Shown: piece after piece, positions 1 through 64,000 of the stretch | Numbering within the stretch: position 1 is the stretch's first letter | Layout: every line of letters starts with the position of its first letter | Assembly: GCF_021228795.1 (NCBI RefSeq) | Contig: NZ_CP089309.1 | Span: 4,275,501-4,339,500, forward strand | Direction of reading: 5' to 3' | DNA: 64,000 bases | Origin: Thiocapsa bogorovii | GTDB taxonomy: Bacteria; Pseudomonadota; Gammaproteobacteria; Chromatiales; Chromatiaceae | Position numbers and translations under genes: made by a program | Notes under the pieces: model-generated | What the model saw: only the letters and a program-made list of their open reading frames with translations | Databases searched by the model: none | Told to the model about the DNA's origin: nothing

Positions 1-186
1 CTGCGCCAAACGGTCCTGCCGCTGCGAGCCGATTATCGTGCGCCGGCGCTCGCGGAGAAGTGGCAAGCGAATGTCTTCATCGGCAAATGGCTGGCGTATT
101 GCCTGAAACAGGGACGAGCCTTCGGGCAGGAGCCGGTCACTCCCCCGACGTCGGCGTCCGGCGCACCGGTGACGCTCTGCCCTTAA
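1..186 (+). CDS. C-terminal part of an unidentified protein
   Basis: An open frame enters from the left edge of the window in frame 1 and ends at TAA (184-186), giving the last 61 residues. The tail reads LRQTVLPLRADYRAPALAEK and so on, with a Pro/Ser/Ala-rich end. I do not recognise the family. A short GC-rich hairpin (CGCCGG-TTG-CCGGCG, 189-203) follows the stop and could be part of a terminator, but it has no T-run. Confidence 0.5.
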   Translation: MRQTVLPLRADYRAPALAEKWQANVFIGKWLAYCLKQGRAFGQEPVTPPTSASGAPVTLCP

Positions 187-312
187 CGCGCCGGTTGCCG
201 GCGTGGGTCTGACCTCCGCTGGTTCCGAATCCATGCCGGCCGCGACCGCGGATTCTTCCCCTCGAACCCCATTAATCGACGACCGATCACGCGGTTGTGC
301 ATTGAAATGTCG

Positions 313-341
313 AAATTGTTGACTACTTAACTGGGGGACAT
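313..341 (+). promoter_or_regulatory. Candidate type 1 IscR site overlapping the iscR promoter
   Basis: The stretch contains ATTGTTGACTACTTAACTGG and continues with GGGACA. The left half agrees well with the type 1 IscR-binding motif (ATASYYGACT...) and resembles the E. coli iscR promoter, where TTGAC doubles as the -35 box. The right half is weaker. It lies 59-87 bp before the iscR start, which suits autorepression by [2Fe-2S]-IscR. Identification is from memory of the motif. Confidence 0.45.
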
Positions 342-399
342 TGGGCGCCGTCGCTCCGACCCGCGTGCCCATCGGCTCACTCACTCCAGGCATCCTACG

Positions 400-870
400 A
401 TGAGACTATCGACGAAAGGCAGATATGCGGTGACCGCTATGCTCGACCTCGCGCTGCATTCCGGCAGCGGCCCGGTGACGCTGGCGGACGTCTCGGTAAA
501 TCAAGGGATCTCGTTGTCGTATCTCGAGCAACTCTTTGCCGCGCTGCGGAGCAAAAAACTCGTGCGGGGCGTGCGCGGCCCCGGAGGAGGCTACTATCTC
601 GGGCGGTCCGCCGAGGAGATCTCGATCGCCGACATCATCTGTGCGGTGGACGAGTGGGTGGAGTTCACCCGATGCGGCGGCCGCGAGAACTGTCGCGACG
701 GGCAGCGTTGCTTGACGCACCATCTTTGGGACCAGCTCAGCGACGAGATCTTCCGCTTTCTCCAAGACATCTCGCTGCAGGACTTGGTCGACCGCGGCCG
801 CGGTCGGTCCGATTCGCCGAAGGTCGAGATCGAAACGCTCGAGGACGACGCCAAACGCCGCGCCGCCTGA
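400..870 (+). CDS. iscR: Rrf2-family Fe-S cluster regulator IscR
   Basis: Transcription factor that senses Fe-S cluster status by binding a [2Fe-2S] cluster, and controls Fe-S assembly genes. The 156-residue protein has the Rrf2 winged helix-turn-helix (starting [11 protein letters not shown]), the basic Gly-rich wing ([14 protein letters not shown], about 56-69), and the three cluster cysteines C92, C98 and C104 plus H107, the same spacing as E. coli IscR. The Ala/Arg-rich end is variable in the family. Oddly, no iscS/iscU/hscB follows: the next gene is prmB, so this iscR is detached from an isc operon here. A likely IscR site lies just upstream. Confidence 0.92.
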
Positions 871-1013
871 TTGCCGATTCGACTTGAGGCCCAGTGCCGA
901 GGCTCTTGTCGGCCTCGCGTGGGCTGTCGACCGGCATCGGGGCTGAACAGGGGCTCGCGGTAGTGTTATCCTGCAGCGCTGGATTCACTGACGCGTTCTC
1001 CTCGATATCTCGT

Positions 1014-1940
1014 ATGGCCGAGCAGCCGGATGGTTTGATCACGATACAAGACTTTGTGCGGTGGGGGGCAAGCCGCTTCAACGCCGCCGGACTTTACTTC
1101 GGTCACGGGACCGACAACGCTCTCGACGAGGCCGCTCACCTGGTTCTCGGGACGTTGAGCTTGGAACCCGGACTCCCCGCCGGCTTTCGCGACTGCCGGT
1201 TGACGCCGGCCGAGCGGGTCCGGGTGTGCGAGATGCTCGAGCGACGCATCGAGGAGCGCATTCCGGCCGCCTACCTGACCGGGCGCACCTGGTTCGCCGG
1301 TCTCGAGATGAGTGTAACGCCGGATGTCCTGGTGCCGCGCTCGCCGATCGCCGAGCTGGTCGAGGCCGGATTCGAGCCCTGGATCGACGGCGAGATCGTC
1401 GGTCGCGTTCTTGATCTGTGCTGCGGTAGCGGCTGCATCGGCGTTGCCGCAGCCGTGCACCTGCCTGATGCAGACGTTGACCTCGTCGACATCTCGACCG
1501 AGGCACTCGATGTGACCCGACGCAACGTAGCACGCCACGGCGTCGACGACCGAGTGCGCGTGATTGCCTCCGATCTGTTCGCATCCCTTCCGAACGATCG
1601 CTACGACGTCATCGTCTCGAATCCGCCGTATATCTCACGCTCCGAGCTTGATTCCTTGCCGCTCGAGTACCGCAACGAGCCCGAGCTGGGACTCCTGGGG
1701 GGCGAAGACGGTCTTGATCTGGTGGTTCGGATCCTGGCGGATGCCGCCGGCCATTTGACCGACGAGGGGATACTGATCGTCGAGGTCGGCAGTGCGGCCC
1801 CCGAGCTGGAGCGCCGTTTGCCGAGCGTGCCCTTTACCTGGCTCGAGTTCGAGCGCGGCGGGGAGGGCGTCTTTCTGCTGACGCGCGAGCAGCTCGATCG
1901 GCATCAGCTCGAGCTGCTCGAAGAGGCCACCGCCCGATGA
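1014..1940 (+). CDS. prmB: Ribosomal protein uL3 N5-glutamine methyltransferase
   Basis: SAM-dependent methyltransferase that modifies a glutamine of ribosomal protein L3. The PrmB-type N-terminus (TIQDFVRWGASRFNAAGLYFGHGTDN) distinguishes it from the release-factor enzyme PrmC. SAM motif DLCCGSG is at 134-140 and the catalytic NPPY at 203-206. The ATG at 1014 gives 308 residues, close to the family length; an in-frame ATG at 894 would add 40 residues of low-complexity sequence without homology to the family, so I rejected it. Confidence 0.9.
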   Translation: MAEQPDGLITIQDFVRWGASRFNAAGLYFGHGTDNALDEAAHLVLGTLSLEPGLPAGFRDCRLTPAERVRVCEMLERRIEERIPAAYLTGRTWFAGLEMSVTPDVLVPRSPIAELVEAGFEPWIDGEIVGRVLDLCCGSGCIGVAAAVHLPDADVDLVDISTEALDVTRRNVARHGVDDRVRVIASDLFASLPNDRYDVIVSNPPYISRSELDSLPLEYRNEPELGLLGGEDGLDLVVRILADAAGHLTDEGILIVEVGSAAPELERRLPSVPFTWLEFERGGEGVFLLTREQLDRHQLELLEEATAR

Positions 1941-2010
1941 GGGTATTGAGGCGCATTAAAACGCCGTTAAGGATGGGAGCGACGCCTTCGGGCGCGAGGA
2001 TCTGCCGCTC

Positions 2011-2118
2011 ATGGATCCGGCCGGCAAGTACGCGGAAGCGATTCCATTCCATACCCTGCTCGAACAGATCAACGAGACGCGCCGACGCGGCCTCGAGGTC
2101 GGCGGGGATGATGCCTGA
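2011..2118 (+). CDS. Possible small or degenerate reading frame between prmB and hemN
   Basis: A 35-codon frame starts at ATG 2011 (MDPAGKYAEAIPFHTLLEQI...). The same frame stays open upstream to a TAA at 1957-1959 and reads protein-like sequence (NAVKDGSDAFGREDLPL) without a start codon. This looks like the 3' part of a gene whose start is lost, or a small protein with a non-standard start. Family unknown. Confidence 0.25.
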   Translation: MDPAGKYAEAIPFHTLLEQINETRRRGLEVGGDDA

Positions 2119-2182
2119 GACAGGCGCTACGAACATGGCCAAGTGGGCGTCTCAGCCGACCCCGCGGCCGGAGGGTTGAACG

Positions 2183-3568
2183 GTGGAACAAGGTATCTCA
2201 TTCGATCTAGACCTGATCCGTCGCTACGACCAAAGCGGCCCTCGGTATACCTCGTATCCGACCGCGGTGGAGTTCGACGAGTCCTTCGATACAGCCGCCT
2301 ATCGCGCGGCCTGCGAGCGCAGCAATCACAGCGGCCGACCACTGTCGCTCTACTTCCACATCCCCTTCTGCGATACCGTCTGCTTCTATTGCGCCTGCAA
2401 TAAGATCGCGACCAAGGACCGCTCCTTGGCCCCGCCCTACCTGGAGCGCGTCTACAAAGAGCTCGCGCTGCAGTCCGAGCTTTTCGACAAGTCCCGCGTC
2501 GTGGAGCAGCTGCATTGGGGCGGCGGCACGCCGACGTTCCTCAGCCACGCTCAGATGACCGAGCTGATGGACACGACGCGCCGGCACTTCAATCTGGCCG
2601 GGGACGATGTCGGCGAATATTCGATCGAGATCGATCCGCGCGAGGCCGATGCGGCCGGCGTTGCGCTGCTGCGCCGCCTGGGCTTCAACCGGATGAGTCT
2701 GGGCGTGCAGGATTTCGACCCGCGCGTTCAACAGGCCGTCAACCGCATTCAGACCGAGGCCGAGACCATGGCCGTGCTCGAGGCGGCCCGTTCCGAGGGT
2801 TTTCGCTCGATCAGCATCGATCTCATCTACGGCCTGCCGCACCAGACGCCCGAGAGCTTCGCGCGCACCCTCGAGCGCATCATCGCGGTCGATCCCGAGC
2901 GTCTTTCCGTTTTCAACTACGCCCATTTGCCCGAGCGCTTCAAGCCGCAACGGCGCATCAACGAGGCCGACCTGCCGGCACCCGAGGCGAAGCTCGACAT
3001 CCTCCAGTCGACGATCGAGCGCCTGACCGAGGCCGGTTATGTCTACATCGGCATGGATCATTTCGCCCGTCCCGACGACGAGCTGGCCCGTGCCCAGCAA
3101 GCCGGGACCCTGTATCGCAACTTCCAGGGCTACTCGACCCACGCCGACTGCGACCTGATCGGGATCGGGGTAACCTCGATCGGCAAGATCGACAACACCT
3201 ACGGTCAGAATCGGCGCGGACTCGAGGAGTATTACGCGGATCTCGACGCCGGGCGCCTGCCGGTGTTCCGCGGCATTGAGCTGACCCGCGACGATCTGAT
3301 CCGCCGCGACATGATCACCCGCCTCATCTGCCACTTCGAGCTGGACATCCCGTCCGCCGAGGCGGCCTGGGACATCCGCTTCGATGACTATTTCGCCGAC
3401 GCCCTGATGAAGCTGCGCGACATGGCCGGAGACGGGCTGCTGGAGGTTGATGCGCAGAAGATCCGTATCCTCCCGCGTGGGCGACTCCTGGTACGCAACA
3501 TCTGTATGGCCTTCGATGCCTATTTGGCCACCAAGACCGGGCCGATCGGCTTCTCGAAGGTGATCTGA
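2183..3568 (+). CDS. hemN: Oxygen-independent coproporphyrinogen III oxidase (radical SAM)
   Basis: Decarboxylates coproporphyrinogen III to protoporphyrinogen IX without oxygen, needed for anaerobic heme and bacteriochlorophyll synthesis. It is 461 residues with a GTG start. The N-terminal substrate-binding signature (LIRRYDQSGPRYTSYPTA) is typical of true HemN rather than the shorter HemW. The radical SAM cysteines C63-x3-C67-x2-C70, followed by C72, match the E. coli pattern, and the GGGTP motif binds SAM. The C-terminal HemN domain is complete. No FNR box was found upstream. Confidence 0.95.
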   Translation: MEQGISFDLDLIRRYDQSGPRYTSYPTAVEFDESFDTAAYRAACERSNHSGRPLSLYFHIPFCDTVCFYCACNKIATKDRSLAPPYLERVYKELALQSELFDKSRVVEQLHWGGGTPTFLSHAQMTELMDTTRRHFNLAGDDVGEYSIEIDPREADAAGVALLRRLGFNRMSLGVQDFDPRVQQAVNRIQTEAETMAVLEAARSEGFRSISIDLIYGLPHQTPESFARTLERIIAVDPERLSVFNYAHLPERFKPQRRINEADLPAPEAKLDILQSTIERLTEAGYVYIGMDHFARPDDELARAQQAGTLYRNFQGYSTHADCDLIGIGVTSIGKIDNTYGQNRRGLEEYYADLDAGRLPVFRGIELTRDDLIRRDMITRLICHFELDIPSAEAAWDIRFDDYFADALMKLRDMAGDGLLEVDAQKIRILPRGRLLVRNICMAFDAYLATKTGPIGFSKVI

Positions 3569-3582
3569 CGGTACCCTCGCTG

Positions 3583-5142
3583 GTGGGTACGAGCGTCTCG
3601 CCGGATATTCCCGCGCGCTTTCGGGCGACAGCGGCGCGGTTCGGCGAGTCGATGGGCGTTTGCTCGGATCAGGGCGATTGGAGCTACGCTGCGATCGATC
3701 GGGCCTCCGACGGGGTGGCCGGCGCCCTTGCCGTCGCCGGTATCGGGGAAGGCGATCGGCTGGGGCTGCTTTGCGGAAACGGCGCCGAGTTCGTCATCGC
3801 CTATCTCGGTGTCCTCAAGGCCGGCGGGACGCTGGTGCCGCTCAACCTCCTGCTCAACCCCAAGGAGATGGCCTTCATCCTCGCCGACAGCGGGGCGGTC
3901 GGTCTCATCCATCATGAGGCGTTCGATGCGGCAGCCGCGGCCGCGATTGAAGGACTGGCCGACATCGCCGTGCGGCTGCGGATCGGCGCGACCCCATCGG
4001 GCGATCCGGCCGTGTTCGATTTCGACGCCATGATGCGCAGCAGTGAGCCTGCACCGGTCCGAGCGCGCGATCCGCGGCAGGCGACTGCCGCGATCCTTTA
4101 TACCTCCGGCACAACCGGTCGTCCCAAAGGCGCCATGCTGTCCCATGCCAATCTGATTGCGAATGCGGACGGCATCGCGCAAGCGCTCGGGCTCACACCG
4201 GCCGACCGTATCCTGGTTGTACTCCCGATGTTTCACGCCTTTGCAGCGACCGTCGGTGTGCTGACGCCATTGCTGCATGGGCTCGGGGTCGTGCCTGTGC
4301 CCAAGTTCGATCCAGGAGTCATCTCCACGGCGATCGGTCGTCATGGCGCCAGCGTTTTCCTCGGCGTCCCGAGCCTCTATGGCGTCCTGCTTCGGCTCGA
4401 TACGGAGCTGCTCGCGCACTGGCGCAGCGTGCGTGTCTGCGTGAGCGGCGGGGCGGCCATGCCCGCCGCGCTGATGACGGCGTTTGAAGAGCGCTTCGGG
4501 ATTCCGATCCTGGAAGGAGACGGTCCGACCGAATGTGGCCCTGTGACCTGCGTAAACCCGATTGCGGGGGTGCGCAAAACCGGCTCGATCGGGTTGCCGA
4601 TCCCCACGGTCGAGACCCGAATCCTTGATCCCGAGGGTCGCGAGGTTGCTGACGGGACCTACGGCGAGGTCTGTGTCCGCGGTCCCAGCGTGATGCAGGG
4701 CTATCATCACCAGCCCGAGTCGACACGGGAGAGCTTCTTCGGGGACTGGTTTCGCACCGGCGATCTCGGCTATCGCGACGCGGACGGCTATGTTTTTCTG
4801 GTCGACCGCATCAAGGACCTCATCATCACCAACGGGATGAACGTCTATCCGCGGGTGATCGAGGAGGCGCTTTACGCGCATCCGGAGGTTGCGGAGGCGG
4901 CGGTCGTCGGCGATCCGGATGCACGTCACGGCGAGATCCCGGTCGCACATGTCGTCCTGCGCACCGGCTCCTCGGCAACCGAGGCGAGTCTGCGGGCCTG
5001 GTGTCGGGAGCATTTGGGGCGGCATGAGGTGCCGCGCCGTCTGGTCATCCGGGACACCCTTCCGAAGAACGCGGCGGGCAAGATCCTCAAGCGCGAGCTG
5101 CGGCGCGCCGGCGAGCATGAGCGGGGGTTCGGCTCAGGCTGA
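3583..5142 (+). CDS. AMP-forming acyl-CoA synthetase (class I adenylate-forming enzyme)
   Basis: Activates a carboxylic acid, probably a fatty acid, via acyl-AMP to acyl-CoA. The 519-residue protein has the P-loop-like YTSGTTGRPKG (173-183), the A5-type motif GDGPTECGPVT, the GDWFRTGD hinge region, and the C-terminal catalytic lysine region PKNAAGKILKRELR. The GTG start lies 14 bp after hemN, so the two are probably cotranscribed. Substrate length cannot be read from sequence; long-chain fatty acid is the default call. Confidence 0.85.
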   Translation: MGTSVSPDIPARFRATAARFGESMGVCSDQGDWSYAAIDRASDGVAGALAVAGIGEGDRLGLLCGNGAEFVIAYLGVLKAGGTLVPLNLLLNPKEMAFILADSGAVGLIHHEAFDAAAAAAIEGLADIAVRLRIGATPSGDPAVFDFDAMMRSSEPAPVRARDPRQATAAILYTSGTTGRPKGAMLSHANLIANADGIAQALGLTPADRILVVLPMFHAFAATVGVLTPLLHGLGVVPVPKFDPGVISTAIGRHGASVFLGVPSLYGVLLRLDTELLAHWRSVRVCVSGGAAMPAALMTAFEERFGIPILEGDGPTECGPVTCVNPIAGVRKTGSIGLPIPTVETRILDPEGREVADGTYGEVCVRGPSVMQGYHHQPESTRESFFGDWFRTGDLGYRDADGYVFLVDRIKDLIITNGMNVYPRVIEEALYAHPEVAEAAVVGDPDARHGEIPVAHVVLRTGSSATEASLRAWCREHLGRHEVPRRLVIRDTLPKNAAGKILKRELRRAGEHERGFGSG

Positions 5143-5285
5143 GCGTCTGGAAGACCGGATAGCGTTCGCCACGGGCAGTCCGTGCGGTATACTGGACAGC
5201 TTTTATGCGGTTTGGGCATCCTTGCCCGATCCAAGATTCAAAAACCTACGGACCCCTCGGCGGGGGGGCCGACCGGAGAGACATG

Positions 5286-6587
5286 ATGCAGGTTTCGGTT
5301 GAGACGGGCGAGGGATTGGAGCGACGGATGAAAATCGATCTACCTTTCGAGGAGATCGAGGCCGAGGTGGAGAAGCGCTTGCAGAAGCTCGCCCGAAGCG
5401 CTCGGTTGCCCGGTTTTCGGCCGGGTAAGGTGCCGATGAAGGTGCTGAGAAAGCGCTATGGCAACGCCGTGAACCAAGAGGTCTTCGGCGAGTTCGTGGA
5501 GTCCAGCTTCTCCGAGGCGCTTATGCAGCAATCGCTGCGTCCCGCGGGGATGCCGCGCATCGAGCCGGAGATCGATCCGGTCGAGCAGCGTTTCGGCTAC
5601 ACGGCGATCTTCGAGGTCTTGCCGCAGGTGGAGATCGCATCCCTGGCCGGGCGTGTGGTGAAGTCCCCGGTCGCCGAGGTCACCGAGGGCGATATCGATG
5701 CGATGGTCGAGCGGCTGCGCCGGCAGCACGCGACCCGGGCGCCGGTTGACCGACCCGCCGCGACGGGCGATCTTCTGACCATCTCCTTCAAAGGAACCAT
5801 TGAGGGCGAGCCCTTCGAGGGCGGCTCCGCCTCCGGAGTGAAGCTTGAGCTGGGCACGGGCAGAATGATTCCGGGGTTCGAGGAAGGCTTGATCGGCGCC
5901 TCGGCCGGCGAGGAGCGCACGCTCGATCTCGTGTTTCCCGATCCTTACCAGGCCGAGCATCTCGCCGGAAAGCCGGTGCGTTTCGAGGTGACTGTCGAGG
6001 GAGTCGAGGAGTCCGTTCTGCCCGAGGTCGATGCGACCTTCATCGAGGCCTTCGGTGTGGCGGACGGGGATATCGCGCGTTTTCGCGAGGACGTGCGGCA
6101 AAATATGGAACGGGAGATGAAACAGCGGCTCGACGCCCGCAGAAAGGATGCAGTGATGGATCTACTCCTTGCGGCTCACGATATCGAGCTGCCCGGCGCC
6201 TTGGTTCAGGAGGAGATCGGCGCGATGAAGGGGCAGATGCTCGAGACGCTCGGCTCCAAGGACGTGGCCCTTCCCGACGGGCTGTTCGACGACGCCGCCA
6301 AACGGCGTGTCGCGCTTGGCCTCATCATCGGCGAGATCGTGAAGCGGCAGGGGCTTCGCCCAGATGCGCAGCGTGTACGCGCGGCGGTCGAGGAGAACGC
6401 CTCGACCTACGAGCATCCTCAAGCGGTCGTCGATTACTTTTACTCCGACCCCAAGCATCTGGCCTCGGTCGAGAGCCTCGTGCTCGAGGGTCAGGTCGTC
6501 GACTGGGTATTGGGACAGGTCGAGGTCGAGGAGGAAGCACTGACCTTCGCCCAGTTGTCCGAGTCGGGTCCTCGCCCGGGCGTTTGA
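5286..6587 (+). CDS. tig: Trigger factor, ribosome-associated chaperone and prolyl isomerase
   Basis: Cotranslational chaperone. The N-terminal ribosome-binding domain carries the GFRPGKVP signature, followed by an FKBP-type PPIase domain (from about residue 155, DLLTISFKGTIEGEPFEGG) and the helical C-terminal domain. ATG 5286 (MQVSVETGEG) is preferred over ATG 5283 because GGAGAG at 5274-5279 is then 6 nt away and the family starts MQVSVE. The 433 residues match the family. It heads the conserved tig-clpP-clpX-lon block. Confidence 0.95.
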   Translation: MQVSVETGEGLERRMKIDLPFEEIEAEVEKRLQKLARSARLPGFRPGKVPMKVLRKRYGNAVNQEVFGEFVESSFSEALMQQSLRPAGMPRIEPEIDPVEQRFGYTAIFEVLPQVEIASLAGRVVKSPVAEVTEGDIDAMVERLRRQHATRAPVDRPAATGDLLTISFKGTIEGEPFEGGSASGVKLELGTGRMIPGFEEGLIGASAGEERTLDLVFPDPYQAEHLAGKPVRFEVTVEGVEESVLPEVDATFIEAFGVADGDIARFREDVRQNMEREMKQRLDARRKDAVMDLLLAAHDIELPGALVQEEIGAMKGQMLETLGSKDVALPDGLFDDAAKRRVALGLIIGEIVKRQGLRPDAQRVRAAVEENASTYEHPQAVVDYFYSDPKHLASVESLVLEGQVVDWVLGQVEVEEEALTFAQLSESGPRPGV

Positions 6588-6699
6588 CGGCAGCGGGCGC
6601 GGTTTGCGGTGTTCACGCGCCGGTCAGGCACACATCCGTGTGCGGCGATTCCCCGCCGGCGGATGTCGATTTTCTTCATTCTGAACGCGATCTAAGGCG

Positions 6700-7356
6700 A
6701 TGAGACATCCTATGAGCTATTCTTCGAGCCGTTCGGATTGGCAGCCCTCCGGCCTGGGGCTCGTGCCCATCGTTGTCGAGCAGACAGCGCGGGGCGAGCG
6801 GTCTTTCGACATCTACTCCCGGCTTCTCAAGGAGCGCGTCATCTTCCTCGTCGGTCCCGTCGAGGATCACATGGCGAACCTGGTGGTTGCGCAACTCCTG
6901 TTCCTGGAGTCCGAGAACCCCGACAAGGACATTCACCTTTATATCAATTCGCCGGGCGGATCCGTGACGGCGGGCCTGGCGATCTACGACACCATGCGGT
7001 TCATTCGGCCCGACGTGAGCACGATGTGCATCGGTCAGGCGGCCAGCATGGGTGCTTTGCTGTTGGCGGGCGGTGCAGCCGGAAAGCGGGTCTGCCTACC
7101 CCATTCGCGCATGATGATTCATCAACCCTTGGGCGGGTTCCAGGGCCAGGCGACGGATATCGACATCCATGCACGCGAGATTCTGTATATCCGCGATCGT
7201 CTCAACCACATCCTCGCCCACCATACTGGCCAGCCGATCGAGAAGATCGCGGACGATACCGAGCGTGACCGTTTCATGAGCGGGGAGGAATCCGTGGCTT
7301 ACGGACTGATCGACAAGGTCATCGATGAGCGTGGCCCTGCGCCGACGAAGGCCTGA
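6700..7356 (+). CDS. clpP: ATP-dependent Clp protease proteolytic subunit
   Basis: Serine peptidase tetradecamer that degrades substrates delivered by ClpX or ClpA. Catalytic triad S116 (GQAASMGA), H141 (MMIHQP) and D190 (TERD) is intact. It is 218 residues including the N-terminal propeptide. A second in-frame ATG at 6712 is an alternative start. The 112-bp gap after tig holds a small hairpin (GCACAC-ATCC-GTGTGC, 6628-6643). Confidence 0.96.
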
Positions 7357-7464
7357 TCTCGGCGGCCCGCATCGTCGGCGGCTCGGGTCGCGATCACTGC
7401 GTGACGCCGGCTATCGGCAATCCAATGACGGATTCCGTGGTGATCCGCGGGGTTCGTCACCATC

Positions 7465-7492
7465 TTGCCATCCAACAGCAAACCGTTATGAT
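7465..7492 (+). promoter_or_regulatory. Likely sigma-70 promoter for clpX
   Basis: TTGCCA (7465-7470), 16-bp spacer, TATGAT (7487-7492), 65 bp before the clpX ATG. It would allow clpX to be transcribed apart from clpP. Read by eye. Confidence 0.5.
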
Positions 7493-7557
7493 TGAGTTTG
7501 CGCTCTCAGGGAGCCTGTCACCTTGACCCTAACCGACCGCACGGAGACTCAACCGCG

Positions 7558-8832
7558 ATGAGTGGAAATAGCCACGGCAAGAGCGACGACGGCAAGCTAC
7601 TCTACTGCTCCTTCTGCGGCAAGAGTCAACACGAGGTCCGCAAGCTCATCGCCGGCCCGTCCGTGTTCATCTGCGACGAGTGCGTCGAGCTCTGCAACGA
7701 CATCATCCGCGAGGAGATGCAGGACGGCGTCGGTGAAGCGACCAACAACCTTCCCAAGCCGCGCGAGATCAACGCCCGACTCGATGAATTCGTGATCGGC
7801 CAAGAGCAGGCCAAGAAGGTCCTCTCGGTCGCGGTCTACAATCATTACAAGCGTCTCGAGGTCGCCGAGGCCAAGGAAGACATCGAGATCGCCAAGAGCA
7901 ACATTCTGCTCATCGGCCCGACCGGCTCGGGCAAGACACTGCTCGCGGAGACACTCGCCCGTCTGCTGAACGTGCCCTTTACGATCGCCGATGCGACGAC
8001 CTTGACCGAGGCCGGTTATGTCGGCGAGGACGTCGAGAACATCATCCAGAAGCTGCTCCAAAAGTGCGATTACGACGTCGAGAAGGCGCAGACCGGTATT
8101 GTCTATATCGACGAGATCGATAAGATCTCGCGCAAATCGGATAATCCATCGATTACCCGCGATGTCTCCGGCGAGGGGGTTCAACAAGCCTTGCTCAAGC
8201 TGATCGAAGGCACCGTGGCCTCCGTTCCGCCGCAGGGCGGTCGCAAACATCCGCAGCAAGAGTTTCTGCAGGTCGACACATCCAATATTCTCTTCATCGT
8301 CGGCGGAGCCTTCGCGGGTCTGGATAAGGTGATTCAGAATCGCTCGCGCAAGACGGGTATCGGCTTTGCGGCCGAGGTCCACAGCCAGGACGACCGTCGT
8401 CAGATCGGCGAGCTCTTGAGCGCGGTGGAGCCCGAAGATCTGATCCGCTACGGCTTGATCCCCGAGTTCGTCGGTCGGCTTCCGGTGATGGCCACCTTGG
8501 AAGAGCTCGATGAGCCGGCGCTGATGCGGATCCTGACCGAGCCCAAGCACGCTTTGGTCAAGCAGTACCAGCGACTCTTCGAGATGGAGGGTGTGGAGCT
8601 CGAGCTGCGTGATGACGCCTTGCGGGGGATCTCGCGCAAGGCCATGGAGCGCAAGACGGGAGCGCGCGGATTGCGCACCATCATGGAGCAGGTGCTCTTG
8701 GATACCATGTATGACCTTCCGTCGATGGACCATGTCGGCAAGGTCGTGATCGATGCGTCGGTTATCTCGGGCGAAAACAAGCCGTTTCTGATCTACGAAG
8801 GATTGGAGAAGCAGGCCGTCGCGGCCGACTGA
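7558..8832 (+). CDS. clpX: ClpX unfoldase, ATPase subunit of ClpXP
   Basis: AAA+ hexamer that unfolds substrates and feeds them to ClpP. The N-terminal zinc-binding domain has C17, C20, C39 and C42. Walker A GPTGSGKT is at 120-127, Walker B reads IVYIDEIDK, and the pore motif region (GYVGEDVE) and IGF-type ClpP-binding loop (TGIGFAAE) are present. ATG 7558 gives 424 residues starting [17 protein letters not shown], which matches the family; upstream in-frame residues do not. Confidence 0.97.
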
Positions 8833-9028
8833 ACATCGTTCGTCTCCCTCGTGCCCCGCGTACCTTGCGGGCACCCGCCGGGCCTGCTTTGTGTTGAAGT
8901 CGGCTCGGCGCGCCCTGATCCTAACCCCAGGCGAGAACTCCACCGACACCCCGAGCCTACGCGCGCTCACGAGCCGCCGGCACAACCACCGCCGACTCGG
9001 GTCGTCCACTTTACGAGAACGGATCCAC

Positions 9029-11488
9029 ATGGCGCACCACGACTCAGTATCCAGCTCGACACCCGGTAGCCTACAGGAGGTCCCGGTCCTCCCCTTGCGG
9101 GACGTCGTCGTCTATCCGCATATGGTGATTCCGCTTTTTGTCGGCCGAGACAAATCGATTCGCGCGCTCGATGCCGCGATGGCAAGCGATAAGCAGATCC
9201 TCTTGATCGCCCAGAAAAGCGCCGATGTCGACGACCCGGGCGTGAAGGATCTCCATGAGATCGGGACCCTGGCGAACATCCTGCAGCTGCTCAAGCTCCC
9301 CGACGGGACCGTAAAGGTGTTGGTCGAAGGCAATCAACGGGCACGTATCGACCGTTTCCTGACCACGGAAAGCTCCTTCTCGGCCAACATCGAGCCGATG
9401 GACGAGACCCTCGAGGTCGACGAGCGCGAGCAGGAAGTGCTGATGCGCTCTGCAGTCACCCTGTTCGATCAGTACGTCAAGCTCAACAAGAAGGTGCCGC
9501 CGGAGGTGCTGACATCGCTCTCCAGCATCGACGAGGCGGGCCGGCTCGCGGATACGATGGCCGCGCACATGTCGCTGAAGCTCGACGAGAAGCAGCGTGT
9601 TTTGGAGATGATCGACGTTCAAACGCGCCTTGAGCATCTCATGGGTCTGATGGAGTCGGAGAACGACATCCTTCAGATGGAGAAGCGTATTCGCGGGCGC
9701 GTGAAGCGCCAAATGGAGAAGAACCAGCGCGAGTATTATCTCAACGAGCAGATGAAGGCGATCCAGAAGGAGCTCGGTGAGCTCGAGGACGCGCCCAACG
9801 AGATCGAAGACCTGGCGAAACGCATCGAGGCCGCCGGGATGCCGCGCGAGGCCAAGGCCAAGGCGCAGGGCGAGCTCAACAAACTCAAGCTGATGTCGCC
9901 CATGTCGGCCGAGGCCACAGTGGTGCGTAACTACATCGATACCCTCGTCGCTGTGCCCTGGAAGAAACGCACACGCATCCGCAACGACATCAAGGTCGCC
10001 GAAGCGGTCCTCGACAAGGACCACTACGGCCTGGAGCGCGTCAAAGAGCGCATCCTCGAATATCTCGCGGTCCAGCAGCGGGTGCGTAAGCTCAAAGGCC
10101 CCATCCTCTGTTTGGTCGGTCCGCCCGGTGTCGGTAAGACCTCGCTTGGCCAGTCGATTGCCCGTGCGACCAACCGTCAGTTCGTGCGCATGTCGCTCGG
10201 CGGCGTGCGTGACGAGGCTGAGATCCGCGGACATCGTCGGACCTACATCGGCGCACTGCCCGGCAAGATTATCCAGAACCTCTCCAAGGCCGGTTCCCGC
10301 AACGCCTTCTTCCTGCTCGACGAGATCGACAAGATGGCGATGGATTTCCGCGGCGACCCCGCCTCGGCGCTGCTTGAGGTCCTGGATCCGGAGCAAAATC
10401 ACACCTTCAACGACCACTATCTGGAGGTTGATTTCGATCTGTCCGAGGTGATGTTCGTCGGCACCGCGAACACACTGAACATCCCGCCGGCGCTCCTGGA
10501 CCGCATGGAGGTCATCCGTCTCTCCGGTTACACCGAGGACGAGAAGGTCGCGATCGCCGAGCGCTACCTGCTCCCGAAGCAGATGAAAAACAACGGTCTG
10601 AAGGATGGCGAGGTGCTGATTCGCGAGAGTGCGTTGCGCGACATCATTCGGCATTACACGCGCGAGGCCGGCGTGCGTAGTCTCGAGCGCGAGATCTCCA
10701 AGATCTGCCGCAAGGTCGTCAAGGAGGTGTTGCTGAAGAAGCGCGACACGGCCACGACCGTCAGCGCGAAGAATCTGGAAAAGTACCTTGGCGTGCAGCG
10801 TTTCCGGTACGGCCGTGCGGACGAGCACGACCAAGTCGGTCAGGTCACCGGTCTCGCCTGGACGGAGGTCGGCGGCGAGCTGTTGCGCATCGAGTCGGCC
10901 TTGGTCCCCGGTAAGGGCAAGTTCACCTACACGGGGCAGTTGGGCGACGTGATGCAGGAGTCCATTCAGGCTGCGATGACAGTCGTGCGCTCGCGTGCAG
11001 ACGCGCTCGGAGTGCCTCCGGACTTCCACAACACGCTCGATGTGCATATCCACGTGCCCGAGGGGGCGACCCCGAAGGACGGGCCCAGTGCGGGTGTGGC
11101 CATGTGTACGGCGCTCGTATCCGCGTTGACGAAGATTCCCGTGAAGGCAAGTGTCGCCATGACCGGGGAGATCACCCTGCGCGGCGAGGTGTTGCCGATC
11201 GGCGGGCTGAAAGAGAAGCTCCTCGCGGCGCACCGAGGCGGTATCGAGACGGTGATCATTCCGCTTGAGAACGAGCGGGACCTCACCGAAATCCCGAAAA
11301 ACATCAAGCAGCATCTCAACATCCATCCGGTGCGTTGGATCGACGAGGTTTTCGATATTGCATTGACGAAACGCCCGGAGCGCATCGCCGCCGAGGCTGA
11401 CGGAAACGACCCGATCACGGTCGAGAAAGACACACGCGAGGCTCCCGCCGAGCCGGCGCGCGATCAGACCGCTCGACTCCACCATTAG
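9029..11488 (+). CDS. lon: Lon ATP-dependent protease
   Basis: Homo-oligomeric AAA+ serine protease for damaged and regulatory proteins. The N-terminal LON substrate domain starts [20 protein letters not shown], Walker A GPPGVGKT is at 364-371, and the C-terminal protease has the Ser687-Lys730 dyad (DGPSAG, KEKLL). ATG 9029 gives 819 residues; the frame is open further upstream but that part is Arg-rich and not conserved. An 8-bp hairpin with one bulge (8851-8874) sits in the clpX-lon gap. Confidence 0.96.
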
Positions 11489-11502
11489 AGATCGACAAAG
11501 GT

Positions 11503-11564
11503 CGACCGAGCCGGGAGAGGAGAGATTCCGGGGCGCTTCCCAGGCGCCTCTCTCGGCTTGGTCG
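11503..11564 (+). terminator. Long stem-loop after lon
   Basis: An 18-bp stem with two G-T type mismatches (11503-11520 with 11547-11564) encloses a 26-nt loop, starting 15 bp after the lon stop. There is no T-run, so it may be a stability hairpin, a Rho-assisted end or a pause site rather than a classical terminator. Confidence 0.45.
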
Positions 11565-11801
11565 CGGCATGTGCAGCTCGGATCTCCTCCGGCTCCCTCC
11601 GGACGCGTGGGAACATCTTATACCTCTTCCCTCTCCATGCCGCGGCGGCGCCCCGACGGCCCTTGGTCCTGATCGTGATATCCGCAGACAAGCGTCGGCC
11701 CGGACGATCCCGAGTCGTCGGTTGATGACCCGACGTGTGCGAGTCGTTCTCGTTTCGTTGACTGAAGGCCGTTTTGAACGGCCCAAACATCAAAAAGCCG
11801 G

Positions 11802-11830
11802 TTGCCCTCGCCCGGACTCCGATTTAGCAT
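11802..11830 (+). promoter_or_regulatory. Likely promoter for hupB
   Basis: TTGCCC (11802-11807), 17-bp spacer, TAGCAT (11825-11830). This would leave a leader of about 120 nt that includes the hairpin at 11885-11904. The 11489-11956 gap otherwise shows no gene I can support. Confidence 0.4.
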
Positions 11831-11884
11831 GCAGCGCAGGTCGGTCGTGCCGTTGAGACGGTGTTGATGTCCTGCTCATCGGCC

Positions 11885-11904
11885 GGAAGCCGTTTTCGGC
11901 TTCC
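11885..11904 (+). other. Hairpin in the hupB leader
   Basis: GGAAGCCG-TTTT-CGGCTTCC, a perfect 8-bp stem with a four-T loop, 52 bp before the hupB start. Only a short TT follows, so it is more likely a leader structure than a terminator. Confidence 0.4.
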
Positions 11905-11956
11905 TTAGCGTCGGAGCGCCTACTGGCGCAAATTGAACGAATCAACAGGGGGAGCA

Positions 11957-12229
11957 ATGAATAAGTCGGAACTTATTGAAAAAATGGCGGATGCTGCGGA
12001 CATCTCGAAGGCTGCAGCAGCGAAGGCGTTGGATGCCTTCACGGATGGCGTTGCCGGTGCGCTCAAGGAGGGCGGTACGGTCTCCCTGATCGGGTTCGGA
12101 ACCTTCGCCGTGAAGGAGCGGGCAGCGCGCACCGGTCGTAATCCCCAGACGGGCGCGACAATCGAGATCAAGGCAAGTAAAACACCTTCGTTCAAGGCTG
12201 GCAAAGCTTTCAAGGACGCTGTACAATAG
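11957..12229 (+). CDS. hupB: DNA-binding protein HU
   Basis: Small nucleoid protein that bends DNA. The start at ATG 11957 has a strong AGGGGGAG ribosome site and gives 90 residues beginning [21 protein letters not shown]. The DNA-contact arm ([21 protein letters not shown]) is intact. The position between lon and ppiD is that of E. coli hupB (HU-beta). Confidence 0.95.
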
Positions 12230-12242
12230 TTGTTCGTCTCAA

Positions 12243-12318
12243 GGGTGCTTAGCTCAGCTGGGAGAGCATCGCCCTTACAAGGCGAGGGTCGCAGGTTCGA
12301 TCCCTGCAGCACCCACCA
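12243..12318 (+). tRNA. tRNA-Val (anticodon TAC)
   Basis: A 76-nt cloverleaf: acceptor stem GGGTGCT/AGCACCC, anticodon stem TCGCC/GGCGA with loop CTTACAA (anticodon TAC), T-loop GGTTCGATCC, discriminator A and encoded CCA. It lies 13 bp after hupB. Confidence 0.96.
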
Positions 12319-12374
12319 AGCTCTTCAAGGCGAAGGTTCATCGGAACCTGGGTCTCTGGGAGCAAAGATTTTTA

Positions 12375-12451
12375 GGAGCGGTAGTTCAGTTGGTTAGAAT
12401 ACCGGCCTGTCACGCCGGGGGTCGCGGGTTCGAGCCCCGTCCGCTCCGCCA
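12375..12451 (+). tRNA. tRNA-Asp (anticodon GTC)
   Basis: A 77-nt cloverleaf: acceptor stem GGAGCGG/CCGCTCC, anticodon loop CTGTCAC (anticodon GTC), T-loop GGTTCGAGCC, discriminator G and encoded CCA. Pairs with the preceding tRNA-Val as in many gammaproteobacteria. Confidence 0.96.
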
Positions 12452-12459
12452 TCGACGTC

Positions 12460-12491
12460 AATCGGGGATGCCGCCACCGGCATCCCCGATT
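12460..12491 (+). terminator. Stem-loop terminator after the tRNA pair
   Basis: Perfect 14-bp stem (12460-12473 with 12478-12491) and a CCAC loop, followed by the pyrimidine-rich CTTCTCCC. It probably ends the hupB/tRNA transcript before ppiD. Confidence 0.6.
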
Positions 12492-12540
12492 CTTCTCCCG
12501 GATCCGTCCTCCACCCCCCCAATCAGCAGTTGAGCGCCTC

Positions 12541-14463
12541 ATGCTTCAAGCCATTCGGGAACGCGCCCAGGGTTGGCTCGCCTGGGTCATCGTCGCACTC
12601 ATCAGTGTTCCATTCGCCCTCTGGGGCATTCAATCCTATCTGGGTGTCGGCGGGGAGCCGGTTGTGGCGACGGTCAACGGCGTCGAAATCACCGATCGAG
12701 ACCTGAGTCGGCGCGCACAGCAGGCCCGCCTCGAGCTGCGCGAACGCCTCGGCGCGGCTTACGATCCGGCGCTCTTCGAGGAGGGACGCCTGCGTGCCGA
12801 GGTGCTCGACGACATGATTCGGCAAACGCTCCTTCTGGGCGTCTCCAACCGTATCGGTATGCGGGTGTCGGACGAGGAGGTTCGTATGCAGATCCTCGCC
12901 GAATCTGCTTTTCAGCGCGACGGCCGGTTCGATCGCGAGGCTTACGAACGACTGCTCCGCCTTCAAGGGCTTTCTCCCGCGCAGTTCGAAGAGCAGCTGC
13001 GGCAGCAACTGATCGGCAACCAGTTGCTTCGCGCCGTAGTCGGCAGCGAGCTCATGACGCGCGGAGAGCTTGCCGAGTATCGTCGCCTCGCCGGACAGAC
13101 CCGAGAACTGTCCTACGCCGCGATGCCGGCGGCGGAGTTCCGAAGCGACGCTCCGATCGGCGAGGAGGAGATCCAAGCCTTTTACGAGTCCAACCCGGCC
13201 CGGTTCCAAAGCCCTGAGATGGTCAAGTTGGACTATCTGGTCCTTGATGTCGGCGAGCTTGCGAAGGGCGCCGAGATCAGCGACGACGAGCTCAGGCGGG
13301 TCTACGAGGAGGATCGCTCGCGCTTCGGTCGCCCGGAGCAGCGTAGCGTCCGCCATCTTCTATTGACGGTCCCGCCCGAAGCGGATGAGGCTGCGGCGGA
13401 GGCGGTCGAGGCCCGGTTACAGGCCATTCGCGGTCGGATCGCCGCGGGCGAGGCGTTCGACGAGGTTGCTCGGTCGGAGTCGCAGGATCCCGGCAGTGCG
13501 GGCGAGGGCGGATCCCTGGGGACCATCGAGCAGGGTATCATGGATCCCCTGTTCGATGCGGTCGCCTTCAGTCTCCCAGAAGGCGAGCTCAGCGAGCCGG
13601 TCCGTACGCGGTTCGGCTATCACCTGATCGAAGTGACCGAGATCGTGCCGGCGTCGGTGAAGTCGTTCGACGACGTCAAGGAAGAGCTTCGTGCCGAGGT
13701 CTCGCGCCAGCGTGCGGAATCCCTCTTTTACGATCTCGGCGAGCGGCTTGCGAACGTCGCGTACGAATCGCCGGATAGTCTGGAGCCGGCCGCGGACGAG
13801 CTCGGTCTGCCCCTTCTGCAAAGCGATTGGCTCGGACGCGAAGGCGGAGAAGGTGTGTTTGCATATCCCCGTGTCATGGGTGCCGCCTTCAGCGACGAGG
13901 TTCTCGTCGGCCGCAGCAACAGCGATCTGATCGAGCCCGAGCGCGATGTCCTTCGAGCCATCGTCCTGCGCGTTGCGGATCATCGCGTGGCGGCGGTGCG
14001 ACCACTCGACGAGGTGCGCGACGAGATCGTCGAGGAGTTGCGTTCGGAGCGTGCGCGCGAGGCGGCTCTGCAGGCGGCCGAGGGTGCTGCCGAACAGCTT
14101 CGAAAAGGCACGAGTTGGTCCGAGGCCCTGCCGTCGGCGGTTGTCGAGACCCCCGGGGCCGTGGGCCGAGATCTTCAGAGTGTTCCGGCACCGGTGCGTG
14201 GCTTGGCGTTCACGTTACCTGCACCGGTTGAGGGCGAACCCAGCGTCGGTACGACGGTGCTGGAGAATGGAGACGTTGCGGTAGTCGAAGTCACGCAGAT
14301 CAAGGACGGCGAGGTCAGTCCGCCGGAAGGCCCTTCATCCGGATCCGAAGGCGAGATGCTCGCCCAATTGCTCGGGCGCCACGTCTACGATGCGATGCTC
14401 GCGGATATGGAGATGCGGGCCAAGGTGGAACGCAATCCGATCAAGACGACCTCCGACCTTTAG
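12541..14463 (+). CDS. ppiD: Periplasmic folding chaperone PpiD (SurA_N/rotamase)
   Basis: Inner-membrane-anchored periplasmic chaperone with a parvulin-like domain. One N-terminal transmembrane helix (about 14-34, WLAWVIVALISVPFALWGIQ), SurA_N-type chaperone domain (VATVNGVEITDRDLSRRAQQ onward), PpiC domain at about 264-375 (VRHLLLTVP ... VRTRFGYHLIEVTEI), and a long C-terminal helical part. The 640 residues match PpiD. Its position downstream of hupB is conserved. Confidence 0.92.
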   Translation: MLQAIRERAQGWLAWVIVALISVPFALWGIQSYLGVGGEPVVATVNGVEITDRDLSRRAQQARLELRERLGAAYDPALFEEGRLRAEVLDDMIRQTLLLGVSNRIGMRVSDEEVRMQILAESAFQRDGRFDREAYERLLRLQGLSPAQFEEQLRQQLIGNQLLRAVVGSELMTRGELAEYRRLAGQTRELSYAAMPAAEFRSDAPIGEEEIQAFYESNPARFQSPEMVKLDYLVLDVGELAKGAEISDDELRRVYEEDRSRFGRPEQRSVRHLLLTVPPEADEAAAEAVEARLQAIRGRIAAGEAFDEVARSESQDPGSAGEGGSLGTIEQGIMDPLFDAVAFSLPEGELSEPVRTRFGYHLIEVTEIVPASVKSFDDVKEELRAEVSRQRAESLFYDLGERLANVAYESPDSLEPAADELGLPLLQSDWLGREGGEGVFAYPRVMGAAFSDEVLVGRSNSDLIEPERDVLRAIVLRVADHRVAAVRPLDEVRDEIVEELRSERAREAALQAAEGAAEQLRKGTSWSEALPSAVVETPGAVGRDLQSVPAPVRGLAFTLPAPVEGEPSVGTTVLENGDVAVVEVTQIKDGEVSPPEGPSSGSEGEMLAQLLGRHVYDAMLADMEMRAKVERNPIKTTSDL

Positions 14464-14480
14464 CCCTATGTCCGGCAGTT

Positions 14481-14626
14481 GACCGCGTCGTGCCCCGTGC
14501 AAGGTTTTGACGCGGTCGGCGCTCTTGAACAGCTGATGCCTCAGCCGCCGGCGACGGCCGCTATGACCCCTGGAGCACGGCCCCGCGACGGGTGTGGGTG
14601 CGGCGGAAGGGTCGGTGCGACCGACC
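14481..14626. terminator. Hairpins between convergent ppiD and fabI
   Basis: Two inverted repeats lie in the convergent gap: GACCGCGTC (14481-14489) with GACGCGGTC (14509-14517), and GGTCGGT-GCG-ACCGACC (14610-14626). Neither has a strong T-run. The likely role is transcript ends for ppiD (first) and fabI (second). Confidence 0.4.
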
Positions 14627-14640
14627 ACCCCGCCTTGCAT

Positions 14641-15417
14641 TCAGCCTAGGCCGAGGATGTGGTACCCGGTATCGACGTACACGACGTCTCCCGTGATGCC
14701 GCTCGCCAGATCCGAGCAGAGGAAGGCTGCGGCATTTCCGACCTCCTCGATGGTGACGTTGCGCCGCAACGGCGTGCGTTCCTCGACCTTCTTCAGCATG
14801 TCGCGGAAATCCGATATCCCGGCTGCGGCAAGCGTGCGGATGGGTCCGGCGGAGACCGCATTCACGCGCGTCCCGTGCGGTCCCAGCGATGCCGCGAGAT
14901 AGCGCATGTTCGCCTCGAGACTTGCCTTCGCCACACCCATGACGTTGTAGTTGGGAACGGCCCTTACGGCGCCCAGGTAGGTCATAGTGACGAGCGCGCC
15001 GTTGCGTCCCTCCATCATCCCGCGGCTTGCCTTGGCCAGTGCCGCGAAGCTGTAGGAACTGATGTCGTGAGCGGTTGCGAAGCCTTCGCGCGTGACGGCG
15101 TCGACATAGTCGCCCTCGAGCTGCTCGCGCGGGGCGAAGGCGACCGAGTGGACGATACCGTCCAAACCGTCCCAGCGCTCGGCAAGCTCGGAGAACAGGG
15201 TCTCGATGTCGCTGTCGCTGCCGACGTCGAGCGGAAAGGTCAGATCCGAGCCGCATTTTGCCGCCATGTCCTCGACGCGGGATTTAAGCTTGTCGTTCTG
15301 GTAGGTCAAGGCGATCTCGGCACCCTCGCGGTGCATCGCCTCGGCACAACCCCAGGCGATGGATCGGTTGCTGGCGACCCCGGTGACGAGGATCTTCTTT
15401 CCGCTTAGGAATCCCAT
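14641..15417 (-). CDS. fabI: Enoyl-[acyl-carrier-protein] reductase (NADH)
   Basis: Last reductive step of the fatty acid elongation cycle. A short-chain dehydrogenase-type protein of 258 residues, start [20 protein letters not shown]. Catalytic Y157 and K164 (NYNVMGVAK) and Y147 correspond to E. coli Y156, K163 and Y146. The upstream extension of the frame is non-conserved and was dropped. Confidence 0.96.
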
Positions 15418-15659
15418 GGTTCGATGTCTCTTCCGTTCAGTGGGCGGCGCCGCACGGCGCGCAGATAGGTCGGGGCGGGCGGGGTTGCACGGCTGAATCC
15501 ATGCTTGAAGTTGGCCGTACGATCGTCCGAAGATCGAGTTCTGCGCCATCGCGTGTCCACGGAGCGCTTGGCGCGGCCGGGCGGACCTTTCTCGAGGCCG
15601 ATGCAATCTCTCTTCTGACCCCCATGTGCCTCGCTAACATTACAGAAACTCGGTTATCG

Positions 15660-17852
15660 GTGAAAGTGGTAAGCGTTCGGTCAATTCAGCAGCGGTTCGG
15701 CATCCGGGGAGGGCTTCTGCTTGGAGTCGCTGCCGTCCTGCTGGCGGGATGCGGCGAGGCGCCTTGGAACGATCCCTACCCGGCGGGCGATGCGACCGGC
15801 AACCGGGTCTACAGCTCGTTCGCCGAGCGGCCCAAGCATCTTGATCCGGCACGCTCCTACAGCGCCGACGAGTATGCCTTCCTCGCACAGATCTACGAGC
15901 CGCCGCTTCAGTACCATTTCTTGATGCGTCCCTATCGATTGGTGCCGTTGACGGCCCTCGAGGTACCCGAGCCCGCGTACTTCGACATCGACGGTCACCC
16001 GCTCCCGCAAGATGCGCCGGCCGAGTCGATCCATCGCAGCGACTATTTGATTCGCATCCGTCCGGGTATTCGCTATCAGCCACACCCGGCTTTCGCCGCG
16101 GACGTTGACGGCACCTATCGCTACCACACGCTGACCGAACGCGAGCTGGGCGGAATCAACCAGCTCCGAGATTTCGAGCAGACCGGCACCCGCGAGCTGA
16201 CGGCGCAGGACTATGTCCACCAGATCAAGCGGCTGGCCGCGCCCTGGACCCATTCGCCGATCGCGGGCGTGATGCGCAAGCACATCATCGGGTTCGAGGA
16301 ATACGCCGAAAGTCTTGCCGAGGAGCCCGATTCGGATCCGGCGCAGCGCGTTTTCCGACTGCGGGCCTCCGACATCGCCGGTGTCGAGGTCGTGGATCCC
16401 TACAGCTACCGCATCGGGGTCAAGGGCAAGTATCCGCAGTTCGCCTACTGGCTCGCCATGCCCTTCTTCGCGCCCCTGCCCTGGGAGGCCGAGCTCTTTT
16501 ACGCACAACCGGGGCTGCGCGAACGCAACATCATGCTGGACTGGTACCCCGTCGGGACGGGTCCCTTCATGCTCGGCGAGAATAATCCGAATCTGCGGAT
16601 GGTGCTCGAGCGTAACCCGAATTTCCGCGGCGAGCCCTATCCGACCGAGGGTATGCCGGACGACGCTGCGTCCGGGATCCTCGCCGATGGCGGCCGGCCG
16701 ATGCCCTTCATCGACGAGGCCGTCTACAGCCTTGAGAAGGAAAGCATTCCGCGCTGGAATAAATTCCTGCAAGGCTTTTACGACAGCTCCGGGATCTCTT
16801 CCGACGCCTTCGATCAGGCCGTTCAGATCGATGCCGGGGGCGAGCCGGTGCTGACCGATGCGATGCGCGAGCGCGGGATCACCCTGCTGACTTCGGTCGA
16901 GCCGTCCGTCATGTACATGGGATTCAACATGCTGGATCCCGTGATCGGCGGGGACTCGGAGCGGGCGCGTCTCCTGCGGCGAGCCATCGCGATCGCGGTG
17001 GACTTCGAAGAGTTCATCTCCATCTTCACCAACGGCCGCGGTCTGGTTGCGCAGGGCCCTATACCGCCCGGCATCTTCGGTTACCGTGAGGGTGAGGCGG
17101 GGATCAATCCGTTCGTCTACGAATGGGTCGGGGGGCGGGCCGTGCGACGCAGTCTCGACGAGGCGCGCATCCTGATGGAGCAGGCGGGGTATCCGGACGG
17201 TCGCGACCAGGCCACCGGGCGAGCGCTCACGATCAACTACGAGGCCATCGCGACCGGTCCCGACGACCGCGCCCGTCTGAACTGGATCCGCAAGCAGTTC
17301 GCCAAGCTCGGCATCGAGCTCGTGATCCGTTCGACCGACTACAACCGTTTTCAGGAGAAGATCCGCAACGGAACCGGGCAGGTCTTCATGTGGGGCTGGA
17401 ACGCGGACTATCCGGACCCGGAGAACTTTCTCTTCCTGCTCTACGGGCCGAACGGCAAGGTCGAGCATCAAGGCGAGAACGCCTCGAACTATGCCAATCC
17501 GGAATTCGATCGTCTCTTCAACGCGATGCGTTTCATGGATGACGGCCCGGAGCGTCAGGCCGCAATCGACCGGATGGTCGAGATCGCACGCACCGATGGC
17601 CCCTGGCTTTGGGGCTTCAACCCCAAGGCGTTCAGCCTGCACCATCAATGGATGCATAACGCCAATCCGAACCAGATGGCGAACAACACGCTCAAATACC
17701 GCCGAGTCGACCCCGAGCTGCGCGAGCGGCTGCGCCGTGACTGGAACCCGCCCATCCTCTGGCCGCTTTGGGCGATCGGGGGACTTTTTGTGGTGATCAT
17801 CCTGCCGGCGCTCTGGTTGGTGTGGCGGCGCGAGCGGAGCACTGCACTGTGA
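15660..17852 (+). CDS. ABC transporter periplasmic binding protein (peptide type), lipoprotein with C-terminal membrane helix
   Basis: Solute-binding protein of family 5 (oligopeptide, nickel and related ligands), first gene of a four-gene importer. The probable GTG start at 15660 gives a signal peptide ending in the lipobox LLAGC, so the mature protein is probably lipid-anchored; an ATG at 15624 is an alternative start. The SBP_bac_5 body runs to about residue 690 (includes FMWGWNADYPDPENFLFLLYGP). Unusually it ends with a hydrophobic helix (LWPLWAIGGLFVVIILPALW) and a basic tail, so it may be tethered at both ends. At 730 residues it is longer than usual (500-600). Its 3' end overlaps the permease start by 4 bp. 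Ligand unknown. Confidence 0.85.
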   Translation: MKVVSVRSIQQRFGIRGGLLLGVAAVLLAGCGEAPWNDPYPAGDATGNRVYSSFAERPKHLDPARSYSADEYAFLAQIYEPPLQYHFLMRPYRLVPLTALEVPEPAYFDIDGHPLPQDAPAESIHRSDYLIRIRPGIRYQPHPAFAADVDGTYRYHTLTERELGGINQLRDFEQTGTRELTAQDYVHQIKRLAAPWTHSPIAGVMRKHIIGFEEYAESLAEEPDSDPAQRVFRLRASDIAGVEVVDPYSYRIGVKGKYPQFAYWLAMPFFAPLPWEAELFYAQPGLRERNIMLDWYPVGTGPFMLGENNPNLRMVLERNPNFRGEPYPTEGMPDDAASGILADGGRPMPFIDEAVYSLEKESIPRWNKFLQGFYDSSGISSDAFDQAVQIDAGGEPVLTDAMRERGITLLTSVEPSVMYMGFNMLDPVIGGDSERARLLRRAIAIAVDFEEFISIFTNGRGLVAQGPIPPGIFGYREGEAGINPFVYEWVGGRAVRRSLDEARILMEQAGYPDGRDQATGRALTINYEAIATGPDDRARLNWIRKQFAKLGIELVIRSTDYNRFQEKIRNGTGQVFMWGWNADYPDPENFLFLLYGPNGKVEHQGENASNYANPEFDRLFNAMRFMDDGPERQAAIDRMVEIARTDGPWLWGFNPKAFSLHHQWMHNANPNQMANNTLKYRRVDPELRERLRRDWNPPILWPLWAIGGLFVVIILPALWLVWRRERSTAL

Positions 17853-18829
17853 CGGCCTACATCGTCCGGCGATTGATCTATGCGATTCCGATCCTGATCG
17901 GGGTGAATCTGATCACCTTCGTGCTCTTCTTCGTGGTCAACGCACCCGACGACATGGCGCGGATGCATCTCGGCGAGAAACGGGTCACCGAGGAGGCGAT
18001 CCAGACCTGGAAGCAGGAGCACGGCTACGACCGGCCGCTGCTCTACAACCCGGATGCCTCCGGCCTCGGGCGCTTCACCGAGACCATCTTTTTCGAGAAA
18101 TCGATCCGCTTGTTCATCTTCGACTTCGGTTCGTCCGACAACGGTCGCGACATCGGCTACGACATCTCCCAGCGTATGTGGCCGAGTCTGGCCATCGCCG
18201 TCCCCGTGCTGCTGGTCGGACTCGCCTTCAACATCTCCTACGCCCTCTTGATCGTCTTCTTCCGCGCGACCTATGTGGACATCGGCAGTGTCGTCCTGCT
18301 GGTGGCCATGATGTCGATCTCGGGCCTCTTCTACATCATCGGCGGACAGTTTCTGCTCGGTAAGCTCTTCCACCTCGTACCCATCTCGGGTTACGACACG
18401 GGCGTGGAGGCTTGGAAATTCCTGATCCTTCCGGTGATCGTGGGTGTGATCGGCGGGATCGGGGCCGGCACCCGCTGGTACCGCACCCTTTTTCTGGAGG
18501 AGATCTCGAAGGACTATGTGCGCACCGCAAGGGCCAAGGGCTTGAGCGAGCGTCGTGTCCTCTTCCGCCATGTCTTGCAGAACGCCTTGATCCCCATCCT
18601 GACCGGTGTCGTGGTGGTGCTGCCGCTGCTTTTCATGGGCAGTCTCATCACCGAGTCCTTCTTCGGGATCCCGGGGCTCGGCAGCTACACGATCGACGCC
18701 ATCAACAGCCAGGATTTCGCGATCGTGCGCTCGATGGTCTTCCTCGGGGCTGTGCTCTATATCGTCGGGCTGATCCTGACGGATATCTCGTACACGCTGG
18801 TGGATCCGCGGGTTAGATTACAGCCATGA
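17849..18829 (+). CDS. ABC transporter permease, DppB/OppB/YejB type
   Basis: First membrane subunit of the importer. The GTG start overlaps the previous stop (GTGA). The 326 residues have an N-terminal helix (YIVRRLIYAIPILIGVNLITFVLFFVV), further transmembrane segments, and the EAA loop that docks the ATPase (DYVRTARAKGLSERRVLFRHVLQNALIPI). The long segment between helices 1 and 2 resembles the YejB branch. Confidence 0.88.
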   Translation: MTAYIVRRLIYAIPILIGVNLITFVLFFVVNAPDDMARMHLGEKRVTEEAIQTWKQEHGYDRPLLYNPDASGLGRFTETIFFEKSIRLFIFDFGSSDNGRDIGYDISQRMWPSLAIAVPVLLVGLAFNISYALLIVFFRATYVDIGSVVLLVAMMSISGLFYIIGGQFLLGKLFHLVPISGYDTGVEAWKFLILPVIVGVIGGIGAGTRWYRTLFLEEISKDYVRTARAKGLSERRVLFRHVLQNALIPILTGVVVVLPLLFMGSLITESFFGIPGLGSYTIDAINSQDFAIVRSMVFLGAVLYIVGLILTDISYTLVDPRVRLQP

Positions 18830-20256
18830 GCGCGATGCCGGTTGTGCTCTGGACCGATGGTCTGGTGTTTCTGCTGATGGCGTTGATCGGAGCCTTTGTG
18901 CTCTATGCCTCGCGGCACGAACACATGCGCGCACCCTGGCGGCGGGTGGTGCGCTCTCGGGTGGGCGTGGCCACCATCGTCGTGCTGGGCTTCTATGTCG
19001 TCGTCGGGTTGCTCGATACGGTGCATTTTCGGCTTGCGCTCGAACGGCAAGGCGACGACAAAGGCGACGACAGTGCCGAGACCCGCTATTCGCCCGAGGT
19101 CTTGAGTCTGCTCGACCTGGCCTTGAGCGGGTTGCGCGAACGTCAAGAGAAGACCTATTCGGCGCCCTTCGCGACCCATCTCTTCGTGAAGGAGGCGATC
19201 GAGCAGCCGGACGGGACCCTTGTGCGCGAGTTTCCTCGGCTCGAATACGGTGGCGCGCACTTGGAGGATCCGACGCGTCAGCGCGGCTTCGACATCGCCT
19301 GGCGAGCCGCCCGGGGCGCGCTTCAAGGCCTGGTCATCTGGGTCGCGCTGGCGACCGGCATCCTCTGGCTGATCGCACGCTCGCGCGGGGAGACACCGGC
19401 GGCGGCCCGAGCGGCTATCCTGGCGGGACGTACGCCGATCCCTTGGCGGACCGCCCTCCTGATGCTCGGCATCATGCTGGTGCTCAGTGCCGTTGCGGGC
19501 GAGCTGGCGCTCAAGTACCACATCCTGGGAACGGACAAGGTCGGCGAGGACGTCTTTTATCAGACGCTCAAGAGTATCCGCACCGGGCTCCTGATCGGGA
19601 CACTCACGACCCTGGTGATGCTGCCCGCCGCGGTCTTGCTCGGCATCATGGCCGGCTATTTCAGGGGTTGGGTGGACGATGTCATCCAGTATCTCTACAC
19701 CACGCTGAACTCGATCCCCGGCGTGCTCCTGATCGCCGCGGCCATCCTCTTGCTGCAGGTCTACATGAGCAACAATGCCGACGACTTCGCGAGCCTGGTC
19801 GAGCGGGCCGATCTGCGACTGCTGTTCCTCGTGCTGATCCTGGGCGTCACCAGTTGGACCGGACTGTGCCGCCTGTTGCGCGGGGAGGCGCTGAAGCTGC
19901 GAGAGGTCGACTATGTCCAGGCGTCCACGGCATTGGGGGTCGGCCACTTCACCCTGATCGGACGTCATATCCTGCCGAACGTCATGCATATCGTGCTGAT
20001 CACCCTGGTGCTGGACTTCAGCGGTCTGGTGCTTGCCGAGGCCGTGCTCTCCTACATCAATATCGGTGTTGACCCGACGATGAATTCATGGGGGAACATG
20101 ATCAACAGCGCACGACTCGAGCTGGCCCGCGACCCGGTCGTCTGGTGGTCGTTGACCGCCGCGTTTCTCTTCATGTTCGCCTTGGTGCTTGCGGCGAACC
20201 TCTTCGCGGACGTGGTGCGCGACGCCTTCGATCCGAGGCTCAAGAGTGCCCGCTGA
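18826..20256 (+). CDS. ABC transporter permease, DppC/OppC/YejE type, enlarged
   Basis: Second membrane subunit; its ATG overlaps the previous stop (ATGA). At 476 residues it is much larger than the usual ~300. The N-terminal ~230 residues hold extra helices (LVFLLMALIGAFVLYAS, VATIVVLGFYVVVGLL, GLVIWVALATGILWLIA, TALLMLGIMLVLSAVAGELAL) and a soluble acidic loop (about residues 72-165). The conserved permease core starts near GTDKVGEDVFYQTLKSIRTG and has the EAA loop VDYVQASTALGVGHFTLIGRHILPN. Confidence 0.85.
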   Translation: MSAMPVVLWTDGLVFLLMALIGAFVLYASRHEHMRAPWRRVVRSRVGVATIVVLGFYVVVGLLDTVHFRLALERQGDDKGDDSAETRYSPEVLSLLDLALSGLRERQEKTYSAPFATHLFVKEAIEQPDGTLVREFPRLEYGGAHLEDPTRQRGFDIAWRAARGALQGLVIWVALATGILWLIARSRGETPAAARAAILAGRTPIPWRTALLMLGIMLVLSAVAGELALKYHILGTDKVGEDVFYQTLKSIRTGLLIGTLTTLVMLPAAVLLGIMAGYFRGWVDDVIQYLYTTLNSIPGVLLIAAAILLLQVYMSNNADDFASLVERADLRLLFLVLILGVTSWTGLCRLLRGEALKLREVDYVQASTALGVGHFTLIGRHILPNVMHIVLITLVLDFSGLVLAEAVLSYINIGVDPTMNSWGNMINSARLELARDPVVWWSLTAAFLFMFALVLAANLFADVVRDAFDPRLKSAR

Positions 20257-20300
20257 TCGCTTTGCTCCGCGTATTCCCCAAACCAGAGGGTGAGTCTCTG

Positions 20301-22331
20301 ATGGCGTCCGATGTGCTGCTTGAGGTCTCGGGACTGACGACGCTGCTCGGGGATGCCGCGCGGCCGGTTCGGGTCGTCGACGGGATCGATCTCGAGATTC
20401 GCCGTGGCGAGACCTTCGTGCTGCTCGGTGAGTCCGGATGCGGCAAGTCCATGACGGCGCTTTCGCTGATGCGACTCCTGCCGCCGTCCGGACGGGTCAC
20501 GGCAGGCGCGGTGCGGTTGGCTGGAACCGACCTGCTGCGCCTGACCGAGGCCGAGATGCGCCAAGTCCGCGGCGGGCGCGTGGCCATGATCTTCCAAGAG
20601 CCGCAAACCTCGCTCAACCCGGTCATGAGCGTCGGCGACCAAATCGCCGAGGCGGTCCGGGTCCACGAGGGCGGATCGCGCGATCGGACCCCGACGCGTG
20701 TCGTTGAGCTCATGCGCGCGGTGGGTATCCCGGATCCGGCCCGCCGGGTCGACGAATACCCGCACCAGCTCTCGGGCGGCATGAAGCAGCGCATCATGAT
20801 TGCCATGGCCTTGGCCGGTGATCCGCAGCTCCTGATCGCGGACGAGCCGACCACCGCGCTGGACGTCACCATCCAGGCCCAGGTCCTTCGGCTTCTGAAG
20901 GATCTCCAGGCGAAGACCGGAATGGCGGTGCTCCTGATCACCCATGATCTCGGCGTGGTCGCCGAGACAGCGGATCGCTTGGCCGTCATGTACGCCGGCC
21001 AGATCCTCGAGACTGCGACGACCGACGCCTTCTTCGCCGCACCGGCGCATCCTTATAGTCGCAAGCTGATGGAGAGCCTGCCCGGCGCGGACAAACGCAG
21101 CGCACGCCTTGCCGTGATCCCAGGACGCGTGCCGCATCTGGATCAGGGGTTCGTCGGCTGCCGTTTCGCCGAACGTTGCTATGCGGTCATGCCCCGATGC
21201 CGTGAGCAAGTGCCCGTCTGGAGAGACCTGGAGACAGGGCAAGGGGTGCGCTGTCTCCTCTGGGATCAAGGCGTTGCCCTGCCCGACGGCTTGCAGCGGG
21301 AGAACGGCGAGCAGGCTGCCGCGACCTTATCCGCTCCAGAGCTTGCGCCGGATTCAGGCGTGCCCGTCGACGCCATGCTGCAGGTCCGGGACCTTCAGGT
21401 TCACTTCCCGATCCACGACGGTGTTTTCCGGCGAGTCGTCGGTCAGGTCCGCGCGGTCGACGGCCTGACCTTCGACCTGACCCCGGGTCGGACCTTGGCG
21501 TTGGTCGGGGAGTCCGGCTGCGGCAAGACGACCGCCGCCAAGGGCATCCTGCAGCTGACGACGCCCACCGGCGGCTCGATCCGCTATCGGGGCGAGGAGC
21601 TTGTGGGCTTGAGGTATCGACGGATGCGTCCATTCCGCAAGGATCTTCAAATCATCTTCCAGGATCCCTACGCGGCTATGAATCCGCGCATGCTGGTCGG
21701 CGATCTGATCGGCGAGGGTCTCCAGGCGCTCGGGATCGAGCGCAGCCGGGCCGGCCGGATGCGGCGCGTCGCCGAGCTGCTCGATCTGGTCGGTATGGAC
21801 GCGGACGCCGTCGATCGCTACCCGCACGAGTTTTCCGGCGGACAGCGCCAGCGGATCTGTATCGCACGTGCGCTCGCGGTCGAGCCCAAACTGATCTTGT
21901 GCGACGAGCCGACCAGCGCGTTGGATGTCTCGGTCCAGGCACAGATCCTCAATCTGTTGAAGGACCTCCAGGATCGGCTCGGGCTTGCCTATCTCTTCAT
22001 CACGCACGACATCTCGGTGGTAGCCTATCTGGCGCATGAGGTGGCGGTCATGTATCTCGGACGCGTGGTCGAGCGCGGGCGGGTCGACGAGGTTCTGGAT
22101 GACCCGCGCCATCCCTATACGCGTGCGCTGCTCTCCGCCGTGCCTGTGATCGATCGTGAAAAGCGGCGTTCGGTGATACGTCTCGAGGGCGACATGCCGT
22201 CACCGAGCAACCCGCCCTCCGGCTGTTACTTCCACCCCCGCTGTCCAGAGGCGTTCGATGCCTGTTCACGGTCGTATCCCGAGGAGACGCGCCTGAGCGA
22301 GACCCGTCGTGTGCATTGTCTGCTGGCCTGA
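20301..22331 (+). CDS. Duplicated ABC transporter ATP-binding protein (YejF/GsiA-like)
   Basis: Both nucleotide-binding domains of the importer fused in one 676-residue chain. First Walker A GESGCGKS, signature LSGGMKQR, Walker B LLIADEP; second Walker A GESGCGKT, signature FSGGQRQR, Walker B LILCDEP. Each half ends with the oligopeptide-ABC C-terminal Cys motif (VGCRFAERC, SGCYFHPRCP) found in peptide importers. ATG 20301 follows the permease stop by 44 bp. Gene order and fusion suggest the Yej/Gsi/Opp class; the substrate is not evident. Confidence 0.9.
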   Translation: MASDVLLEVSGLTTLLGDAARPVRVVDGIDLEIRRGETFVLLGESGCGKSMTALSLMRLLPPSGRVTAGAVRLAGTDLLRLTEAEMRQVRGGRVAMIFQEPQTSLNPVMSVGDQIAEAVRVHEGGSRDRTPTRVVELMRAVGIPDPARRVDEYPHQLSGGMKQRIMIAMALAGDPQLLIADEPTTALDVTIQAQVLRLLKDLQAKTGMAVLLITHDLGVVAETADRLAVMYAGQILETATTDAFFAAPAHPYSRKLMESLPGADKRSARLAVIPGRVPHLDQGFVGCRFAERCYAVMPRCREQVPVWRDLETGQGVRCLLWDQGVALPDGLQRENGEQAAATLSAPELAPDSGVPVDAMLQVRDLQVHFPIHDGVFRRVVGQVRAVDGLTFDLTPGRTLALVGESGCGKTTAAKGILQLTTPTGGSIRYRGEELVGLRYRRMRPFRKDLQIIFQDPYAAMNPRMLVGDLIGEGLQALGIERSRAGRMRRVAELLDLVGMDADAVDRYPHEFSGGQRQRICIARALAVEPKLILCDEPTSALDVSVQAQILNLLKDLQDRLGLAYLFITHDISVVAYLAHEVAVMYLGRVVERGRVDEVLDDPRHPYTRALLSAVPVIDREKRRSVIRLEGDMPSPSNPPSGCYFHPRCPEAFDACSRSYPEETRLSETRRVHCLLA

Positions 22332-22437
22332 TGCGCCTGTTCGGGACCCTTTCGGCGGTGCCTCTTGTCTTGAAGGCCGGCGCGCCGTATGGTTTTGACA
22401 CTTCACCACGATCGGTGCGCGGCCCAGTCCAATCGCA

Positions 22438-23781
22438 ATGAGCAAAGCGAAGCAAATCCTCTGCATCGACCCGGAACCATCGGATCTTCGCATCGCAGCG
22501 CTCCTGAACCGACGGGGTCTCGCGGTCGATCTGACCGAGGTCTCGACGCCAGAAGGTCTCCGCAACGCCTTGGACCGCGCGGGTTGGTGGGATCTGATCC
22601 TGTGCGATGGCGAGAGCGTCGAGGGTCTCGGCGTCGACACTGCAATCCTGCCTTTTCGGGACGATCTGGATGCCTCTCTGGTCCTGGTGAAGGCGGCCGA
22701 TAGCCCTTTGAGTGTGCAGCAGAGCCATCGTCTCGGCGCCGCAGACCTGGTCGTGCGAGACGAGATCGAGCATCTTTTGATGGTGTGCGAGCGCGAGCTG
22801 CAGAGCTGCGCGATTCGAAAGGAGCTGCGCGTTCTTCGCCGCACGGCCGGCAGCCTCGGCCAGGACGTCCCGCGGTCGGTCATGTTGGCGACGATCCATG
22901 ACCTGAGTCGCACGGCGCGTCCGGGCAAGGAGGATCTCGCGGCCACCGTCGCCACCCCCGGCGAGAGTCCGATGTCCGATCAGGCCCGTATCCGTGCACT
23001 CATCGATGCCGGCGGGCTTACGCTTGAGTTTCAGCCGATCATCTCGCTGAGCACTCATGAAGGGCATCGCAGCATGTTCGAGACCCTGGTGCGCCTCAAG
23101 GACGACACCGGCAAACTGCTGATGCCCTCCGAGTTTCTTCCCGTCCTGGAGTCTGCAGGCTGGATGACCAAGATCGACCTGTGGATCCTGCGCCGCGCCT
23201 TGGCAACGCTTCAGGATATGCAGAAGGGCGGGGCGCAGGATGCGGTGCTGTTCATCAACGTCGCCACCGAGACGCTGAACTCCGCGGAGACGGCGAAAGC
23301 GCTCGGGGCCTTTATCTCGGCAGCCCGCCTTGTGCGCGGCTCGGTCGTGATCGAGGTGCGCAAGTCCGCCTTTATCGATGCGCAGACAGCCTTGGAGCGG
23401 TTTGCCCGGTCGCTGCAAGCGAAAAACCATGGCCTCTTGATCGAGGACGCCGGTCTGGAGGATTGCGGCTTTCTCGCGGAGCACCGCGAGCTCATCACGC
23501 ATGTGAAACTCTCTCGGACGATGACCCAGGGATTGGTCGAGCGGCGCGTCCCGCAAGAGGCGGTGAACGCGCTGGTGCAGTGTGCGCAAAAGGAGGGTAT
23601 GCGGGTGATCGCTTTGGCGGTCGACAACGCAGAGCTTCTGCCGATGCTGTTCGCCGCGGGTGTGGACGCGATTCAGGGGCATTTCGTCAGCATGCCTTAC
23701 CAGAATCTGATGTACCCCAGCATTCAGCGGGTCGAGTCCAGCTCCGGTCCGGCTTGGCGGGGGCCCGAGCGTTCGGGCTGA
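22438..23781 (+). CDS. Receiver-like plus degenerate EAL-domain protein
   Basis: The 447-residue protein starts with a response-regulator-like domain (CIDPEPSD, LILCDGES; about 1-120), a linker, then an EAL-type fold from about residue 180 (LTLEFQPIISLSTHEG). The signature is FETLVRL in place of EALxRL. N (FINVA), E (VVIEV), K (VKLSR) and QG (IQGHF) of the c-di-GMP phosphodiesterase site are kept, but DDFGTG is EDAGLE and the AEGVE motif reads ALAVD. I infer reduced or absent catalysis and a possible c-di-GMP effector role. No GGDEF domain. Confidence 0.8.
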   Translation: MSKAKQILCIDPEPSDLRIAALLNRRGLAVDLTEVSTPEGLRNALDRAGWWDLILCDGESVEGLGVDTAILPFRDDLDASLVLVKAADSPLSVQQSHRLGAADLVVRDEIEHLLMVCERELQSCAIRKELRVLRRTAGSLGQDVPRSVMLATIHDLSRTARPGKEDLAATVATPGESPMSDQARIRALIDAGGLTLEFQPIISLSTHEGHRSMFETLVRLKDDTGKLLMPSEFLPVLESAGWMTKIDLWILRRALATLQDMQKGGAQDAVLFINVATETLNSAETAKALGAFISAARLVRGSVVIEVRKSAFIDAQTALERFARSLQAKNHGLLIEDAGLEDCGFLAEHRELITHVKLSRTMTQGLVERRVPQEAVNALVQCAQKEGMRVIALAVDNAELLPMLFAAGVDAIQGHFVSMPYQNLMYPSIQRVESSSGPAWRGPERSG

Positions 23782-24386
23782 GAGGTTCCGTGCGCACGCA
23801 AATTTTTTTGTTCCAATGGCTGCTATAGGCGCGCATTTTCCGAATTTCGCGGTACACTAGGGGCAAGTGAAAGCCCCGCGCAAGGCACTCGGGCCTGGTG
23901 CTTCGAATTGCTCGACACCGCTTGAGGCCAGTCTTGTGCGAGATCAAATCTCGAGATCAGACGATCGACCCCATTCCGATATCCGCATTTTATTCCTGCC
24001 TCCTCTCCAATTCCGTGTCGATGAACAATCGCCTTCCATTAGACGTTGTCGCGTCCGGTTCAGTGCATCCGGTGCGGGGGGCGTTGTCGACGTGACCGGA
24101 TTGAAGGGCTATCGGAACAGGGATGCCATCGGGTATGGTCCGTTGTTGCGGGAGCTGAGCGGCGCTCTGAGTTGTGGGAACGACAAGAAAAATCCGGTTA
24201 AGGCATGCTGCACGTGAACCATGGACCGCCCTGCGGTGACCGGGATCCGACGCATGATAAAGACTGAGTCAGATGGTCTTGATTCAGATTCCACTCCAGA
24301 TCGAGTGGAGGACACACTAGCCTTTTCGCAAGGCTGGGTTTAAGTGAAAGCCAACTCCGGTTGGTCCGTTAAGTGATGAGGTTGAT
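23782..24386 (+). other. Gap of about 600 bp ahead of the cold-shock gene, with leader hairpins
   Basis: No convincing gene: the open frames here lack family features. An 11-bp direct repeat AAGTGAAAGCC occurs at 23865-23875 and 24343-24353, each time after ACACTAG. Near the cold-shock gene two hairpins lie in the presumed leader: CCACTC-CAGATC-GAGTGG (24291-24308) and AGCCTT-TTCGC-AAGGCT (24319-24335). Structured leaders are usual for cspA-type mRNAs, so a thermo-responsive 5' UTR is plausible but unproven. Confidence 0.4.
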
Positions 24387-24599
24387 ATGCCAGGTGAATT
24401 GGTTTCCGGGACGGTCAAGTGGTTCAATGACGAGAAGGGATATGGCTTCATTGAGCGCGAGGGCGGCAAAGACGTGTTTGTCCACCATAGTGCCATCAAT
24501 GGATCGGGTCGTAAGACGTTGCTCGAGGGTCAACGCGTGACGATGGAAGTCACTCAAGGCCCCAAAGGGCCGCAGGCGGAGAATGTGACGCCCGACTGA
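24387..24599 (+). CDS. Cold-shock domain protein (CspA family)
   Basis: A 70-residue single OB-fold RNA/DNA-binding protein acting as an RNA chaperone. RNP1 is KGYGFIE and RNP2 is VFVHHSAI; the start reads [24 protein letters not shown] precedes the ATG. Followed by a strong terminator and preceded by a long structured leader. Confidence 0.95.
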
Positions 24600-24696
24600 G
24601 GTTGCGACACCACCCGGAGCCGAGCTGGACGGCTCGATCCGACGCAGACGAAGGTCTTCGTAGGATTCAGGCCGCAGCACCCGGCCCCCGTCGCAC

Positions 24697-24737
24697 TGCT
24701 CTCAATGGGCCTTGGCCCTTGAGAGCATTTGATTTTT
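24697..24737 (+). terminator. Intrinsic terminator of the cold-shock gene
   Basis: TGCTCTCAA pairs with TTGAGAGCA and GGGCC with GGCCC (24697-24727, one bulged T), followed by TTTGATTTTT. Confidence 0.8.
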
Positions 24738-24788
24738 GGGGCATCCCCCGGTGCCGTCCTCGGCATCCAGCCGGCTGTCCTCTCCCTG

Positions 24789-25469
24789 TCACGTCGAGCG
24801 CGCCAACTGCGATGTCAGTCGAGCGATGTCCTCCGCCGAATTCAGGTTGGAAAACGCCTCGGGCCGATCGCTGAAATCCGCCAACGCCGGGCCGTGTCGA
24901 GCGACCCAATCGCTTACTTTCCGCACCCCTGCCGCAAGCTCGGCCGAAACGGCCTGCTCGAGCGAGACGGATATGAGCGAATAGACCGGGTGCATGCGCC
25001 CCCTTTCGATCACCGTCGCCAAAGGGGCATCGCCCGACATCAATGCCGCGATGAGGCGTCGTGACAGATCGGGCGGCAAGAGAGGTCCGTCACAGGGTAC
25101 GGTCAGGATCCAGTCGGTTTCGGCGGCGCGCATCGCGCTCGCCATGCCGGACAAAGGCCCGTTGAATCCGGGATCGGAGTCGGCGATCACGGGCGCTCCG
25201 TATCTTGCATAGATCTCGCGGTGACGGTTTGCGTTGATCAGCAATCCGCCCACCTGTGGGGCGAGTGCGTCCAGCACCCATTCGATCATGGGGCGGCCGG
25301 CGAGCTCCACCAGCCCTTTGTCGACGCCTCCCATGCGGCTTCCTCGGCCACCGGCCAGGATGACCCCGGTGATCTCCCTCGGCGTCGGCGCAGTACGCGT
25401 CACGCCGATTCCGAGTGCGGGTCTCGCTCGGGGGAGCTCGCTCGGACTTGCGTCTCGATCAACGTGCAT
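24789..25469 (-). CDS. mobA: Molybdenum cofactor guanylyltransferase
   Basis: Attaches GMP to molybdopterin to make the guanine dinucleotide cofactor of DMSO-reductase family enzymes. Nucleotidyltransferase signature ITGVILAGGRGSRMGGVDKG and the PCDGPLL metal site. ATG 25467-25469 gives about 226 residues; an ATG at 25473-25475 is equally possible. The 30 or so residues before ITGVILAGG are an unconserved lead. The start overlaps the 3' end of the psiE-like gene, so it is last in a four-gene operon. Confidence 0.88.
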   Translation of the reverse strand: MHVDRDASPSELPRARPALGIGVTRTAPTPREITGVILAGGRGSRMGGVDKGLVELAGRPMIEWVLDALAPQVGGLLINANRHREIYARYGAPVIADSDPGFNGPLSGMASAMRAAETDWILTVPCDGPLLPPDLSRRLIAALMSGDAPLATVIERGRMHPVYSLISVSLEQAVSAELAAGVRKVSDWVARHGPALADFSDRPEAFSNLNSAEDIARLTSQLARST

Positions 25470-25887
25470 CCTCATCCCGGCTCGAGGCGCTGTAGGGGAA
25501 CCGAACATGTCCGAAACGGATGAGGAGCACGGCTCCGGCCAGAATCAGGATGGCGACCGAGGTGGCGATGATCTCGGTCTCGGTGATCTCCTTCATATCG
25601 ATGATCAGGTGGCGGGCGAGGGCAACCATCGCGATATAGATCGGCATGCGGATCGGCAAGGCGCCGGATTGCAGGTAGATGCCGACCATCGTCAGTACTT
25701 CCAGATAGATGAAAAGCAGGAGAAGATCGCCGAGATTGACCTCGCGGCGCTCCACCATCTCCATGACTTCCTGACTGCCGGCGATGACCGTCGCGACGGC
25801 GATCACCACCAGACCGACGACCTCGACCCAAGACAGCAGACGCCCGCCGACCGACATGATGCGTGATTTGGATGGCTCGGGGTTCAT
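25459..25887 (-). CDS. PsiE-family (phosphate-starvation-inducible) membrane protein
   Basis: A 142-residue inner-membrane protein with about four hydrophobic segments (LLSWVEVVGLVVIAVATVIAG, LLLLFIYLEVLTMVGIYL, IYIAMVALARHLIID, IIATSVAILILAGAVLLIRF). The conserved core around IRMPIYIAMVALARHLIID fits the PsiE family, whose function is unclear. The start overlaps the L,D-transpeptidase stop (ATGA). Confidence 0.75.
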   Translation of the reverse strand: MNPEPSKSRIMSVGGRLLSWVEVVGLVVIAVATVIAGSQEVMEMVERREVNLGDLLLLFIYLEVLTMVGIYLQSGALPIRMPIYIAMVALARHLIIDMKEITETEIIATSVAILILAGAVLLIRFGHVRFPYSASSRDEDAR

Positions 25888-26492
25888 GGCAAGATCTCGA
25901 TCGGCGTCCCGTCGACGGTGAGTGACCAAATTTCGTCGATCTCCTGGTTAGAGACCGCGATGCAACCCAGCGTCCAGTCATCCTCGATGCGCGTCGGGCG
26001 GTTCTTTCCGTTTGGTTGACCGTGGATCAGGATCATGCCTCCGGGCGGTTCGCCGCGTCGTTCGGCGCGCCGCCGGTCACTGAGGCTGGGATATGAGATG
26101 TGCAGGGCCTTGTGGAAGCGGCTTCGGTCGTTTCGTCGGTCGATCAGGTAACGTCCCTCGGGGGTGCGCCCGTCGCCTTCGCGAGTCTTGTGTCCGATCG
26201 GTTGGAACCCGAGCGCAATGTCGTAACTCCGCAGGGGCTGGTTTTCACGCATCAGATAGAGGCGACGCTCGGTCTTTTTGACGACCAAGCGGTCTGCTTG
26301 CTCGCTGGATGCGTGATGGGAGCGGGTGACGGGTTCGGTTCCGCTTCCGTTCGGCCCCAGCACGGGGAGATAAGACATCGCCGGAACGGATGCCGAAACC
26401 ATCGAAAGGAGCACCGGGATGATCGGAATGCAACCCGGTGCACCGAGTGCCTGTTCCGATCTCTGTCTCGTGTTACGAAAGATCCAAGGCAT
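25884..26492 (-). CDS. L,D-transpeptidase (YkuD domain), exported
   Basis: Peptidoglycan cross-linking or lipoprotein-attaching enzyme. The internal ATG at 26492 (MPWIFRNTRQRSEQALG) gives 202 residues with a hydrophobic segment (IPIIPVLLSMVSASVPAM) that looks like an export signal. YkuD domain: RLYLMRENQPLRSYDIALG, then MILIHGQPNG and the active-site cysteine in DWTLGCIAVSN (Thr-x-Gly-Cys rather than Ser-x-Gly-Cys). The start overlaps the preceding DUF2237 gene by 20 bp. Confidence 0.85.
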   Translation of the reverse strand: MPWIFRNTRQRSEQALGAPGCIPIIPVLLSMVSASVPAMSYLPVLGPNGSGTEPVTRSHHASSEQADRLVVKKTERRLYLMRENQPLRSYDIALGFQPIGHKTREGDGRTPEGRYLIDRRNDRSRFHKALHISYPSLSDRRRAERRGEPPGGMILIHGQPNGKNRPTRIEDDWTLGCIAVSNQEIDEIWSLTVDGTPIEILP

Positions 26493-26844
26493 GCGACTTG
26501 AGGTCGGCGAGACTGACGACCTCGAGCGCCCGCTCGTGAGTCGCCCTAAGGGCGACACGAGGCGCGGCGCCGGCTTCGAGGGCCTCCTGCCAACGTGCGG
26601 CGCACAGACACCAGCGATCGCCCGGCTTCAGGCCGGGAAAACCGTATTCGGGTTGAGGTGTCACCAGATCGTTTCCGCGGGCGAGACTGAGCTCGAGGAA
26701 CTCGCGAGTCATGCGTGCGCAAACCGTATGTGACCCAAGGTCTTGTGGGCCGGTCTCGCAGCCGCCGCTGCGCGTAAAGCCGGTCAAGGGTTCGAGCGAG
26801 CAGACCTCGAGGGGCTCGCCCAAGACGTTCTTGTGATGGGTCAT
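26473..26844 (-). CDS. DUF2237 family protein
   Basis: A 123-residue conserved protein of unknown function. Recognised by NVLGEPLEVCSLEPLTGF, GSHTVCARMTREFLE, GNDLVTPQPEYGFPGLKPGD and WCLCAARW, with several conserved cysteines. First gene of the operon DUF2237 / L,D-transpeptidase / psiE-like / mobA. Confidence 0.88.
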   Translation of the reverse strand: MTHHKNVLGEPLEVCSLEPLTGFTRSGGCETGPQDLGSHTVCARMTREFLELSLARGNDLVTPQPEYGFPGLKPGDRWCLCAARWQEALEAGAAPRVALRATHERALEVVSLADLKSHALDLS

Positions 26845-26920
26845 CGGACTGTTCCTTCGGAAGCGCCTCTAGACGCGTTAGTGCCCTTCCGCCGACTTTA
26901 CCAGCCGAATGAGTCCCTTG

Positions 26921-28369
26921 TCAGGAGGTCGGTGCACGCCCGGGCGGATAGATGAGGATCAGGTCGCCCGGGGTCAGACGCGTCTCGGCCAGTCGATTCC
27001 AGCGCTGGAGATCCTTGACGCTGACGCCGTAGCGTTTTGCCAGTGTCTTGACCGAATCTCCCGTGGTGACCAGGTGCGTAATCAAGGCGGAGTCATCGGT
27101 TGCTTGGACCGCGAGTGTCTGGCCCGAGAGCAGCGGCTCGCGCACGGAGATGCCGTTGAGCTCCGCAAGTGCGCGCGGCTCGATGCCGTTCGCGCGCGCG
27201 ATCGACGCGATCGTCTCGCCCCCCTTGACCACATGCAGCTTGCGACGCTCGGCGCGAGCTGCTCTCGATTGCATGGCGGTACTGGATCGGGCAGTCGCGG
27301 TTCGCGAGGGACCGGATTGGGAGCGGACTACGGAGGCCATGGCCGGCATGACCTGGACTCGGCCGATCTTCTTGCCGATCTTTTGCCCAGTTCCGGCCGG
27401 CACCAAGATGTGGCCGGGGCCGTCGGGTGCCGTCCGTCCGAGCTTCAGCCCCGGGTTGAGGCGCTGCAGCTCGTAGAGCTGAACGCCGGTCGCCGAGGCC
27501 ACCCGATTCAGATCCATCGGTTGATGCGTGCGGACTACTTCGAGCTGGGGCCGATCGGGCACGGGCGGAAGGTTTAGGCCGTAGCGTGTCGGTGCGGCGA
27601 CCAGGCGCGCGGTGGCGAGGATCTGCGGGACGTACTGCTTGGTTTCGTTCGGAAGGTTGAGCGACCAGTAATCGGTGGGTTTGCCGCTGCGGCGATTGGC
27701 GGCCTGTGCGGCGGCGACGCGGCCCGGGCCGCAGTTGTATGCAGCCATGGCGAGCGGCCAATCGCCGTCGAAGCGCCGGTTGAGCTGCTCGAGATAGTCG
27801 AGCGCAGCGCCCGTGGACGCCAGCGGGTCGCGTCGCCCGTCGTACCAGGCATCCTGTCGCAAGCCCATCTCGAGCCCGGTGTAGGGCATGAACTGCCAGA
27901 TGCCGGCGGCCGCTTTGGGCGATGTGGCAACCGGATTGAAGCGACTTTCGACATGGGGCAGGAAGGCGAGCTCCATCGGCAGTCCGCGCCGCTCGATCTC
28001 GGTGACGATCATGTGCAGGTAGGGTGTGCCTCGCTGGGACAGCTTGGAGAGATACTGGGGGTCTCGGCGGAAGCGCTCGACGGTGCTGTCGATGCGCGCG
28101 TCCGCGTAAAGATCGAGGGTCATCCCGCTGCGGACACGGTTCCAGAGGTCGCCGCGCGCATCCGCTCGCCCGGCGGTGCGTCTCTCCATGACCACGACAT
28201 CCGTGGCCGGTCGGACGTAACCGTATTCGCGGGCCGAAACCATGCCTGAGTAGCCGGAGTCTCCGAAGTCGTTCTCGGCGGTTCGGGTCTCCGTCGCGCA
28301 ACCGTTCAAAAGCAGCGTCAGAACGCCGAGCGCGCCGAGCGTGCGCGCGAAACGAGCGGCATCAGGCAT
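26921..28369 (-). CDS. mltD: Membrane-bound lytic murein transglycosylase D with LysM domains
   Basis: Cleaves the glycan strand of peptidoglycan. Lipoprotein signal with lipobox LLNGC near residues 21-25, SLT domain with catalytic Glu in PHVESRFNP followed by KAAAGIWQFMPYTG, and three C-terminal LysM-like repeats (the last two clear: HVVKGGETIASIARANGI and HLVTTGDSVKTLAKRYGV). The 482 residues match MltD. Ribosome site AGGGGG precedes the ATG. Confidence 0.93.
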   Translation of the reverse strand: MPDAARFARTLGALGVLTLLLNGCATETRTAENDFGDSGYSGMVSAREYGYVRPATDVVVMERRTAGRADARGDLWNRVRSGMTLDLYADARIDSTVERFRRDPQYLSKLSQRGTPYLHMIVTEIERRGLPMELAFLPHVESRFNPVATSPKAAAGIWQFMPYTGLEMGLRQDAWYDGRRDPLASTGAALDYLEQLNRRFDGDWPLAMAAYNCGPGRVAAAQAANRRSGKPTDYWSLNLPNETKQYVPQILATARLVAAPTRYGLNLPPVPDRPQLEVVRTHQPMDLNRVASATGVQLYELQRLNPGLKLGRTAPDGPGHILVPAGTGQKIGKKIGRVQVMPAMASVVRSQSGPSRTATARSSTAMQSRAARAERRKLHVVKGGETIASIARANGIEPRALAELNGISVREPLLSGQTLAVQATDDSALITHLVTTGDSVKTLAKRYGVSVKDLQRWNRLAETRLTPGDLILIYPPGRAPTS

Positions 28370-28548
28370 GTTTTCCCCCTAGGAATTCCCGGTAAGTGAT
28401 TGTTTAATTGAGTTATCCAGGAATTAGAAAAGCATCATACCCAAAGACGGCCGTCAATTCCAGGTCCGGATGCCGGAAATTCGGTGGTACCGCCGCACGA
28501 CAGTGCGTGCAATCACGGTTAACATGCGTCTCTCGAAGAGGCATCGGC

Positions 28549-29310
28549 ATGACTGTGCGCAAGAGTCCGGGTTCACCCCTGGCGAGACTACAAGATTGGT
28601 ATCGGTCGCCGCTCGGAGTCGAGGTGGCGGCCCTTGAGAGCGCGTGCGTTCAGCGGCTGCTGAGCGACACCTTCGGCTACTACCTGGTCCAGATCGGCGT
28701 GACCGAGAGCTTTCGCGACGCGATGGCCTCAAGTCGGATCCGCCATCGAATCCTGATGCCCTGCGAGCAGCCCTCGGGTCATGGCGGACGCGAGATCGTC
28801 GGGTTGCCGAGCAGGCTGCCGCTTGCGAGCGATTCGATCGACGCGCTCCTGTTGCCGCATACCTTGGATTTCTCGCCCGATCCCCACGCGGTGCTTCGCG
28901 AGGTCGAGCGCGTGCTGATCCCGGAGGGGCGAGTGATCGTTCTGGGCTTCAACGCGCTCAGTGCCTGGGGCCTCTGGTCCCTGCTGCGCGGTTCCGGGAC
29001 GCAGGTCCCTTGGTGCGGGCGTTTCCGCACCGCTTATCAAATCGAGGATTGGTTGTCCGTGTTGGGTTTCGATATCGAGCTTCGCGAGCACATTATGTTT
29101 CGGCCGCCGTTCCGGCGCGCCCTGGGGCCGAGCTGTGCGGCATTCGACACCTTGGGGGGGCGCCTCTGGCCGATCCTGGGCGGTGTCTATTTGATCCGGG
29201 CCGTCAAACGCGTGGCGACCTTGACGCCGCTGCGTCCGGCCTGGGGGCGGCGCTCACTGCTGCGCGGTGGCGCGGCGGAGCCGACGACACGCAGGGCCGG
29301 TCATGCCTGA
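28549..29310 (+). CDS. Class I SAM-dependent methyltransferase (YafS-like)
   Basis: A 253-residue methyltransferase-11-type protein. The central part [38 protein letters not shown] is the usual post-II/III region; the SAM-binding Gly motif is weak ([13 protein letters not shown]). Its position directly before rnhA (8-bp overlap) and dnaQ matches E. coli yafS-rnhA-dnaQ. Substrate unknown. The start at ATG 28549 was preferred to an earlier ATG at 28408 whose extension lacks family sequence. Confidence 0.82.
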
Positions 29311-29734
29311 CTGCGTGCGCGCTTACACCGACGGTGCCTGCAAGGGCAATCCGGGACCCGGGGGTTGGGGTGTCCTGCTGCGATGGGGGGAGGTCGAGAA
29401 GGAGCTGTGCGGGGGTGAACGCGCGACCACCAACAACCGCATGGAGCTGATGGCGGTCATCATGGCGCTGGAGAGCATGAAGCGTCCGACCTGTCTCGAG
29501 ATCGTCACCGACTCTCAATACGTCAAGCGGGGGGTCGAGGAATGGATGCCGCGTTGGAAACGCAACGGCTGGCAGACGGCCGATCGCAAGCCCGTGAAAA
29601 ACCGTGACCTTTGGGAGCGTTTGGATGGCGCCATCGGCGCTCATCAGGTGCGCTGGAAGTGGGTCAAAGGTCATGCCGGGCACGCCGAGAACGAGCGTGC
29701 CGACCGATTGGCAAATCGAGGGATCGCGGGCTGA
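29303..29734 (+). CDS. rnhA: Ribonuclease HI
   Basis: Degrades RNA in RNA-DNA hybrids. A 143-residue protein with the DEDD metal site: D in [19 protein letters not shown] in [10 protein letters not shown] in IVTDSQYV, and D in [10 protein letters not shown]. The TGA stop (29732-29734) is formed by the left end of repeat copy A0. Confidence 0.96.
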
Positions 29735-29817
29735 ATCGCGTCCGGCATGACATGCGCAATTTTCGATTCGACTCGTCGTCGCATGACTCGGCTCCCGTCG
29801 GTGCGGACGCGATTCAG
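29731..29817. repeat. 87-bp inverted-repeat element, copy A0
   Basis: Ends CTGAATCGCGTCC (29731-29743) and GGACGCGATTCAG (29805-29817), a perfect 13-bp inverted repeat of the variant TIR type. It carries the rnhA stop codon and is the first half of a tandem pair with copy A. Confidence 0.85.
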
Positions 29818-29835
29818 ATTCTTGAATTTCGCTCT

Positions 29836-29922
29836 TTAAACCGCGTCAGGTACGGGGGAGGCGTAGTCCTCCGGGATTCGCTTGCCTGCAACGCAGCGGT
29901 TTACACTATGGACGCGGTTTAA
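29836..29922. repeat. 87-bp inverted-repeat element, copy A
   Basis: Ends TTAAACCGCGTC (29836-29847) and GACGCGGTTTAA (29911-29922). The symmetry extends one base further on each side (29835 and 29923), so it includes the A of the dnaQ ATG. The 18-bp spacer from A0 is A/T-rich. The interior holds GGAGG-CGTAGT-CCTCC. Confidence 0.88.
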
Positions 29923-30645
29923 ATGAGACAGATCGTTCTCGATACCGAGACCACGGGTCTCGACCCCCAGGCAGGCCATCGCATCATCGAGATCGGCTGT
30001 GTCGAGCTGATCGACCGCCGCTTGACCGGAAACAACTTCCACCGCTATCTCCAGCCGGATCGGGAGATCGACGCGGGCGCCTCCGATGTACACGGGATCA
30101 CGAACGCCTTTCTCGCCGACAAGCCACGTTTCGCCGAGATTGCCGAGAGCTTCCTGGACTATGTGGAAGGGGCCGAGTTGATCATCCACAACGCGACCTT
30201 CGATCTCGGGTTTCTCGATCGCGAGATTCTAGGATGGAACGCCGAAGCGTCGCGGATCACGGACCTGTGCGAGGTGACGGACACGCTGATCATGGCCCGG
30301 CGCATGCACCCGGGGCAGCGCAACAGCCTCGATGCCTTGTGCAAGCGCTACGGCGTGGATCATCGCCACCGCGACCTGCATGGCGCCCTGCTCGATGCCG
30401 AGATCCTGGCGGATGTCTATCTCGCCATGACCGGGGGGCAGGTGGCGTTGAGCCTCGGAGAAGAGCTCGCGGCGCCGTCTCACGACGGACCGGACGCTCG
30501 GCATCGCGGCCGGCTGGATCCGAATCGGCCGCGCCTGCGGGTGATTCAAGCCGACCCGGCCGCGCTCGCCGCTCATGCCGCGCGCCTCGCGGCGATCCAG
30601 GCCGCAAGTGCGGAGGGTTGTCTTTGGCTTCGCGTCGAGGGATGA
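29923..30645 (+). CDS. dnaQ: DNA polymerase III epsilon subunit, 3'-5' proofreading exonuclease
   Basis: A 240-residue DEDDh exonuclease: Exo I VLDTETTGLD, Exo II HNATFDLGFLD, Exo III HRDLHGALLDAEILADVYL. The N-terminus MRQIVLDTETTGLD leaves little room for another start. The ATG overlaps the outer end of repeat copy A, and I see no normal ribosome site between the element and the start (only GGA about 10 nt before), so translation initiation lies inside the repeat. Confidence 0.95.
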   Translation: MRQIVLDTETTGLDPQAGHRIIEIGCVELIDRRLTGNNFHRYLQPDREIDAGASDVHGITNAFLADKPRFAEIAESFLDYVEGAELIIHNATFDLGFLDREILGWNAEASRITDLCEVTDTLIMARRMHPGQRNSLDALCKRYGVDHRHRDLHGALLDAEILADVYLAMTGGQVALSLGEELAAPSHDGPDARHRGRLDPNRPRLRVIQADPAALAAHAARLAAIQAASAEGCLWLRVEG

Positions 30646-30651
30646 CGCCGC

Positions 30652-30662
30652 CCGCGGTTTAG
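30652..30662. repeat. Solitary TIR-like end after dnaQ
   Basis: CCGCGGTTTAG, six bp after the dnaQ stop, matches the inner part of the right TIR. No matching left end is found 87 bp upstream, which would be inside dnaQ. Either a remnant or chance. Confidence 0.35.
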
Positions 30663-30725
30663 TCGTGTGTGGCCACGGAGATCCCCGCAGCCTTCATGGA
30701 GATGCTTCTTAGGGTTTTCAGTCTC

Positions 30726-30813
30726 CTAAACTGCGCCGACTCTAAGGGCTATCGATCGCTCCGAGGCCGATCCAGCCCTCCGAACATCACATACCGCAAC
30801 GGGCGCAGTTTAG
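30726..30813. repeat. 88-bp inverted-repeat element, copy B
   Basis: Ends CTAAACTGCGCC (30726-30737) and GGCGCAGTTTAG (30802-30813), perfect 12-bp TIR. The interior is related to copy F and to the reverse complements of C1 and I. The right end supplies the fnr stop codon. A 3-bp direct repeat CTC flanks it. Confidence 0.87.
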
Positions 30814-31568
30814 CTCTGCTGCTGTTGGCGGCGATTCTGCCCGGCGCCGCCCACCAGAGACTCCAGCGTACTCACATCGAGCAGCTGAATGTGCTTACGG
30901 TCGACGTTCATCAGTCCGTCGTCTTGGAATCGCGTGAAGAGACGGCTGACGGTCTCGACGGCGAGTCCCAGGTAGTTCCCGATCTCATGGCGGGACATGC
31001 TCAGATAGAAGTCGGTCGCGGACAGCCCGCGTTTGTGCAGGCGCTTGGACAGGCTGAGCAGGAAGGCGGCGAGACGTTCCTCGGCGTTCTTCTTGCCGAG
31101 GAGCAAGAGCATGTCCGTATCGTGTCCGATTTCCTTGCTGAGCAGGCGATACATCTGATGCTGCAGGCTCGGAATGGTTGCGGTGAGCTCTTCGAGTCGG
31201 GTGAAGGGGACCTCGCAGATAGCGGAGGTCTCGAGGACCTTCGCCGAGCAGGCATGGATGTCCTTATCGATCGCATCCAGTCCAATCACCTCGCCGGGAA
31301 GATGGAAGCCCAGCACCTGCTCGCCGCCCTCCGGACTCGGAGCGAAGGTCTTCACCGATCCGGTCTTCACGACATAGAGCGAACGAAATCGGTCGCCGTC
31401 TCGAAACAGGAAGTCGCCCCGGTGGAGCGGTCGTGTTCGCTTCACGATCTCGTCGAGTCGCTCGACATCATCCGGCGCAAGGCCCATAGGCAAGCAGAGC
31501 GACGACAGGGAGCAGTTTCTGCAGGCGACGCGAATGGTCTCCAATGAGATTACTTTGTGATGGCTCAC
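30810..31568 (-). CDS. fnr: FNR-type oxygen-sensing transcription regulator
   Basis: Crp/Fnr-family regulator switching genes on oxygen loss. Cysteines C16-x2-C19-x5-C25 and C118 (SAICEVPF) match the four [4Fe-4S] ligands of E. coli FNR with the same spacing. The cyclic-nucleotide-type barrel is followed by the helix-turn-helix SRHEIGNYLGLAVETVSRLFTR with the E..SR residues that read TTGAT. The 252-residue chain ends in a Gln-rich tail (NRRQQQQS) whose TAA is formed by repeat B, so the tail may have been altered by the element. A perfect FNR box sits upstream. Confidence 0.93.
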   Translation of the reverse strand: MSHHKVISLETIRVACRNCSLSSLCLPMGLAPDDVERLDEIVKRTRPLHRGDFLFRDGDRFRSLYVVKTGSVKTFAPSPEGGEQVLGFHLPGEVIGLDAIDKDIHACSAKVLETSAICEVPFTRLEELTATIPSLQHQMYRLLSKEIGHDTDMLLLLGKKNAEERLAAFLLSLSKRLHKRGLSATDFYLSMSRHEIGNYLGLAVETVSRLFTRFQDDGLMNVDRKHIQLLDVSTLESLVGGAGQNRRQQQQS

Positions 31569-31610
31569 GGCATCGCCCCTCGGTCTTCGGTCACCAGATT
31601 TTGAACCGTC

Positions 31611-31628
31611 GCTTGATCTGGATCAAGC
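31611..31628 (-). promoter_or_regulatory. Perfect FNR box upstream of fnr
   Basis: TTGAT-CTGG-ATCAA (31613-31626), within the longer palindrome GCTTGATCTGGATCAAGC. It matches the FNR consensus TTGAT-N4-ATCAA exactly and lies 45-58 bp before the fnr start, suggesting autoregulation. Confidence 0.85.
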
Positions 31629-31667
31629 GAAGATTATCTTCTTGTCGTCAGGCCGACCTGGACCCGC

Positions 31668-31699
31668 AAAAAAGGCCGCGCCCTCGCGGGCGCGGCCTT
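31668..31699 (-). terminator. Intrinsic terminator of the first sulfur globule gene
   Basis: Stem GGCCGCGCCC/GGGCGCGGCC (31674-31683 with 31688-31697), loop TCGC; on the minus strand it is followed by TTTTTTG. It sits about 30 bp past the stop. Confidence 0.85.
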
Positions 31700-31728
31700 G
31701 ACGCAAGCATGCCGATTCTGCGTTCGGC

Positions 31729-32133
31729 CTACTTGGCTTCGCCGGTCGCGGGAGCAGCGGGCGCGGCATAGGGTGCGGCGTAAGGCGCGCCGTAGTAGGG
31801 GACACCGTAACCGGGGTAGCCGTAGCCATAGCCTGGATAACCGTAACCGTAACCGTAGCCGGGATAGCCGTACCCGTAACCACGTCCGTAGCCATAGCCG
31901 CGCCCGCGTCCGTAGCCGCGACCCCCGCCGCTCATGTTCATGTTGAAGTCGCCCCAGCCGTCGCCGAGCATGTCGCCGAACAGGTCACCGAGGCCGGAAC
32001 CATAGCCCGGGCCGTAGCCGCCATAGCCTGGCCCACCCCAACCGGGCCCCCACCACGCCTGGGCCGGGCTGACGGCCAAGGTGGCGGCACCTGCGATTGC
32101 GGCTGCACTCATCAATCTTGCTGTTTGACGCAT
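31729..32133 (-). CDS. Sulfur globule protein-like, Gly/Tyr-rich secreted protein
   Basis: Purple sulfur bacteria enclose intracellular (periplasmic) sulfur globules in a coat of small Gly/Tyr-rich proteins. This 134-residue protein has a signal peptide cleaved after AQA (about residue 26), a mature start [20 protein letters not shown], a conserved short segment [17 protein letters not shown], then Gly-Tyr-Arg repeats ([15 protein letters not shown]) and an Ala/Pro tail. It is the SgpA/SgpB type; which paralogue cannot be decided. ATG 32131-32133 has an AGGAG ribosome site. Confidence 0.82.
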
Positions 32134-34931
<2,798 letters not shown>

Positions 34932-35109
34932 GGTGGGTGTGAGGCGACATTCGGTCGGGCCGGCGAGCCTGGTGGTTCCCGCCTGACCGTGCGGGTCGTC
35001 GGTCGGTATTTCCCTGCCGGCCCCACGTTGAATCGAACAACAAGATCGGACAGACGTCTGCGCTGTACCGATCGTCGCGAGACTCCCCACCGAGGCCCGA
35101 TAGACTCAT

Positions 35110-36436
<1,327 letters not shown>

Positions 36437-36497
36437 TGTTTGGCAGGCAGGGGCCGGGCGCCTCCTTCCCCTGCTGTCGACACCGAAGATGCCGTCC

Positions 36498-36806
36498 ATG
36501 CGCATCCTGATCCTCGTCTTGATCCTCTTGCTGGCTGGCCTGCAGTTTCGGCTGTGGGTCGGCGAGGGGAGCTTGGCCGAGGTGCATGGGCTCAAAAACG
36601 AGATCGCGGCTCAAGAAGAGGAGCTGGTGCGCCTGCGTGCACGCAATCAGGAGCTCCAAGCCGAGGTGATGGACCTGCGCGAAGGGGTCGAGGCCTTGGA
36701 GGAGCGCGCGCGTCGCGATCTGGGGATGATCAAGCCTGGCGAGATCTTCATCCAGATGATCGAGCGCAAAGCACCGGAGAAGACGCCTCCGGAGGCGAAA
36801 CGATGA
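36498..36806 (+). CDS. ftsB: Cell division protein FtsB
   Basis: Bitopic divisome protein that pairs with FtsL and FtsQ. ATG 36498 gives 102 residues: a membrane helix (ILILVLILLLAGLQFRLWVG), a leucine-zipper coiled coil (EIAAQEEELVRLRARNQELQ), then the conserved ERARRDLGMIKPGEIFIQ. The position eno-ftsB-ispD is conserved. Confidence 0.92.
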   Translation: MRILILVLILLLAGLQFRLWVGEGSLAEVHGLKNEIAAQEEELVRLRARNQELQAEVMDLREGVEALEERARRDLGMIKPGEIFIQMIERKAPEKTPPEAKR

Positions 36807-37513
36807 GTCCTTCACGTGCCTTATGGGCGGTGCTTCCCGCCGCAGGGGTGGGACGTCGCATGGGCAGCGCGACGCCGAAGCAGTATCTCGATCTCGCCGG
36901 CCGCGCCGTGATCGATCATGCGTTGGATCTCTTCGTGGCCGACGTGCGGATCCGGGGCGTCGTGGTTGCCCTGGATCCGACCGATCGCTACTGGGGGGCA
37001 ACGGCCTATGCCGAGCATCCCAAGGTGACCCGCGCCAACGGCGGTGCCGAGCGTTGCCATTCGGTCCTGAATGCGCTCGATGCACTGGGTGCACGCGCCC
37101 ATGCCGAGGATTGGGTATTGGTGCATGATGCCGCGCGCCCCTGTTTGCGCCCGGCCGATCTCGAGCGGCTGATCGAGGCCCTCATCGAGGACGAGGTTGG
37201 CGGCCTGCTCGGCATCCCGGTGCGCGATACCATGAAACGGGCCGAGCCGGACGATCGCATCGGCGCGACGGTCGATCGCGCGTCGCTCTGGCACGCCTTT
37301 ACACCGCAGATGTTTCGTCTCGGCCGGTTGCGTGCCGCATTGACCGATGCGTTGGCCGCCAACCATCTCGTGACCGACGACGCATCCGCCATGGAGCGCA
37401 TGGGTCACGCCCCGCGCCTGATCGAAGGTCATGCCGACAACATCAAGATCACGCGCGCCGAGGACCTCCCGCTCGCCCGCTTCTACCTGCAACAGCAGGG
37501 GCGGCTGGGCTAA
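36803..37513 (+). CDS. ispD: 2-C-methyl-D-erythritol 4-phosphate cytidylyltransferase
   Basis: Third step of the MEP isoprenoid pathway. Motifs [20 protein letters not shown] (CTP binding), [12 protein letters not shown], and the C-terminal VTDDASAME. 236 residues; ATG overlaps the ftsB stop (ATGA). Confidence 0.95.
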
Positions 37514-37527
37514 TCCAAACTCTCAAG

Positions 37528-37599
37528 AGCCTCCGGCCTCCGGCCTCCGGCCACCAGCGCGCGAGCGCACAGGTGGCCGGAGGCCGGAGGCCGGAGGCT
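37528..37599 (+). repeat. 28-bp perfect inverted repeat between ispD and ispF
   Basis: The arms (37528-37555 and 37572-37599) are exact reverse complements, built from three iterations of CCTCCGG / CCGGAGG, with a 16-nt loop. The right arm ends directly before GGAGG (37600-37604), the ispF ribosome site, 9 nt before the ATG. As RNA this would be an exceptionally stable hairpin. Confidence 0.9.
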
Positions 37600-37613
37600 G
37601 GAGGCTGTTGAAC

Positions 37614-38087
37614 ATGCTCATCGGTCAGGGTTTCGACGCCCATCGTTTCGGCCCCGGACGCCCACTGGTGCTCGGTGGCCTGGAGATCCCGCACGACCAA
37701 GGGTTGCTCGCGCACTCCGACGGCGATGTGGCCATCCACGCACTCTGCGACGCCCTGCTCGGTGCAGCCGGGCTCGGCGATATCGGTCGGCATTTTCCCG
37801 ACACGGACGCCGCCTTCGCCGGGATCGACAGCCGCATCCTGCTGCGGCGCGTGATCGCGAGCCTCGCCGAGCGCGGACTCTCCGTGCACAACGCCGATCT
37901 GACCATCATCGCCCAGCGTCCCAAGCTGGCGACCCATATTCCCGAGATGTGTGCCCGTCTCGCCGCCGACATGGGCTGCGACCCCGCGCGTGTGAACGTG
38001 AAGGCGACCACGACCGAGCAGATGGGGTTTACGGGCAGGGGCGAGGGCATCGCGGCGAGCGCCGTCGTCCTTTTGGCGGACACCTGA
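37614..38087 (+). CDS. ispF: 2-C-methyl-D-erythritol 2,4-cyclodiphosphate synthase
   Basis: MEP pathway cyclase. Metal-binding [26 protein letters not shown], and FPDTD; C-terminal signature [21 protein letters not shown]. 157 residues. Separated from ispD by the 28-bp inverted repeat and followed by truD after one base. Confidence 0.96.
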
Positions 38088-38088
38088 G

Positions 38089-39165
38089 GTGTCGCTGCCG
38101 ATCTGGAGTCCGGTCGACGCCCTCCCCGGTGCTTACGGCGCTCCACTGGCTTGCGGGCGACTGCGCGCTCGACCCGAGGACTTCCTGGTCGAGGAGCAGC
38201 TCGGGTTCGCCCCGGACGGCGAAGGCGACCATCTCCTCCTGCGGGTGCGCAAGACCGGCGCCAATACCGAGTGGACGGCGCGTCGTTTGGCGCGCATCGC
38301 CGGTGTGCCGGTCTCCGCGGTGGGCTATGCGGGCCTGAAGGACCGTCATGCCGTGGCGCTCCAGTGGTTCTCGATCCCGCGTCCGCGCGACGGCACACCC
38401 GATTGGTCGATCCTCGCAGAGGAGGGCATCGAGGTCCTGGAATCGCACCCGCATCGACGTAAGCTCAAGCGCGGTGCACTGGCCGGAAACCGTTTCCAAA
38501 TCCTGGTGCGCGATCTCGACCCCGAGACCATACCCGGGCTCGACGAGCGGCTCGCGGCGATCCGCGTGCGCGGAATCCCGAACTTCTTCGGCGAGCAACG
38601 CTTCGGGCATGACCATTCCAACCTGGTACGTGCCCATGCCCTCTTCGCCGGCTCGCCCGGCCGTGTTCCACGCCATCAGTCCGGACTCTGGCTCTCCGCG
38701 GCACGCTCGCAGATCTTCAACGAGGTCTTGGCCGAACGTGTGCGTCGTGGCGACTGGGACAGGCCGATCGAAGGGGACTGCCTTCAGCTCGCCGGGTCCA
38801 ACTCCTATTTCCTTGCCGAGACGATCGACGCCGCGACGATCGCGCGCGGCGAGGCAATGGACGTGCACCCGACGGGTCCGCTTTGGGGCAAGGGGGAGCT
38901 GCCCTCGCGCGGATCGGTCCGGCAGCTCGAGGACGCAGTCGGCATACGCTTCCCGACCTGGTGCGAAGGGCTGGCCGCCTTCGGTCTGGCGCAGGAGCGC
39001 AGGTCTCTACGTCTGCCGGTGGCTGATCTAGGCGCGCAGCGGGTCGACGGCGGATTACGGCTGACCTTCTCCCTGCCGGCCGGCGCCTATGCGACGACGG
39101 TTCTGCGTGAGATCGTCGATGCGAACGAGACCGCGGCGATCCGCGCGACACCCCAAACCCCTTGA
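38089..39165 (+). CDS. truD: tRNA pseudouridine(13) synthase
   Basis: Modifies U13 of tRNA-Glu. 358 residues with GTG start. N-terminal ARPEDFLVEEQLGF, catalytic Asp in VGYAGLKDRHAVALQWFS, and GIPNFFGEQRFG. The order ispF-truD is conserved in gammaproteobacteria; the usual surE/pcm follow-up is absent here. Confidence 0.93.
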   Translation: MSLPIWSPVDALPGAYGAPLACGRLRARPEDFLVEEQLGFAPDGEGDHLLLRVRKTGANTEWTARRLARIAGVPVSAVGYAGLKDRHAVALQWFSIPRPRDGTPDWSILAEEGIEVLESHPHRRKLKRGALAGNRFQILVRDLDPETIPGLDERLAAIRVRGIPNFFGEQRFGHDHSNLVRAHALFAGSPGRVPRHQSGLWLSAARSQIFNEVLAERVRRGDWDRPIEGDCLQLAGSNSYFLAETIDAATIARGEAMDVHPTGPLWGKGELPSRGSVRQLEDAVGIRFPTWCEGLAAFGLAQERRSLRLPVADLGAQRVDGGLRLTFSLPAGAYATTVLREIVDANETAAIRATPQTP

Positions 39166-39354
39166 TCTAAGCTGACAGAGCAGGATCCAAGGGTTCGGTA
39201 GCTGCGGGACAACCGCGATCGGAGGGCTTTTATGCGTGGGATCCGGGCGCCTCGGCGCCGATCAGTGCACGATCTCGGGTACGGCTGGGGGTCCTCTCGA
39301 GTCCTGGCTTTAATGGCCACCCCCAAGCAACCCTAGCGGAGCCGAGGCGGTCAC

Positions 39355-40620
39355 ATGATCCTCGAGGATCACCAGGTCTTCGTCGGGCTGGCTGTCGCTT
39401 TGGCCATCGGTCTACTCATCGGCGTAGAGCGCGGTTGGAAGGAACGCGGCGCCGAGGAAGGACGACGCGTCGCGGGTGTTCGCACTTATGCGTTGATCGG
39501 GTTTCTCGGCGGGATTTCCGGCCTACTGACCGGACCTTCAGGCGCGTTGACGTTGGGACTGATCTTCGTGGGGCTTGCCGGAGCCCTGTCGGTTGCGCAC
39601 GTCCTGGCCTACAGGCACGACGAGGATGCCGGTATCACCAGCCTTGTCGCCGGCTTGATGACCTTCTTGCTCGGGGCGCTTGCGGTGATCGGCGAGCTGG
39701 CCGCCGCCGCGGCGGCGGCCGTCGTCACGGCCCTGCTGCTGGGGTCCAAGCCGCTGATCCATCGCTGGATCCATGCCATGGAGCAGAAGGATCTCAAGGC
39801 CGGTCTTACCCTGCTGCTCATCTCCGTGGTGGCGTTGCCGGTGTTGCCGGATCAGGGGTACGGCCCATGGAATGCCGTCAACCCGCGTGAAATCTGGTGG
39901 ATGGTGGTTCTGATCGCGAGCATCTCCTTTGTCGGTTATTACGCGATGAGGCTCGTGGGGACGCGGCGCGGGACCCTGTTCACCGGACTCTTCGGTGGTC
40001 TTGCGTCTTCGACCGCGTTGACCCTGCATTTCTCGCGCCTGGCACATGCTCGCGAGGAGATGGTCCCCGTGCTGGCCACCGCAATCCTGGTGGCCTGCGC
40101 GACCATGTTCCCCCGGATGGTGCTGGTGTCGAGCCTGATCCATCCGCCATTGCTGCCGCACTTGATCTGGCCTGCCGCGGCAATGGCCCTGATCGCCTAC
40201 GGATTTGCGGCCTTCTACTGGCTGACTCAGCCGCGTGGCGGCGACGACGCGGACGCGCTTCTCGACAACCCCCTGGAGCTGAAATCCGCGGTCGGCTTCG
40301 GACTTCTGCTTGGCCTGGTGATGCTCTTGGCGAGGGGCATCGAGAGCTGGATCGGAGCGACCGGTGTCATGATGCTGGCCGCCGCCTCGGGGATCGCGGA
40401 TGTGGATGCCATTACCCTCACGATTGCCCGTATGAGCCGCGACGAACTCGCCGTCGGCATTGCGGTCTGGAGCATCGTCATTGCTGCGGCCGTCAACAGC
40501 CTGGTCAAGGGGGTCATTGCGGCCTCGGTCGGTGGTCGCGCGCTGGGTGTGCGCATCACCTTGCCGCTGCTCGGTGCGGGTCTGGGCGGCCTCGCGGTCG
40601 CTTGGTGGACGCTTCTTTGA
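39355..40620 (+). CDS. MgtC/SapB-type plus DUF4010 membrane protein
   Basis: A 421-residue polytopic membrane protein. The N-terminal third is MgtC/SapB-like (VALAIGLLIGVERGWKER ... AGVRTYALIGFLGGISGLL); the rest is a DUF4010-type bundle (KDLKAGLTLLLISVVALPVLP, GGLASSTALTLHFSRLA, ATGVMMLAAASGIADVDAITL). Function unknown; transport is suspected from the fold. It stands alone, and the 189-bp gap before it holds only a small GGCGCC-TC-GGCGCC hairpin (39246-39259). Confidence 0.82.
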   Translation: MILEDHQVFVGLAVALAIGLLIGVERGWKERGAEEGRRVAGVRTYALIGFLGGISGLLTGPSGALTLGLIFVGLAGALSVAHVLAYRHDEDAGITSLVAGLMTFLLGALAVIGELAAAAAAAVVTALLLGSKPLIHRWIHAMEQKDLKAGLTLLLISVVALPVLPDQGYGPWNAVNPREIWWMVVLIASISFVGYYAMRLVGTRRGTLFTGLFGGLASSTALTLHFSRLAHAREEMVPVLATAILVACATMFPRMVLVSSLIHPPLLPHLIWPAAAMALIAYGFAAFYWLTQPRGGDDADALLDNPLELKSAVGFGLLLGLVMLLARGIESWIGATGVMMLAAASGIADVDAITLTIARMSRDELAVGIAVWSIVIAAAVNSLVKGVIAASVGGRALGVRITLPLLGAGLGGLAVAWWTLL

Positions 40621-40672
40621 TCGACGTCTCGCCGTTGCTTGTCATGTCGATCAGGTCGATCGGTGCGGTCGG

Positions 40673-40759
40673 TTAAACCCCGCCCGGTGCGGTCTGCGAT
40701 GTCTTTGGATGGGATCGGCCCCGGCAGGCTTGACGACCGCTGGAATCTGCGCGGTTTAG
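40673..40759. repeat. 87-bp inverted-repeat element, copy C1
   Basis: Ends TTAAACCCCGCCC and GCGCGGTTTAG, imperfect TIR. Its reverse complement is closely related in the interior to copies F and B, and its forward interior to copy I (shared ATGTCTTTGGATGGGATCGG-type core). First half of a tandem pair with C2. Confidence 0.83.
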
Positions 40760-40780
40760 CCGATAAATACATAAGTTATC

Positions 40781-40867
40781 TTAAACCGCGTCCCCGCTGA
40801 TGGCCGTGGATGCGCCAAACGTCGAGTTCACTCGAAAGCCAGCATCTCCCTCTGGACGCGATTCAAA
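40781..40867. repeat. 87-bp inverted-repeat element, copy C2 (hybrid ends)
   Basis: The left end TTAAACCGCGTCC (40781-40793) is the common type, while the right end GGACGCGATTCAA (40855-40867) is the variant type seen in A0. The 21-bp spacer from C1 is A/T-rich. The right end abuts the AGGAGG ribosome site (40867-40872) of the next gene. Confidence 0.78.
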
Positions 40868-40881
40868 GGAGGCGATCGGAA

Positions 40882-43110
40882 ATGAGCACGATGAAACAGT
40901 CCGGCTGCATCCGCAATCTCGTCGGTGTCGCGGTTTGGGCGCTGACCTCGATGTCGGTAGCCGCCTGGTCGGCGACCGCGGAGTTTGACGAGGAGTCGTC
41001 GAGCGCGGCGTCGGTGACCGATGCCGTCTACACGCCGGACGGCAGTGCGCATGAGCGCATGCTTGCGGCCTATCGCACGTGGTCGGAGACCCGATGGCGG
41101 GACTACGACCGGGCACAGGATATCTCCCCGCGACAGATGCTCGTTCTGCTCGAGGTTTCCGAGCGCACCGGGGCCAATCTCGGGCAGGCGCTGGCCACCG
41201 GAGAGATGGAAAGCGCCTATACCTGGAACGATCACGTTCGGCCCACGATCGCCGAAGGTCGGGTGGGTTCGGCGACCGGCGTCTGGCAGTTCCTCCCTGC
41301 AACCTTCCACGGCATCCTCGAAAAGTACGGCGACGAGTTGCTGAGCGCGACCGAGGCGAGAGCGGACCGCGAGTCCATGGACTTGGGAGACGGCCCTTTC
41401 TCCGACGCGCAGGTGCGTCGTTTGATCCGAGACGCGATCGAGGGTGTGCGCGATGCCAAGGACGAGGAGCTGCAGCTGCTGCGTCACAACTTCGCGGTGC
41501 TTGCCTTCGCCAAGCACTACCTGAGTGTGGATTCGGGGGCGACGACGCCCGAAGAGGATTATCTCTTTCATTTTCTCGGCGCCGGGGTGGGTCGACGGAT
41601 CCTGGCGCTGGCGCGCGGCGAGGCGCGGGACACCCTCTGCGTGAAGCCCGTCGAAGAGCCGACGTCGCCCCTCGAGGAGACGCCGGGGGGTGGGCCATCA
41701 AGCACCGACATCGCAAGCCTGCAGCCGGATGCCGCGTCTGATTCCGCGCCGCCGGCCGCAGCGGATCTGAGCCTCGGCGCGGCCCGCGAGCGCTCCGAGC
41801 CGCTCGGTTTGCGGCGGGCGGATCGGCTATCCGCGTCCCGGCAGCCTGCGGATGTGACGATTTACGCGCGCCGGCCCTCCAACGATGTCGCCGTGTCCCG
41901 GCCTGCGCTGAGGGCTGCGGCCTATGCGCCCGCACCCTCCGTCGCGTCTGCCTTCGTTGCGCCGCTCCCGGTGTCGTCGCAGTGGGGTTTGCCCGCCGAC
42001 TCGCCGACGGTCACGGGCAACCTCGGGATGTTCTACCGTGACGGCCGGGAGCAGACGCAACCCTATACCTGGGGCGAGTTCATGGAACATCTGGCCAGGC
42101 GCGTGCGGGCCGAGAGCCAACCGTCAATGGTGCGGGCCAAGTACGGTGTCGGGTTCGATTTGGCTGGTGGCGATATGCCGGAGCGGGCCTTCGATCCGAC
42201 GAAGACGGTCGAGCCGGCGACCTTCAGCCACGGGCCGGACCGGCGCGTGACGGTGCCCATGGCGCTGGTGACGGGGCCGCTCGATCGAGACGAAACCCGT
42301 CACTATAAGGCGCTCCTTGCAGCACTGGTGGGCCGAGGTGAGGACACGCCGATGGAGACACTGCCGCCGCGTGCAGTCTCGGCACTGCGTCACCTCGGCT
42401 TCTTGCCTGCGAATGTGTCGGGGACCGACACGCGTGATCCCGCGGTGCAGAATGCCCTGCGCGCCTTCAGGGAAGCGGTCGGCAAGGCCGAGCCGGAAGA
42501 CCCGGAGCATCGCCATCGTCTCATGCCGGCCGAGCGGATCGCGCTCGAGATCTACGATCGTCGCATCGCGCGTTATGCCGCGCTGCAGGCCGGCCAAAAG
42601 GCGTCCTTGGCCGAGGCGCCCGATCTGACTCGAATCAAGGGCCTGCCGAGCGGGTTGCAGCGTTTGGCTGCGCCTCACCTGGTTCAGCTGCAAACAGCCT
42701 TGGCCGAGCGCGAGCTCCTCAAACAGCCGACCCGGAAATCCGTTTGGCGCGACAAGAAAAAGAAGAAGCGCGTGTCCTACAAGACCATCCCGTTCGCGGG
42801 CAAGGTCGACGCGGCAACGCTCGCCGCGCTCGACGCCTTCCAGTGGCGCAACGGTCTGCGCAAGACCGGCGGCGCGTTGGATGCCGCGACCCTCGGTCTG
42901 CTTGGGTTGCCGCCGATGGGTGCCGAGATCTTCAGGCCCTTGTCCGGCCCTATGTGCTCGGTTCAGATCTGGGCGGGCAGACCGCCGATCTGCGGGATTC
43001 GCCGAGAAACGCAAGACCCGGTTGACGTTGCACGCATCGCCGGGCTCGCGGATCCCGCCCCGGAGTCCTGGTTCGAGGGCATCGTCGTCGGTCTGCCGCA
43101 TGTCCGGTGA
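40882..43110 (+). CDS. Exported lytic transglycosylase-like protein with C-terminal peptidoglycan-binding-like region
   Basis: A 742-residue protein with a signal peptide (LVGVAVWALTSMSVAAWSATA). Residues about 60-190 resemble an SLT-type muramidase (ALATGEMESAYTWNDHV, with the candidate catalytic Glu, then GSATGVWQFLPATFHGIL). The middle is Pro/Ala-rich and low-complexity. The C-terminal part has a basic KKKKKR stretch and a PG-binding-1-like helix set (GKVDAATLAALDAFQWRNGL ... DAATLGLLGLPP). The whole architecture is not one I can name. ATG 40882 was chosen for its AGGAGG site. Overlaps the next gene by 11 bp. Confidence 0.65.
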   Translation: MSTMKQSGCIRNLVGVAVWALTSMSVAAWSATAEFDEESSSAASVTDAVYTPDGSAHERMLAAYRTWSETRWRDYDRAQDISPRQMLVLLEVSERTGANLGQALATGEMESAYTWNDHVRPTIAEGRVGSATGVWQFLPATFHGILEKYGDELLSATEARADRESMDLGDGPFSDAQVRRLIRDAIEGVRDAKDEELQLLRHNFAVLAFAKHYLSVDSGATTPEEDYLFHFLGAGVGRRILALARGEARDTLCVKPVEEPTSPLEETPGGGPSSTDIASLQPDAASDSAPPAAADLSLGAARERSEPLGLRRADRLSASRQPADVTIYARRPSNDVAVSRPALRAAAYAPAPSVASAFVAPLPVSSQWGLPADSPTVTGNLGMFYRDGREQTQPYTWGEFMEHLARRVRAESQPSMVRAKYGVGFDLAGGDMPERAFDPTKTVEPATFSHGPDRRVTVPMALVTGPLDRDETRHYKALLAALVGRGEDTPMETLPPRAVSALRHLGFLPANVSGTDTRDPAVQNALRAFREAVGKAEPEDPEHRHRLMPAERIALEIYDRRIARYAALQAGQKASLAEAPDLTRIKGLPSGLQRLAAPHLVQLQTALAERELLKQPTRKSVWRDKKKKKRVSYKTIPFAGKVDAATLAALDAFQWRNGLRKTGGALDAATLGLLGLPPMGAEIFRPLSGPMCSVQIWAGRPPICGIRRETQDPVDVARIAGLADPAPESWFEGIVVGLPHVR

Positions 43111-43741
43111 GCAGTCCCCGAGCGTCGCTGCTCGGCGATCCAAGCGTCTGCGCGACTGGGTCATCAACATCGCGCTGATCCTGCTGATCTTCGGCACCGT
43201 TCAATGGTGGACGGCGCGCCCCCTGGTCACCGGCGAGGCACCGCCGCTCGCCGGCGTCACCCTGGATGGACAGACGTTCGACCTTGACGCGCTCGCCGGA
43301 CGGCCGGTGCTGGTGCACTTCTGGGCGAGCTGGTGTCCGGTCTGCGGTCTGATGGACGGCGCCGTTGCCTCGATCGCCGAGGACTATGCAGTGGTGACCG
43401 TAGCGATCCAATCCGGCGGTCCGGACGAGCTGCGACGCGACATGGCCGAGTCGGGCCATGCGTTTCCGGTGATCGCCGACCCAGCCGGTTGGATCGCTGA
43501 TCGATGGGGGGTCGTCGGTGTGCCGGCCACTTTCGTGGTCGATTCCTCCGGCCGGATCCGCGATGCGGTCGTCGGGATCGCGACCCAGCCTGGCCTGCGT
43601 TGGCGTCTGTGGCGCGCCGGCACGAGGTCGCCCGATGTTGCCCCGGGGGCCGGCGGCATTCAGGCGGCCGGGATAGGCATTCATCTAGACGTTGCCGGAT
43701 CTGGTTCATCAACCGCAAAGCGCAGCCCGAGCATAAATTAG
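43100..43741 (+). CDS. Membrane-tethered thioredoxin-like protein (TlpA/ScsD type)
   Basis: 213 residues: one N-terminal membrane helix (about 20-38, WVINIALILLIFGTVQWW), then a periplasmic thioredoxin fold with redox pair C79-P-V-C82 (FWASWCPVCG) and the cis-Pro region GVPATFVVD. Probably reduces or oxidises disulfides in the periplasm. The C-terminal ~35 residues are low-complexity. Coupled to the upstream transglycosylase-like gene. Confidence 0.82.
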   Translation: MSGEQSPSVAARRSKRLRDWVINIALILLIFGTVQWWTARPLVTGEAPPLAGVTLDGQTFDLDALAGRPVLVHFWASWCPVCGLMDGAVASIAEDYAVVTVAIQSGGPDELRRDMAESGHAFPVIADPAGWIADRWGVVGVPATFVVDSSGRIRDAVVGIATQPGLRWRLWRAGTRSPDVAPGAGGIQAAGIGIHLDVAGSGSSTAKRSPSIN

Positions 43742-43841
43742 AGCTTGCTAATTTAGTAATTTCTAATATACTGCTCGTCAGTGGAGGCCGAGACGGACTC
43801 CATGCTTGCTGCCAACAACATAAAACGATTCGGAGAATTGA

Positions 43842-44201
43842 ATGAACAAGCTTGCTACTGCTGCTGCCATCGCCGCCCTCCTCGGTGCTTCCGCTTCCGC
43901 GTCCGCATGGTGGGGTCCGGGTGCCGGCGGGTACGGCCCGGGCTACGGCTCCGGTCTCGGCGATACCTTCGGCGACATGTTCGGCGACGGCTACGGCGAC
44001 TTCAACTTCGGCATGAGCGGCGGCGGTAGTGGTCGTGGCTACGGTCGCGGTCAGGGTCGCGGCTACGGCTACGGCTACAACAACCCCTACTACGGCTATG
44101 GCGCGCCTTACTACGGCGGCGGTTACCCCTACGCCTACCCCTATGCCGCGCCGGTCGCCCCGATGGCGCCTGTTGCTCCGGCTCAGCCCCAAGTCAAGTA
44201 A
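43842..44201 (+). CDS. Sulfur globule protein-like, Gly/Tyr-rich secreted protein (second copy)
   Basis: 119 residues; signal peptide [20 protein letters not shown] with cleavage after ASA (about residue 22), mature start [20 protein letters not shown], conserved [19 protein letters not shown], Gly/Arg/Tyr repeats (GRGYGYGYN) and an Ala/Pro/Val tail. Same architecture as the product at 31729-32133, so the two are paralogues of the SgpA/SgpB kind. The region just upstream (43735-43772) is strikingly A/T-rich and probably holds a strong promoter. Confidence 0.82.
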
Positions 44202-44242
44202 GATCCGCTTGAACACCGATGCGCCTCGCGCGCATCGGTACG

Positions 44243-44272
44243 AAAAAGGCCAGGCGTTAGCCTGGCCTTTTT
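44243..44272 (+). terminator. Intrinsic terminator of the second sulfur globule gene
   Basis: AAAAAGGCCAGGC-GTTA-GCCTGGCCTTTTT, a perfect 13-bp stem with T-run, 42 bp after the stop. Confidence 0.9.
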
Positions 44273-44385
44273 CGTTTTGTGCCTGAGATCTGCACGGCAA
44301 GCCCCGGGGACCGAATGGCGCTCGGGGCGCCGATTGTGTATCGTCTTCTCGTCCGGTCCCCACGGGTCCTCTGACCCGATGCGAC

Positions 44386-45747
44386 TCAGCTCAAGAGCAG
44401 CTTGCGGCCGAACGGCTGCTCCGGCGTTGCGTAGGATTCGGGTACGGCCCAAATGACCGGCCAACCGGGGCGGAAACGTGCGGGGCCATCCAGATCGGTC
44501 AGAACCACGCCGATATCCGGCCCATGCTTGTCGGCTTCTTCGAGCAGGGGTGTGAAATCGGTCCCGCCGCCGCCGTTGAATTCGATGTCCCGCAGATCCG
44601 ATCGTCCGGGCTTGAAGTGTGCGACCCGTTGCACCCGACAGTCACCGATCACGAGCACGAGCGATGCCTCCAGACGCCGCGTGATCGCCTCGATTTCGCC
44701 GGCGAAGCGTTCCATCAGGTTGTCCTCGACCGAGCCCGAGACATCGACGATCACCACCAATCGCGGTACCGACTTGGACGCGCTGATGCCGGGCTCCCAG
44801 GGCAGGCGCCGACCCGACCCCATCCTTCCCTGATTGGCGATGTAGGACCGGGCCGGCCTCGACCAGGAGAGAGCGGGCTGAATCGAGAGACCGCGTGCCA
44901 GCTGCGTGCGCAGGATCTGCTCCCAGGGCGTGCGGATCTTCGGAAGATCCGCGATCAGGGCGCGGAGCATGGAGTGCGCACCGTCTCCGGCATGGGCACG
45001 CAGGATGCGCTCGCTCCATTCGCGTGCCTGCTCGGCCTCCAGCTCGGGTTGCTTCTGCGCATCGGGTTGGGGGAAGAGATCGGCATGGGTCTCGGCGCCG
45101 AGTGACCTGACCCGCGCGGACATCGGGCCGTCCTCGCGGACCTCGGTTCGGGACGACGCGTCGATCTCGTCCCGCGAAGCGCGCCCCTCCATGCCGGGTT
45201 GGTTGTCGCCGATCCCGCCGCGGCGACGACTGCGGGTTTTTTGGACCCGACCCGTGTCCGCGGCCCGGCGGTCGTCGATCGCGCGATAGAGGCGCTCGAC
45301 ATCCCATTCGAGCAGGGCCTTGTCGACACCGACATCGATGCCGAGCGTGGCGAGTAGGAGCTTGTCGAGGAACACCGACGAGATCGGCAACTCGAGCCAG
45401 CTCAGGTGACTCAAGGCGCTGTTGACGATGGCGTCCGCGCAGATGTTGAACAGCTCAAGATCCACATCGCCCAAGAGATTCTGCAGATCGAGATAGCGTT
45501 GCGGATGCCGCAAAGCGATATGCAGAACCTCGTGCGCGACGAAACCGACCTGCAGGGGCCGCGAGAGTTGCTCGAAGGATGCGCCGTAATAGACGGTGTC
45601 CCCATCCGTTGCGACCGGACCCGGGTCCATCTCGGGCGGCAGATCCCGGTGCTTGACCCAGAGCGCCAGCCCGCCGGTCGACGGCGCAAATTCCACCATC
45701 TGCTGAATCGCTCGCGTCCCGCGGTGGCTGTAAAGATCATTCGTCAT
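44386..45747 (-). CDS. DUF2201 / VWA-like metallopeptidase-domain protein
   Basis: 453 residues. The N-terminal part has a zinc-protease-like HEVLH (72-76, FVAHEVLHIALRHPQR). A long charged linker follows (Arg/Asp-rich, 150-220). The C-terminal part is von Willebrand A-like with a MIDAS-type DVSGS (VVIVDVSGSVEDNLMERF) and GGGGTDFTPLLEEA. Proteins of this kind are encoded next to MoxR-type AAA ATPases, as here (22-bp gap). Biochemical role unknown; a metal- or cofactor-insertion or chaperone pair is the usual suggestion. Confidence 0.8.
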   Translation of the reverse strand: MTNDLYSHRGTRAIQQMVEFAPSTGGLALWVKHRDLPPEMDPGPVATDGDTVYYGASFEQLSRPLQVGFVAHEVLHIALRHPQRYLDLQNLLGDVDLELFNICADAIVNSALSHLSWLELPISSVFLDKLLLATLGIDVGVDKALLEWDVERLYRAIDDRRAADTGRVQKTRSRRRGGIGDNQPGMEGRASRDEIDASSRTEVREDGPMSARVRSLGAETHADLFPQPDAQKQPELEAEQAREWSERILRAHAGDGAHSMLRALIADLPKIRTPWEQILRTQLARGLSIQPALSWSRPARSYIANQGRMGSGRRLPWEPGISASKSVPRLVVIVDVSGSVEDNLMERFAGEIEAITRRLEASLVLVIGDCRVQRVAHFKPGRSDLRDIEFNGGGGTDFTPLLEEADKHGPDIGVVLTDLDGPARFRPGWPVIWAVPESYATPEQPFGRKLLLS

Positions 45748-45769
45748 GATTCAAAGCGCCACTCTCCAC

Positions 45770-46870
45770 TTATCCCTCGCTCCGCCGTTGCTCCAGGTAA
45801 TGCCGGTAGCTCGGGCTGTCCAAAACGGTCGCCTCCAACCCGACCTCCAACGCCTTCTGCATCAGAAGCTCCATCGCGAGTGTTTGGGACTCGCGAATCG
45901 GCAGCGGGACCTCGCTTCGGATGTCCGGGAACTGTTCAACGATCTCGAGCGCGCGCGCCATGGTGTCGGCGTCGGTGCTGGCGGCAAGCAGACCGTAAAT
46001 CATGCCGTAGAGTCCGTCGAGCGTCCGGGGCAGCAACGCGGCGGTCTCCGGGCCCGGGCTGCTCGCCAGCAGGCGCACCACGTCGGTACCGGCCTGGATC
46101 TCGCGCAGCACCCCGAAAAACTCCGCCGCGTTCGCGGCACCGATCCGCCCTTGAACAAACACCCGTTTGGCGTTCTCGGAGAGGTTGGATTTCAGGACGT
46201 TGGAGATGTCTTCCCACCCGCGCGGGCTAGCACCGATCAGATGGTCGTTGGCAAGCTGCGACTGGGTGTCGTCGAGCTTGTCAGGGCGGACCTTGAGATA
46301 GGCCATGACCTCGGGTGCGTACTCCATGGCCATCGCATGCGACAGGAAGGCATCGATCACGGTCTGGACGTTGAAATGAAACATGCGATCGGCCAGGGCC
46401 GTGCCCATGTCGTGACAGACCGCGCCATGGAAGCTGGCGTTGCCCGCGGCCACCACCTGCCAGCCGTCCGGCAACCGATAGTGACCGACCCGGCGGTCGA
46501 GGATCAGTGAATAGGCCGAGATCTGCAGTCGCTGATCGGCGGCCGTGAGCTCGTCGAGAAAGAGGATGCCGTCGGGCTGCTCGGGCGAGGGCAGGAACTC
46601 GGGCGGGAACCAGACCGTTTTGGCCAGGGCGTCGTCGGCATAGATGGCGCCCCGAATGTCGACCGGCTCGATCGTCGTCAGGCGCAGATCCACCAAAGGG
46701 ACCCCGAAGTGGTCGGCGACTTGACGCACGATCGAGGATTTGCCGACCCCACGGGTTCCCCAGAGCATGGATGCGCGCCGGCGCAGGGTCGGATCGGAAT
46801 ACTGCTCGACCAGCGCGGCCTTGGCCGCGGCGATCGAAACGGGTGGGATGTTCATCGGATTGCCGAGCAT
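45770..46870 (-). CDS. MoxR-type AAA ATPase
   Basis: 366 residues; Walker A WGTRGVGKSS (about 37-46), Walker B GILFLDELTAAD, sensor-1 region VVAAGN. It probably acts as a chaperone with the DUF2201/VWA-like protein encoded directly downstream. ATG 46868-46870 has GGAGGA 12 nt upstream; ATG 46853-46855 (MNIPPVSI) is an alternative. Repeat copy D begins 21 bp upstream of the start, so it lies in or near the promoter. Confidence 0.85.
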   Translation of the reverse strand: MLGNPMNIPPVSIAAAKAALVEQYSDPTLRRRASMLWGTRGVGKSSIVRQVADHFGVPLVDLRLTTIEPVDIRGAIYADDALAKTVWFPPEFLPSPEQPDGILFLDELTAADQRLQISAYSLILDRRVGHYRLPDGWQVVAAGNASFHGAVCHDMGTALADRMFHFNVQTVIDAFLSHAMAMEYAPEVMAYLKVRPDKLDDTQSQLANDHLIGASPRGWEDISNVLKSNLSENAKRVFVQGRIGAANAAEFFGVLREIQAGTDVVRLLASSPGPETAALLPRTLDGLYGMIYGLLAASTDADTMARALEIVEQFPDIRSEVPLPIRESQTLAMELLMQKALEVGLEATVLDSPSYRHYLEQRRSEG

Positions 46871-46891
46871 CTTGACTGCGTTCCTCCGAGG

Positions 46892-46978
46892 TTAAACCGC
46901 GTCCTGGTACGACAAGTACCTCCTGAGGTGGCTCGGCTTTACGTGATCTCAATCGGCGTCACGGTGGACGCGGTTTAA
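46892..46978. repeat. 87-bp inverted-repeat element, copy D
   Basis: Ends TTAAACCGCGTCC (46892-46904) and GGACGCGGTTTAA (46966-46978), perfect 13-bp TIR. The interior holds small hairpins GGTAC-GACAA-GTACC and CCTC-CT-GAGG. Confidence 0.9.
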
Positions 46979-47079
46979 GTTGTTGAAGGAGCCTCGGTTA
47001 ATTCGATACGACGATGAGGACGTCGGTGTCTTCGACGGTACCCAATCCGATTCCGTCTCGGTTTCGACGCAGGTTTTGT

Positions 47080-48096
47080 TCATACCTCCTGCGTCGAGGC
47101 CTTCGTCGACTCGCCGGGCGGGTCCGGGGGCCCTTCTCGCCAAGAGGGAGTCGTCAAGGGCTTCGGAAAGGGCGGGATTTCGATGCGGGGCATCTCCTTC
47201 ATCGAGAAGAAGAGCACCATCAGCAGCGGGGGGGAGTGAAAGATCAGCATGCGGATCAGTGATCCCTCGGAGAGCTCCAGGAACTGGATGGCGGGTGCCC
47301 CGAAGATCAGGCCCAGTCCGATCAGCAGGGGGAGTGCGCGTCGAAAGGCGACATTCCAACGTGCCGCGACCAGCCGCTCATGGTATCGCGCGGGCGGCTC
47401 ACCCAGCGTCTCGGCCAGATGTTCGACGGTTCGGGTCAGCTTCACCTCGCCGTCGCGGCTGCGGTCGGGCTCTTTCCCGCGTAATCGCAGCGTACTTTTC
47501 CAACACGACTTGACACGATTGAGACGGCGCCAGTCCCATCCGATCACCGCCAGCATGTCTTCGGGCAATACGATCGTATCGCCGTCCTCGGCGTGCAGCT
47601 CCAGCTCGGCCGGCATGCCGCGCCCTGTTTGGGCCTTCATCGTCAAGGTCAGGCCGTCGACGTGAGCAGCGCCCCGGGTCAGGAGTAAACGCGTCGCCGC
47701 GGCGGCGTCGACGGCTCCTCCCGCGCTGGATTCCAAACGGTAGCTTCGCGCGATCCTGTATCCGCCTTTCTCGCGAAAGTGACGCCGCGGATCAATGGAC
47801 TCGACACGATCGAGAAGGTCTCCGGGCTCCCGGCCTTCGACCACCAGGTCCGCCTCCAAGCCGTCCGGGTGACGAAGCGTGCGCGTGAGCCGGAACATGT
47901 CCGGCTTGGGATTCTCGAGCAGCAGGATCTCGCGCACGCCGCGCAGCTCCGACGCGTCCTCGCCGTGATCGCGCGGTTTGAACAGAAGGCATCGCTCGAG
48001 ACGGTCGCTCGCGGCGAGGTCGACATGCCGTGCGCGCCGGGTAAAGGGCTCGACCAGGGTGAAGATCTCATGATGCGTCAGAGGGTGCGAGCTCAT
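47080..48096 (-). CDS. Hypothetical protein with two C-terminal membrane helices
   Basis: 338 residues from ATG 48096 (MSSHPLTHHEIFTLVEPFTR). A soluble N-terminal ~270 residues of mixed charge is followed by two hydrophobic segments (ALPLLIGLGLIFGAPAIQFL, MLIFHSPPLLMVLFFSMK) and a Pro-rich tail. I do not recognise the family. It precedes the AAA/DUF2201 pair on the same strand, so it may belong to the same functional unit, but repeat D and about 200 bp separate them. Confidence 0.7.
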   Translation of the reverse strand: MSSHPLTHHEIFTLVEPFTRRARHVDLAASDRLERCLLFKPRDHGEDASELRGVREILLLENPKPDMFRLTRTLRHPDGLEADLVVEGREPGDLLDRVESIDPRRHFREKGGYRIARSYRLESSAGGAVDAAAATRLLLTRGAAHVDGLTLTMKAQTGRGMPAELELHAEDGDTIVLPEDMLAVIGWDWRRLNRVKSCWKSTLRLRGKEPDRSRDGEVKLTRTVEHLAETLGEPPARYHERLVAARWNVAFRRALPLLIGLGLIFGAPAIQFLELSEGSLIRMLIFHSPPLLMVLFFSMKEMPRIEIPPFPKPLTTPSWREGPPDPPGESTKASTQEV

Positions 48097-48371
48097 AGCC
48101 AGTCCTCGCCGGAAACGGATTGGGAAGACGAGGCGCGACCAAGTCCGGATGAACCAGGCAAGCCCCGATGGCAACTGTAACGCCCGAATATCCCTGCTCA
48201 ACATCAGCAAAAGTCAGGTTATTGCGATCAACCGCGTGCAGAACCCGCAGGCGCCGCCGCCACAAGACACCGCTGAAGCCTTGTTCGTGGGATCATCACA
48301 GGGTTGCGAGAGACCGCCCGGGTCGTCGCGTCGCCTTGCGGCGCCGGCAGCGAGAGCGGTTCTCGTGTCGA

Positions 48372-48393
48372 GACGCCGAGTTCTCTCGGCGTC
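48372..48393 (+). other. Hairpin upstream of gloB
   Basis: GACGCCGAG-TTCT-CTCGGCGTC, a perfect 9-bp stem followed by GCTCTTTCG, 34 bp before the gloB start. Leader structure or weak terminator. The rest of the 48097-48427 gap shows no gene. Confidence 0.45.
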
Positions 48394-48427
48394 GCTCTTT
48401 CGACGATTGAAAATCCGGGAGCCACAT

Positions 48428-49204
48428 ATGCTCGAGATTCGCCCGATCCCCGCCTTTTCGGACAACTATATCTGGCTTCTGACCGAAACGCCGGGAACGG
48501 CCGTGGTCGTGGATCCAGGCGATGCCGATCCGGTCATCGAGCTGCTCCGCGCGGAGCATCGAGTCCTCACAGCCGTCTTGGTGACCCATCACCACGGCGA
48601 TCACATCGGCGGATTGAGCGAGCTGCGCTCGGTCTTTCCAGGGGCGCGCATCTATGGCCCCGTCGACCGGAGAATCCGCGACCTGACCGATCCGCTGGGC
48701 GAGGGGGCGGTCGTTCGTCCGCCGGGCCTGAGCGTCGATTTTCGTGTCATCGAGGTGCCGGGTCACACCTCCACACATATTGCCTATCTGGGAGTCGGCC
48801 GCTTGTTCTGCGGTGACACGCTGTTTGCCGGCGGTTGCGGACGCGTCTTCGACGGGACCTTCGAGCAACTCTCGGATTCCTTGGACCGCATCGCTGCGCT
48901 GCCGCCCGAGACCCTCGTGTATTGCGCACATGAGTACACGCTCGCGAATCTCGGTTTTGCCGACTGGGTTGAACCCGTCAGCCCTGCATTGAGCGCGCGC
49001 ACGGCGTCCGAACGCAACCGAAGGCACGCGGGTCTGCCGACCGTACCCTCTACTCTCGCGCTCGAGTTGGCCACCAACCCCTTCCTGCGCACCCGTGTGC
49101 CCGGGGTCGTTCAAGCCGCCGAGCGTGCCGCGGGACGCCCGCTCGGCTCCGCTCGCGAGGTCTTCAAAGCGTTGCGGCAGTGGAAAGACGAGGCCTACGA
49201 CTAA
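48428..49204 (+). CDS. gloB: Hydroxyacylglutathione hydrolase (glyoxalase II)
   Basis: Metallo-beta-lactamase-fold hydrolase of S-lactoylglutathione in methylglyoxal detoxification. Zinc motif THHHGDHIGG (53-62), GHTSTHIAY, GDTLFAGGCGR and the C-terminal glutathione-binding NPFLR. 258 residues. The TAA stop (49202-49204) is part of the left end of repeat E. Confidence 0.95.
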   Translation: MLEIRPIPAFSDNYIWLLTETPGTAVVVDPGDADPVIELLRAEHRVLTAVLVTHHHGDHIGGLSELRSVFPGARIYGPVDRRIRDLTDPLGEGAVVRPPGLSVDFRVIEVPGHTSTHIAYLGVGRLFCGDTLFAGGCGRVFDGTFEQLSDSLDRIAALPPETLVYCAHEYTLANLGFADWVEPVSPALSARTASERNRRHAGLPTVPSTLALELATNPFLRTRVPGVVQAAERAAGRPLGSAREVFKALRQWKDEAYD

Positions 49205-49287
49205 ACCGCGACCGGAGCGAGATGCCGAGCCCGTCGCGAGCTCAATGGTGAGAGCGCCCCCGGAACCTCGGCGGGGACGCGGTTTAG
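49201..49287. repeat. 87-bp inverted-repeat element, copy E
   Basis: Ends CTAAACCGCGACC (49201-49213) and GGACGCGGTTTAG (49275-49287), one mismatch in 13. Carries the gloB stop codon. Confidence 0.88.
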
Positions 49288-49370
49288 GTTTGACCGGGAT
49301 CGTGTCTGCTGTTAGAACCCGCGCGGTCTATTCCTCCGCTCGGCCATCCTTAAGCCCAGGACGTGAATCC

Positions 49371-50894
49371 ATGTTGTCACCGGCCTTTCGCATTCCCCCG
49401 CTCCTGTCGGCCGCGCTCGCCTGCGCAAGCGGCGCCGTCATGGTGCTCGGATTCGCGCCCTTCGGGTGGTATGCGTTCGTCCTGATCGGCCTCTTGGGCT
49501 TCTTGGTCGCGCTCAACGGTGCCTCGCCTCGGATCGGTTTCCTACGGGGTTGGCTCTTCGGCGTCGGCCTGATGGGCTTCGGGGTCTTTTGGATCCGGAT
49601 TAGCCTGAACGAGTTCGGCAACATGGACACCTGGGTTGCGCATCTCCTCGCCGGTCTCTTCGTGTCGACGATCGCGCTCTTTTTCGGGTTCGTGGGTTGG
49701 CTGGTTCGGCGCTTGGATCGCGGCCCGGCGTGGCGGGTCCCGCTCCTCCTGTTCCCCGGTCTCTATCTCCTGGTCGAGTGGCTGCGTGGCTGGTTGTTCA
49801 CTGGTTTTCCGTGGCTGAGCTTGGGCTACACCCAGATCGACGGGCCGCTCGGCGGTTTTGCGCCGATCATCGGGGTCTACGGCGTCGGTCTGCTGATCCT
49901 GATGTCGGCGGGTTTGCTCTGGGGACTCTTGCGATGGTCTGCTCGGGGTCGCGTCTTAGCTGCCCTGGGGTTGGTCGTTGTGTGGGGCGGCGGGATGCTC
50001 CTGAAGCAGGTGACCTGGACCGCGCCTTCCGGTCAGGGCTTTCGCGCCGCGGTGGTGCAGGCGAGCATCCCCCAGTCGATGAAGTGGGATCCGGATCTGC
50101 TCGTCTCGACCATGGAGATTTACTGGGAGCTGACAGAGCGGAACCTCGACGCGGATCTGGTGGTCTGGCCCGAGACCGCCATCCCGGATTTTCTGCATCA
50201 TGTGCGCGACGTCCTCATCGATCCCATGGCCGCGCGCGCACGCCAAGAGGGAACCGAGATCGTCCTCGGCATCCCGGTCATGGAGTCCGACACAGGTCGC
50301 CACTTCAACGCGCTGCTCAGTCTCGGCAGCCGGGAGGATCTCTACGCCAAGCGCCATCTGGTGCCTTTCGGCGAGTTCATGCCGTTGAAGACGTGGCTCG
50401 GTCCGTTGGTGGATCTCTTCCAGGTCCCCATCTCCGACTTCAGTCGCGGCAGCGCCGAGCGTCCCTTGCTTGCGGTGGGCGATCGCTTGGCGGGCGTGTC
50501 CATCTGCTACGAAGACGCCTTCCCGGCGGAGGTTTCGCAAGCCTTGCCCGAGGCCGAGTTCTTGATCAACGTCAGCAACGATGCCTGGTTCGGTGATTCG
50601 TTGGCGCCGCATCAGCATCTCGAGATGGCGCGGATGCGAGCGCTCGAGAACGGGCGCTATCTGCTGCGTGCCACCAACACCGGGATCTCCGCGATCATCG
50701 ATCAGCGCGGACGGGTGCTCGGGATGGTGCCGTCTTTCGTGCGCGGGGATTTCGCGACAGAGGTTCGACCCTATGTCGGGGCGACGCCCTATGTGCGCCT
50801 CGGCAATGCTCCGGCGATCGGGCTCGCGGCGGGTCTGGTGTTGCTCGGTGTGGGCTTCGTACGCTTGGCGCCTTCGCGGTCCGCCGACGGGTGA
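49371..50894 (+). CDS. lnt: Apolipoprotein N-acyltransferase
   Basis: Adds the third acyl chain to lipoproteins in the inner membrane. 507 residues: N-terminal set of transmembrane helices, then a nitrilase-fold domain with the Glu-Lys-Cys triad in VWPETAIPD, LYAKRHLVPFGEFMP and VSICYEDAFP. Start ATG 49371 (MLSPAFRIPPLLSAALACASG). Confidence 0.94.
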   Translation: MLSPAFRIPPLLSAALACASGAVMVLGFAPFGWYAFVLIGLLGFLVALNGASPRIGFLRGWLFGVGLMGFGVFWIRISLNEFGNMDTWVAHLLAGLFVSTIALFFGFVGWLVRRLDRGPAWRVPLLLFPGLYLLVEWLRGWLFTGFPWLSLGYTQIDGPLGGFAPIIGVYGVGLLILMSAGLLWGLLRWSARGRVLAALGLVVVWGGGMLLKQVTWTAPSGQGFRAAVVQASIPQSMKWDPDLLVSTMEIYWELTERNLDADLVVWPETAIPDFLHHVRDVLIDPMAARARQEGTEIVLGIPVMESDTGRHFNALLSLGSREDLYAKRHLVPFGEFMPLKTWLGPLVDLFQVPISDFSRGSAERPLLAVGDRLAGVSICYEDAFPAEVSQALPEAEFLINVSNDAWFGDSLAPHQHLEMARMRALENGRYLLRATNTGISAIIDQRGRVLGMVPSFVRGDFATEVRPYVGATPYVRLGNAPAIGLAAGLVLLGVGFVRLAPSRSADG

Positions 50895-51277
50895 TGGAGA
50901 CGCCGGAGAGTCGCGTGTCGCTCGTGAGTCCGTCCGGGGGCTCCTGCCGCCGGACGGACTCGCTCCTTGGCGACGACCTGTTTTGGCCCCGGTTCGCCCC
51001 GCTCCGGGCCGCGCTGCGCCACGACGTACGCCCGAGGGGCGCGGTCGGGCTGCGCACGGCCCTGCGACGAACGGCTCGACGGCGTGTCGGATGCGCTTTG
51101 CATACCGCCTTCGCGGCTTCGCGACCACGGCCGCTTCGCCACTGCGGCGGCACGCACGCGCCGACGCCTACCGGGGGCCGCTCGGCTTCGCTCCGCTCTC
51201 CATGCCTCGCGGAAAGGTTGCCGCAGCAGCGACTCGGGCGGTTATGATTGAGTCAGGTTTCGCCGAAGGATGTGACC
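50895..51277. other. Gap without a recognisable gene
   Basis: Very GC-rich. Several frames are open (for example 50891-51247, plus strand) but they are Arg/Ala/Gly-biased, typical of shadow frames, and match nothing I know. A possible promoter near the right edge is TTGCCG (51218-51223), 19-bp spacer, TATGAT (51243-51248), which would serve the following gene. Confidence 0.35.
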
Positions 51278-51793
51278 GTGCAGGCCTTGATCTTATTTTT
51301 TGTTGAGTTATGCGCCTTGCGCAGGAACCCGCAGGATCTCCCGGCTTCGGAGATCCTTCTCGCCGTCGTGGCGGTCGCGAGTCTCCTCGTCGGTGTGATG
51401 ATCGGCCTCGTCGCCCATCTGTCGATCGGCGCGAGCCTTGCGCAGACCCTGTTCGAGCTTGCGATGACGCTCGGCGCACTTTTCGTCGCCTTGCGCCTCA
51501 TGCGCCTGGATGCGCGCTTCATTCAGTCTGCGACGGCGCTTCTCGGCAGCGGTGTCGTGATCGGTGCGATCGCGCTGATTCCGCTCAACTTCAATCCCAC
51601 CGGCTCGCAAGAAACCGATTTGGCTGCGCTCGGCGCGCTTCTGCTTCTGGTAGTCTTCGTGTGGAGCGTGGTGGTGACCGGTCACATCTTGCGCCACACC
51701 TTTCAGATCTCGCTCGGTCAGGGCGCGGCGATCGCCGTGGCCTTCAAGGTCGGCGTGGTCCTCTTGATGGGCATCGCCTTCGGCGGCGCCTGA
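51278..51793 (+). CDS. Hypothetical membrane protein
   Basis: 171 residues with GTG 51278 as the preferred start because AAGGA (51266-51270) is 7 nt upstream; GTG 51272 and TTG 51248 are possible. Four to five hydrophobic segments (ILLAVVAVASLLVGVMIGLV, LFELAMTLGALFVALRLM, ATALLGSGVVIGAIALIPL, LLLLVVFVWSVVVTGHIL, AAIAVAFKVGVVLLMGIAF). Family not recognised. 15 bp before mpl, probably cotranscribed. Confidence 0.7.
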   Translation: MQALILFFVELCALRRNPQDLPASEILLAVVAVASLLVGVMIGLVAHLSIGASLAQTLFELAMTLGALFVALRLMRLDARFIQSATALLGSGVVIGAIALIPLNFNPTGSQETDLAALGALLLLVVFVWSVVVTGHILRHTFQISLGQGAAIAVAFKVGVVLLMGIAFGGA

Positions 51794-51808
51794 GGAGCTT
51801 CAACACGC

Positions 51809-53167
51809 ATGCATCTGCATATCCTGGGCATCTGCGGCACCTTCATGGGCGGTATCGCCCTGCTCGCGCGTGCACTCGGGCACCGCGTCAGCGGCTCGGA
51901 CGCCAACGTCTATCCGCCGATGAGCACCCAGCTCGAGGCGGCCGGAATCGGTTTGATGGAGGGCTATGATCCGAGCCACCTCGAGCCGGCGCCGGATGTG
52001 GTGGTCGTCGGAAACGCCATGAAGCGGGGCATCCCTGCCGTCGAGGCCATGCTGGATCGCGGTCTGCGCTATTGCTCGGGTCCGGAATGGCTGCGCGAGA
52101 ATCTGTTGCCCGATCGCTGGGTGCTGGCCGTGGCCGGTACGCACGGCAAGACCACCACCGCGAGTATGCTCGCCTGGGTCCTGGAGGACGCCGGTCTCGC
52201 GCCGGGCTTCCTGATCGGCGGCGTGCCGCTGGATTTCGGGCTGTCCGCGCGACTGGGCTCCGCGCCCTTTTTCGTGGTCGAGGCGGATGAATACGACACC
52301 GCCTTCTTCGATAAGCGCTCCAAGTTCGTCCACTATCGCCCCAGCACCCTGATCCTCAACAATCTTGAGTTCGACCACGCCGACATCTTCGAGGATCTCG
52401 GTCAGATCCAGCGCCAGTTCCATCATCTGGTGCGCACCGTCCCGGGTCGCGGTCTGATCGTCCATTCGGGCGCCGAGCCGGCGATCGATCAGGTGCTGGC
52501 GATGGGCTGTTGGACCCCGCGCGAGTCCTTCGGCGAGGCGGGGCGGTGGACCGCTCGGCTGCTCGTCCCGGACGGGTCCCGCTTTGAGGTGATGCTCGAT
52601 GAGCACCCGCTGGGCGAGGTCGACTGGGGTCAAACCGGACTGCACAACGTGCACAACGCGCTCGCCGTCTTGGCTGCGGCCCGGCACGCGGGTGTCCCGG
52701 TCGGTGCCGGGATCGCTGCCCTGGGCCGGTTCAAGGGGGTGAAGCGTCGCATGGAGCTGCGCGGCGAGGTCGCAGGCGTGCGTGTCTTCGATGATTTCGC
52801 CCACCATCCGACGGCGATCGAGACGACCCTCCAGGGCCTGCGCCGTCGGGTCGGCGAGCAGCGCATCCTCGCGGTGCTCGAGCCGCGCTCCAACACCATG
52901 CGTCTGGGTGTGCACAATCGTGAGCTCGCCGCTTCGCTCGATGCGGCTGATCGGGTGTTTGTCTTCGCGCCTGCTGATTTGGGTTGGGATGCCGCCGCCG
53001 TCTTCGCCGGGCTTGCGGGACGTGCGGCCGTGCATGCGGATCTCGACGTCCTCGCCGCCGCGGTGGTGGCCGAGTGTCGTGCGGGCGATCAGGTGCTGGT
53101 CATGAGCAACGGCGGCTTCGGCGGGATCCACCAGAAGCTCCTGGACGGTCTTGTGCAGGCGCGCTAG
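51809..53167 (+). CDS. mpl: UDP-MurNAc:L-Ala-gamma-D-Glu-meso-DAP ligase (murein peptide recycling)
   Basis: Reattaches recycled tripeptide to UDP-MurNAc. Mur ligase family: N-terminal HILGICGTFMGGIALLA (Mpl-type rather than MurC), ATP site AGTHGKTTTASM, central EADEYDTAFFDKRSKFVHY and C-terminal DDFAHHPTAIE. 452 residues. Confidence 0.95.
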   Translation: MHLHILGICGTFMGGIALLARALGHRVSGSDANVYPPMSTQLEAAGIGLMEGYDPSHLEPAPDVVVVGNAMKRGIPAVEAMLDRGLRYCSGPEWLRENLLPDRWVLAVAGTHGKTTTASMLAWVLEDAGLAPGFLIGGVPLDFGLSARLGSAPFFVVEADEYDTAFFDKRSKFVHYRPSTLILNNLEFDHADIFEDLGQIQRQFHHLVRTVPGRGLIVHSGAEPAIDQVLAMGCWTPRESFGEAGRWTARLLVPDGSRFEVMLDEHPLGEVDWGQTGLHNVHNALAVLAAARHAGVPVGAGIAALGRFKGVKRRMELRGEVAGVRVFDDFAHHPTAIETTLQGLRRRVGEQRILAVLEPRSNTMRLGVHNRELAASLDAADRVFVFAPADLGWDAAAVFAGLAGRAAVHADLDVLAAAVVAECRAGDQVLVMSNGGFGGIHQKLLDGLVQAR

Positions 53168-53184
53168 GGAGGAACCGATCGCGC

Positions 53185-53808
53185 ATGTCCGAGCCGCTTC
53201 AAGACTGGCCTAAGACGATCACGGTCGCCTTGACCGGGGCCTCCGGATCCCAATACGGTCTGCGTCTGGTCGAGTGTTTGCTCGCCGCCGGGATTCGGGT
53301 CTATCTGCTGATCTCCCAAGCCGGGCAAGTCGTGCTGAAGATGGAAGCGGATCTGGAGGTGCCGGCCCGACCCGCCGAGGCCGAGTCCTTCTTCCTGGAG
53401 TACTTCAAGGTGCGACCGGGGCAGCTGCGCGTCTTTGGTCGCCAGCAGTGGACGGCACCGGTCGCGAGCGGCAGCAACCCGCCCGATGCCATGGTCATCT
53501 GCCCCTGCACCACGGGCACGCTCGCGAGCATCGCGGCCGGCGTGTCGACCTCGCTCATCGACCGCGCGGCGGATGTAACGATGAAGGAGTCTCGCAAGCT
53601 GATCCTGGTGATCCGCGAGACGCCCTTTACCGCCATCCATCTCGAGAACATGCTGCGTCTTGCACGCGCCGGTGCGGTCATCATGCCGGCCAATCCGGGG
53701 TTCTACTTCAAGCCCGCGCGCATCGAGCAGATCGTCGATTTCATGGTGGCGCGAATCCTGGATCATCTGGACGTACCGCATCGGCTCACGGCCCGTTGGG
53801 GCGAGTAG
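53185..53808 (+). CDS. ubiX: Flavin prenyltransferase UbiX
   Basis: Makes prenylated FMN, the cofactor of UbiD in ubiquinone synthesis. 207 residues with ALTGASGSQYGLRL (FMN-binding), CPCTTGTLASIAAGVSTSLIDRAADV and RKLILVIRETPF. 17 bp after mpl, with GGAGG upstream. Confidence 0.95.
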   Translation: MSEPLQDWPKTITVALTGASGSQYGLRLVECLLAAGIRVYLLISQAGQVVLKMEADLEVPARPAEAESFFLEYFKVRPGQLRVFGRQQWTAPVASGSNPPDAMVICPCTTGTLASIAAGVSTSLIDRAADVTMKESRKLILVIRETPFTAIHLENMLRLARAGAVIMPANPGFYFKPARIEQIVDFMVARILDHLDVPHRLTARWGE

Positions 53809-53862
53809 CGCTGCGACGGCGACACGAGCGTGCGGCGTATCGGGCCGGGCGGCACGCCTCGG

Positions 53863-54336
53863 TCAGCCGGTCGTTTCCGGATAGAAGTCGCGACTGAAGA
53901 TCTGCCCGCTTTGATAGGGACATTCGGCCGGAAAGGTCGCGGCCGGAAGTCCTGTCTCGTCGGCGGCGAGGTTGACGGCTTGGATGTAGGATTCCCCGAT
54001 TGCATCCTCGAGCACGCGCTTGAGGCCTGGGTTTTTTTCCATAAGGTATGTCAGCGCGGCGCGCTGCTCGATGATGGTATTGCGCCAGCTCCTGCCTTCG
54101 AAGTCCGCCCAACGCTCGGACAGTCGGCCGTACTGGAATTGCCATTTGAGCAGATGGGCGAGCAGCACGCGCAAACGGTTGACCAGCTCATGCCGCTGAC
54201 TCCTGCCCATGTCGTCCAGCTCCTCGATCAAATGGGCGAGATCCAGCTCCGCGAATCGCCGCTGGCGCAGCAGGGCGGCTGTCCGCGCCGCCCAGGCGGA
54301 ATAGTCCTGCTCGTAGAGTCGGTCTAGCTCGCTCAT
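53863..54336 (-). CDS. DUF29 family protein
   Basis: 157 residues, all-alpha. Recognised by YEQDYSAWAARTAALLRQRRF, LDLAHLIEELDDMGRSQRHEL and LLAHLLKWQFQ. Function unknown; common in cyanobacteria and purple bacteria, often in multiple copies. Repeat F begins 22 bp upstream of its start and separates it from sucB on the same strand. Confidence 0.85.
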   Translation of the reverse strand: MSELDRLYEQDYSAWAARTAALLRQRRFAELDLAHLIEELDDMGRSQRHELVNRLRVLLAHLLKWQFQYGRLSERWADFEGRSWRNTIIEQRAALTYLMEKNPGLKRVLEDAIGESYIQAVNLAADETGLPAATFPAECPYQSGQIFSRDFYPETTG

Positions 54337-54357
54337 CGGAAAACCTGTTCCAATATC

Positions 54358-54444
54358 CTAAACCGCGCCGACTCCAGCGTTCGTCAAGTCCGCCGGGGCC
54401 GATGCCATCTAAAAACGTTACTTACCGCGCCGGGCGCGGTTTAG
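54358..54444. repeat. 87-bp inverted-repeat element, copy F
   Basis: Ends CTAAACCGCGCC (54358-54369) and GGCGCGGTTTAG (54433-54444), perfect 12-bp TIR. The interior is related to B and to the reverse complements of C1 and I. The right end supplies the sucB stop. A 3-bp direct repeat ATC flanks it. Confidence 0.9.
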
Positions 54445-55724
54445 ATCCTCAACAGCAACCGCGCCGGATCCTCCAGGGTCTCCTTGATACTGACCAGGAA
54501 CTGCACCGCCTCGCGTCCGTCGATGATCCGGTGGTCGTAGGTCAGGGCCAGATACATCATGGGTGCGATCTTGATCTCGCCCTTGTCGGCGATCGGGCGC
54601 TCCTGGATCTTGTGCATCCCCAAGATGGCGCTTTGCGGCGGGTTGAGGATGGGCGTGGAGAGCAGCGAGCCGAAGACCCCGCCGTTGGTGATCGAGAAGG
54701 TGCCGCCCGTGAGCTCCTCGTAGCTGAGGTTTCCGTTCTGTGCCTTTTCTCCGAAGGCGACGATGCCCTGCTCGACGTCGGCCATGCTCAGCTGATCGCA
54801 GTTGCGCAGGATGGGGACAACAAGACCGCGCGGGGAGCTGACTGCGATTCCGATGTCGTAATAGCCGTGATAGATGATGTCGTCCCCGTCGACAGAGGCG
54901 TTGATCACGGGGAAGCGTTGCAGTGCCTCCACCGCGGCCTTGACGAAGAAGGACATGAAGCCGAGCCGAACCGCGTGGGTCTTCTCGAACTGGTCTTTGT
55001 AGCGGCTCCGCAGCGCGAGAACGGCCTTGAGATCGACCTCGTTGAAGGTCGTCAGCATGGCCGAATTCTGCTGGGCCTGGACCAGGCGCTCGGCGACGCG
55101 GGCACGCAGACGGGTCATGGGGACACGCTGCTCGGGACGGCCGGCCTCGCCGGTGAGGCTCGGGCTCGGTGCGGGTGACGCGAGGGCCAGCTCGGGGTCC
55201 TTGGCCGGCGCGGCCTGCTCGCGCTCGTCCAGATAAGCGATGACGTCGGCCTTGTGGATACGCCCGTCGCGGCCTGTGCCCGGAATCGCATGTGGGTCGA
55301 GATTCAACTCCTTCACCAGACGCCGCGCGGCGGGTGCGACCTGCGGTTCTGCGTCGGCCGCCGGTGCGGCCTTCGCCGCCGAGCCGGCAGATGCGGCCTT
55401 CGCCGCCGGGCTCGCAGATGCGGCCTTGGCTGGCGCGGCTTGGGTAGGCGGCGATGCCTGACCTGCCGGCGGTGTTGCTCCGGTGCCGCTCGCCTCGATC
55501 AGCGCCAGGACGGCATCGGACTGAACCAGATCGCCCTCGTTGGCCATGATCTCGCCGAGGATGCCGTCGATCGGCGAGGGGACCTCGAGCACGACCTTGT
55601 CGGTTTCCAGATCGACCAGATTCTCCTCGCGCTTGACCGAATCGCCCGGGCGCTTGTGCCAGGTTGCGACCGTGGCGTCGGCAACCGACTCGGGGAGGGC
55701 GGGGACACGGACTTCGCTGCTCAT
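54441..55724 (-). CDS. sucB: 2-oxoglutarate dehydrogenase E2 (dihydrolipoamide succinyltransferase)
   Basis: 427 residues: N-terminal lipoyl domain with the lipoylated Lys in [16 protein letters not shown], an Ala/Pro linker ([19 protein letters not shown]), the E1/E3-binding domain ([20 protein letters not shown]), and the catalytic domain ending in [14 protein letters not shown]. The start overlaps the sucA stop. The TAA stop is part of repeat F. The E3 gene is not in the window. Confidence 0.96.
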
Positions 55725-58579
55725 TGTGGCGGGATCCTTTTATTCATGCTGGGGTTGAAATGCCCGGTCAGGGCCTCGTCGATCAACCTCTCCTGCTGCT
55801 CGACATGTGCGGCACGGTGGCCGACGGCCGGTGCGGCGGAGGATGGGCGGCCGACGTAATAGGGACGCTTCCCGTCCTGCATCAGGTTGTGGAAGCGGTG
55901 TTTGATCTGGTCCCAAGCGCCTTGGTTCTGCGGCTCCTCCTGGCACCAGATGATCTCTTCGGTGGTCTCGTAAGCCTCGAGCGCGCGGTCGAAGTGGTTC
56001 TTGGGGAAGGGATACAGCTGCTCGATGCGGATGATGGCGACATTCGTCAGGCCACGCGCACGCCGCGCTTCGAGCAAATCGAAATAGACCTTACCGCAGC
56101 AGAAGACCACGCGCTCGGTCTGTGCGGGGTCGATCGGGTCGATCTCGGGGATCACCGTCTGGAAATGACCGCTGGTCAGCTCATCGAGGGCGGAGACCGC
56201 GAGACGATGGCGCAACAGGCTCTTCGGGGTCATGACGATCAGCGGTTTGCGGTAGTCGCGGACGATCTGTCGGCGTAGCAGGTGATACATCTGGGCCGGG
56301 GTGGTCGGCACGCAGACCTGGATGTTGTGCTCGGCGCAGAGCTGCAGGAAACGCTCCAGACGGGCGGAGGAATGCTCGGCGCCTTGGCCCTCGAGTCCAT
56401 GCGGAAGCAGCATCACAAGCCCGCAGCACAGACCCCACTTGGTCCCGGCGGAGGTGATGAACTGATCGATCACCACCTGGGCGCCGTTGGCGAAGTCCCC
56501 GAACTGGGCCTCCCAGAGCGTCAGCGCGCTCGGCTCCGCGGTCGCGAAGCCGTATTCGTAGGCCAGCACCGCCTCCTCGGAGAGGAGTGAATCGATCGCG
56601 ATGAAGGCGCCCTGATGCTCGCCGATGTGCTGCAACGGCGTATAGGCGTTGCCGGTCACTTGGTCGTGGATCTTGGCATGGCGATGGAAGAAGGTCCCGC
56701 GCCCGGCATCCTGTCCGGACAGGCGCACCGGCGTACCTGCATCGACGAGGGTGGCGTAGGCCAGATTCTCCGCGAAGCCCCAGTTCAGGAGCTGATCGCC
56801 TTGAGCCATCTTCCGCCGCTCTTCCCAGAGCTTCTCGACCCGGGGATGGAGCTCGAACCCATCTGGAACGCGCAACATGGCATCGCTCAGCTCGCGCAGC
56901 TTCTCGACCGGGACACCCGTATCGACGCTTTGATCCCAGTCCGTGGTGCGGCAGAAGCCCCAATCGACGCGGTAGGCATGGTCCAGCCCGCACAGGACCG
57001 GGCGCGCGACCACCACACCCTGCTCGATGGAGTCGCGATAGTCCGCAACCATCGCATCGACCTCCTCCTTGGAGACGAGGCCGTCGGAGACGAGGCGATC
57101 GGCATACACGGCACGCGGGGTCGGATGCCGGCGGATCTTCTTGTACATCATCGGCTGGGTGACTGCGGGCTCGTCGGCCTCGTTGTGCCCCAGACGCCGA
57201 TAGCAGACCAGGTCGATGATGACGTCCTTGTGGAACTGGTTGCGAAAATCCAGCGCCATGCGGGTGACGAAGATGACCGACTCCGGGTCGTCGCCGTTCA
57301 CGTGAAAGACCGGCGCCTGCACCATCTTGGCGACATCGGTGCAGTAGAGTGTGGATCGGGTATCGAGTGGGTTGCTGGTCGTAAAGCCGATCTGGTTGTT
57401 GATGACGATGTGGACCGTGCCGCCGGTGGCATAGCTGCGCGTCTGCGAGAGCTGGAGCGTCTCCATGACCACGCCTTGCCCGGCGAAGGCGGCGTCGCCG
57501 TGGATCAGCACGGGCAGGACCTGATCGCCGCTGCGGTCGTGGCGGCGCCGCTGGCGTGCCCGCACCGAGCCCTCGACCACCGGGTTGATGATCTCCAGAT
57601 GGGACGGATTGAAGCCCAGCACCAGGTGGACGATGCCGCCGGGCGTGTCGATGTCGGTCGCGAAGCCCATGTGATACTTCACGTCCCCGGCCATCTGGCG
57701 CCAATCCATCTGGACCCGGCCCTCGAACTCGTCGAAGATGTCCTGCGGCGGCTTGCCGAAGATGTTGGTCAGGACGCTGAGACGCCCACGGTGGGCCATG
57801 CCGATGACCAGCTCCTTCTGGCCCTTGCGTCCGGCGCGCTGGATCAGCTCGTCCAGCATCGGGATGAGGGCGTCGCTGCCTTCGAGCGAAAAGCGCTTCT
57901 GGCCGACATAGCGTTGGTGAAGATACTTCTCGAAGCCCTCGGCGGCGGTCAGCAGGGTCAAGAGCCAACGCCGATCGGCGGTGTCGATCTCGGGTATCGC
58001 CCGATATCCTTCGAGCCGCTTCTGGATCCAGCGTTTCTCCTGGGTATCGGTGATGTGCATATACTCCGAGCCGACCGTACCGCAATAGATCTGCTCGACC
58101 ATCGCGATGATGTCGCGCAGCGGCATGCGGTCCGGGGCGTAGAGCGAACCCGTATGGAAGACCTGATCCATGTCGTCCGGCTCCAGGTTGTGGAAGGCCG
58201 GATCCAGATCTGCGATCTTGGGCGTGTCGCGCAGCTTGATCGGGTCGAGGTCGGCGACCTGATGACCGCGGTAGCGATAGCCGTTGATGAGGGAGAGCAC
58301 CGCGGCCTGTTTTTCCGCGGCGGCGGGCTCGAGCCGCTCGGTGGAACGCGTGCGCGCGCGCGTTCGGCTCTCTTGGGCGAGCCGCAGGAAGTTCTCGCGC
58401 ACCGGCCCGTGTGCGACCTCATTGGCCGCCTCCTGGTGCATCACATGGAAGCGCTCTCTCCAAGCTAAATCGACGCTCTCCGGGTCCTTTAAATAGCGTT
58501 CATAGAGGTCTTCGATAAAGGCTGCATTGCCGCCGTAAAGGGCGCCGGAACTGCGAAACAGCTCGAGGATTGCGCTCAT
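55721..58579 (-). CDS. sucA: 2-oxoglutarate dehydrogenase E1
   Basis: Thiamine-diphosphate-dependent decarboxylase of the TCA-cycle complex. 952 residues; N-terminal segment ([23 protein letters not shown]) that docks to the complex, [13 protein letters not shown], the thiamine-binding [11 protein letters not shown] region, and C-terminal [12 protein letters not shown]. First gene of the sucAB operon. Confidence 0.97.
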
Positions 58580-58627
58580 GCTCGGTGTTGTTTCTCTGAG
58601 TTGATTTTATAGATGGATAATCGATGT

Positions 58628-58657
58628 TTATAACACAGGTTCCGAAGCGCTTGGCAA
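58628..58657 (-). promoter_or_regulatory. Likely sigma-70 promoter of sucAB
   Basis: On the minus strand TTGCCA (58657-58652), 18-bp spacer, TTATAA (58633-58628) with TGTG just upstream, about 50 bp before sucA. This A/T-rich patch stands out locally. Confidence 0.5.
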
Positions 58658-58763
58658 GCGGGTTCAGGGCGACCGACCTCACCCGACAAGGACCGGGCGG
58701 ATATCATCGCCGATCTTGCGGTGTGGCGTCTTCCGAGCCGTGACCGACGGGGCCGGCGCTCAC

Positions 58764-58982
58764 ATGGAACCGCAATACTCCGCGGCGGACCTCACCGAGC
58801 GCAAGCGTCGGCGCATCCGCTTGGCACGGCTCGAGGCCGACATCGCCTATTTCCAGGCGCGCCTGGAAATGATCGGCGAGCCGACGAGCGCGAATCAACT
58901 GACCCAGCGCAAGGCATTCGAGCTTTTGCTCAAGACAGTCTCGACCAAGGTCGCGAAGGTCCAGCGAGAACGAGCGGTTTGA
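58764..58982 (+). CDS. Small hypothetical coiled-coil-like protein
   Basis: 72 residues from ATG 58764: charged, helical (LTERKRRRIRLARLEADIAYFQARLEMIGEPTS ... KAFELLLKTVSTKVAKVQRE). Not recognised. Heptad-like Leu/Ile spacing suggests a short coiled coil. Lies between divergent sucA and the NRDE gene. Confidence 0.55.
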   Translation: MEPQYSAADLTERKRRRIRLARLEADIAYFQARLEMIGEPTSANQLTQRKAFELLLKTVSTKVAKVQRERAV

Positions 58983-59188
58983 GTCGGGTCCGGTGGAATC
59001 GAAGCGTCTCGCATCATCGCCTCTTCATCGCATCCGCCGTTGATGGTCGGCCCGAATCCGAATGCACGCACGGAATGATTTTTGTTCGATCCGAAGCCCA
59101 TCTCGCCTCGGCCGTTTTGGATGCGATGTCGAACGCGTATCACGAGAGAGCACCGCAGGGCGATCTCCTGCTCGAGGGGTTTGAATTC

Positions 59189-59938
59189 ATGTGCACCTTC
59201 GTCATTCTGAAGCGGCCGGGCCATCTCTGGCCGGTATTGATCGCGGCCAATCGCGACGAGATGCTCACGCGTCCGAGTCGCCCGCCGGGCCGACATTGGT
59301 CGGACCGCCCGGAGGTGCGTGCCGGGCTTGATCTGGAGTCCGGCGGGAGCTGGCTCGGGGTCAACGACCATGGCCTCGTTGCCGCGATCATGAACCGTCG
59401 GGGGACGCTCGGATCCCTGCCCGGCAAACGCAGTCGAGGCGAGCTGGTCTTGGAGGCACTCGACCATGCCGAAGCGTCCGAGGCTGCCGGGGCGCTGGCC
59501 GATCTCGATCCGGCGGCCTATCGGCCCTTCAATCTGGTGGTGGCGGACCCGCGCTCGGCCTATTGGCTGCGTCACGGCGGCGACGGCGACATCCGCGTCC
59601 ATCCGATCGCCCCCGGTCTGCACATGTTGAGCGCAAGCGAGCTCGACGATGTCGGAGATCCGCGCGTCGCCGAGCATTTTCCGAGGTTCCTCGCAGCGCA
59701 GACCCCGGATCCGGACGCCGAGGACTGGACGGCCTGGCGGGATTTGCTCGCATCGCATCGGCCCGGTCCGGATGCGGACCCCGAGACCGCCATGACGTTC
59801 GAGCGGTCCGACGGGTTCGGCACGCGTTCAGGGGCGCTGATCGCAATCCCCCTCTATCCCGGCTACGGCAGCGGGCCGATCTGGCTGCATGCGGAAGGGA
59901 GGCCGGATGAGGCCCCATTCATCAAAGTGCCCAACTAA
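59189..59938 (+). CDS. NRDE family protein (TANGO2-like)
   Basis: 249 residues starting MCTFVILKRPGHLWPVLIAANRDEML, the family-defining N-terminal Cys and NRDE motif, then GGSWLGVNDHGLVAAIMNR. Function in bacteria is unclear (heme or redox handling has been proposed for eukaryotic TANGO2). The TAA stop lies in a TIR copy at 59935-59947. Confidence 0.85.
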   Translation: MCTFVILKRPGHLWPVLIAANRDEMLTRPSRPPGRHWSDRPEVRAGLDLESGGSWLGVNDHGLVAAIMNRRGTLGSLPGKRSRGELVLEALDHAEASEAAGALADLDPAAYRPFNLVVADPRSAYWLRHGGDGDIRVHPIAPGLHMLSASELDDVGDPRVAEHFPRFLAAQTPDPDAEDWTAWRDLLASHRPGPDADPETAMTFERSDGFGTRSGALIAIPLYPGYGSGPIWLHAEGRPDEAPFIKVPN

Positions 59939-59947
59939 ACCGCGTCC
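59935..59947. repeat. Unpaired left TIR (G0)
   Basis: CTAAACCGCGTCC, identical to the left end of copy G, which starts 17 bp later. No right end is found 87 bp away. It carries the stop codon of the NRDE gene. Confidence 0.75.
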
Positions 59948-59951
59948 CGAG

Positions 59952-60038
59952 CTAAACCGCGTCCCCGGCGGGGCGATATCCTTCAGTTGGCGGCGGCGGG
60001 CGGCAGACCCCTCATGATCCGTGCTGGACGCGGTTTAG
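59952..60038. repeat. 87-bp inverted-repeat element, copy G
   Basis: Ends CTAAACCGCGTCC (59952-59964) and GGACGCGGTTTAG (60026-60038), perfect 13-bp TIR. First half of a tandem pair with H. Confidence 0.9.
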
Positions 60039-60056
60039 GATAATAAAAACAATTTT

Positions 60057-60143
60057 TTAAACTGCGTCCGCTCCGTCGTTCGTTGGTGCCTGCAGTGTCA
60101 AGAAGCGGTTTGAGTCGCTATGTCGCTGCGAGACGCAGTTTAG
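60057..60143. repeat. 87-bp inverted-repeat element, copy H
   Basis: Ends TTAAACTGCGTC (60057-60068) and GACGCAGTTTAG (60132-60143), one terminal mismatch in 12. An 18-bp A/T-only-but-two spacer (60039-60056) separates it from G. It lies upstream of hemC. Confidence 0.87.
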
Positions 60144-60287
60144 ACGGTTCGAATCCCCGTGTCGGCTGTGACACAATCGCATCCTTTCGCCGCCTTCGTG
60201 ATTCAACGGTCTCGTCCGCGCGGGCGTGATCGATTAAGTTCCTGTCTCCGACCCTGGCTTCGATCGAGAGCCCCTTTAGGATCCACC

Positions 60288-61214
60288 ATGTCGAACATCA
60301 TCCGTATCGCCACCCGTAAATCTCCCTTGGCCATGTGGCAGGCCGAGCATGTGTCCGCGCTGCTGACGAAGCTCCATCCGGGGCTCGACATCCAGATCGT
60401 CGGGATGACCACCAAGGGCGACAAGATCCTCGATGCGCCGCTGGCGAAGGTCGGCGGAAAAGGCCTCTTCGTGAAGGAGCTGGAGCAGGGCATGTTGGAG
60501 GGCGTGGCCGATATCGCCGTGCACTCCATGAAAGACGTCCCGGTGGACTTTCCCGAGGGCCTTCATTTGGCGGTGATCATGGATCGCGAGGACCCGCGCG
60601 ATGCCTTCGTGTCGAACCGCTACGATGGCCTCGACAGTCTTCCGCAGGGTGCCTGCGTCGGCACCTCGAGCCTGCGTCGCCAGTGTCAGCTCGCCGATCG
60701 GCGTCCCGACCTGCGCATCGAGCCCTTGCGCGGTAACGTCAATACCCGTCTCGCCAAGCTCGATGCAGGCGAGTACGACGCCATCATTCTGGCCGCCGCG
60801 GGTTTGATGCGGCTGGGCTTCGAGTCGCGCATCCGCAGCCGGATCGCACCCGAGGACAGCCTGCCGGCGATCGGACAGGGCGCCATCGGGATCGAGTGCC
60901 GCAGCGCGGACCCACGGGTCAATGATCTGATCGCGCCCCTGCACCACCGCGACACCGCGGACCGGGTGCTCGCCGAGCGCGCGATGAACGCGCGTCTGCA
61001 CGGCGGTTGTCAGGTTCCGATCGCCGGCCATGCCCTGATCGAGGGCGACCGACTCGTCCTCAAGGGGCTGGTCGGGACGCCGGACGGGTCGCGGATCCTC
61101 CGAGCCGAGTCCGAAGGCCTGCGCGAGGACTGGGCGGCGATCGGGACGCGGGTGGCCGACGATCTGCTCGCGCAGGGTGCCGGCGAGATTCTGAGCGCAC
61201 TGCAGGAGCCGTAA
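60288..61214 (+). CDS. hemC: Porphobilinogen deaminase (hydroxymethylbilane synthase)
   Basis: Polymerises four porphobilinogens in tetrapyrrole synthesis. 308 residues: [46 protein letters not shown], and the dipyrromethane-cofactor cysteine C241 (LHGGCQVPI). Start ATG 60288. Confidence 0.97.
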
Positions 61215-61987
61215 TGGCCGCCCCTTGTGATCTCGGCGGGCGCGGCGTCCTGGTGACCCGGCCCGCTGCCCAGGCGGATGGGCTCTGCCGTCTGATCGAG
61301 GCGGCCAACGGTGACCCGATCCGCGTGCCCAGCATCGAGATCGCGCCGGCCGCCGATCCGCGCGAGGCGGCCGCACTGCTGGCGCAGTCATGGGACATGC
61401 TCTATTTCGTCAGTCCGAACGCGGTCGAGCAGGCGCTCGCCTTGGTGCCGGACGGCGCGTGGACGGGGGTCGATAAGGTCGCTGCCGTCGGGCGAGCGAC
61501 CGCACAGGCGTTGACCGATGCAGGTCGTGCACCGGATCTGGTCCCGGAGCAACGTTTCGACAGCGAGACCCTGCTCGCGATGCCCGAGCTGGCCGACATG
61601 CGCGGCCGTCGGGTGCTGATCGTCCGCGGCGAAGGCGGGCGTGCCCTATTCGCCGATACACTGCGTGCGCGCGGTGCCGAGGTGCACTTCGCCGAGGTCT
61701 ACCGTCGCTTGCGTCCGCCGTTCGATCCCGCGCCGCTGTTGTCGCGCTGGGCCGACGCCGTGGCCATGGTCACGGCGACCAGCGACGAGATCATGCTGAA
61801 TCTGATGGCGATGCTCGGTCCGGAGGGGCGTGCCTTCTTGCTCGCGACGCCCTTGGTGGTCGTGGCGGAACGAACGGCGGAGAAGGCCCGAGGCTTGGGT
61901 TTCGTGCAGGTTGCCGTGGCCGAGCGCGCCGAGGATGCGGCGATTGTTCGGGCCCTATGCGCGCTGGGGTCGGCGACCGCCGATTGA
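61214..61987 (+). CDS. hemD: Uroporphyrinogen-III synthase
   Basis: Cyclises hydroxymethylbilane to uroporphyrinogen III. 257 residues of the weakly conserved HemD fold (GRGVLVTRPAAQADGLC, YFVSPNAVEQAL, VAAVGRATAQAL, VLIVRGEGGRALFADTLRARG, MVTATSDEIMLNL). Its ATG overlaps the hemC stop by one base (TAATG). The usual hemX/hemY do not follow. Confidence 0.92.
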   Translation: MAAPCDLGGRGVLVTRPAAQADGLCRLIEAANGDPIRVPSIEIAPAADPREAAALLAQSWDMLYFVSPNAVEQALALVPDGAWTGVDKVAAVGRATAQALTDAGRAPDLVPEQRFDSETLLAMPELADMRGRRVLIVRGEGGRALFADTLRARGAEVHFAEVYRRLRPPFDPAPLLSRWADAVAMVTATSDEIMLNLMAMLGPEGRAFLLATPLVVVAERTAEKARGLGFVQVAVAERAEDAAIVRALCALGSATAD

Positions 61988-61993
61988 ACCTCT

Positions 61994-62080
61994 CATAACC
62001 GCGCTCAGCGCGGTATGCGATGTTCTTGGATGGGATCGGCACCGGTAGATTTGACGACCCTTTGCGCCGGCCCGGTTTAG
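61994..62080. repeat. 87-bp inverted-repeat element, copy I (degenerate left end)
   Basis: Right end GGTTTAG (62074-62080); the left end CATAACCGCGC is decayed. The interior aligns with C1 over most of its length (TTGGATGGGATCGG, TTGACGACC). Starts 7 bp after hemD. Confidence 0.75.
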
Positions 62081-62101
62081 GTTGACAGCCGGAGGCCTCG
62101 G

Positions 62102-64000
62102 TTAGTCGGATGCGGGGTCGATTATCTGCGCAGCACGCCCCTTCGCTTCGGCGTCGCTATGTCCGGGCAGCCAGAGGGCGATGGTCCGGTAGAGCTCGCC
62201 GATGTCGATCGGCTTGGCCAAGTGGCCGTTCATCCCCGCTTCCCGGGCGTCGTTCCGATCCGCCTCCATCACTGCAGCCGAGAGTGCAATGATCGGCAGA
62301 TCCCGACGCACAGTACGAATCCGCCGGGTGGCCTCGAAGCCGTCCATGATCGGCATCTGCAGATCCATGAGGACGAGATCGAACTCTCGCGTCGTCGCCA
62401 GCGCGACCGCCTCGCCACCGTTTTCGGCCAGGGTGACGACGGCGTCGGTCCGCTGGAGCATGCGTTTTGCGACCTCCTGGTTCAGTGCATTGTCTTCCAC
62501 CAGCAGAATCCGGGAGCCGGCAAACGAGGGCGTCGAAGCACGAGGCGCTCGCGTGGGTTTGCCGGTTTGCGGCTTTTCGCCATGCGCCTCGAGCAAGGTG
62601 TCGAGCAGGGCCGATGCAGTGACCGGTTTGCCCAGGAAACCCTTGAGCCCCGAGCGGTCTTTTGGAAGGTCGTCGCGGTTATAGCCGCTGACGATGATGG
62701 CCGGCGCCTCGGTACCGGTCAGAGTGCCCTTTTCCCGCATGCGGTACAGCTGCCTGACGGCCTCCAGCCCGTCGATCTCGCCGGGCATCTTCCAGTCCAT
62801 CAAGATGAATTCGAAGGCCATGCCGGCTCGTTCCGCCTCGATGACGGCCTGCACCGCAGCGGCTCCGCTCGCGGCTTCCTCGACTCGGCATCGCCAGCTC
62901 TCGAGGATCTCGCGGAGCACGGTTCTGGCGACGGCGTGGTCGTCGACGACCAGGACTCGGGATCCGCTGATCTCTCGAACATCGCCCGCTCCGGTGTCTC
63001 CCCGCGAGACCGGCAAGACCAGTTCGAACGTAAAGACACTGCCCGCTCCGGGCGAGGAGGTGACCCCAAGGTGGCCGCCCATACGTTCGACCAGTTTGCG
63101 GCTGATGACGAGTCCCAAACCGGTGCCGCCGTATTTTCGTGTTGTCGAGCTGTCGGCTTGCGAGAAGGCCTGGAAGAGACGATCGCACTGCTCCGCGTCC
63201 ATGCCGATTCCGGTGTCCGACACCTCGAAGCGCAGGCGAGCCTGATCGGTATCCCCGCCGAGTCGGGTGATCCGAATCTCGACGGTTCCCTGCTCGGTGA
63301 ATTTAAGCGCATTGGCGAGCAGGTTGGTCAAGACTTGGCCGAGGCGCAGCGCGTCGCCGAGCAGCGTCCGAGGGACCTCGGGTGACACTCGGAAAACGAG
63401 CTCGAGGCCCTTTTCGCCGGCGGCGGAGCCGAAGAGTGTGGCCATCTGCTCGAGGAGTTGGTCCATGCGAAACGGACGGGACTCCAACTCCAGCTTGCCC
63501 GCCTCGATCTTGGAGTAATCCAGAATGTCGTTGATGATCCCGAGCAACAGGCGCGAGGAGCCGTGAATCTTTCCCAGATAGTCGCGCTGCTCGTCATTCA
63601 GATCGGTTCCCAACAGGATCTGGCTCAGTCCGATCACGGCGTTCATCGGGGTACGGATCTCGTGGCTCATGTTGGCCAGGAACTCGCTCTTGGATCGGCT
63701 GGCGGCCTCGGCTTGCTCGCGGCTGAGTCGCAGCGATTCTTCCGTTTCGCGTCGCTTCTGAACGTTCACGAGCATCTGCGCGAATACCGTCAGCAGCCGC
63801 TGCTCGGTCTTTGAATAGCGATGGTGTCGGCGCACCGAATCGAAACCCACGAACCCTCGGCAGCGCGGCCCGTCAATCATCGGCACTGCGATCGCGCTCT
63901 TGATCCCTTGCGGTTCGAGCACCTGTCTGACGCTGCTCTCGGGCGGGAGCGAGAGCACATCGGGGACGTAGACAGTGCCTCCCTCCCGATGGGTCGCGAC
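62102..64000 (-). CDS. Hybrid sensor histidine kinase with GAF and two receiver domains (5' truncated by the window)
   Basis: 632 residues are visible and the frame runs off the right edge. Order: end of a GAF domain ([22 protein letters not shown]), HisKA with phospho-acceptor His in [14 protein letters not shown], HATPase ([25 protein letters not shown]), receiver 1 ([12 protein letters not shown], acceptor in ILMDWKMPG), receiver 2 ([18 protein letters not shown], acceptor in [12 protein letters not shown]). No HPt domain or output domain is visible. Signal and targets unknown. Confidence 0.92.

Follow-up and report, generated by a model that had tools for sequence, protein, structure and literature searches.

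Several described systems resemble parts of the locus considered here. Stem-loops of the ompA type, located at the 5' terminus of the transcript, stabilise bacterial mRNA. The sulfur globule protein (sgp) genes of Allochromatium vinosum, which encode SgpA and SgpB, reportedly form separate units with promoters and terminators, as papers from 1998 and 2004 are said to describe. ScsD and other protein disulfide oxidoreductases (TlpA-like) combine a thioredoxin fold with one CxxC motif and an N-terminal anchor. The gp144 protein of the phage phiKZ (PDB 3bkh) is a lytic transglycosylase with the catalytic residues Glu115 and Tyr197 (PMC5406664). The sgp genes of A. vinosum are described as lying apart (PMC3368242).

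The window analysed is a stretch of 64,000 nucleotides from Thiocapsa bogorovii (NZ_CP089309.1), in which three consecutive genes, termed A, B and C, are present as open reading frames on the + strand (Table 1). An earlier note on this DNA had reported the row and an 11-bp overlap of the first two genes, and both are borne out, the overlap covering 43100-43110; it had also correctly named the products as a transglycosylase-like protein, a periplasm-facing thioredoxin-fold protein and a globule coat protein. Judged by eye, the N-termini of all three resemble signal peptides or a membrane anchor. An alternative in-frame start of A at 40810 would give 766 residues; the start at 40882 is favoured by the AAGGAGG at about 40867-40873 and by the N-termini of its orthologues in Thiocapsa.

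The reading preferred here, to which a probability of about 0.7 is assigned, is that of two adjoining units, one consisting of A and B and the other of C, which encode a gp144-like protein, an ScsD-like protein and a coat protein, respectively. As B starts inside the end of A, its translation is probably coupled to that of A. Transcription may also read through from A-B into C.

Table 1. Features of the A-B-C locus, in positions of the window
Feature	Position	Strand	Remarks
Gene A, 742-aa exported transglycosylase-like protein	40882..43110	+	ORF; homologues aligned
A residues 54-258, first part of lysozyme-like catalytic domain	41041..41655	+	E110, Y227
A residues 259-363, low-complexity, probably an inserted loop of the catalytic domain	41656..41970	+	
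A residues 364-432, conserved second part that probably closes the catalytic domain	41971..42177	+	
A residues 433-589, conserved, mainly helical	42178..42648	+	
A residues 590-676, peptidoglycan-binding domain	42649..42909	+	PF01471
A residues 677-742, tail	42910..43107	+	conserved Cys692, Cys704
Gene B, 213-aa membrane-anchored ScsD-like thioredoxin-fold protein	43100..43741	+	WCPVC (Cys79, Cys82)
Near-perfect palindrome	43735..43754	.	AAATTAG-N6-GCTAATTT family; overlaps predicted -35 of C
Predicted C promoter	43745..43772	+	TTGCTA-16 nt-TATACT
Hairpin at predicted 5' end of C mRNA	43781..43803	+	leader 43773-43841
Gene C, 119-aa sulfur globule coat protein	43842..44201	+	PF17228
Terminator-like hairpin 3' of C	44243..44272	+	13 pairs; z -6.18

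Proteins A and B

Protein A appears to be a remote lytic transglycosylase of the gp144 type, its activity being predicted from sequence and a structural model. Sequence matches between its head and gp144 have E values of 0.01-0.03, and the alignment of residues 100-258 with gp144 scores 72, the best of 1000 shuffles reaching 48. The similarity of the second part of the catalytic domain depends on one phage relative, and 549 of 1000 shuffles score as well when the comparison is with gp144 itself. Glu110 of A aligns with Glu115 of gp144 and Tyr227 with Tyr197, and the motifs SATG..QF and YL.HF.G follow one another in the same order in both proteins. Glu110, Tyr227 and His230 are invariant in all 27 homologues of A, and the position of gp144 Tyr147, which belongs to a proposed second site, is occupied by Tyr or Phe. 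In VIA-align, residues 74-414 of the A model match gp144 82-260 in 3bkh (rmsd 3.1, 161 residues, 24% identity) with a Z of 10.9, a value that helical models can reach by chance; the next matches are other transglycosylases. A plain Foldseek search of the PDB with the model, in which E values up to 10 were allowed, gave 24 matches, of which none reached 0.001. Residues 106-134, which include the catalytic glutamate, are modelled at pLDDT <50, and a model of the domain by itself was poor (46.7) and too weak for use.

Searches with Pfam, NCBIfam and PHROGs return little for A. The earlier note had outlined an SLT-like head, a low-complexity middle and a peptidoglycan-binding tail; this outline stands, but the head is not the SLT domain of Pfam (PF01464), which was found at ten places in the genome, A not among them, and in none of the 27 homologues. 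The sole Pfam match in A is PG_binding_1, at residues 630-674 (E 3.3e-6), which is also found in 22 of the 27, and the domain resembles that of SltB3 (VIA-align Z 6.3, rmsd 2.0, 56 residues). A PHROG transglycosylase matches 12 of the 27 family members (best 1.5e-4) and PHROG endolysin families match up to five (best 1e-6), the matched region being given for a minority. A phage search with the head gave a best E of 2e-3, and a plasmid search with it gave no match.

Like gp144, A combines its catalytic domain with a peptidoglycan-binding domain. Unlike gp144, it is exported and chromosomal, the binding domain is on the C-terminal side, the catalytic domain contains a 105-residue insert, and a 157-residue middle part is present as well. 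The insert varies in length and sequence among the aligned homologues and is modelled at pLDDT <50; the catalytic domain is probably interrupted by this low-complexity stretch, which would form a long disordered loop. One lead from the locus is a family of Chromatiaceae transglycosylases in which a disordered insert seems to split the catalytic domain. Once exported, A would be anchored on peptidoglycan through its C-terminal domain and would cut glycan strands, Glu110 serving as acid/base and Tyr227 placing Glu110.

Protein B is, by sequence, ScsD-like. It has an AhpC-TSA/thioredoxin fold (Pfam, 2.3e-16), a single CxxC and, judged by eye, a membrane anchor, and it is about 34-38% identical to plasmid ScsD-like proteins. 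Its plasmid relatives are annotated as protein disulfide oxidoreductases, and one of them adjoins scsC. Unlike ScsD, B has no scsABC beside it within the window as called, its neighbours being A, C and housekeeping genes, and it scores under every NCBIfam cut-off. B would act as a membrane-anchored thiol-disulfide oxidoreductase on the periplasmic side. Its likeliest substrate within the first unit would be the Cys692/Cys704 pair of A, general periplasmic disulfide upkeep being equally likely. Protein C contains no cysteine and so offers B no protein thiol as a substrate.

The coat gene and its leader

Protein C, like SgpA and SgpB of A. vinosum, matches PF17228 (SGP; E 5.1e-24, 85.4 bits against a cut-off of 26.7), and a signal peptide is recognizable by eye. 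Judging by the spacing of locus tags, the gene is probably LT988_19155, annotated as CV1; among the genes listed in the T. bogorovii paper is one of CV1 type, which corresponds to C by the same spacing.

With a conserved promoter region, a terminator and a 5' hairpin, C looks like a transcription unit of its own. The promoter region and leader align in eight Thiocapsa genomes, including one from which B is deleted; the promoter scan upstream of C found one promoter against 0.5 expected by chance, a result that by itself is near chance. C would be made from this promoter and would end at its own terminator. Twelve sub-threshold Rfam matches near C all fall in 44192-44300, and none lies in the leader.

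The leader hairpin recurs upstream of other Chromatiaceae coat genes, with stem pairs that covary. In an alignment of 43 leaders, 76.2% of cells are paired, whereas shuffles give 67.0 +- 1.4 and slid versions 29-48%; in a chosen set of 28 sequences the figure is 84.9%. Two of five covariation measures show no excess over shuffles, and RNAalifold returns only a four-pair helix. For 82 of the 116 coat-gene upstream regions the mean folding z is -1.43, against 0.06 in control windows; shuffled versions of the whole 69-nt leader of C fold as well as the leader does (z -0.59). A model of the leader has only two matches in this genome, each upstream of a coat gene, and finds nothing in 46 of 57 family genomes.

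No description of a coat-gene leader hairpin was found in the open literature. The hairpin would sit at, or no more than about 3 nt from, the predicted 5' end of the mRNA, a position that follows from the TATANT box only. It shares with the ompA-type stabilisers its location at the predicted 5' end and its association with the mRNA of an abundant exported protein, but unlike them it is common to a gene family across genera. By analogy, it would shield the mRNA from 5'-end-dependent decay. A more specific proposal, that it is an undescribed Chromatiaceae RNA element which makes coat mRNA lifetime or translation depend on sulfur supply, is doubtful; if true, the element would let the coat protein keep pace with globule volume. 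The covarying hairpin common to coat genes is the other lead from this locus: it could explain a large output of coat protein from single genes, and could serve as a handle for finding coat genes in unannotated genomes.

Conservation and competing explanations

It is tempting to link wall remodelling to sulfur globules, and the earlier note had taken the three genes for a globule-related set. In such a periplasmic set, wall remodelling and thiol chemistry would serve globule growth or turnover, and the genes are indeed adjacent on one strand, with A and B coupled, and 5 of the 11 Thiocapsa genomes keep the order intact. Moreover, all 29 named A loci are recorded under purple sulfur bacteria genera, members of the Chromatiaceae, or under Chromatiaceae itself. 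Nevertheless, this explanation is very unlikely. A is lost in one Thiocapsa species that keeps C and its promoter, only the last 200 residues of A remain in another, which likewise keeps both, and in a third genome B is deleted exactly up to the promoter region of C, which is again kept. Outside the genus, neither a B relative nor a coat gene was detected by tblastn or the coat profile at any of 25 named A loci, nine of which span only 3.9-8.2 kb. The absence of B was rechecked by tblastn because the first gene caller had missed B in the window, and coat genes were rechecked by profile because tblastn had missed C in one of seven positive-control loci (L094). The profile recovered all seven controls; among five further duplicate loci it gave one weak match (L096, 17.9 bits, no composition correction). 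Of 77 family genomes, 70 have coat genes, 8 have A and 36 have B relatives. B relatives occur in 7 of the 8 genomes with A and in 29 of the 69 without it (p 0.022); as relatedness was uncontrolled, this weak co-occurrence was rejected as support. C, for its part, lacks cysteine and has a start region that is its own and conserved. A single A-B-C globule operon was also rejected, given the separate promoter region of C and the limited conservation of gene order. The neighbourhood is a Thiocapsa peculiarity and no globule module, and the proposed link is unsupported.

The closest known relatives of A are phage lysins, and A might be a domesticated or decayed lysin without a cell role. There is little to recommend this explanation, since its catalytic positions are invariant, its homologues are 44-85% identical to it across some ten genera, its N-terminus is signal-like and no phage genes were seen next to it at the Thiocapsa loci. 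As for the inverted repeat that follows the coat-gene promoter, a DNA operator bound by a regulator would look identical at the DNA level, and the further palindrome upstream of C would suit such a regulator. An operator in place of an RNA hairpin is nonetheless improbable: the letters of the stem differ from genus to genus but still pair, which is unlike a fixed site for a protein; the stem begins 7-8 nt past the TATANT box in all 28 aligned leaders; and G-U, a pair formed in RNA only, accounts for 27 of the 214 paired cells.

Gene row and loss of neighbours in Thiocapsa

The genes for a transglycosylase-like protein (A), a ScsD-like thioredoxin-fold protein (B) and a sulfur globule coat protein (C) lie in a row at 40882-44201 of the window, as an earlier note on this DNA had described, and the overlap of 11 bp that it gave for A and B was borne out. 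The same overlap is found in the four other Thiocapsa genomes in which both genes are intact (G010, G007, G004 and G003). Conservation of the order did not hold up. The row is intact in five of 11 Thiocapsa genomes (these four and G000, the window's genome, a single contig of 5,649,927 bases), and tblastn found neither B nor a coat protein at the 25 A loci outside the genus (L113-L137). A coat-protein profile, which recovered C in 7/7 control loci, likewise found none at these 25. The row is real; the proposal that it forms a globule-related functional set is unsupported.

The remaining Thiocapsa genomes lack different parts of the row. In G002, the stretch equivalent to 40605-43078 is missing, that is, A except its end, while in G001 the loss of 40621-42526 leaves A's final 200 residues. 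In G008 the missing part is 43147-43734; 13 codons of B remain, and the deletion ends exactly where the promoter region of C begins. G005 is without A, and in G006 and G009 other genes follow truD, with A, B and C all absent there. An unrooted tree of five proteins from nine Thiocapsa genomes (G003 and G005 left out) places the G001, G002 and G008 deletions on separate branches. C and its upstream region are retained in all eight Thiocapsa genomes that carry the locus, and in five other aligned Thiocapsa sequences the identity of C is 93-99%, higher than the 81-84% of A and the 79-84% of B. At the G001 locus (L094, 10310-14002), three additional genes separate C from the conserved gene that follows; the first of the three resembles, by eye, a transposon-associated protein. 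The points of interest left are a putative split-domain transglycosylase, A, and the predicted leader of the coat gene.

Domain organization of A and a candidate partner for B

The sole Pfam match of A is PG_binding_1 (residues 630-674), also matched in 22/27 homologues. When A was compared with solved structures, as a profile or as a single sequence, the top match was the lytic transglycosylase gp144 of phage phiKZ, a weak one (E 0.023-0.026 and 0.013-0.014). Two motifs of A and gp144 align in the correct order, and residues 100-258 of A score 72 against gp144, where the best of 1000 shuffles reaches 48. With a second phage transglycosylase, RVTF4, hhalign gave a probability of 56.5 over 126 columns. 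PMC5406664 gives Glu115 and Tyr197 as the principal active site of gp144; their equivalents, E110 and Y227, are identical in 27/27 homologues, whereas the position of the secondary Tyr147 is occupied by Tyr or Phe.

An AlphaFold model of A, built from a 27-sequence alignment (mean pLDDT 62.7), has gp144 as its top structural match (3bkh; Z 10.9, 161 residues, 24% identity), followed by gp144 again (Z 7.8), by SltB3, which matches the binding domain (6.3), and then by Slt, Cj0843 and MltE. Plain Foldseek with this model gave no match at E 0.001. Residues 106-134, which include the catalytic Glu, have pLDDT below 50; modelling residues 52-432 separately gave a poor result (46.7). The match pairs residues 74-414 with gp144 82-260 and therefore bridges a low-complexity stretch, 259-363, which varies freely in length and sequence among homologues before conservation resumes at about 365-431. 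Residues 364-432 score 49 against the C-terminal end of RVTF4, chosen for comparison because it had surfaced in a phage search with the head of A (best of 1000 shuffles, 48), and 25/27 homologues align there. Against gp144 itself the same residues were not above shuffles (549/1000), and only 8/27 homologues align at its end. Together, the model match across 259-363, the variability of homologues there and the RVTF4 alignment lend moderate support to a catalytic domain that would be interrupted by a disordered loop.

A is clear in 8/77 family genomes (E below 1e-90); seven further matches (E 0.017 to 0.39) are chance-like. A scan of 84,980 species returned 29 loci, in Thiocapsa, Thiocystis, Lamprocystis, Thiobaca, Thiodictyon, Halochromatium, Thiorhodococcus, Lamprobacter, Thiohalocapsa and other Chromatiaceae, though it relies on conserved 8-residue words and remote relatives may therefore escape it. 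At seven Thiohalocapsa-type loci (L128, L129, L133-L137) a gene of 619-620 aa immediately precedes A on the opposite strand. A precedes genes of 177-178 and 484 aa at L122, L130 and L131; these genes resemble a two-part transporter.

B is an AhpC-TSA-fold protein with a WCPVC motif, for which no NCBIfam model scored above cut-off. It has relatives at E 1e-20 in 36/77 family genomes. Others occur in 987 plasmid records; among the 30 matches listed, most of those annotated are 'protein disulfide oxidoreductase', while one match overlies scsC. Salmonella ScsD is described in PMC3672137 as a predicted integral membrane protein that contributes to copper tolerance. The likeliest candidate for a partner of B within its unit would be Cys692/Cys704 of A. 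Both cysteines are conserved in 11/11 closer homologues, and in the 27-row alignment Cys stands at 692 in 20 rows and at 704 in 19, five rows being without the tail. Against this reading, the Thiobaca genome has A with no B relative at E 1e-20.

The coat genes and the predicted leader of C

C matches PF17228. The section on sulfur in PMC10892978 lists five coat-type genes in T. bogorovii BBS, against four found with PF17228 in the window's genome; the CV3-type gene probably lies beyond the profile's reach. Locus-tag spacing makes LT988_19155, annotated CV1, the probable tag of C and LT988_19100 that of the window's second coat gene. The latter, about 12 kb upstream, adjoins pyrG, and the leader covariance model found no match there.

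Features at and near the coat genes (window positions)
Feature	Position	Strand	Remarks
Second coat-type gene	31729-32112	-	PF17228 E 1.2e-12
Palindrome AAATTAGAGCTTGCTAATTT	43735-43754		overlaps predicted -35 of C
Predicted promoter-like site of C, TTGCTA-16-TATACT	end at 43772		upstream of C; promoter scan
Leader hairpin of C	43781-43803		downstream of TATACT box

The promoter-like site is the only one in 40600-44400, where 0.5 would be expected by chance, and a 13-pair hairpin lies 3' of C (z -6.18). On these features C looks like a transcription unit separate from A and B. The palindrome is conserved with small changes in eight Thiocapsa genomes and is a possible regulator site; its pattern, built from that site, has one match in the window and none in 100 shuffles.

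Among 116 coat-gene upstream regions from 59 family genomes (L243 left out as too short), a TATA-type box, its pattern selected after inspecting the sequences, stands at a suitable distance in 82 regions and 55 genomes. The 40 nt after the box have a mean z of -1.43 against dinucleotide shuffles (62% below -1), compared with 0.06 (20%) for control windows from the same sequences. For C, z is -2.68 when the hairpin is folded by itself but just -0.59 for the 69-nt leader as a whole. In a 43-sequence alignment, 76.2% of cells are paired, against 67.0 +- 1.4 in shuffles and 29-48% for slid partners, a margin over slid versions that arises partly because the structure was in part derived from the tested sequences. 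Cells changed on both sides number 41 (shuffles, 19 +- 4.2), with no excess in pairs with double-sided changes (6 vs 5.7) or in further pair types (20 vs 19.4). A subset of 28 leaders picked for a common downstream motif is 84.9% paired. Double-sided changes affect 28 of its cells (10.4 +- 2.8 in shuffles), and once more the pairs showing them are no more numerous than in shuffles. G-U accounts for 27/214 paired stem cells, and unaided RNAalifold gave four pairs only.

Rfam had no match in the C leader, sub-threshold matches included, and the open-access literature searched yielded no description of a coat-gene leader hairpin. A covariance model trained on 28 leaders had two hits in the window's genome at E 1 (150/939 candidates scored), both preceding coat genes and both training sequences. 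It had no match in 46 of 57 family genomes, which have more divergent stems or no leader. The other 11 contain 13 places, ten of them training sequences; of the three new ones, two lie ahead of coat-like genes, and the third, at a contig end, is ahead of a start codon with a similar beginning.
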